Assembly: GCA_023269915.1 (NCBI GenBank)
Contig: JAGDWZ010000048.1
Coordinates: 1-37,318, forward strand
Origin: Hydrogenobaculum sp.
Lineage (GTDB): Bacteria; Aquificota; Aquificia; Aquificales; Aquificaceae
Direction of reading: 5' to 3'
Length of the DNA: 37,318 nucleotides
Positions 1 through 37,318 of this stretch are shown here, one piece after another. Every line of letters starts with the position of its first letter. Position 1 is the first letter of the stretch. The position numbers were made by a program, and so were the translations under genes. The notes under the pieces were generated by a model. The model was not told the origin of the DNA and searched no databases. It saw only the letters and a program-made list of their open reading frames with translations.

Positions 1-329
1 AGCTGAAGGAATATGCCTTTATCTGGATTTGATTTATGCTCTAAGATAAAATAAAGCTCTATCTTTTTATCTGTGTCTTTTACATCTACTTCAAAGGCTA
101 AATCTAAGTATTTCTTTTTGCCTTCTATAGTATTGTATTTTTCTGTGTCTAACACTCTTATATTCTCTAAATTAAGATGGTTGGCTAGGGTTGGTTCATA
201 GGCTTGTAAGAATGTTTTTATGTTATCTGGATTTTTCATGATGAGCTTAAAAAGAATATCTGAAGATTGGATGTTTCTTAACTCTTCAATGTCTTTTAAA
301 TGTTCTGGTAGGTCTTCTTTTTCGTTCAT
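1..329 (-). CDS. Rpn-family (PD-(D/E)XK nuclease / putative transposase) protein, 5' part only, runs off the window
   Basis: Manual reverse-strand translation from ATG at 329: MNEKEDLPEHLKDIEELRNIQSSDILFKLIMKNPDNIKTFLQAYEPTLANHLNLENIRVLDTEKYNTIEGKKKYLDLAFEVDVKDTDKKIELYFILEHKSNPDKGIFLQ; open to the window edge; the D...E-x-K-like pattern (YLDLAFEV ... ILEHKS) is typical of Rpn/PDDEXK proteins. Confidence 0.75.
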   Translation of the reverse strand, partial: MNEKEDLPEHLKDIEELRNIQSSDILFKLIMKNPDNIKTFLQAYEPTLANHLNLENIRVLDTEKYNTIEGKKKYLDLAFEVDVKDTDKKIELYFILEHKSNPDKGIFLQ

Positions 330-335
330 AGGAAG

Positions 336-344
336 ATTATAACA
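336..344 (-). promoter_or_regulatory. Extended -10 promoter (TGT-TATAAT) 6 nt before the ATG of the Rpn gene, predicted leaderless
   Basis: Minus strand reads TGTTATAAT CTTCCT ATG; no SD. Confidence 0.5.
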
Positions 345-374
345 TTAATAAGTGTGTTAGTTTAGTAAATCTTG

Positions 375-522
375 ACAAGTATGCCACGCCCACAAGTCTA
401 CCACGGATTACAAGTATGCCACGGTTTACAAGTCTACCACGCCCACAAGTATGCCACGTTTTACAAGTCTACCACGTTTTACAAGTCTACCGCGGTTTAC
501 AAGTCTACCACGATCTACAAGT
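375..522. repeat. 17/18-bp tandem repeat (minisatellite), 8 full units plus a partial: ACAAGT(C/A)T(A/G)CC(A/G)CG(N3-4)
   Basis: Units at 375, 392, 410, 428, 445, 463, 481 and 499, plus ACAAGT at 517; units are 17 or 18 nt with a conserved ~13-14-nt core and a variable 3-4 nt tail. Confidence 0.95.
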
Positions 523-931
523 TTTGCAAATGTTCTTTTATTTTATTTATTGCTTTTTGCATTGTGGGTATATATATTTTGAGCTTTTCAAAGATTTTAT
601 CGGCTATTTCTTCGTGGTAAGTATGAGAAGTTAGATTTCTATAGTCTATAATTTCCAATAGGATTTTAGTATCTTCTGGTGTTAGGTAGCCTGCTACAAA
701 AAACTCTCTTATACAAGATTTTGGAGTACGACATTCTACACCTTCTTTGGATGACAAAAATTCTTTGATGGTCTTCCATAAGATTTCCACATTAAATTCA
801 AATCTTTGTATAGTAGAATCTCTAAAAAATTCAAAATCTTTTGAGCCTTTTGTTTCAAAAGCCCTATCGTAAGATTGTCTTAATCTCGAGAAAGCGTTTT
901 CTAAATCTATTAGCTTTTTTTCTAAACCCAT
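515..931 (-). CDS. hepT: HEPN-domain toxin, HepT-like / nucleotidyltransferase substrate-binding (HI0074-type) protein
   Basis: 138 aa; RNLTSHTY matches the RX4HXY HEPN motif; directly downstream of and overlapping a MNT gene. Confidence 0.85.
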   Translation of the reverse strand: MGLEKKLIDLENAFSRLRQSYDRAFETKGSKDFEFFRDSTIQRFEFNVEILWKTIKEFLSSKEGVECRTPKSCIREFFVAGYLTPEDTKILLEIIDYRNLTSHTYHEEIADKIFEKLKIYIPTMQKAINKIKEHLQNL

Positions 932-1212
932 TTTTTGGCAATATCTTTTATGGTTTTTGCAATATAAGGAGCATCTTTTAAGTCTACCAAATCCACTTTG
1001 TAAGGAAGAAGACTCTCTTCCAAAATATCCCTTATAACAGCCAAATCTTTATCAATATCCTCTTCTGTCTCAAAAGCCAAATCTATATCAGAATAAATAC
1101 TTTCTTTGCCAACAGCCCTTGAACCAAAAAGATATATAGCTACATTCCTGCCTTTAAAATAATCTTTTAGAAATCTCTTTAAATCTTCTATAGTACTTAT
1201 ATGACTTTCCAT
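922..1212 (-). CDS. mntA: Minimal nucleotidyltransferase (MNT) antitoxin, MntA-like
   Basis: 96 aa; GSRAVGKESIYSDID is an exact GSX10DXD nucleotidyltransferase motif; overlaps hepT by 10 nt. Confidence 0.87.
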   Translation of the reverse strand: MESHISTIEDLKRFLKDYFKGRNVAIYLFGSRAVGKESIYSDIDLAFETEEDIDKDLAVIRDILEESLLPYKVDLVDLKDAPYIAKTIKDIAKKWV

Positions 1213-1218
1213 AAGTCT

Positions 1219-1224
1219 ATTTTA
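1219..1224 (-). promoter_or_regulatory. -10-like TAAAAT 6 nt before the mntA ATG, predicted leaderless
   Basis: Minus strand: TAAAAT AGACTT ATG. Confidence 0.4.
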
Positions 1225-1235
1225 CATCAAAAACT

Positions 1236-1266
1236 TTGAAACAAACACTTTAAAAGGTTGTATAAT
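1236..1266 (+). promoter_or_regulatory. Promoter for the AMMECR1-nfi-murJ unit: TTGAAA (1236-1241), TATAAT (1261-1266), ATG at 1273
   Basis: Consensus -10 ends 6 nt before the ATG; 19-nt spacer; no SD. Confidence 0.5.
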
Positions 1267-1869
1267 AAAATCATGGACGTAAAAGATGCAAAAAAGCTTA
1301 TAAGATTGGCAAGGGAAAGCATAAAAACGCAGTTTGAAAACAAAGAACCCTTTGTGGATGAAGATATAAAAACAAAATTTGCAAAACCCCAAGGAATATT
1401 TACTACGTTAAACACTTACAAAGACCATCAGCTAAGAGGATGCATAGGGTTTGTAGAGGCAAGATACCCTCTTTGGTTGGGAGTTATTTATACTGCAAGG
1501 CTTGCAGCTTTTAAAGATCCAAGATTCGAACCGCTTAGAAAAGAAGAACTTGACAATATAGTCATAGAGTTAAGCATTTTAAGTATACCAAAACGCATAA
1601 CACCAGACCAAAAACACATATGCATAGGAAAAGATGGGCTTATAGTAAAATACGGCAATATAACAGGGCTTTTGCTTCCTCAGGTAGCCACAGAGTACAA
1701 TATGGACTGGGAAACATTTTTACAACACACATGCCTAAAAGCTGGTCTTCCAAAAGATTGCTACAAAAATCCACATGTGGAAGTCTACTCTTTTTCAGCG
1801 GAGGTTTACAAAGAACTAAGCCCAGATGGTGAGGTAATAAAAGAAGAATCTTCTTCATGCGGGACATAG
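1258..1869 (+). CDS. AMMECR1 domain protein (AmmeMemoRadiSam system protein A family); true start probably ATG 1273
   Basis: Contains LRGCIGF, IYTARLAAFKDPRFEPL and IELSIL motifs typical of AMMECR1. Confidence 0.9.
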   Translation: MYNKIMDVKDAKKLIRLARESIKTQFENKEPFVDEDIKTKFAKPQGIFTTLNTYKDHQLRGCIGFVEARYPLWLGVIYTARLAAFKDPRFEPLRKEELDNIVIELSILSIPKRITPDQKHICIGKDGLIVKYGNITGLLLPQVATEYNMDWETFLQHTCLKAGLPKDCYKNPHVEVYSFSAEVYKELSPDGEVIKEESSSCGT

Positions 1870-2489
1870 AAACATTAAAAAAAGAGCAGGTTGAATGCTC
1901 AAAATACATAATTCAAGAAGATTGTTTTAAGGATTTTAATACAATAGGCGGTGTAGATTTAACGTTTTTAAAAAAGAGCGGTAAAACAATAGGTATAGGG
2001 GCACTGGTGATACTTGATAAAGAAAAACATGTTTTACATGAGCACACTTACGAAGACTATGTGGATTTCCCTTACATACCTGGGTTTTTGAGCTACAGAG
2101 AATTTCCTATAATGGAAAAGCTTATAAAAACTTCAAAAATAGAGCCAGATATTTATATGATAGACGGCAACGGCATGCTTCATCCAAGGTTCTGCGGACT
2201 TGCCTCTTATTTTGGTGTAAAACTTGATAAAATCTCTTTTGGAGTGGCTAAAAAGCTCCTTATAGGCAATGTAAATGAAGATGGCTATATAACACTGGAT
2301 GGTAAAATCATAGGAAAAGCTGTTAAAACCAAAAAAAATACAAAACCTGTTTTTGTATCCGTAGGTCATAAGATATCCCTTGAAAGTGCTGTAAATATAA
2401 CCTTCAGCTTTTCAAAATATAGAATACCAGAACCCACAAGACTTGCTCACAACCTCTTAAAAAACCTAAGAAAAGAGGAAGAGCTTTGA
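1857..2489 (+). CDS. nfi: Endonuclease V
   Basis: GGVDLTF, PYIPGFLSYREFP, DGNGMLHPRFCGLASYFGV and GVAKKLLIG are endonuclease V family motifs. Confidence 0.93.
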   Translation: MRDIETLKKEQVECSKYIIQEDCFKDFNTIGGVDLTFLKKSGKTIGIGALVILDKEKHVLHEHTYEDYVDFPYIPGFLSYREFPIMEKLIKTSKIEPDIYMIDGNGMLHPRFCGLASYFGVKLDKISFGVAKKLLIGNVNEDGYITLDGKIIGKAVKTKKNTKPVFVSVGHKISLESAVNITFSFSKYRIPEPTRLAHNLLKNLRKEEEL

Positions 2490-3979
2490 TTTTTAAAAAC
2501 GCACTGTTTTTTTCTATAGCTGTTTTTATAAGTAGAATCCTTGGTTATATAAGAGATGCTGTGTTTGCATACTACTTTGGGGTTTCCTATCTATCAGATG
2601 CTTTTTTTATAGCTTGGAGATTGCCAAACACCTTAAGAAGGCTTTTGGGAGAAGGCGGTCTAAACGCATCTTTTGTACCCATATACGGGGAGCTTTACAA
2701 AAAGGACAAAGAACTGTCAAATAAGTTTTTTTCAGGGGTATTTTGGTATTTGGTTTTTATAAATATAATAATAATAACATTTACCATAATATTTGCTCCT
2801 TACGTAGTAAGGGTTATAGCCCCTGGCATTACAAATCCTTTGGCAATTGAAAAAGCATCAAGTTTTATAAGATTTTTGATAGTAAATCAGATGTTTTTTA
2901 GTATAAACGCCCTTCTTATGGGTGCTTTGAACGTAAGGGGTATATTCTTTAGAAGCGCTTTTACACAAGCTATTTTTAACATGAGTATGATTTTGTTTAT
3001 GCTTTTGTTTGCTTTTAAAATGAGTATATACGCAGCTATCTTTGGTGCTTTGATAGGCGGTGTTTCTCAAGTGCTCTTTTTGTTTGTAAAAGCCGTAAAA
3101 CTAGATATAAAGCTTAGCTTTTGTATAAAACTTACAGATGAGATAAAGCAGTTTTTCAAGATGCTTTTCCCAGCTTTGATTGGCTTTGGGGTAGCACAGC
3201 TTTCTTTTTTTGTGGATACGTTTTTGGCTTCTATGCTCGGAAAAGGCGTTATATCTTACATGTATTACGCAAATAGACTTTTCCAACTTCCCATTGGGCT
3301 TATGTCTGTAGGACTTGCCAACGCTTTGCTCTCATCTTTGAGTTTAGGAGAGAATAAAGCAAAAAGAACATCAGAAGCCCTTTCTGTTATAAGCCTTCTT
3401 ACAATCCCTGCAAGCTTTGGGCTTTCTTCCTTATCAAAGGATATAATAAACTTACTTTACCATCATGGGCTTTTCAACGAAAAAGATGTCCTAAACACAT
3501 CACACATATTAGCTATACTCTCTATTGGCATTACATTTTTCTCATGGCAAAAAATACTATCAAGCGCTTTTTTTGCAAACAAAGATACAAAATCCCCGAG
3601 TCTTTCTACATTTGTAGGAGTTAGCGTAGAGGGCATATCTGGATACATATTTGCTTTTTTGATGCATCTTTCTTTTATAGGACTTGCAATGGGTACCGTA
3701 TTATCCGGGCTTAGTTCTTTCTTGTTTTTAGTATGGCGTTCAAAAGGCGCTTTTATAGATGTAAATATGCTAATAAGCTCTTTTTTAAAAGCCCTAATAG
3801 GTGGTATTTTTATGAGTATATTTATACTATACTTTAAAGAATTTGTGCCTCACGCTTGGTTAAGAGTAGTTATTTTTATACCTCTTGGGGCTTTAGTATA
3901 TCTTTTATCGCTCTTTCTTCTAAAAGAACCTTTTACTATATCTATTTTTAAAAGCCTAAAAAACAAAGTCATCATGTGA
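2486..3979 (+). CDS. murJ: Lipid II flippase MurJ (MviN)
   Basis: 497-aa polytopic protein; SRILGYIRDAVFAYYFG, FFIAWRLPNTLRRLLGEGGLNASFVPIY. Confidence 0.95.
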   Translation: MIFKNALFFSIAVFISRILGYIRDAVFAYYFGVSYLSDAFFIAWRLPNTLRRLLGEGGLNASFVPIYGELYKKDKELSNKFFSGVFWYLVFINIIIITFTIIFAPYVVRVIAPGITNPLAIEKASSFIRFLIVNQMFFSINALLMGALNVRGIFFRSAFTQAIFNMSMILFMLLFAFKMSIYAAIFGALIGGVSQVLFLFVKAVKLDIKLSFCIKLTDEIKQFFKMLFPALIGFGVAQLSFFVDTFLASMLGKGVISYMYYANRLFQLPIGLMSVGLANALLSSLSLGENKAKRTSEALSVISLLTIPASFGLSSLSKDIINLLYHHGLFNEKDVLNTSHILAILSIGITFFSWQKILSSAFFANKDTKSPSLSTFVGVSVEGISGYIFAFLMHLSFIGLAMGTVLSGLSSFLFLVWRSKGAFIDVNMLISSFLKALIGGIFMSIFILYFKEFVPHAWLRVVIFIPLGALVYLLSLFLLKEPFTISIFKSLKNKVIM

Positions 3980-3985
3980 TAAATT
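3977..3985 (+). promoter_or_regulatory. Extended -10-like TGA-TAAATT overlapping the murJ stop, 6 nt before the ccdA ATG
   Basis: TGATAAATT ATTTAT ATG; no SD. Confidence 0.4.
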
Positions 3986-3991
3986 ATTTAT

Positions 3992-4843
3992 ATGGAAAAC
4001 GTGTCTATTTTAGCGGCTTTTTTGGCAGGTGTTATAAGCTTTTTATCTCCTTGCGTACTTCCTATAGTCCCGGCTTATCTATCGTATCTGTCTGGAAACG
4101 TCAGCGTAAAAACCGACAGGAATTTTGACATGGACGTACTTTTAGCATCTATATTTTTTGTGCTTGGTTTTACAGCAGTCTTTAGCATCATGGGTTTATC
4201 TGCTTCCTTTATAGGCGGGCTTTTTAGAGATTACTCTTCTTATATTAGCAAGATAGGTGGGGCTTTCGTAGTGTTTTTTGGACTTCATTTTTCTGGTGTT
4301 TTGATTAAAAAAGATTTTTTAAAGTACCTTGGGGCTTTTGAAGGATTTTTGTTTAGTTTTTATGCTTTTAAGATGATAGATTTAAAAACCTTCGAAGAGT
4401 TAAGCGCCGTGGTAAGCATAATATTTGCCCTATACATGCTAAACCTTCACAACATCCTCTATCAGCAGTTCAAACTTACTGATGATTCTAAGATAAGCAT
4501 GAATCAAAGAAAAGGATTTTTAAAATATGTGTTTGCTTTTACGGTGGGGCTTAGTTTTGCCTTTGGTTGGACTCCCTGCATAGGACCTGTGCTTGGCTCT
4601 ATACTATTCTACGCTTCCCAAGAAAGCACCCTTTATAAAGGAGCATATCTTCTTTTTGTATACTCCATGGGACTTGGTGTACCGTTTATAATATCCGGAG
4701 CTTTGTTTGGAGCTTTTATAGGATTTTTAAAACGCTTTAAAAGGGCTTTTGAACTAGTAGAAGTTGCTGGTGGCATCCTTCTGATACTAATGGGCGTCTT
4801 TTTAGTGCTTGGTAAAATCACCGTAATATCTTCTTTGATATGA
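3992..4843 (+). CDS. ccdA: Cytochrome c biogenesis protein CcdA (DsbD transmembrane family)
   Basis: VSILAAFLAGVISFLSPCVLPIVPAYLSYLSG and FGWTPCIGPVLGSIL redox-Cys motifs. Confidence 0.93.
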   Translation: MENVSILAAFLAGVISFLSPCVLPIVPAYLSYLSGNVSVKTDRNFDMDVLLASIFFVLGFTAVFSIMGLSASFIGGLFRDYSSYISKIGGAFVVFFGLHFSGVLIKKDFLKYLGAFEGFLFSFYAFKMIDLKTFEELSAVVSIIFALYMLNLHNILYQQFKLTDDSKISMNQRKGFLKYVFAFTVGLSFAFGWTPCIGPVLGSILFYASQESTLYKGAYLLFVYSMGLGVPFIISGALFGAFIGFLKRFKRAFELVEVAGGILLILMGVFLVLGKITVISSLI

Positions 4844-4883
4844 AAATATATTCTATATCAGTTCAAAATAGGCGTTAATGGTA

Positions 4884-4889
4884 TATAAT
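4884..4889 (+). promoter_or_regulatory. TATAAT 6 nt before the def ATG, predicted leaderless
   Basis: TGGTATATAAT ATTTAA ATG; no SD. Confidence 0.45.
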
Positions 4890-4895
4890 ATTTAA

Positions 4896-5411
4896 ATGCT
4901 TGAGATTGTTACCTTTCCAAACGATATCCTAAAGCGGAAAACAAATCCTGTAAAAAAAGTCGATGCTGAGATAAAAGAGATTATAAGTCAGATGAAAGAA
5001 ACCATGTACAAAAACGACGGTATAGGGCTTGCCGCTAACCAAGTAAATATACCTCTTAGCATAATGGTCATAGACACTACCTCAAGAGAAGAAGAACACG
5101 AAAAGTTTCAAGGAGTGCTTATAAACCCGACGTTAGTTGAGAAGGCTGGAGAAATTAAGTTCAAAGAAGGTTGTCTTTCTTTTCCCGGTCTTCAGGTGGA
5201 AGTTCTAAGAGCTAAAGAGGTCATAATAAAAGCTGTAAACGAATTTGAAGAAGAGGTAATGCTTCACCTTAGGGAGCTTCCTGCTATAGTCTTTCAACAT
5301 GAATTTGACCATCTTAACGGCATCACGTTTTTAGATAGATTGGGTGGTTTAAAAAAGCGCCTTGCTTTAGAAAAATATAATAAAAGCCTAAAAGAAAAAG
5401 TAGGTGCATGA
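4896..5411 (+). CDS. def: Peptide deformylase
   Basis: GIGLAANQV, EGCLSFPG and QHEFDHLNG motifs. Confidence 0.97.
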   Translation: MLEIVTFPNDILKRKTNPVKKVDAEIKEIISQMKETMYKNDGIGLAANQVNIPLSIMVIDTTSREEEHEKFQGVLINPTLVEKAGEIKFKEGCLSFPGLQVEVLRAKEVIIKAVNEFEEEVMLHLRELPAIVFQHEFDHLNGITFLDRLGGLKKRLALEKYNKSLKEKVGA

Positions 5412-5665
5412 ACGTTTATATTGAGAAGTTTTATAACTTTGAAGTAGATTATAGAAACTATAAGGTTTTAGGATACATAGATATAAACTTAGAAAACTCT
5501 GTAAGACTAAAGTACATAAAAGTTTTGCAAAACAAGCTAGACAATAGCCTATTTTTTCAAATGCCCACTTGTAAAGATTCAAAAAAGCCCTTTTTTGAGC
5601 TTTTGGACTCAAAAATATTAGAACACGTAAAGCAAAATGTTTTAAAGATGTTAACCGAAAAATGA
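5408..5665 (+). CDS. Small protein, possibly a divergent SpoVG-like domain
   Basis: 85 aa overlapping def and resB; pattern ...IKVLQNKLDNSLFFQMPTCKDSKKPFFELLDSKILEHVKQNVL resembles SpoVG (IKVIEG..GLFVAMPSRK...I.EAV). Confidence 0.55.
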   Translation: MNVYIEKFYNFEVDYRNYKVLGYIDINLENSVRLKYIKVLQNKLDNSLFFQMPTCKDSKKPFFELLDSKILEHVKQNVLKMLTEK

Positions 5666-7269
5666 GAAAATACATCACCAATACACTCTTGACCCTCACC
5701 GTAAGCCTTATACTTTGGCTAATATTTGCCATATATGGACTTTTTTATGACCACAACAAAGGACCCATATTTTATACAACATTTGGCATCGTATCTATTG
5801 TCTTTATATCATCTATTTTAAAACTCTTTTACGACGAGATAAAAGAGATCGTAAAAGAGTTAAAACAAGGAAAAGGGCTTTTTGATGTAATATACGACCT
5901 TTTATCTTCTTTGAAGCTGGCTTTTTTCCTCATGATTGCAATAGCTATATTTTCTATGCTTGGTTCCACGTACATAGAACAAGAACAACCGTTCAGTTTT
6001 TACGCCTCTAAATATGGAGTTAGCGAAGCTCATCTTATAATGACCCTTCACCTAAACAACGTATTTCACTCTTGGTACTACAGGATACTTTTATATCTTT
6101 TTGGTATAAACCTAATACTTTGCTCTATAAAAAGACTACCGCCAGTTTGGAGACATACTTTTGGAAGCGAACGTATATTAAAACTTGACGAAAAAGCAGA
6201 AAAACACTTAAAACCTATAAGCGCCACATCTCAAAAAGACCCCATAGAGATAGCTAAGTTTTTAAAATCCGAAGGTTTTAGGGTTTTTTACGAAGAAGAA
6301 AAAGATAAAAAATACATATACGCCGAAAAAGGAAAATGGTCTAGACTTGGAGTATACATAGTCCACATAGGTCTCATAATACTTCTGGCTGGGACTCTCA
6401 TCGATTCATACTTTGGAATAAGAGGCATCATGCAAGTCCCTGAGGGAGAAAAATCAAACTTGCTTATGAGCCTTGATTTGGCCTCAAACAAAGTTTATAA
6501 ACTACCCTTTTACGTGTATGAAAAAAGGTTTAAGATAATAACCTACGGCAAATCATCACCGGAGTTTGCTTCAGCGGTGAAGTCCTATGAAAGTTATATA
6601 TATATAATAAAAGGCAATAAAATAGTAAGCCAAGGTTCTTTAGCCGTTAATAGACCATATAGCTACGACGGCTACAACATATACCAAGCATCCTACGGAC
6701 TAACTGGTTTCCCAAAGGAAATGGAACTTATAGCCATAGACAAGAAAAAAGCAGCTTCCGGAAATCCGCAAAAAGCCCTTGCCGGTAAGGTAATCTTTAT
6801 GAATTCAAAATTTGCCATGTTCAAAGGTATAAGTCTTGAGATTTTAAAAAGCACTTTAAACATAGAAAATCCTCAAGCTGGGGCAAACGGCGATTTAAAA
6901 CCCGCTGTGATGTTAAAAGCCACATACAATGGAAAAACTTACGATGTGCCTGTGATATACAGTCCAAAACTTACATTGCTAGCTTATAACGAGATGCCAA
7001 ATATAAAAGACTTTCCATACGTATTTTTCATGGATAGCTTTGTACCTCAATACTTTTCCGGATTTCAAATATCTAAAAATCCTGGCACTTATATTATATG
7101 GCTTGGCTCCATCATTACTATACTTGGTATGATGCTGGCTTTTTACAAAGTAAATAGGAAAGTATGGGTAAAAATTCAAGGAAATGAGATTAAAATAGCC
7201 CTTTACTCACATAAATTTAAAGAAGAGTTTCAAAAAACATTCCTACAAAAATTAAAAACCGTGATATAA
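5662..7269 (+). CDS. resB: Cytochrome c biogenesis protein ResB
   Basis: SSLKLAFFLMIAIAIFSMLGSTYIEQ, GKWSRLGVYIVHIGLIILLAGTLI, NRPYSYDGYNIYQASYG are ResB motifs. Confidence 0.93.
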   Translation: MRKYITNTLLTLTVSLILWLIFAIYGLFYDHNKGPIFYTTFGIVSIVFISSILKLFYDEIKEIVKELKQGKGLFDVIYDLLSSLKLAFFLMIAIAIFSMLGSTYIEQEQPFSFYASKYGVSEAHLIMTLHLNNVFHSWYYRILLYLFGINLILCSIKRLPPVWRHTFGSERILKLDEKAEKHLKPISATSQKDPIEIAKFLKSEGFRVFYEEEKDKKYIYAEKGKWSRLGVYIVHIGLIILLAGTLIDSYFGIRGIMQVPEGEKSNLLMSLDLASNKVYKLPFYVYEKRFKIITYGKSSPEFASAVKSYESYIYIIKGNKIVSQGSLAVNRPYSYDGYNIYQASYGLTGFPKEMELIAIDKKKAASGNPQKALAGKVIFMNSKFAMFKGISLEILKSTLNIENPQAGANGDLKPAVMLKATYNGKTYDVPVIYSPKLTLLAYNEMPNIKDFPYVFFMDSFVPQYFSGFQISKNPGTYIIWLGSIITILGMMLAFYKVNRKVWVKIQGNEIKIALYSHKFKEEFQKTFLQKLKTVI

Positions 7270-7270
7270 T
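7262..7270 (+). promoter_or_regulatory. Extended -10 promoter (TGA-TATAAT) of tRNA-Phe, embedded in the last codons of resB
   Basis: TGATATAAT ends 10 nt before tRNA nt 1 and overlaps the resB TAA stop. Confidence 0.55.
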
Positions 7271-7280
7271 ATTAGGATAA

Positions 7281-7353
7281 GGCCCGGTAGCTCAGTTGGT
7301 AGAGCATACGGCTGAAAACCGTAGTGTCGGCGGTTCGATTCCGCCCTGGGCCA
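7281..7353 (+). tRNA. tRNA-Phe (GAA), CCA not encoded
   Basis: Cloverleaf: GGCCCGG/CTGGGCC acceptor, anticodon loop CTGAAAA between TACGG/CCGTA, T-loop GGTTCGATTCC; followed by CAT instead of CCA. Confidence 0.97.
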
Positions 7354-7363
7354 CATCTTATAT

Positions 7364-9268
7364 ATGAATAAAAACATTAGCATACATGGGCTTCTTAAAA
7401 TACTGATATACATAAGTATAGTATTTTCTATACTATCTATAAGTTTAGTAAGCTTTAGTCCCATATTTTTTATAGGTATAGTCCTTGTTTTCATAGGAAT
7501 AATTCAGGATTTTAAAAGCAAGTATTTACCAAGGATAGTTGTAAACACCATTGCAGTGATATCGGTGGTGATAGTTTTTGCAACAAGCTTCAATATAACG
7601 GCGCTCTTTGATTTTGCAAAAAATATTATAGTAACCTTTTTAGGTATAAAATCTTTAGAAAAAAAACAACCAAGAGACGTTTATCAAATACTCATATTAG
7701 AAACAATGGGAATGGGAATAGTGGGGGTGGCCACAACCGATATAAAATTTTTTGCAATGGTGATCTTCTGGATACTTATAAGCATATTCATATTTTTAAC
7801 TACAAATATATCTAAAAGCCTCAAAGATGAAAAGCTTAGCAAATACCACATAAAGATGATGAGTTATACAGTAGGAGCCATATCTTTTGGTACTATCCTT
7901 ATAGGACTTTTCATATTTTTGATGATACCAAGGATACAATCTCCTCTTATAAACATAGGTATAGGTGGTATTTCAAATACAGTAGGATTTTCAAATACCT
8001 TATCACCATCAAACGCCACGAATGTCTTAGAAAATACTGCCACGGTTTTTAGGATTTTCAACATAAAAGGGAATATAAATTTGCAAGATGCTTACTTTAT
8101 AGGCGATACGTTGGATTATTTCAACGGGGTTAGCTGGACTCACAAACATAGGGCAAGAGGATCAAAGCTTTTGACGGGAAAGAAAATATCTTACGATATT
8201 ATGATAGAACCAAGTTATGACAATACGCTATTTGGCATTTTGTTTCCCTACAACGTAAAAATATATAAAAGTAGGGCTATAGCCCATATAACAGACGATT
8301 ACACCATAAGAACAGATAAGCCTATTGTAAATAGAACAGTCTACAGAGTTTGGTCTTACTATACAAAAGATTACAAACAAACCTTGGAAAACCCTAAAGA
8401 CTTTTTACAACTACCAAACAGCATAGACCCATCCATTGTAAAACTTGCAAATTTTCTAAAAACCCAAAACCAAAACCCTATAAAAGCTGTAGAAGATTAC
8501 TTTAAAAGTGAGCACTTTGCATACTCTTTGAGCAACAAAGCTTCAAAAAATTTCCTTTACGATTTTTTGTTTAAATACAAAGTAGGTAATTGCGAGGCTT
8601 ACGCATCTTCAACGGCTCTTTTGTTAAGGCTTATGGGTATCCCAGCAAGGGTAGTGGTTGGCTTTCACGGGGCTTTTTACAACAAAGATGGTCATTATTA
8701 CTTTGTTACAAACTCTTTAGCCCATTCATGGGTAGAAGCTTACTACAAAGGTATGTGGCAAACGGTGGATACAACACCGACAGATTATACTGCCACAATA
8801 CCAAAGCTTAGCAAACTTAGGATGTTTCTTGATTATATCAACTATCTATGGGATATAAATGTAGTATATTATTCCAGCGCAAGACAAAAATATCTATTAG
8901 AAAGCGCTTTTAAAAATATTAAACACATTGCCGAAAAAGGTACAACATATCTTTTCTATATAAGCATTTTCACAATTGTTTTATATTTTGCTTTTAAGAA
9001 AATAAGATTAATGTTTAGCATAAAAGCCATGTATAAGGACATATGCGAAAAACTAAAGATGGATTGTATACAATGCACACCAGAAAATGTACCAGAGTTT
9101 ATAGCTGAAAATGGTTTTAAAAATTTTTTCAACATTTATATAAAAGCCAAATACTCAAAATACGGTATAGATAAAAAAGAAACAACACTGGCAAAAGCGT
9201 ATTACAAGGATACCTTGAGGGCTATAAAAGAGTTTAAAAACGGCTATTATCAACATTTGAATCAATAA
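7364..9268 (+). CDS. Transglutaminase-like protein with N-terminal DUF3488-type membrane region (TgpA family)
   Basis: N-terminal TM helices, then GNCEAYASSTALLLRLMGIPARVVVGF, HSWVEAYYKGMWQTVDTTP (Cys-His-Asp transglutaminase core), C-terminal TM. Confidence 0.9.
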   Translation: MNKNISIHGLLKILIYISIVFSILSISLVSFSPIFFIGIVLVFIGIIQDFKSKYLPRIVVNTIAVISVVIVFATSFNITALFDFAKNIIVTFLGIKSLEKKQPRDVYQILILETMGMGIVGVATTDIKFFAMVIFWILISIFIFLTTNISKSLKDEKLSKYHIKMMSYTVGAISFGTILIGLFIFLMIPRIQSPLINIGIGGISNTVGFSNTLSPSNATNVLENTATVFRIFNIKGNINLQDAYFIGDTLDYFNGVSWTHKHRARGSKLLTGKKISYDIMIEPSYDNTLFGILFPYNVKIYKSRAIAHITDDYTIRTDKPIVNRTVYRVWSYYTKDYKQTLENPKDFLQLPNSIDPSIVKLANFLKTQNQNPIKAVEDYFKSEHFAYSLSNKASKNFLYDFLFKYKVGNCEAYASSTALLLRLMGIPARVVVGFHGAFYNKDGHYYFVTNSLAHSWVEAYYKGMWQTVDTTPTDYTATIPKLSKLRMFLDYINYLWDINVVYYSSARQKYLLESAFKNIKHIAEKGTTYLFYISIFTIVLYFAFKKIRLMFSIKAMYKDICEKLKMDCIQCTPENVPEFIAENGFKNFFNIYIKAKYSKYGIDKKETTLAKAYYKDTLRAIKEFKNGYYQHLNQ

Positions 9269-9320
9269 ATATAAGACACGAGTCATAAAAAATAACAAGC
9301 AATTTGATATTTTTATATAT

Positions 9321-9335
9321 AGAGCTTAAGGCTCT
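9321..9335. other. Small perfect inverted repeat AGAGC-TTAAG-GCTCT in the clpC 5' region
   Basis: Read directly; 5-bp arms, 5-nt centre; no T-run after it on the + strand. Confidence 0.5.
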
Positions 9336-9358
9336 AAAAAATTTGTAAAGAGGTTTAT

Positions 9359-11806
9359 ATGTTTGAGAAATTTACTGAAAGGGCTAGACAGATTATATTA
9401 CAAGCAAGAGAAGAGGCTATAGAGTTTGGGCACGGTTATCTTGGTACAGAGCACTTACTTTTAGCTCTTTTAAAAGAGGATGATATACCAACCCTTGTTT
9501 TGGCCAAATTTAACATCACACCAGAAAAAGTGAGAAAGGCCATTACAAGCCAGATGTCGAGAGGCAACCACACAGGCGAAGTACTATTCGCCCCAGATGC
9601 AAAAAGAGTTTTGGAATTTGCAGTAGAAGAGGCTAGGATACTACATCATCAATTTGTAGGCACAGAACACATTTTTATAGGTGTAGTAAGGGAAAAAACA
9701 GGCCTTGGGGGTAGAGTACTAAGAGGCTTAGGCCTTGATGAATACGCAGTAAGAAGAGAAACGCTTCAGATATTGGGTGAACTACCCACTCAAGAAACCA
9801 CAAAGTACATAGCAACACCCACTTTGGATAGACACGGCAGAGACATAACAGCTTTAGCTTCTGAAGGAAAACTAGATCCAGTAGTGGGAAGAGAAAAAGA
9901 GATAGAAAGAACTATACAAATATTGGCAAGAAGAAGGAAAAACAACCCCGTTCTAATAGGAGACCCTGGAGTAGGTAAAACCGCCATAGTGGAAGGGTTA
10001 GCTCAAAGGATAGTAGCCAAGAACGTGCCTGAGGCTTTGTTAAACAAAAGGGTAGTGGTGCTTGACATAGCATCTATCGTAGCTGGCACAAAGTATAGAG
10101 GTCAATTTGAAGAAAAGCTTAAAAGCATTATAAAAGAGCTAGAAAAAGCTGTAAACGTTATTCTTTTTATAGATGAGCTACACATGATAATAGGAGCAGG
10201 AGCAGCGGAAGGCTCTGTGGATGCTTCCAATATGCTAAAACCAGCTTTAGCAAGAGGTGAGATTCAAATAATAGGCGCTACCACGTTGGACGAATATAGA
10301 AAATACATAGAAAAAGACGGAGCTTTAGAAAGAAGGTTTCAACCAGTCTTGGTAGAACCACCTTCTGTAGAAGAAAGTATCCAGATTTTAAAAGGGCTAG
10401 CACCGAGGTTTGAAAGCTTTCACAATGTAAAATACGATGAAGAAGCCCTTAAAAAAGCGGTAGAATTTTCTAACAAGTATATAAACGACAGATACTTACC
10501 AGACAAAGCCATAGATGTGATGGACGAAGCTGGTGCTCTTGTTAAAATAAGAGGCTCAGAAATGCCAGAACATCTTCAAAAGATGCTAGAGCAAATCAAA
10601 GAAATAGAAAAAGCCAAAGACCAAGCCGCCGCTGAGCAAGATTATGAGAAAGCCGCGAACTTAAGAGATGAAGAGATGAGGCTAAGGGCAAAGTTTGAAA
10701 CGGCAAGACTAAAATGGAAACAAGAGCAAGCTGCCAATAGACCAGTAGTAACGGTAAAAGATATAGCCAGCGTTGTAGCAAAATGGACTGGGGTACCTGT
10801 AGACAAGCTATACGAAGATGACCTTTCTAAGTTGATGCACATAGAAAACAAACTAAAAGAAAGGGTTGTTGGTCAAGAAGAAGCTATAAAAGCTATAGCA
10901 AAAGCTATAAGACGCTCTCATGTAGGTCTAAAAGGAAGACACAGACCAATAGGCGTATTTATGTTTTTGGGACCTACTGGCGTAGGTAAAACAGAAACCG
11001 CCAAAGCGTTGGCAGAATATCTCTTTGATACAGAGGAAGCCCTTATCAGGTTCGATATGTCTGAATACATGGAAAAGCACACCGTTTCAAAGCTTATAGG
11101 ATCACCTCCCGGATATGTGGGATATGGCGAGGGTGGCCAGCTTACGGAAAAGGTGAGAAGAAGACCTTACTCTGTAATACTATTTGACGAGATAGAAAAA
11201 GCTCATCCAGACGTATTCAACATATTCTTACAGATTTTTGATGACGGAAGATTAACCGATGGAAGCGGAAGAGTAGTAGACTTTTCCAACACTATCATTA
11301 TAATGACCTCCAATTTAGGCGCTAAATCTATTATGCAAAGCACAACACTTGGTTTTGAGAACAAGCAACACGAGATAGACAAAAAAGCTATGAAGAAAAA
11401 TATCATAGAACAGGTGAAAAAACACTTTAATCCAGAGTTTATCAACAGATTAGATGAGATGATAGTATTTGAGCCTTTAGAGGAAAAAGACCTAGAAAAG
11501 ATACTCTATCTACAAACCAAAGAAATAAACAAAAACTTAGAAGAGTTAGGGCTTACAGTAGAAATCACAAAAGAGTTTGCCGATTGGATAATATCCAAAG
11601 AGTATAAAAAAGAGTACGGAGCTAGAAGCTTAAGAAGAGCCATCCAAAGACATATAGAGGATATGCTAGCAGAGAAGCTCATAAACAAAGAGCTGAAGGA
11701 CGTAGCCAAGGTAGTTATAGATGTCAAAAACGATACGCCTTATATAAAAAGCAAAAGAAAACACCAAAAGAAAGAGAAGAAGGAAACTATATCAGTGCCT
11801 CAGTAA
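9359..11806 (+). CDS. clpC: ATP-dependent Clp protease ATP-binding subunit ClpC
   Basis: [20 protein letters not shown], two Walker A sites ([16 protein letters not shown]), UVR-like [21 protein letters not shown]. Confidence 0.96.
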
Positions 11807-12306
11807 TGAGAATATTTAGCGTATTGCTATTGGTTTTGGCTACGATTGGCATGAATGAAGCTATAGCTTTTGAGCTTTACAGCAAAGATTTTACAAACGG
11901 CGGTTATATACCGCCGAAATTTACTTGTATTGGCGAAGATATATCCCCAGAACTGCGATGGACAAATCCCCCAAAAGATACCAAGAGCTTTGTCCTTATA
12001 GTAGAAGACTTAGATGCTCCTGGCGGTGTTTTCTATCATTGGAGCGTATACGATATACCACCAACCGTTCATGAGTTAAAAGAAGGCACCAAAGAATATA
12101 AGCAAGGGTTAAACGATTTTGGTAATATAGGCTATGGTGGACCTTGCCCTCCTCCTGGAAAGCCTCATAGATACTACTTTAACCTATACGCTCTTAACAT
12201 AAGTTCTTTAGGGTTAAAAGAAGGTGCCAATATAAAAGCTATCCAAGAGAAGATAAGGTCCCATATACTAGGAAGCGCTTTCCTTTTTGGGCTTTTCAAA
12301 AGGTAA
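11806..12306 (+). CDS. YbhB/YbcL-type Raf kinase inhibitor-like (PEBP) protein, secreted
   Basis: Signal peptide, then FTCIGEDISPELRWTNPP, VEDLDAPGGVFYHWSVYDIP, YGGPCPPPGKPHRYYFNLYAL; start overlaps clpC stop (TAATG). Confidence 0.93.
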   Translation: MRIFSVLLLVLATIGMNEAIAFELYSKDFTNGGYIPPKFTCIGEDISPELRWTNPPKDTKSFVLIVEDLDAPGGVFYHWSVYDIPPTVHELKEGTKEYKQGLNDFGNIGYGGPCPPPGKPHRYYFNLYALNISSLGLKEGANIKAIQEKIRSHILGSAFLFGLFKR

Positions 12307-13044
12307 CTACAAACTTTTTATCAATTGTTTTATTTTAGCTATATCCTCTCTAAAATTTTTAATCTCAGAAGGATTTCTTAAAAGATAAGAAGGATGATAG
12401 GTGATAAATATTTTCTTTCCTGGTTCTAAGACAGGGCTTTTGAAATTTGTGACTATAAAATCTCCTCTTAATTTGGTGGGCGATATTTGCTTGTTGCCAG
12501 AAAGCCCCACTGCGGCGGTTTTACCAAGAGCCACTATGAGTTGCGGGTTTATGAGCTTTATTTCCTGCTTTAAGATGTATGAGCAGCTCATCATCTCTTG
12601 TTCTTCTGGAGTTCTGTTGCCAGGTGGTCTACATTTTACAACGTTCGTAATGTAATAATCTCTTTCTCTTAAAAGCCCAACACTTTCAAGTTCAAAAGTC
12701 AAAAGTTTGCCAGCTTTTCCTACAAAAGGCTTGCCTTCAATATCTTCATCAGCCCCAGGAGCCTCTCCCACAAATAACACTTTGCTATCTGGATTGCCAT
12801 CTCCAAATACCACTTGAGTTCTTTGCTCTGACAGCTTACACTTCTTACAATCCTTACAGGTTTCATAAAAAGCTTTTAACTGTCGCAATAGTTCAGACGT
12901 GGTAGACTTATGATGTTCATATGAAGTTTCTTGCTTTTTATTTTCAGCGCTTTTACTTACATCATTTTTAGCATCTTCACTCGCATTCTTATCAATATAA
13001 ATTTTTTCAAAGCCTATGCTCTTGTATATGTAAGCGCTCTTCAT
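12307..13044 (-). CDS. Uracil-DNA glycosylase, family 4 (Fe-S type)
   Basis: CKDCKKCKL, VLFVGEAPGADEDIEGKPFVGKAGKLL, NVVKCRPPGNRTP, TYHPSYLLR. Confidence 0.94.
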   Translation of the reverse strand: MKSAYIYKSIGFEKIYIDKNASEDAKNDVSKSAENKKQETSYEHHKSTTSELLRQLKAFYETCKDCKKCKLSEQRTQVVFGDGNPDSKVLFVGEAPGADEDIEGKPFVGKAGKLLTFELESVGLLRERDYYITNVVKCRPPGNRTPEEQEMMSCSYILKQEIKLINPQLIVALGKTAAVGLSGNKQISPTKLRGDFIVTNFKSPVLEPGKKIFITYHPSYLLRNPSEIKNFREDIAKIKQLIKSL

Positions 13045-13877
13045 TTAGATTTTAACCTCTCCACAAGCTTTGACCAGAAACTTTGCTTAGTTTGAACACT
13101 AACATTTAGCGGTATCTTTTTTATAGCTTGAGTTAGCTCATCAGTCAATGTCTTGTCAAAAGGTTTCTGGTCTACTATCTTTCTTATGATATTTTTGTTG
13201 TAAGTAATATAACCTATATAGTTTAAGTTTATATCTAAAAAGCGCTGAGATACCGTGTTGATGCTGTTGAATATCTTTAAACCTTCTTCTTTTGAAGAGC
13301 ATTTGTTTATCAAAACATAAAAATCTTTGAGCATCATAGAGTTATTTAATACTTTTATAAGAGCGTAAGCATCTGCCACTGCAGTAGGTTCTGGCGTAGA
13401 TATAACAATAGGTATATCTGAAGATGAGGTGATCATCAACGTTTCGTTGTGAATACCCGGCGGAGTATCAAATATTATAATATCAAAGTTGTTTTCGGCG
13501 TACTCGTGTATCCTATCAAGGATATCGGTAATGTCTTTAGAAGATAAATTTACCAGTTCTTGAATACCGTTTCCACTGGATATAAAAGATACGTTTTCGT
13601 TTATTTTAAATACTATCTCGTCTATACTGGCTTTTCCACTTACAAAGTCTGAAAGATTTTTATCGGGCGTGAGTCCAAGCATTATATGAACGTTTGAAAG
13701 CCCAAAATCCCCATCTATGATAAGGACTTTTTTGCCAGTATTTCCTATTATGATAGCTAAATTTATACTGATAAGAGTCTTACCAACTCCGCCTTTACCG
13801 CTCGCAACGGCTATATACCTCACATTTGAGCCTTTGTCTATAGCCCTTTTAAGGTGAGACAGTTGTCCTTCCATCAT
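13041..13877 (-). CDS. flhG: Flagellar MinD/ParA-type ATPase FlhG (YlxH)
   Basis: SGKGGVGKTLISINLAI deviant Walker A, DGDFGLSNVHIMLGL, directly downstream of flhF. Confidence 0.9.
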   Translation of the reverse strand: MMEGQLSHLKRAIDKGSNVRYIAVASGKGGVGKTLISINLAIIIGNTGKKVLIIDGDFGLSNVHIMLGLTPDKNLSDFVSGKASIDEIVFKINENVSFISSGNGIQELVNLSSKDITDILDRIHEYAENNFDIIIFDTPPGIHNETLMITSSSDIPIVISTPEPTAVADAYALIKVLNNSMMLKDFYVLINKCSSKEEGLKIFNSINTVSQRFLDINLNYIGYITYNKNIIRKIVDQKPFDKTLTDELTQAIKKIPLNVSVQTKQSFWSKLVERLKSK

Positions 13878-14992
13878 AACGTGCCTCTTAATAAAATATT
13901 GGCTATGTTATCGTAAGTGGCAAGCTCTATATCGTTTGGTACTTTTTGTCCAAAGGTAAAGAAAGATATTGGAATATTTGTTTTAAAAGATGTGTTTACA
14001 ATACATCCAGGGTAAACAGTTTCATCTAACTTTGTAAATATTATGCTTTTTATACCAAGCTCCCCAAATTTTTTAGCGCTGTCTAAGATTATTCTCTCGT
14101 CGGTGGTAGTACTCACTGTAAGGGCTATCTCCAAAGAAGGCACATTTTCCAAATAATGTTTTAATTCTTTTAGCCTTATAGCATCGTACTGACTTCTACC
14201 GGCAGTATCTATAAATATTATATCAAGACCTGAAAGCTCTCCTATGTGTTCTCGTAGTTTTTGCGGGGTATCTGCAACTCTTAAAGGCATCTCCAAAAGA
14301 CTTACATAGGATTGAAGCTGTTGCACAGCACCGGTCCTGTAGCTATCAAGAGTTATAACACCTGTCTTAAAACCTTGGGTCTTATACATGTAGGCAAGTT
14401 TTGCTATAGTGGTGGTTTTACCAACACCGGTGGGACCTACTAAAGCCAATATACTAAGTACGCTTTTGCTAAAGTCTAGGGCTTTTAGAGAAATATTTTT
14501 AGACAAACCCTCTTTTAAAGATTCATAGTCATCTTCATATTTTAAGTCAAGTCTATTTATATTTATATCAAAACCGCAAGAATCTTCAAGTATCTTTTTC
14601 GCTATATCTTGCTCAACCCCCACGTTTATCAGCTTGGTGGCAAGGTTCATAGCCCTCAGAGAAAAGTCTTCGTTGTCTTGATACTGTGGCTTTGGAGAGG
14701 GTTGTATTGACGGTTCTTGTTTCACATTTTTAACTACGTTAACCACGTCCTTTAGAGTAGACTTTATCTGTTCTATCTCGTTGTAAAGCTCTTTTTCCTT
14801 GTTGAAGTGAGTTTGAAAATCCTCGTTGTCTGCTATTCCTATTGTAACTTCTAACTTGTTGGTAGAGAAAAAAAACCATTTTTTGATTTTTACTACCTTG
14901 GTAGACATAATGGTGGCTTTATCTCCATACATACTCTTTGTGAGTTCTACAGCCTCCTGCAAAGAGTCCACCAAAATCTTTTTAATTTTCAT
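13874..14992 (-). CDS. flhF: Flagellar biosynthesis SRP-like GTPase FlhF
   Basis: [51 protein letters not shown]; downstream of flhA. Confidence 0.94.
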
Positions 14993-17030
14993 CTACCACA
15001 CCAAGCACTTTCATATTTACCTGCTTATCTATTTCATTATAAGCTATTATGTTTAATTGTGGCAAGTATCCTTCTAAAGCCTTTCTCACAAACCTTCTTA
15101 TGTTTGGAGAAGTAATAAGCACCGGCTGGGCCTGAAATTCCACAAACTTCTTCATATTTTCTGATATATTTCTTTGAAGCCTGTTTATTAAAAGGTCCAG
15201 AAACTCTTCTTCTTTTCCTTCTTTTATGTATGTATTTAACTTAGTCTCCACTCTTGGAGAAAACGCAATAACATAAAGGGTATTATCTTTCATAAAGCGC
15301 TTGGTTATGTACTTTGAAAGCTTTTGTCTTACAAACTCTACTAAAAGCTCAATATCGTTCACCCTGTCAATATAATCTCCCAGTGTTTCTATTATTGTAA
15401 TCATATCATTTACAGGTATATTTTCCTTCAAAAGGCTTTGTACAACCCTATGCAACACAGAGTATGACACTTTCTCTGGAATTATATCTTTTATAACCTT
15501 TTGATACTTTTGAGAGAGTTTTTCCACCAAGTCTATAATTTCCGCCCTTCCTATTATTATGTATAGATTTTTCTTTATTACTTCGGAAAGATGCGTTATT
15601 ATCACAGTGGATACATCCACCACCATATATCCAAGCTTTGTAGCTTTTGGTTTTTGGTCTTGAGTTATCCAAAAAGCCGGTAAATGAAAAGATGGGTCCC
15701 TGGTTGGCTTTCCTTCAGTTAGCTTTTCTTTAACATTTCCAAGGTCTATAGCCAACAAAAATCCCGGCATCACCTCGTAAGAATCTTCTTCTACTCCCCT
15801 TATAAGTATCCTGTATTGGTTTGGAGACAGTTTCATATTGTCCCTTATGTGGACTAAGGGTATGATAACACCATAATCTGCCGCTATCTGCTTCCTTATA
15901 GTCTTAATGCGAGCGGTAAGATCTCCTCCTTGAGCCTCATCCACAAAGGGTATAAGCCCATATCCCACTTCCAACGTTATGGGGTCTGGTTGAGGCAAAA
16001 AATCTTCTTCCCTTTGAGCTTGGGGAGCAAGCTTTTGGGCTTTTTCCTGCTCCAACGCCTTTTGTATCTCTTGGGTTTTTTGGGTTTTAAGATTTTGCTG
16101 AATATAAAAATAAAGTCCCCCAAGGATAATAGCCATTACAAAAAATGGAATCTTTGGTAAGCCCGGCATTATACCTATGACAGCCAAAGATATAGCGCCG
16201 AACAAAAGCACCTTTGGGTCTTTGGTAAACTGCATATATATGGCGCTGCTAAGCTCTTCTTCTTTTGTAGAAGATTTTGTAGTAAGTATACCAGCGGACA
16301 CAGAAAGTATCAAAGCCGGCATCTGGGACACCAACCCTTCACCAACGGTAAGAAGCGTATAGGTTTTTATAGCTTCTTGAAAATCCATACCCTTTATCAC
16401 TATACCTACCACCAAACCACCTATTATACTTAAAAACAATATTATGATAGCCGCTACGACGTCTCCTCTTATAAATTTTGAAGCACCGTCCATAGCACCG
16501 TAAAAGGCTGCTTCTTTCTCAAGCTCTTTTCTTCTTTGCTTAGCCTCTTGTTCGTTTATAAGCCCTGCGTTTAAATCGGCGTCTATGCTCATCTGCTTAC
16601 CCGGCATAGCATCGAGTGTAAATCTAGCCGCTACTTCCGATACCCTTTCAGCACCTTTTGTGATCACCACAAAGTTTATAACTATGAATATGAGAAATAT
16701 AATAAGTCCCACCACTACGTTGCCACCTACCACAAATCTACCAAAAGCCTCTATAATATGCCCAGCAGCAGATGGACCTTCGTTACCGTAAAGGAGTATT
16801 CTACGAGCCGCCGCTATATTTAAAGAAAGCCTTAAAAGTGTTCCTATTAAAAGTATTGACGGGAAAGAAGAAAGTTCCAAAGGAGATTTTACATTTAACA
16901 CCAATATAAGCACCACCAACGCAAAACCTATTGCAAAAGCAAGCAATATATCTAGTAAAAAAGCAGGAAGAGGTATAAGTATCGCAGCTAAGATAATGCC
17001 AAAAAATACTATGACAAAACTTTGCTGCAT
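14982..17030 (-). CDS. flhA: Flagellar biosynthesis protein FlhA
   Basis: [66 protein letters not shown]. Confidence 0.97.
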
Positions 17031-17332
17031 TAACCTATTTTAAACCCCACCACTAAACCTATTAAAAATATTATCATGTTTAGGTTCTTAAAATCTATAA
17101 ACTTAAGCAAAGAGCTATGTTCCAAAAGCTCTGATTTGTGATTTAATATTTGGCTTTTAATAAAAGCAAACATCTCGCCTAAAAAATGATAAAAAATGTT
17201 TGAATGAGCACCCGGCAAAAAATACCCCACTATTATAAGCACAATTAATACAAGGGCTAGAAGCGATGTAATCTTGTTAAGAAGGTATCCAATTACAACC
17301 CCTATTAAAAATATGCCTATAAGCTCTGTCAT
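17030..17332 (-). CDS. Small hydrophobic membrane protein, possibly FUN14-like
   Basis: 100 aa; N-terminal IGYLLNK and C-terminal [12 protein letters not shown] glycine-rich TM segments; overlaps nth and flhA. Confidence 0.6.
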
Positions 17333-17964
17333 TTTACGTTACCAAAACTTTTGCAAATATCACTCAAAACGCATTCATGACATTTTGGGTTTTTGGCAGT
17401 GCATACTTCTTTTGCATGCCTTAACAAAAGAAGATAAAACTTTGTCCAGTGTTTTTCATCCATTAAAGATTTAAGATGTTCCGTAGTCTTATCTGGGTCC
17501 TTGTTGTCATCAAGCCCAAGCCTTTGCACTATCCTATGGACATGTCTATCCACAGCTATGGCTGGTTTGTTAAAAGCGTTTGCTATAACCATGTTGGCGG
17601 TTTTCTTGCCAACCCCAGGAAGACTTGTAAGCTCCTCTTCGGTATCTGGTACTTTACCACCGAATTTATCCGTGAGTATTGTAGCTATATCTTTTATGGC
17701 TTGAGCTTTTTTGTTGTAAAAGCTTATAGACTTTATTTCTTCTTTTATGTCTTCCAAAGGAGCTTCTTTTAAAGCTTTTGAGTCTTTAAACCTTGAAAAA
17801 AAAGATTTTCTTATGCTGTTTACCTTTTCATCCCTTTCTTGGGCTGCCAACACTGTTTCTATCAAAAGCTCAAAAGGATTATCAAATTCAAGGTCTATCT
17901 TTGGGTTTTTGTATATTTTAGATAGCCTTTCGTAAACTTCTTTTGCCAAAGTCTTCTCATCCAT
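17329..17964 (-). CDS. nth: Endonuclease III
   Basis: HhH LPGVGKKTANMVI, DRHVHRIVQRLGL, C-terminal C-x6-C-x2-C-x5-C cluster (CTAKNPKCHECVLSDIC). Confidence 0.95.
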   Translation of the reverse strand: MDEKTLAKEVYERLSKIYKNPKIDLEFDNPFELLIETVLAAQERDEKVNSIRKSFFSRFKDSKALKEAPLEDIKEEIKSISFYNKKAQAIKDIATILTDKFGGKVPDTEEELTSLPGVGKKTANMVIANAFNKPAIAVDRHVHRIVQRLGLDDNKDPDKTTEHLKSLMDEKHWTKFYLLLLRHAKEVCTAKNPKCHECVLSDICKSFGNVK

Positions 17965-17971
17965 AACAATT

Positions 17972-17977
17972 ATTATA
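17972..17977 (-). promoter_or_regulatory. TATAAT 7 nt before the nth ATG, predicted leaderless start of the nth-flhAFG-udg unit
   Basis: Minus strand: TATAAT AATTGTT ATG; no SD. Confidence 0.5.
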
Positions 17978-17990
17978 CAGCGTTTATATG

Positions 17991-19385
17991 TTAATCGTTG
18001 TTTTTATACTTTAGCACTTCTTCTTTGTCGCTAAAATGGTATTTTACTCCCTTTATCTCTTGGTAATCCTCATGACCTTTTCCTGCTATTACTATTACAT
18101 CGCCTTCTTTTGCAATATCAATGGCCAACGCTATGGCTTTTCTTCTATCTTCTTCTACCATAGGAGATTTTGTTTTATCTATGCCCTCTAGTATATCTTT
18201 TATTATATCGATAGGTTCTTCAAAACGTGGATTGTCAGAAGTGATTATCACAATATCAGAGAGTTCCGATGCTATCTTACCCATCTTTGGTCTTTTGGTT
18301 TTGTCCCTGTTGCCCCCTGCTCCAAAAACACATATAAGACGGTTTTTAGCAATATCTCGTGCCGCTTTTAAAAGCTTTTCTAAAGCATCTGGTGTATGGG
18401 CATAATCTATTATTACCTTAACGCCCTTTAACTCTATTGTTTCAAACCTTCCCGGTATTGAGCTTAAAGATAAAAGTCCTTTCTGGATATTTTCTTCGTC
18501 AAAACCCATATAAAAAGCAAGCAGTATAGAAGCCCCCATGTTGTACCCTTGAAAACTTCCCATGAGATTCGTTTTTAACTGATAGCGTTTATTTTTATAG
18601 TAAAAGCTTAAAACTTTGTTCTCTTGGTCAAAATGCTCAAGCTTTAGATGAGCATCGCTTGAGTATCCGTAAGTTATAGCTTTATCTTTAAACTCTTCGT
18701 ATAAGCGTTTGCCGTAGTCATCATCTATATTTATAACACATACTTCGTATTTGTAATCTTTGAAAAGTCTTCTTTTGGCATTGAAGTAGTTTTCCATAGT
18801 CTTGTGATAATCAAGATGGTCCTGGGTTAGATTTGTAAAAACAGTGGCAAAAAAAGTTGTCGGATATACTCTTAGCTGGTCTAAGGCGTGAGAAGATACC
18901 TCCGCCGATACAAAATCTAAGCCTTTTTCACGGGCTTTTGACAAAAGACTAAACCACGTCTTAACACCAGGGGTAGTGTTTGGAGCTTCTAAAAGTTCAT
19001 CTCCAAGCTTATAATACATAGTCCCTAAAATACCGCCTTTGTACTTTTGGGATAAAATAGCGTGTATTATGTGTGTTGTGCTTGTTTTGCCGTTGGTACC
19101 GGTAACTCCTATAACCTTTAGAGCTTCATCTGGCTTGTCAAAGTGCTCTTTTGCGCATTCGCCAAAGGCTTTTTTAGAATCTTCTACAAGTATTATGTTT
19201 TTATAGTCTTTGTAAGGTTTTTCTGCCACTACATAAGGAGCGCCTTTTTGAACGGCCTCTTCTATAAAGTCGTGTCCGTCTTTTGAAACGCCTTTTATGG
19301 CAAAAAAGATAGTATTTTCATCAACTTCCTTGGAGTTGTCCGTAATGTTATACTTCTTGCAATCTAAATCCATTGTAAACATCAA
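17991..19385 (-). CDS. murE: UDP-N-acetylmuramoyl-L-alanyl-D-glutamate--2,6-diaminopimelate ligase; start possibly 19373
   Basis: GVTGTNGKTSTTHII, TTPGVKTW, DNPRFEEP (DAP-type), IAGKGHEDYQ. Confidence 0.95.
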   Translation of the reverse strand: MMFTMDLDCKKYNITDNSKEVDENTIFFAIKGVSKDGHDFIEEAVQKGAPYVVAEKPYKDYKNIILVEDSKKAFGECAKEHFDKPDEALKVIGVTGTNGKTSTTHIIHAILSQKYKGGILGTMYYKLGDELLEAPNTTPGVKTWFSLLSKAREKGLDFVSAEVSSHALDQLRVYPTTFFATVFTNLTQDHLDYHKTMENYFNAKRRLFKDYKYEVCVINIDDDYGKRLYEEFKDKAITYGYSSDAHLKLEHFDQENKVLSFYYKNKRYQLKTNLMGSFQGYNMGASILLAFYMGFDEENIQKGLLSLSSIPGRFETIELKGVKVIIDYAHTPDALEKLLKAARDIAKNRLICVFGAGGNRDKTKRPKMGKIASELSDIVIITSDNPRFEEPIDIIKDILEGIDKTKSPMVEEDRRKAIALAIDIAKEGDVIVIAGKGHEDYQEIKGVKYHFSDKEEVLKYKNND

Positions 19386-19860
19386 ACTCTTTTGATATAT
19401 GTTTTTGAGGGATTTGGTAATCCACTTTCACAAAGTAAAGACAGTTTGTGGTGCATTTGGTAACGCAAGATGGCAAAAGCCCCTCTTCTAATCTATTTAT
19501 ACAAAAATCGCATTTTACTACTTTTTCAGTTTCTGGGTTGAAGCTTATTGCCCCGTAAGGACAAGCCACTATGCAAGCCTTACAACCTATACAAAGGTTA
19601 TCCCTTACATAAACAAGCCCATCTTCTCTTTTTGTCATAGCGGAGGTAGGACAAGCGTAAACGCAAGGGGCGACATCACAGTGAAAGCAGTTCATAGGCA
19701 TAAAATACGAGATAGCATCATCTTCGTAGTGTTCAAAACGAAGCACCTTCATGGGCCTTGGTCCTTCTTGAAATAGCCCTTTTTCTTGCTTGCAAGCCAC
19801 CTCACAGGACATACAGCCAATGCATCTGTCTATATCCATAAGCATTATATACTTTTCCAT
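19348..19860 (-). CDS. Four-cluster 4Fe-4S ferredoxin-type electron-transfer subunit (DmsB/HycB-like)
   Basis: 170 aa; CIGCMSCEVAC, CFHCDVAPCVYAC, CIGCKACIVAC, CDFCINRLEEGLLPSCVTKC. Confidence 0.92.
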   Translation of the reverse strand: MEKYIMLMDIDRCIGCMSCEVACKQEKGLFQEGPRPMKVLRFEHYEDDAISYFMPMNCFHCDVAPCVYACPTSAMTKREDGLVYVRDNLCIGCKACIVACPYGAISFNPETEKVVKCDFCINRLEEGLLPSCVTKCTTNCLYFVKVDYQIPQKHISKEFDVYNGFRLQEV

Positions 19861-19954
19861 AGAAGATTATATTATAACATTTTTTAAATAAAGCAAGATA
19901 TTCATCAAATATTCACTTATATACACTTAAATTTTAAATAGGAGGTTTTTTAAC

Positions 19955-20269
19955 ATGAGTATTTTAAAAATAGGGTTGGCTTTTGGTATTGGGCTTTTGG
20001 TATTTAGATTTTCATATGCCGACAACGGTATAATGTTAAATCAAGAAAAAGCTTATCTTCTTGAGGTTATACACGATAAGATAAATATGCTACAAAACAT
20101 GGAGATATGCATAGACCAAGCACAGTCTTGGAAAGACCTCAAAAGTTGCAATTTATACGAGCTTTGGGGAGGATACGCGCCACCACCTTATGCACCGCCT
20201 TGTCCTTATCAAAACCCATATTACTGCGGGCCGATGCCATGGATGTTTGAGCAAAGAAACAAAAAATAA
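19955..20269 (+). CDS. Small putative secreted Pro/Tyr/Cys-rich protein, unknown function
   Basis: Strong SD AGGAGG; signal-peptide-like N terminus; APPPYAPPCPYQNPYYCGPMPW tail. Confidence 0.75.
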   Translation: MSILKIGLAFGIGLLVFRFSYADNGIMLNQEKAYLLEVIHDKINMLQNMEICIDQAQSWKDLKSCNLYELWGGYAPPPYAPPCPYQNPYYCGPMPWMFEQRNKK

Positions 20270-20274
20270 ATTTA

Positions 20275-20366
20275 TGGCGGAGAGGACAGGATTCGAACCT
20301 GCGGTACGGCTTTAACCGTACAACGCCTTAGCAGGGCGCCGCCTTCGACCACTCGGCCACCTCTCC
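20275..20366 (-). tRNA. tRNA-Ser (GCU), CCA encoded
   Basis: Reverse complement GGAGAGGTGGCCGAGTGGTCGAAGGC...CTGCTAA...GTACGGTTAAAGCCGTAC...GGTTCGAATCCTGTCCTCTCCGCCA; long variable arm. Confidence 0.97.
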
Positions 20367-20407
20367 TTAGTTTAAACATTATAACATAAAATCTATTTTT
20401 AAATTTT

Positions 20408-21172
20408 CTAATTTACAAGGCTTCTCATACTAAAAGCGCTTAAAACCAAAAACGCAACGCTGTAAAACAAAAGCACCAGCAAAGGAGACCATATGCTCAA
20501 GCTATTTTGGTAAAGTAAAATTCTAAGCCCTTCTACAGAGTAAGTCAAAGGATTTAACAAAGCCACCATCTTAAGCCATTTAGGCATCAACGATATCGGA
20601 TACAAAGCGCTACTTGAGAAAAATATAGGCATAGTAATAATTTGAATGATACTCATAAACCTTTCTACATTTTTAAATACTGATGCTATAAGCATTGAAA
20701 AGCTTGCAAAACAAACACCAGAAAGAATTATAACAATGGCTGAAAGTATAAGCGTATAAAAGTTTATAAAGATGTTTATGTTTAAGGCTTTTGAAAGCAA
20801 CATTATCAAAAAAGCCTGTACCAAAGACCTTATACCAGAAAATATAGCTTTACCGGTGGTGATAGAAGAGTATGGGATGGGAGCACTTAGAAATCTTGTT
20901 ATCTGACCTTGGTCTTTGTCCCATATTAAAGATATACCGTAAAAAAACGATACAAACATCACCGACTGGGCTAAAATACCCGGCGTCATAAAAGAAAGAT
21001 AATCCCCTTTTATGGGTATACTTTTTATATTTTTAAACACATTGCCAAAAAGAAGTATCCAGATAAGAGGCTGAACGGCTCTTGTCAGTATATCTATTTT
21101 TTGACGTATCATTTTCCTTAGCTCTATTTCCAGTATTACCAAAGTCCCTCTTGTAAAAGCCAAAAACCACAT
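20408..21172 (-). CDS. ABC-2 type transporter permease
   Basis: 254 aa, ~6 TM; YLSFMTPGILAQSVMF, typical DrrB/NodJ-like; paired with ATPase. Confidence 0.92.
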   Translation of the reverse strand: MWFLAFTRGTLVILEIELRKMIRQKIDILTRAVQPLIWILLFGNVFKNIKSIPIKGDYLSFMTPGILAQSVMFVSFFYGISLIWDKDQGQITRFLSAPIPYSSITTGKAIFSGIRSLVQAFLIMLLSKALNINIFINFYTLILSAIVIILSGVCFASFSMLIASVFKNVERFMSIIQIITMPIFFSSSALYPISLMPKWLKMVALLNPLTYSVEGLRILLYQNSLSIWSPLLVLLFYSVAFLVLSAFSMRSLVN

Positions 21173-21961
21173 TTAACTGAGCCTTTTTACTATGTTTCTT
21201 GTTTTTCTTATAGACTTTATATCTTGGCTATTATCTTCTAAGCTCTCGCCTGTAAGCTGTATGAAAATCTCTTCCAAGCTAGCATTTTTATTTCCTATCA
21301 TATCTCTTAACTCTTCCAAAGTACCTTTTGCTATTATCTGCCCTTTTTTCATGATGGCTATCTTATCACAAAGGCGCTCCGCTTCGTTCATATCATGGGT
21401 AGTGATTAAAATCGCCATCTCTTGTTTTTTTGATTTTAGAAAGTTCCATATACTAAGTTTTGCATTTGGGTCTAAGCCTACACTTGGCTCATCTAAAAGA
21501 AGGAGCTTTGGTTCATGCATCATTGCCATTGCTATTTCAAGCTTTCTTATCATACCACCGGAAAACGTTTGCACCAAAGAGTCTTTTCTATCCACCAAGT
21601 CTATAGCTTTTAGCATATGAAAAATCCGATCTTTTGACACTCCGTAAAGCTTTCCAATAAGACGCAAATTCTCATAAGCACTTAGATTTGGTATCACAGA
21701 GATATCTTGAGGTACGTATCCGATTTGACTTTTTATCTTGATAGGATTTTTGGTTATTGGTTCACCAGCTATCCTTACTTCACCAGATGTTGGCGGTATT
21801 ACACCAGCTATTATTTTTATAGTGGTGGTCTTCCCAGCACCGTTTGTACCAAGAAGACCAAAAATTTCACCTTTTTTTACTTCAAAACTTATACCTTTTA
21901 AAGCCTCAAAACCGTTGTAGTTTTTCCTTAGGCTTTTTACCTCTAGTAAGAGCTCTTCCAA
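21173..21961 (-). CDS. ABC transporter ATP-binding protein
   Basis: GTNGAGKTTTIK Walker A, TFSGGMIRKLEIAMAM signature, LLLDEPSVGLDP. Confidence 0.96.
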   Translation of the reverse strand: MEELLLEVKSLRKNYNGFEALKGISFEVKKGEIFGLLGTNGAGKTTTIKIIAGVIPPTSGEVRIAGEPITKNPIKIKSQIGYVPQDISVIPNLSAYENLRLIGKLYGVSKDRIFHMLKAIDLVDRKDSLVQTFSGGMIRKLEIAMAMMHEPKLLLLDEPSVGLDPNAKLSIWNFLKSKKQEMAILITTHDMNEAERLCDKIAIMKKGQIIAKGTLEELRDMIGNKNASLEEIFIQLTGESLEDNSQDIKSIRKTRNIVKRLS

Positions 21962-21965
21962 AATT

Positions 21966-22148
21966 TCAATCTTTTGCTGCCAAAGGTATTACTAAACCTG
22001 CCCATATACCGTTTAAAACAGCTGCAACCACCATAAGAAAACCAAAGGTTACAGTAGAATGTTCTTGACCGTGCCATAAAATAGCACCAGCCACCTCAGC
22101 AATTACAAACACCAACGTCGTTAACCACAAAAGAGCTACTCCTTTCAT
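21966..22148 (-). CDS. Small two-TM membrane protein, unknown function
   Basis: 60 aa; good SD (AGGAGGTTTGCATC-ATG); upstream of the ABC genes. Confidence 0.7.
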   Translation of the reverse strand: MKGVALLWLTTLVFVIAEVAGAILWHGQEHSTVTFGFLMVVAAVLNGIWAGLVIPLAAKD

Positions 22149-22168
22149 GATGCAAACCTCCTATCCAT

Positions 22169-22759
22169 TTAAACTTTATTATAACTCAAATTCGCCTTTT
22201 TTATAAAGTTTTTTAGTATATCAAACCCACACTCTGAGACTATGGACTCTGGATGAAACTGCACACCAAAAATAGGAAGAGTTTTATGTCTTATACCCAT
22301 TATATCACCATCTTCTGCCACAGCATCTATTATAAACTCATCTGGCAACGTATCTTTATCTATCACCAGAGAGTGGTATCTTACAGCTTTGAATGGATTT
22401 GGCAACCCTTCGTAAAGACCTCCTTTATCGTGAGTTATCATAGAGGTTTTGCCGTGCATAAGCCTCTTGGCTTTTATTATGTTAGCCCCAAAAGCATAGC
22501 CTATACTTTGATGTCCAAGGCAAACCCCCAATATAGGATATTTATCTTTGTAAGCTTTTATTACATCCACAGATATACCAGCCTCTTTGGGAGAACAAGG
22601 ACCCGGAGAGATGACTATAGCATCTATATTGATATCTTCTATATCTTCTGGCTTTATTTCATCGTTTTTTACAACCTCTACCTCATGCCCTAGTATGTTA
22701 AAATACTGCACCAGATTGTAAGTAAAAGAGTCATAGTTATCTATCATTAAAAGCTTCAT
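22169..22759 (-). CDS. trpG: Anthranilate / aminodeoxychorismate synthase glutamine amidotransferase subunit (TrpG/PabA)
   Basis: IDNYDSFTYNLVQYF, ISPGPCSP, GVCLGHQSI, QFHPESI. Confidence 0.95.
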   Translation of the reverse strand: MKLLMIDNYDSFTYNLVQYFNILGHEVEVVKNDEIKPEDIEDINIDAIVISPGPCSPKEAGISVDVIKAYKDKYPILGVCLGHQSIGYAFGANIIKAKRLMHGKTSMITHDKGGLYEGLPNPFKAVRYHSLVIDKDTLPDEFIIDAVAEDGDIMGIRHKTLPIFGVQFHPESIVSECGFDILKNFIKKANLSYNKV

Positions 22760-22765
22760 ACTAAC

Positions 22766-22794
22766 AATATAAAACCATTCAATACTTTTGCAAT
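22766..22794 (-). promoter_or_regulatory. Promoter of trpG: TTGCAA, 16-nt spacer, TATATT, 6 nt, ATG (leaderless)
   Basis: Minus strand TTGCAA AAGTATTGAATGGTTT TATATT GTTAGT ATG. Confidence 0.5.
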
Positions 22795-22796
22795 AT

Positions 22797-23354
22797 TTAG
22801 AACATCATACCGAGTTTTATACCAAGCCTATAGTTGTCAGGATTTATACCAGTATTTTTGTATTCCGACGCAAACTGATACTTAGCTTGGGCGCCAATAT
22901 AAATATTTTGAGACACTTTCAAGTCGATCTCGCCAGAACCCTGCATAGTCCCCACAATGCCAGAAGATATGCCTTGCAACTTTACATCAGCTGCCCCTAT
23001 ACCAGCGCCAAAACCGGCAAAAAGGTTTTCGCCTATAGGATAAAGATATCTCATGTTTAATTCTATGTTTGAAAAATCAAGATGAGAACCGTCTCCATAG
23101 GCTCTACCAGTGCCAAGCTGTAAAGAAGGCTTTAGCTGTCCGTAAGCTACTTTGAAAAGCCTACAGTTCCAATCTATACCTACCCCAAGATAAGGTCCGT
23201 CAAAACTGCTTATATGAGACCCCATGAAATGCATATAATCAAGCTTCATATAAGATGTGAAATCACCCAGATTTTGACTGGCATAGGTATCTGGCTGTGC
23301 CAACGCTATGCTACCAAAAGCTAAGAAAACTGCTAAAAGCTTTACCTTCTTCAT
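22797..23354 (-). CDS. Putative outer-membrane beta-barrel protein
   Basis: Signal peptide ending in LAQ, alternating beta-strand pattern, C-terminal Phe; SD AGGAGG. Confidence 0.8.
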   Translation of the reverse strand: MKKVKLLAVFLAFGSIALAQPDTYASQNLGDFTSYMKLDYMHFMGSHISSFDGPYLGVGIDWNCRLFKVAYGQLKPSLQLGTGRAYGDGSHLDFSNIELNMRYLYPIGENLFAGFGAGIGAADVKLQGISSGIVGTMQGSGEIDLKVSQNIYIGAQAKYQFASEYKNTGINPDNYRLGIKLGMMF

Positions 23355-23383
23355 AAAGCATCCTCCTACTAAATATTATAATA

Positions 23384-23392
23384 TGATAAAAT
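23384..23392 (+). promoter_or_regulatory. Extended -10-like TGA-TAAAAT 6 nt before the rsmI ATG
   Basis: TGATAAAAT ATAACA ATG; no SD. Confidence 0.45.
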
Positions 23393-23398
23393 ATAACA

Positions 23399-24091
23399 AT
23401 GAAACTTTATGTGGTCCCCACCCCCATAGGGAACTTAGACGACATAACGATAAGGGCTATAAACACGTTGAAATCTGTAAAATTTATAGCTTGTGAAGAT
23501 ACCAGAAGAGTGCAGATACTTTTAAAACACTACAACATTGAAGGCAAAATACTTTTATCTTACTATCATCCAAAAGAAGCTATACAGATTAAAAAAATTG
23601 TATCTTTGATAAGAAAAGATGAAGATGTGGCTTTGGTATCAGACGCTGGTACTCCCTCTATATCAGACCCTGGTTTTAAGCTTATAAACACCTGTATAAA
23701 AGAAAATATACCTGTAGAGGTGTTGCCAGGCCCTTGCGCTCTCATAACAGCCGTTGTAGGTTCAGGATTACCAACGCATAGTTTTATGTTTGTTGGCTTT
23801 GCCCCAAGAAAATCTCAAGAATCTTTTTACAAAGAGATGTTCCAAACAGACGTAGGCTCTTATATACTTTACGAATCGCCCCAAAGAATATTGGATACCC
23901 TAAACGTGATAAGCCACATAGCACCAGATATAACCGTTGCAATAGCAAGAGAGCTTACAAAAATACACGAAGAGTATATAAGAGGCAACATAAAAGATGT
24001 CATAGAAGAACTCAAAAAAAGAGACAACAACATAAAAGGAGAGATAGTTTTGGTGCTTTCAAAAGAAAACACTTTGGCTAAAGAAAACTAA
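23399..24091 (+). CDS. rsmI: 16S rRNA (cytidine(1402)-2'-O)-methyltransferase
   Basis: YVVPTPIGNLDDITIRAINTLKSV, CEDTR, ALVSDAGTPSISDPG, LPGPCA. Confidence 0.96.
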   Translation: MKLYVVPTPIGNLDDITIRAINTLKSVKFIACEDTRRVQILLKHYNIEGKILLSYYHPKEAIQIKKIVSLIRKDEDVALVSDAGTPSISDPGFKLINTCIKENIPVEVLPGPCALITAVVGSGLPTHSFMFVGFAPRKSQESFYKEMFQTDVGSYILYESPQRILDTLNVISHIAPDITVAIARELTKIHEEYIRGNIKDVIEELKKRDNNIKGEIVLVLSKENTLAKEN

Positions 24092-24192
24092 TATTAAGCC
24101 ACAACTTGCTCTAAAGCCTTAAAACACATGATACAAAACATCATCTTGAATAATTTTTTGATTATATTAAAAGCTAAATAAGGAGATGTTCT

Positions 24193-24960
24193 ATGTATAC
24201 AATGGATATTGAAATTCCAAATCCGGGGTGCGAGCGTTGTACAGAACCTCTTGATTTTGACTTTACGTTTGCATTTCAGCCAATAGTTGATATAGAGCAA
24301 AAAAAGATATTTGCTCACGAAGCCTTAGTAAGAGGTAAAGAAGGACAGGGTGCAGGTTGGGTTTTACAGCATGTAAACGATAAAAATCGTTATAGGTTTG
24401 ACCAAGAGTGCAGGATAAAGTCTATAACCTTGGCGGCAAAGCTTGGTATAAAAACTAAGTTATCTATAAACTTTATGCCAAATGCAGTGTATGTCCCCGA
24501 AGTTTGTATTCGCACTACTATTGAAGCTGCTGATAAAATAGGTTTTGATATTAAAAATATTATATTTGAAGTGCTGGAAGATGAAGAGATAAAAAACCCT
24601 GACAAACTAAAGGATATCTTTTCTTACTATGCAAAAGAAGGATTTGGTACAGCCATAGATGATTTTGGTTCAGGATACGCTGGGCTTACTCTATTGGCGG
24701 AGTTGCAACCTAAATTTATCAAGTTAGACATGTATCTAATTCGTAACGTGCACAAAGAGAAGGCAAAACAATCTATTTTAAACGGTATCATAACTACCGC
24801 AAAAGATATGAATATAGATATTATAGCAGAGGGTATAGAAAACGTAGAAGAGGCTCTATGGCTAAAAGACAAAGGCATAAAACTTATGCAAGGGTATTTA
24901 TTTGCTAAACCTGGCTTTGAGCACTTGTTTGATGAGTCTGAAATAAACTTTCCATTTTAA
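24193..24960 (+). CDS. EAL-domain c-di-GMP phosphodiesterase with N-terminal CxxC
   Basis: EALVRG, INFMPN, EVLEDE, DDFGSGYAGL, KLDMYLI, IAEGIEN, QGYLFAKP; SD AAGGAG. Confidence 0.93.
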   Translation: MYTMDIEIPNPGCERCTEPLDFDFTFAFQPIVDIEQKKIFAHEALVRGKEGQGAGWVLQHVNDKNRYRFDQECRIKSITLAAKLGIKTKLSINFMPNAVYVPEVCIRTTIEAADKIGFDIKNIIFEVLEDEEIKNPDKLKDIFSYYAKEGFGTAIDDFGSGYAGLTLLAELQPKFIKLDMYLIRNVHKEKAKQSILNGIITTAKDMNIDIIAEGIENVEEALWLKDKGIKLMQGYLFAKPGFEHLFDESEINFPF

Positions 24961-24964
24961 CAGA

Positions 24965-25534
24965 TTAAGCTCTAAGCTCTACCTCATCTGGGGCTGTGAA
25001 AAAAGCTATAGCTAAGAGTATCCATCCTACAAACAATACAATACCCCCTATACCAAACAAAATTATCGTAATAGCGCCTATAAACATAGTAAGCCCAGCC
25101 GTTTTAAATAAATTATGGTTAATAGCTAAACCAAGCATAGCATAAGCCTCTTTATAAAAATAAGTGGCTCCTACAAATAGAAAATAAAACAATATCATCG
25201 TAGAGATTATACCAACACCTATACCACTCCAAGCATACATAAAGCCAGAAAACACAGCAACGCTCATAAAACTCATCAAACCAAATACAATAGCTATAAT
25301 CCAGCCACTTAGCCCCAATACAAAACCTATTATGAATTTATTAAAAATTTCTGGCTTTTTAATCATGTTACTAATTTGATAAATGCTTAATATAAGAAGT
25401 ATGCCTCCTATGATCCAAAGAGCCGTTCCTATAAATGGTAAAACGCCTAAAAGCATCAGTATAACCCCAATGCCACCAAGCAATTTCTGTGTAGATATAT
25501 TTACTTTGTTATAAGTTGGGTTGTTTTCTTCCAT
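24965..25534 (-). CDS. Polytopic membrane protein, DUF996-like
   Basis: 189 aa, ~5-6 TM segments; SD AGGAGG; family call by recollection of pattern only. Confidence 0.65.
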   Translation of the reverse strand: MEENNPTYNKVNISTQKLLGGIGVILMLLGVLPFIGTALWIIGGILLILSIYQISNMIKKPEIFNKFIIGFVLGLSGWIIAIVFGLMSFMSVAVFSGFMYAWSGIGVGIISTMILFYFLFVGATYFYKEAYAMLGLAINHNLFKTAGLTMFIGAITIILFGIGGIVLFVGWILLAIAFFTAPDEVELRA

Positions 25535-25592
25535 TGTTTTTTCCTCCTATTACTATTATAACTTATACATTCCTTTTTTGATGAAAAAAATA

Positions 25593-27623
25593 TTACATAT
25601 TTTCTATCCTTGAAGAGTTGTAGACAACGCTTACGCTACTTATAATCATGAATACCGCTGACCATATTGGTTGGATAAGACCAGCCATAGCTAAAGCAAT
25701 GCCAAAGGTGTTGTAAACGCTTGCCCATATAAAATTTGAGTATATTATTTTTTTTACCTTTTGAGAGAATTTTATAATCCAAGGTATGGCTTTTAAGTTT
25801 TTGTTAAAAAGCAAAATACTAGCAGATATCCTTGCTACACCAGAAGCGTTTGCCACCGCTACACTCACATCGCTTACGCTCATAGCCAGAGCATCGTTTA
25901 TGCCGTCTCCCACATACATTATTTTTGAGCCTTTGGCTTTTTTATCCATTACAACCCTTTGTTTGTCGTGAGGTTTCAAAGACCAATAAACCTCATCAAA
26001 CAAGCTAGAAAACTCTTCCACAAAGGCCTTTTCATCCCCAGAGATAAGACCCACTTTATATCCCATCTCTTTTAACCTTTTTACGGCCTCCACAGCATTT
26101 TCATCTATCTTTTGTTTAAAATAAAGCACTCCTTCAAGCTTACCATCCACAGACACATACACACAAGATACGTTTTCTTTACAGCTTAGATTTGTTATAC
26201 CGCTTTTTTCCATAAGCTCTTTCGAGCCTATCTGCCATTTTTTATTTTCTACAAAAGCCTCAATACCATAACCGGGCAATATTCTTACGTTGCTTGGTTT
26301 TAAAAAATCTCCTTGATAGTAGTTTAATAGGCTTTTAGCGATAGGATGTTTTGAGTAGTTTTCAATAGAAGCTACCTTTTTAAGAAAATCTTTTTCATTA
26401 CCAAAGTGCTTATAACCGCTGTACTCCAAATTTTCCAAAGTGATGGTACCAGTCTTATCAAAAAGCACCTCGTTTATATGCCTAACGTTGTAAAGGGCTC
26501 TTAAATTTTGAAGGATTATGCCTCTTCTTGCCAAAGAGTTGGCAGCGTTCCACAAAGCCAAGGGCGCAGCCACGTTAAAAGCGCAAGGGCAAGCTATCAA
26601 AAGCACCGCCAAAGAGCTCATCAAAGCCTTATCAAAGCCAGATTTATAATACCAAAAGCCAAAGGTTATAAGAGAAAGTGTTATAATGGTGGGGACAAAT
26701 ATAGCTGAAATCTTATCCGCTATGTTTTTCTCTGGTGCAAAAGAAAGTTTTGCAAGCTCTATATTTTCTATAATTTTATTTATGGTGTTTGAGTTAAAAT
26801 CGTTTATAGCTTTTATTAAAAAACTCCCATCTATGCTAACGCTCCCAGCATAAACGCTGTCGCCTTCAAACTTAGCAACGGGCTTTTGCTCACCTGTAAA
26901 AAAGCTCTCTTTTACAAACCCTTGCCCTTCTATTATAATGCCGTCTACTGGTATTATCTCATCTGGTTTTACTTTTACTATATCTCCTATTTTTACTTCG
27001 TCTATTCTTACAGTTTTCTCAACGCCGTTTTCTACAACAACAGCATAGCTTGGCAAAAGATCTTTCACTTCACCTATACTTTTAGCAGCTCTATATCTAC
27101 CAAAAGCCTCTATAAACTTTCCAAAAGCTGATAACGCCACTATCATAGTAGCGGTTTCATAGTAGGGAGTACCTACTCCCATAATGGTAGAATAAATAGA
27201 TATACCGTAAGCGGAAAAAGCACCTATCGCTATCAAAAGGTCTGTGGTAATAGATTTTCTCAGAAGGGCTTTTACAGAGTTTACAAGGTAATCAAAGCCA
27301 ATAAGTGCCATAACAGGTGTTGAAAGAAGAAGCAAGAAGTAGTTTGTGAGTCTCACTATAGGGTCATGGGAAGTTTTTGAAACATCCCCTCCATATATGG
27401 TAAAAGAAAGCATCATCACATAACCAGCCAAGAAAAAGCTTATGCCAAACTTTATAAAAAACTTTTGGACGCTTTGAGAAGTCTCGTTTCCAGAGATTTT
27501 GTTTACAAGATAACACCCAGTACAGCAAAATTCCCTATCTACACCTTTTACGTTGAAAACGATAGGATTTCCAGATATACCTATACCGCATTGATAACAT
27601 CTATGAATAGAGGCTTCATCCAT
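25593..27623 (-). CDS. Heavy-metal translocating P1B-type ATPase (CPx), FixI/CcoI-like N-terminal Cys-rich domain
   Basis: CYQCGIGI...FCCTGC N-term; CPCAF, FDKTGTIT, SKHPIA, GDGINDALAMSVSDVSVAV. Confidence 0.92.
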   Translation of the reverse strand: MDEASIHRCYQCGIGISGNPIVFNVKGVDREFCCTGCYLVNKISGNETSQSVQKFFIKFGISFFLAGYVMMLSFTIYGGDVSKTSHDPIVRLTNYFLLLLSTPVMALIGFDYLVNSVKALLRKSITTDLLIAIGAFSAYGISIYSTIMGVGTPYYETATMIVALSAFGKFIEAFGRYRAAKSIGEVKDLLPSYAVVVENGVEKTVRIDEVKIGDIVKVKPDEIIPVDGIIIEGQGFVKESFFTGEQKPVAKFEGDSVYAGSVSIDGSFLIKAINDFNSNTINKIIENIELAKLSFAPEKNIADKISAIFVPTIITLSLITFGFWYYKSGFDKALMSSLAVLLIACPCAFNVAAPLALWNAANSLARRGIILQNLRALYNVRHINEVLFDKTGTITLENLEYSGYKHFGNEKDFLKKVASIENYSKHPIAKSLLNYYQGDFLKPSNVRILPGYGIEAFVENKKWQIGSKELMEKSGITNLSCKENVSCVYVSVDGKLEGVLYFKQKIDENAVEAVKRLKEMGYKVGLISGDEKAFVEEFSSLFDEVYWSLKPHDKQRVVMDKKAKGSKIMYVGDGINDALAMSVSDVSVAVANASGVARISASILLFNKNLKAIPWIIKFSQKVKKIIYSNFIWASVYNTFGIALAMAGLIQPIWSAVFMIISSVSVVYNSSRIENM

Positions 27624-27660
27624 TCATTCTGATTTTAAATGTTAAATGAGCGTTTGTCAA

Positions 27661-27669
27661 TGGTATAAT
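27661..27669 (+). promoter_or_regulatory. Extended -10 promoter (TGG-TATAAT) for glyQS
   Basis: TGGTATAAT ~32 nt upstream of an SD (ACGGAGG) and the GTG start. Confidence 0.5.
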
Positions 27670-27700
27670 AGTATATTGAGAAATTTTTACGGAGGATTTC

Positions 27701-28549
27701 GTGTATTTTCAAGAGATAATACTCAACTTACAGGATTTTTGGTCTAAAAACGGATGCGCTATAATGCAAGGCTACGATATAGAAGTGGGAGCCGGGACCA
27801 TGAACCCAGCTACTTTTTTGAGGGTGCTCGGCAAGAAGCCTTTTAACGGAGCTTATGTAGAACCCTCAAGAAGGCCAAAAGATGGAAGATACGGAGAAAA
27901 CCCAAACAGACTACAACATTATTTCCAATTTCAAGTGATATTAAAACCAGCCAAAGAAAACTCCCAAGAGCTTTATCTTAAAAGCTTAGAAACCCTGGGT
28001 ATAGACCAAAACCTTCACGATATAAGGTTTGTAGAAGATGATTGGGAAAGCCCTACGCTTGGTGCTTGGGGTCTTGGATGGGAAGTATGGTTAGATGGAA
28101 TGGAGATAACACAGTTTACCTACTTTCAACAAGCAGGGGATATAGATTTGGACCTCATAGCTTGCGAAATCACCTACGGGCTTGAACGCATAGCGATGTA
28201 TCTTCAAAATGTTGACAACGTGTTTGATTTAAAATGGAACAAAGACCTCACCTACAGAGATATATATTTTGAGTTTGAAAAAGAGTGGTCTGTATACAAC
28301 TTTGAAAAATCAAACCAAGATAGGCTTTTTAAGCTTTTTGAAATATACGAAGAAGAAGCAAAATCTCTTATAGAAGAAAAGCTCGTATACCCAGCTTACG
28401 ACTATGTGCTAAAGTGCTCTCACACTTTTAACCTTCTAGATGCAAGGGGCGCGATATCTGTCCAAGAAAGAACCAACTACATAAAACGCATAAAACATAT
28501 GGCATCTCAAGTGGCTTCTTTATACATAGAAAAGGAGAACAACCTATGA
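27701..28549 (+). CDS. glyQ: Glycyl-tRNA synthetase alpha subunit (GTG start)
   Basis: [68 protein letters not shown]. Confidence 0.98.
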
Positions 28550-30558
28550 ACAATATACTTTTAGAACTTCAAACGGAAGAGCTTCCCTCTTCATTTTTGC
28601 TAAAAGCCAACGAAACTCTTAAAGATACAGCAAAAGCCTTTTTAAAAGAAAAAAACGTAGAGTCAAACGAAGACATAAAAATATTCACAACTCCAAGAAG
28701 AATAGGTATTTTGATAGAAAATTTACCAGATTCAAACAAAAAAGAGGAAATCCTTGTAATAGGACCTCCTTATGAGGCTTGCTACAAAGATGGATTGCCC
28801 ACAAAAGCTTTAGAGGCTTTTCTTAAGAAAAACAACGCTTCTTTAGATGAGGCTTTTAAATACGAAAAGCAAGGCGGTATATATATAGCCATAAAAAAAC
28901 AAGTGGGCGGTATATCTATAGAAGAGCTTTTCAAAGAGTTTCCAGATTTTGTGATAAAATCTTTGACCTACAAGAAGATGATGAGATGGGACAACTCTTC
29001 AATGAGATTTCCAAGACCCATAAGAGGTATAGCACTTATTTTAAACGATAAGCCTATATACCCTTACAAAAACACTTCAAGAGGTCATAGGTTTTTATCA
29101 AACGAATTTGTTATAGAAAACGCCAAGTCTTACGAGGAGCTTTTAAAAAAGCATTTTGTAATACCTACTTTCAAAGAGCGTAGAGATATTATATTAGATT
29201 TGGTTTTATCAAAAGCCAAAGAACTAAACATAACCCCAGACTACGAAGAGGAGCTTATAGATGAAATCACAAACTTGGTAGAATACCCTTACCTTGTGAT
29301 AGGAGAGTTTGAAAAAGAGTTTTTAAGCTTGCCAGATGTTGTCATCAAGACTGTGCTTGCTCATCATCAAAAGTTTATAACCACAAAAAAAGATAGCATT
29401 ACAAACATTTTTTTTGGTATATCAAACATAGAAGACAAAAAAGGCTATATAAAAGACGGTTATCAAAAGGTGGTAAAAGCAAGGCTAAGGGACGCCGTAT
29501 TTTTCTACAACGAAGACTTAAAAAGACCCTTTGATTTTTTTGTAGAAGAACTAAAAGGCATCATGTTTCATCACAAGCTTGGAACGATGTTTGACAAGAC
29601 TAAAAGACACGTAGCCTTAGGGGAGTATTTGTCTTTGGCTTTTAACACAAAAAAAGAAATACTTTTAAAAGCCTGCAAACTTTCTTTGTTTGATATAGCC
29701 ACCAACATGGTAAAGGAGTTTGACGAACTTCAAGGCTATATGGGCATGATATATGCAAAAGCCAAAAACGAAGATGAAGAGCTATCGAAAGCCCTTTTAG
29801 AACAGTATATGCCAGACAAGATAGAAGGTGTCCCATCCACAAAAACGGGAGCTTTGCTTGGTATTATAGTAAAATCAGACAACATAGTATCTTTGATAGG
29901 GGCTGGTGAGATTCCAAAAGGCACATCAGATGCTTACGGCATAAAGAGAAACATATACGGTGTTATAAAAACCGTTTTAGAGCAGGATATCGATATAGAT
30001 TTAGAGGGGCTTTTCCAAAAAGTCTATGAGCTTTTAGAAAACAAAGCAAAGCTCCTTAGCTACGAAGAGATATTAAAGCATGTAAAAAATCTCTTTAGAA
30101 CAAGGCTAAACACGTATTTTGAAGAGTATCCTTACGATATAGTAAGGGCAGTGTTGGAAGTAGAAGACCCTTTAAGGGTAAAAACTATAAAAAGCAAAGT
30201 AGAGCTTTTATCCTCTAACAGAGACATAGTAGAAAACATAGCAAAAGTGTATAAAAGGATAAGAAAAATACTGCCAAAGGATTTTACACCAAAGGATATA
30301 AAAGAGGGGCTTTTTGAAAACCACTTGGAAGAAGAACTTTACAAGATTTCAAAAGAAACAAAAGACAAAGAGCTTTCCAAAGAGCTGTTAGATTATATAA
30401 ACGACAATAAGAAGATAGTGGATGAATTTTTTGATAAAATACTTGTTATGGCTGAAAACATGGATGTAAGAAACAACAGACTTAGCTTGCTTTATAATAT
30501 CTATAAAAGCCTAAAACGTATAGCAGATTTTGAACACATTGTTATAAAGGAGGCATAA
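28546..30558 (+). CDS. glyS: Glycyl-tRNA synthetase beta subunit
   Basis: [34 protein letters not shown]; overlaps glyQ by 4 nt. Confidence 0.98.
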
Positions 30559-30559
30559 A

Positions 30560-31363
30560 ATGAGCATCGGTAAAAAAATAAGGCTTGAACGTATCATCAA
30601 CAGAGAAACCCAAAAAACCATCATAGTACCAATGGACCACGGCGTAAGCTCAGGGCCCATAGAAGGTCTCGTGGATATGAAAAAAACCATAGATGCGGTG
30701 TCAAAAGGCGGTGCAAACGCAGTTTTGATGCACAAAGGGCTTGTAAAAGCAGGACACAGGGGCTCTGGTAAAGATATAGGCCTCATAATACACCTTTCAG
30801 CTTCCACAGACCACTCACCCACAAAGAACGACAAGGTGTTGGTATGCACCGTAGAAGAAGCCATAAGACTTGGAGCAGACGCCGTGTCTATACACGTCAA
30901 TATCGGGGCTCCGATGGAAAGGGAAATGTTAAGAGATTTTGGTTTTATATCAAGAGTTTGCGATGAATGGGGAATGCCACTTTTAGCTATGGTATACGCA
31001 AGAGGCCATGAGATAAAACCTCAAGATCAATACGATAAGACCTTTGTAGCACACTGCGCAAGGATAGGAGAAGAACTTGGAGCAGATTTGGTGAAAGTGC
31101 CCTATACAGGAGATGTAGAATCTTTCAAAGAGGTGGTAAAGGGTACTCATATACCTGTGGTGATAGCAGGTGGACCCAAGATGAAAACCGAAAAAGACGT
31201 ACTTGAGATGGTGGAAGGTGCTATAAAAGCCGGAGCAGCAGGGCTTTCTATTGGAAGAAACATATTCCAAGCCAAAGACCCAGAAAAGATAACAAGAGCC
31301 ATGTACATGATAGTGCATGAGGGTAAAACCGCAGAAGAAGCATCAAAATTTTTACACTCATAA
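30560..31363 (+). CDS. DhnA-type class I aldolase family (archaeal-type fructose-bisphosphate aldolase or 2-amino-3,7-dideoxy-D-threo-hept-6-ulosonate synthase)
   Basis: [66 protein letters not shown]. Confidence 0.9.
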
Positions 31364-31376
31364 ATAGGAGATAAAA

Positions 31377-32159
31377 ATGATATTAAAAGGTAAAAAAGCT
31401 CTTATAATGGGTTTAGCAAACGACAAAAGCATAGCTTACGGTATTGCCAAAAGCTTTAAACGAGAAGGAGCCGAAATAGCCATAAGCTACGCCGGTGAAT
31501 CTGTGAAAAAAAGGGTTATGCCTATAGCAGAGGAGCTTGGTACAGAGCTTGTTTTTGAGTGCGATGTATCAAAAGACCAAGACATAGAAAACCTAGCCAA
31601 CAACATAAAAGAAGTCTGGAACAATATAGATATAGTAGTACACTCTATAGCCTACGCCCCAAAAGATGAGTTTAAAAACGGGGTTATAGATACCACGAGA
31701 GCTGGTTTTGGTATAGCAATGGATATATCAGTTTATTCTTTTATAGCTGTTGTAAGGGCTTTTTCAAGCATAATGAACGAAGAAGGAGCTTTCTTGACGC
31801 TTTCTTACTACGGGGCTCAAAAGGTAGTACCTCACTACAACGTCATGGGTATAGCAAAAGCAGCCTTAGAAAGTGCTACAAGGTATCTGGCTTTTGACAT
31901 AGCAAAGAAAAATCAAAGAGCAAACTGCATATCCGCAGGTCCTATTAAAACTTTATCCGCTTACAGCATCACCGGATTTCACCTTCTAATGGAACACACG
32001 GTAAGGGTAAGTCCTTTAGGAAGGCATGTAACCATAGAAGAGGTGGGAGATACGGCAGCGTTTTTGTGTAGCGAGTGGGCAAGAGGCATCACAGGTCAAA
32101 CCATATACGTAGATAGCGGTTACAGTATAATGGGTGTCTCTGACAAAGAAGAAGAGTAA
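31377..32159 (+). CDS. fabI: Enoyl-[acyl-carrier-protein] reductase (NADH) FabI
   Basis: ALIMGLANDKSIAYGIAK, SIAYAPKDEF, YYGAQKVVPHYNVMGIAKAALE, AGPIKTLSA. Confidence 0.97.
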   Translation: MILKGKKALIMGLANDKSIAYGIAKSFKREGAEIAISYAGESVKKRVMPIAEELGTELVFECDVSKDQDIENLANNIKEVWNNIDIVVHSIAYAPKDEFKNGVIDTTRAGFGIAMDISVYSFIAVVRAFSSIMNEEGAFLTLSYYGAQKVVPHYNVMGIAKAALESATRYLAFDIAKKNQRANCISAGPIKTLSAYSITGFHLLMEHTVRVSPLGRHVTIEEVGDTAAFLCSEWARGITGQTIYVDSGYSIMGVSDKEEE

Positions 32160-32170
32160 GAGGTTATATC

Positions 32171-33616
32171 TTGCTGGAGTCTTTAAGCTCAAAAGAATTT
32201 GATAAAGAACTAATAGGTTATTGCATAGGTTGTAATTGTGGGTGTAAGTTTATAGCTTATATAAAAGATAACAAAATAGTGGATGTCACAGGGCATCCTT
32301 CCGATAGGCTTGGGATGGGTAGTTTTTGCACGAAAGGTATAGCCCTCGTCCAAGAGCTTCCTTTTTCGGAGCTTAGGTTAAAAGAATCAGATAAACCCAG
32401 TATAGATTTAAGCAACGACATAGGGATATATGTAGATAGATTTTGTACCGACGAAGAGCTTCAAAGGGCTTTTTCTTTTACAGAAAACGTATACTCAAAT
32501 ATGCTTTACGTTGAAAAGCCTAAAACTATAGAAATAGAAAATATACCCGATAAAAAGGTAATCCTAAACATATCAGAACCCTCTTACTACGATGTAATGC
32601 TATCAAGGTGGATTATAGATGCAAAACAAAAAGGAGCAAAGCTTTTCAGCGCTGGTGCGATGTTTACAAACATAATGTTTAAATCACACTATAAAAAGTT
32701 GATAGAGCCATATCAGTTTTTAAGCTTTTTAGAAAACATAAAAAACGCCTTTGATATAGGACATAGCGAAGATGAGTTTATAAACAAATTTGCCACATTT
32801 TCTACAAAATTAAGTAGCGCTCTTATAATAATAGAAGATAGTTATATTAAGATAGATAGAGATTTCGTTTTAGGATTTTTAAAACATATGAAAGAAAAAT
32901 ACAACATAGATTACATCATCACCGGCAACATAACCCATTGGCCTGTCAAGAATATAAAAGAACATTTAAAAGACATAGAAAATCACAACGTTATCATAAA
33001 CGTAGGGGACATGTTTAGACATATACCAGATAACAAGCTAGAAAGCTTTTCTAAAAAAGATATACTGAGCCTTTCTCATATGGCAAACATGAGCGTCAAC
33101 CTATCCAAATATTATCTTCCAAGAAAGTTTTTTATAGAGATGGATTTTACTAAGAAAACGGCGTTTTTAGATGTAAGTGCCAAAAAACTCTTTGAAAATG
33201 AAAACTCTTATACGCTTCTTGATATAATACCGGATGTTAAAAATATTTCTCATATTAAAAGCCCAAAATACGAGCCTACAAATCTAAACGGTTATGCACT
33301 TTTTGTGGGCAACAGCGTAGTAGACGATATGGGACATTACTCAAGGTGGCTTCACGAAATAGAGTCAAACCAATACGTATATATAAACAAAACGCTGGGA
33401 GATAGCATAAGTATAGCCGACGGAGAGCTTTTAGAAATCACTACCGAATACGGAAAAGCCATCTTCAAAGTAAAAATTTCTGCAAATATACCAAACAACA
33501 CATTTTTTATATCCAACGGCTTTGATGAATATCAGCCCTTTTACGAAGGAGTAAGACCAGGGGTTTTAACTATTGACAAAAGTTTTATACCGGTGGTAAG
33601 ATATAGAAAGGTATAA
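32171..33616 (+). CDS. Molybdopterin-oxidoreductase-fold protein with N-terminal 4Fe-4S motif, short/possibly cofactor-degenerate (TTG start)
   Basis: CIGCNCGC-x27-CTKG (C-x2-C-x3-C-x27-C-xKG); WIIDAKQKGAKLF; C-terminal HYSRWLHEIESNQYVYINKTLGDSISIADGELLEITTEYGKAIFKVKIS dinucleotide-binding-like domain. Confidence 0.8.
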   Translation: MLESLSSKEFDKELIGYCIGCNCGCKFIAYIKDNKIVDVTGHPSDRLGMGSFCTKGIALVQELPFSELRLKESDKPSIDLSNDIGIYVDRFCTDEELQRAFSFTENVYSNMLYVEKPKTIEIENIPDKKVILNISEPSYYDVMLSRWIIDAKQKGAKLFSAGAMFTNIMFKSHYKKLIEPYQFLSFLENIKNAFDIGHSEDEFINKFATFSTKLSSALIIIEDSYIKIDRDFVLGFLKHMKEKYNIDYIITGNITHWPVKNIKEHLKDIENHNVIINVGDMFRHIPDNKLESFSKKDILSLSHMANMSVNLSKYYLPRKFFIEMDFTKKTAFLDVSAKKLFENENSYTLLDIIPDVKNISHIKSPKYEPTNLNGYALFVGNSVVDDMGHYSRWLHEIESNQYVYINKTLGDSISIADGELLEITTEYGKAIFKVKISANIPNNTFFISNGFDEYQPFYEGVRPGVLTIDKSFIPVVRYRKV

Positions 33617-33632
33617 ACTTAGGAGGTTTAAA

Positions 33633-36050
33633 ATGAATAAAAGTTTAGAAGGTAAACTAGTAGTTTTCCTAGACGAAGTTGGTATCGACGACATACCTTA
33701 CGTTGGTGGGAAAAACGCATCTTTGGGGGAGATGATAAGACATTTAAAACCAAAAGGAGTAAATGTACCTTATGGTTTTGTGGTAACCGCCGAAGCTTAC
33801 AGATACTTCATAAAGCACAACAACCTTGAAGAGAAGATAAAAGATGCCCTAAAAGATTTAGACCCTTCAAACTTAGAACAGCTTGCCAAGAAAGGCCATG
33901 CCGTAAGAGAAATGATAAGAGCTGGTGATTTTCCGCAAGACTTAGAAGACGAGATAACAAAAGCTTACGAAAAACTATCCCAAATGTATAACACCCATGC
34001 AGTAGATGTGGCGGTTAGATCTTCTGCCACAGCGGAGGATTTACCTGATGCTTCTTTTGCAGGTCAGCAAGAAACCTATCTAAACGTAGTAGGGGCTCAA
34101 AATGTACTTGTAGCCGTCAAAAATGGTTTTGCATCGCTTTTCACAGACAGAGCCATATCCTATAGACATTCTCACAACTTTGACCACTTTAAGATAGCCA
34201 TATCTATGGGTGTCCAAAAGATGGTACGCTCAGATTTAGGTGCCTCTGGGGTTATGTTTACCATAGATACAGAAAGCGGCTTTAAAGATGTGGTGGTTAT
34301 AAACGCCATATACGGTCTTGGAGAGATGATAGTCCAAGGTATGGTAACTCCAGATGAGTACATGGTCTTCAAGCCTACTCTCAAAAAAGGCTTTTCTGCC
34401 ATCATAGAGAAGAAACTTGGCAAAAAAGATAGGAAAATGATATACGGGGTGGGGTCTGATAGGGTGAAGATAATAAACGTGCCTCAAAATGAGCAAAAGC
34501 TTTACGCTTTAAATGATGATGAGATACTTACCTTGGCAAAATGGGGCATAGAAATAGAAGAGCACTACAAAAAACCTATGGATATAGAATGGGCAAAAGA
34601 CGGCAACGATGGTCAGCTTTATATAGTCCAAGCAAGACCAGAAACAGTCCAATCAAGACGCCAACAAAATAAGCTCATAGTATACGAAATAAAAGACCCT
34701 CTTGAAGAAAGGATAAATCACAGGATATTAAGCGGCATAGCCGTAGGTGATAAAATAGCCGTAGGCACAGTAAAAGTGATACACAGCATCAAAGAAGCTT
34801 CAGATTTTAAAGAAGGAGATATACTGGTTACAGATATCACAGACCCAGACTGGGAACCTATAATGAAAAAAGCCGCTGGCATCATTACCAACAGAGGCGG
34901 TAGAACCGCACATGCAGCTATAGTGGCAAGAGAATTTGGTGTCCCAGCTGCCGTAGGTACCCAGAAGGCAACAGAAGTGTTAAAAACTGGTATGAGAGTG
35001 ACACTTTCTTGCGCTGAAGGAGAAACTGCATACGTATACGATAAAGAGTTGGAATTTGATGCAAAAGAAATAGATTTATCAAACATCAAAAAGCCAAAAA
35101 CCAAAATAATGATAAACGTAGCAGACCCAAGCTCGGTGTTTAGATACGCCGCCATTCCAAACGATGGGGTAGGTCTTGCCAGAGAAGAGTTTATCATAGC
35201 AAACTATATAAAAATACATCCTTTAGCCCTTATAAACCTAAATTATGTAAAAGAAAAAGACCCGGAGCTTTACAAAGAGATAGAGAATATAACCTTTGGC
35301 TACGACAACAAAGAAGAGTATTACGTAAAGAAGCTTTCTTACGGGATAGCAAAGATTGCGGCGGCTTTTTATCCAAACCCTGTAATAGTGAGGTTTTCTG
35401 ATTTTAAAAGCAACGAATACGCAGGACTTTTAGGCGGTAAATATTTTGAGCCAAAAGAAGAAAACCCAATGATAGGCTGGAGAGGTGCTTCTAGGTATTA
35501 TTCAGATAAGTTTAAAGTAGCCTTTGGGCTTGAGTGTAAAGCAATACTAAGGGTTAGAAATAAAATGGGTCTTGACAACGTAAAGGTGATGGTGCCATTC
35601 TGTAGGACGCCTCAAGAAGGCGCAAAAGTGCTAGAAACCATGAAAGAGTTTGGGCTTGTAAGAGGAGAAAATGGCCTTGAAGTTTATGTAATGGCAGAAA
35701 TACCAAGCAACATAATATTAGCAGACCAATACGCCGAGATATTTGATGGATTTTCCATAGGTAGCAACGACCTAACCCAGCTAACCCTTGGTATAGATAG
35801 AGACTCTGATTTGGTAGCTCATCTATACGATGAAAGAAACGAAGCAGTCAAAATCATGGTGGCAAACCTCATAGACGTAGCCAAAAAAACCAACAGAAAA
35901 GTAGGTATATGTGGCCAAGCCCCAAGCGACTTCCCAGATTTTGCTCAGTTCTTAGTAGAAAAAGGTATAGACAGCATATCCCTAAATCCAGACTCAGTTT
36001 TTAAAACTATGCTTGCTGTCGTAGAAATGGAGGAAAAATTGCATAAATAA
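33633..36050 (+). CDS. ppsA: Phosphoenolpyruvate synthase
   Basis: VGGKNASLGEMI, VRSSATAEDLPDASFAGQQETYLN, ITNRGGRTAHAAIVARE, SIGSNDLTQLTLGIDRDS, GICGQAPSD. Confidence 0.97.
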   Translation: MNKSLEGKLVVFLDEVGIDDIPYVGGKNASLGEMIRHLKPKGVNVPYGFVVTAEAYRYFIKHNNLEEKIKDALKDLDPSNLEQLAKKGHAVREMIRAGDFPQDLEDEITKAYEKLSQMYNTHAVDVAVRSSATAEDLPDASFAGQQETYLNVVGAQNVLVAVKNGFASLFTDRAISYRHSHNFDHFKIAISMGVQKMVRSDLGASGVMFTIDTESGFKDVVVINAIYGLGEMIVQGMVTPDEYMVFKPTLKKGFSAIIEKKLGKKDRKMIYGVGSDRVKIINVPQNEQKLYALNDDEILTLAKWGIEIEEHYKKPMDIEWAKDGNDGQLYIVQARPETVQSRRQQNKLIVYEIKDPLEERINHRILSGIAVGDKIAVGTVKVIHSIKEASDFKEGDILVTDITDPDWEPIMKKAAGIITNRGGRTAHAAIVAREFGVPAAVGTQKATEVLKTGMRVTLSCAEGETAYVYDKELEFDAKEIDLSNIKKPKTKIMINVADPSSVFRYAAIPNDGVGLAREEFIIANYIKIHPLALINLNYVKEKDPELYKEIENITFGYDNKEEYYVKKLSYGIAKIAAAFYPNPVIVRFSDFKSNEYAGLLGGKYFEPKEENPMIGWRGASRYYSDKFKVAFGLECKAILRVRNKMGLDNVKVMVPFCRTPQEGAKVLETMKEFGLVRGENGLEVYVMAEIPSNIILADQYAEIFDGFSIGSNDLTQLTLGIDRDSDLVAHLYDERNEAVKIMVANLIDVAKKTNRKVGICGQAPSDFPDFAQFLVEKGIDSISLNPDSVFKTMLAVVEMEEKLHK

Positions 36051-36066
36051 TATATGTGAGGTATTT

Positions 36067-37086
36067 ATGGAAAAAGTTGTTCCTCTTGCCAAAAAGCTTT
36101 TAGAAGAGCGGGGAAGCATATTATTGGTTTGTCATGAAAACCCAGACGGTGATACCTTAGGTAGCGCTTTAGCTCTATATATATTTTTAAAAAAGTTAAA
36201 CAAAGATGTTTATGTTTTTTGTAAAGACAACATTCCTAAGTTTGCTCAGTTTTTACCAAGAGTAGATGAAGTCCTTCACCCAAAAGATTTGGAGGGAAAG
36301 TTCTTTGATTTGGCAATTATAGTAGATGCTTCTGGTTTCAAAAGGGCTAACTTTGAAATATCGTCAAACTGCAAAGCACGTATTGACCATCATGTGGGTG
36401 GGGATTTTTACGGACTTTACGATTTTGTAGATTATTCTTATGCTTCTACTACACTTTTGGTTTATGAGCTTTTAAAATACATAAACAAAGATCTCATAGA
36501 CAAAGACATTGCTCTTTGCCTTTACACTGGACTTTGCACAGACACGGGATTTTTCAGATACTCAAACACTACCAAAGAAGTGTTTGAGGCAGCATCATCG
36601 CTATGTTCTTACGGCGTAGAGCCAAACTACGTATGGAAAAATTTTGGAGAAAGAGAGAGCCTGTCTAAGCTAAAGCTTATAAGCAAAGCCTTAGAAAACC
36701 TTGAGATATTCCACAGCGGAAAAACCGCTGGTATTATCATAACTCAAGGCATGTTGGAAGAGACTGGAGCTCTTTACGAAGATACAGAAGGGCTTGTAAA
36801 CTATCCAAGAAGACTAGAAGGTGTTTATGTGGCTTTTGCCATGATAGAAACCAAAAAAGAGGACGGCACCACATTTTGGCGAGTATCTTTAAGAAGCAAA
36901 GAAGAGTTTGTAGACGTATCCAAAATAGCACAGCGCCTTGGAGGCGGTGGCCATAAGTACGCTTCTGGTTGTAAATTGTATGACGATATGCATACATCTT
37001 TATACAAGCTTTTAGACAGCATAGCCTTAGAACTAAACGCTTTAAGTAAAGATAAAGAGCTTTCTTTGGAAGAGGTAAAAGTTTAA
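36067..37086 (+). CDS. nrnA: DHH/DHHA1 phosphoesterase, NrnA-like (nanoRNase/pAp phosphatase)
   Basis: CHENPDGDTLGSALAL, IVDASG, RIDHH, LYTGLCTDTGFFRYSNTT, GGGGHKYASG. Confidence 0.92.
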   Translation: MEKVVPLAKKLLEERGSILLVCHENPDGDTLGSALALYIFLKKLNKDVYVFCKDNIPKFAQFLPRVDEVLHPKDLEGKFFDLAIIVDASGFKRANFEISSNCKARIDHHVGGDFYGLYDFVDYSYASTTLLVYELLKYINKDLIDKDIALCLYTGLCTDTGFFRYSNTTKEVFEAASSLCSYGVEPNYVWKNFGERESLSKLKLISKALENLEIFHSGKTAGIIITQGMLEETGALYEDTEGLVNYPRRLEGVYVAFAMIETKKEDGTTFWRVSLRSKEEFVDVSKIAQRLGGGGHKYASGCKLYDDMHTSLYKLLDSIALELNALSKDKELSLEEVKV

Positions 37087-37147
37087 ATATATTTTTCAAA
37101 AGCCACAAAAGGTATCACCTTGGGGCAAAATTTATCATTTTATAAAA

Positions 37148-37318
37148 TCAGTCGTTGTCATCTTCTAACATGACATTTCCAGTATAGTATATATTAGATG
37201 TACAACTTGATACACTGCACATACTCACATCTAGCAGATAGCTGCTACCAGATGTAAAGGAAGACCATGTCATAGAAGTTGGATAAATCGTCGGGCTAAA
37301 AAGTGGTATTGCAATCAA
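37148..37318 (-). CDS. 3' end of an unidentified, probably exported protein (runs off window)
   Basis: Manual reverse-strand translation open to the window edge: LIAIPLFSPTIYPTSMTWSSFTSGSSYLLDVSMCSVSSCTSNIYYTGNVMLEDDND*; too short to appear in the ORF track. Confidence 0.5.
   Translation of the reverse strand: MIAIPLFSPTIYPTSMTWSSFTSGSSYLLDVSMCSVSSCTSNIYYTGNVMLEDDND

Follow-up and report, generated by a model that had tools for sequence, protein, structure and literature searches.

To date, few MopB lineages without a Mo/W cofactor have been recorded, namely NuoG/Nqo3, FhcB, and ActB (PMC10100899). Among them, FhcB is a cofactor-less MopB scaffold, and ActB is a MopB-like subunit that lacks the cofactor (PMC10100899). 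Arsenite oxidase AioA, in which no amino acid serves as metal ligand, is nevertheless active (PMC10100899). The window examined here (the whole stretch of DNA analyzed, 37,318 nucleotides) comes from Hydrogenobaculum sp., a hot-spring bacterium, and carries a gene for a 481-aa MopB-like Fe–S protein (positions 32,171–33,616, + strand), delineated with the ORF list, Pfam, and orthologues and proposed to be cofactor-less. A description of its family was not found in the literature. We consider it probable, though far from certain, that the protein represents an independent, Aquificaceae-specific lineage of cofactor-less MopB proteins, serving as a one-cluster electron relay or scaffold.

The gene is present in a single copy in the host genome. 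Its TTG start, already read by the earlier note, is shared by the orthologues of all five Hydrogenobaculum-level genomes, and GAGG at 32,160–32,163 (+ strand) is, judging from the sequence, the likely ribosome-binding site. Members of the family are approximately 475–535 aa long, and no signal sequence was seen by eye in the window's protein. The Fe4S4 site (residues 18–53; 32,222–32,329, + strand), located by Pfam and an alignment of 51 members, contains exactly the signature described before, C18-x2-C21-x3-C25-x27-C53-T-K-G with an extra Cys at position 23, and Pfam Molybdop_Fe4S4 matches residues 18–61 with 27.9 bits (cut-off 22.7). The C-terminal dinucleotide-binding-like domain (residues 392–472; 33,344–33,586, + strand), which had likewise been proposed, is confirmed by the alignment and by a Pfam Molydop_binding match over the same residues (30.7 bits; cut-off 26.8); the middle of the window's member has no Pfam match. 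C18, C21, C25, and C53 are invariant in all 51 members, as are G56 and R69. Position 23 is Cys in 46 of the 51, and C-x-K-G is kept in 50, K55 being replaced by Arg in the remaining one. Pfam matches were obtained in 50 members for Fe4S4, in 23 for Molydop_binding, and in 10 for Molybdopterin (PF00384), and the C-terminal domain shows the family motifs W-x-H-x2-E and E-x-Q-P. This conservation suggests that the protein binds one [4Fe-4S] cluster near its N-terminus. An AlphaFold2 model built from only two sequences (those of the window and of locus L031) had a pLDDT of 32 and was unusable.

By fold, as judged from Pfam and from a full-length HHalign alignment to 25 members, the protein belongs to the MopB (DMSO reductase) superfamily. 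With HHalign E-values taken as single comparisons, the family profile aligned with 25 Mo/W-type enzymes of the same bacterial family over 501 of 525 columns (E = 8.9e-27), and with the MopB half of NuoG from the same bacteria over 260 columns (E = 3.5e-5). The best-matching solved structures are the F420-dependent formate dehydrogenase (E = 2.3e-15) and the W-dependent formate dehydrogenase (E = 6.6e-14), and NuoG/Nqo3 structures match weakly (E = 1.6e-4). The strong alignment with Mo/W enzymes and the weak one with NuoG indicate a whole, shortened MopB subunit that is closer to the catalytic enzymes. NCBIfam yielded only fragments of models for formate dehydrogenase and related proteins, far under their cut-offs; for formate dehydrogenase alpha (TIGR01591), the score was 31.5 bits against a cut-off of 666. 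The protein resembles cytoplasmic and W-dependent formate dehydrogenase alpha subunits and NasA-type nitrate reductases in its full-length domain order, its Fe4S4 site with C-x-K-G, and its C-terminal dinucleotide-binding-like domain, whereas these enzymes comprise 650–1010 aa and have the Mo/W ligand and pterin motifs that are missing or eroded here.

Comparison with related MopB lineages reveals both likenesses and differences. As proposed for the present protein, the C-terminal half of NuoG/Nqo3 has a MopB fold without the Mo/W cofactor and a single cluster site at its N-terminal end. However, the N-terminal [2Fe-2S]/[4Fe-4S] half of NuoG has no counterpart here, the protein starting only 17 residues ahead of the cluster. 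The possibility that it supplies the missing half of a split NuoG was ruled out, as the 622-aa NuoG of the same genome has its own MopB half. The suggestion of a FwdB-sized enzyme was not supported. No match to the FwdB/FhcB model one_C_dehyd_B (TIGR03129) was listed at E values up to 10, and FwdB chains matched the family profile at only E = 0.025–0.06. FhcB is similar in size, but FwdB lacks the C-terminal dinucleotide-binding-like domain, and no Fhc/Fwd genes lie near the gene. ActB and QrcB are also MopB-like subunits; unlike them, the protein is small, stands alone, and lacks, by eye, a signal sequence. No match to the QrcB model NF041783 was listed at E values up to 10, and no alternative-complex-III genes were recognized by eye among the neighbors.

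The protein also differs from the catalytic enzymes at the metal site. In place of the Mo/W-ligand loop, profile alignments and the 51-member alignment show a shorter segment (residues 108–136; 32,492–32,578, + strand). The very short metal-ligand segment noticed earlier is thus real; it precedes an 'EP' motif and is a family-wide trait, reading roughly Y-x-D-x3-L-P-F-x-P-S-T-L-x-P-x2-W. It contains no conserved Cys or Sec, and from C53 to M143 the 51 members share no conserved Cys in any alignment column. Position 119, which is Thr/Ser in 49 of them and Glu in two, is not aligned with the Mo/W ligand, and no equivalent of the Cys/Sec/Ser/Asp metal ligand of Mo/W-bisPGD enzymes was found in the protein. 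In reference enzymes from the same genomes, the ligand Cys or Sec is located 36–37 residues before GxN, with 'HAPTVASLAPRFGRGAM' or a similar stretch in between, and when the protein is aligned with the F420-dependent formate dehydrogenase, the selenocysteine of that enzyme sits, together with the surrounding loop, in an insertion that is missing here. The pterin-dinucleotide motifs, whose persistence the earlier note had raised, have not persisted: in the HHalign alignment, GsN, DP, and PGTD correspond to E-x-EP, SSR, and P-x-x-x. Because AioA has no ligand, a missing ligand alone is no proof of a missing cofactor; the joint loss of the ligand loop and the pterin motifs is a stronger argument for cofactor loss than that of the ligand alone. 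Together with the intact Fe4S4 site, the missing segment supports the NuoG-like loss of the cofactor site that had been suspected, and we infer from the sequences that the cofactor is absent.

Other features of the family would be expected of a functional site. GH[YW], a motif presumably also found in formate dehydrogenase H, is kept at residues 388–390, directly upstream of the C-terminal domain, and the polar residues K8, D38, R146, D150, K171, Y248, E323, E453, and Q455 are invariant or nearly so, although the overall identity across members is only 25–35%. Such a pattern resembles that of a ligand-binding or active site and would count against cofactor loss. A catalytic protein with a remodeled active site that still binds a pterin cofactor (a single dinucleotide, perhaps, or Mo/W without a protein ligand, as in AioA) would fit the retention of C-x-K-G and GH[YW], the invariance of polar residues in both the middle and the C-terminal domains, and the presence of Moco biosynthesis genes. 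We regard it as unlikely, since the ligand loop, GxN, DP, and PGTD are all lost and the substitution rate is far above that of the catalytic Mo subunit in the same genomes. The near-invariant polar residues nevertheless leave room for a ligand site, and the 'undescribed biochemistry' envisaged for this gene is possible. In its explicit form, the rebuilt MopB site of an Aquificaceae-specific enzyme or active electron-transfer subunit would support novel chemistry, and K8, R146, D150, K171, Y248, E323, E453, and Q455 would line a pocket for another ligand beside the cluster; we find this quite unlikely.

Rates of evolution point in the direction of a scaffold. Between four genera, the protein shows 40–53% identity, and the cofactor-free MopB half of NuoG, also fast-evolving in the same genomes, shows 48–50%. 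The corresponding values are 74–85% for the Fe–S half of NuoG and 82–91% for a 947-aa catalytic Mo subunit. The protein therefore evolves at about the rate of the NuoG MopB half, unlike the catalytic Mo subunit, which is scaffold-like behavior. Yet the gene is maintained under purifying selection, as its dN/dS is approximately 0.14 in a Hydrogenobaculum-level comparison (against genome G030); the pN/pS constraint on it is 4–5 times weaker than that on the nearby FBA, fabI, and ppsA genes.

The gene had been called an orphan; instead, it belongs to a near-universal Aquificaceae family. When 136 genomes from the phylum were searched at the protein level, and again with the 51-sequence profile, it was found whole or as large fragments in 61 of 64 Aquificaceae genomes, a count that leaves out two genomes in which the match was merely to the Fe4S4 domain in a different Mo enzyme. 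The three family genomes that lack it (G022, G041, and G047) are 65–90% complete. It was found in none of the remaining 72 genomes of the phylum, where the best match covered the Fe4S4 segment plus little more (E = 4.7e-10). The nearest named relative, from a Hydrogenobaculum MAG, is 86% identical, and the family is taken to be Aquificaceae on the strength of that record; a search of genome contigs gave L031 as the sole match, and no relatives were found on plasmids or viral contigs. This range and the dN/dS value together indicate, at the level of sequence, a functional gene.

Cofactor supply exists in the family, as moaA was above cut-off in 56 of the 64 genomes and moeA was present in 54. 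As a test of whether the MopB-like protein needs the cofactor, these genes are confounded, since another Mo enzyme is nearly always present. One genome (G042) has neither moeA nor any PF00384 match, possibly owing to an assembly gap. The corresponding Mo enzyme of Hydrogenobaculum, read in the window's genome (L079:3079–5892; G000, contig C17), is PhsA-like, 937 aa long, and Tat-like at its N-terminus. Three genes, for proteins of 223, 305, and 320 aa, come after it, and the 223-aa product is a ferredoxin-like beta subunit; the PhsA-like enzyme would explain the Moco genes of that genome. Most other genera have the 947-aa subunit, which is PhsA/SoeA-like (L082, L094, L095, and L096) and often encoded less than 10 kb from moeA. 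About 20 family genomes (loci L107–L111 among others) carry a formate dehydrogenase alpha subunit of approximately 1,010 aa whose ligand codon is a single in-frame TGA, in the context [RT]-[IV]-U-H-A-P as in selenocysteine enzymes; it was not seen in the window's genome. Two proteins of approximately 950 aa (L072 in G029 and L073 in G028), with an end-to-end match to the NuoG model and a strong PF00384 match, are possibly NAD-linked formate dehydrogenases.

The neighborhood of the gene gives little indication of a redox partner. It lies 11 bases from the upstream fabI (31,377–32,159, + strand; ORF list and Pfam) and 16 bases from a downstream ppsA-like gene (33,633–36,050, + strand). The order fabI–ppsA around the gene, as previously described, is correct here, but it is confined to Hydrogenobaculum: ppsA is adjacent only in that genus, while fabI adjoins the gene also in genera g3, g10, and g11. 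In 21 loci and the window, the commonest arrangements are fabI followed by the gene and then hpf-, secF-, and pilD-like genes, and the gene followed by pncC/cinA, lpxA, and, in some cases, glmU; the names hpf, secF, pilD, lpxA, glmU, and ppsA were read from sequence, and PncC was assigned by profile. These neighbors appear to be housekeeping genes, and the statement that no redox partner adjoins the gene is true of every locus read. In five genera, the gene overlaps the PncC/CinA-domain gene, by 4 bases in nine of ten genomes read. The PncC/CinA protein at L038–L046 and L050 has an extra N-terminal portion of approximately 70 aa, and an lpxA-like gene comes next. This overlap and the lack of a conserved redox neighbor are what might be expected of a chaperone or cofactor-handling protein whose MopB fold holds an assembly intermediate of another enzyme. 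However, the invariant Fe–S site would have no evident role in such a protein, and the PncC coupling is missing in other genera, whose genomes have the PncC gene elsewhere; this explanation is very improbable.

If the MopB-like protein is an electron relay or scaffold, its partner would be encoded elsewhere. A candidate, and a candidate only, is an orphan four-cluster ferredoxin resembling DmsB/HydN-like beta subunits (19,348–19,860, − strand), identified by profile match and a survey of its range. Its clade occurs in 55 of the 64 genomes of the family but is missing from the other 72, with at least 214 bits within the family against a best of 126 bits elsewhere, and orthologues outside the genus show 61–68% identity. 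In several genera, the ferredoxin gene directly follows the ribosomal-protein/rpoA cluster. In the window, the listed TTG start of a Mur ligase gene (17,991–19,385, − strand) overlaps it by 38 bases (19,348–19,385); translation of the ligase probably begins a few codons further downstream. In a more specific form of the preferred explanation, the MopB-like protein would be an alpha-like subunit paired with this ferredoxin in a small soluble electron-transfer complex, similar to FdhA/FdhB or DmsA/DmsB without the Mo site. Besides the DmsB/TtrB/HydN type of the ferredoxin, the ranges agree (both genes in 54 family genomes, the MopB-like gene only in seven, the ferredoxin only in one, and neither in two), and in G049, the only genome with the two near each other, they are 1.7 kb apart. 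Even there, however, two genes lie between them, one on the opposite strand, and the common range may reflect a single co-gain on the stem of the family. Moreover, three genomes of one genus (G054–G056), one of them 97% complete, have the MopB-like gene without the ferredoxin, and the distance correlation between the two proteins ceased to be significant when the NuoG MopB half was applied as the stricter control (partial r = 0.19, p = 0.09). Thus, of the link proposed earlier, the shared family-only range stands, but co-evolution and the ferredoxin-less genomes lend no support to a strict pair; the pairing is rather unlikely and is a lead, not a result.

Under the preferred reading of a cofactor-less relay or scaffold, the ancestor of the lineage would have been a catalytic subunit resembling formate dehydrogenase or nitrate reductase, and the Mo/W-bis-pyranopterin cofactor would have been lost, while the protein would still fold as the usual MopB domains around the cluster. 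It would reside in the cytoplasm, where it would relay electrons and serve as a scaffold subunit, a role comparable to that of the C-terminal NuoG half in complex I. It would then be a further example of the known evolutionary repurposing of a molybdoenzyme into a scaffold or relay, and would offer a compact test of that change. For the thermophilic Aquificaceae, the gene would be a conserved unknown, near-universal in the family and found in none of the other genomes sampled from the phylum, kept by purifying selection at a partnerless locus.
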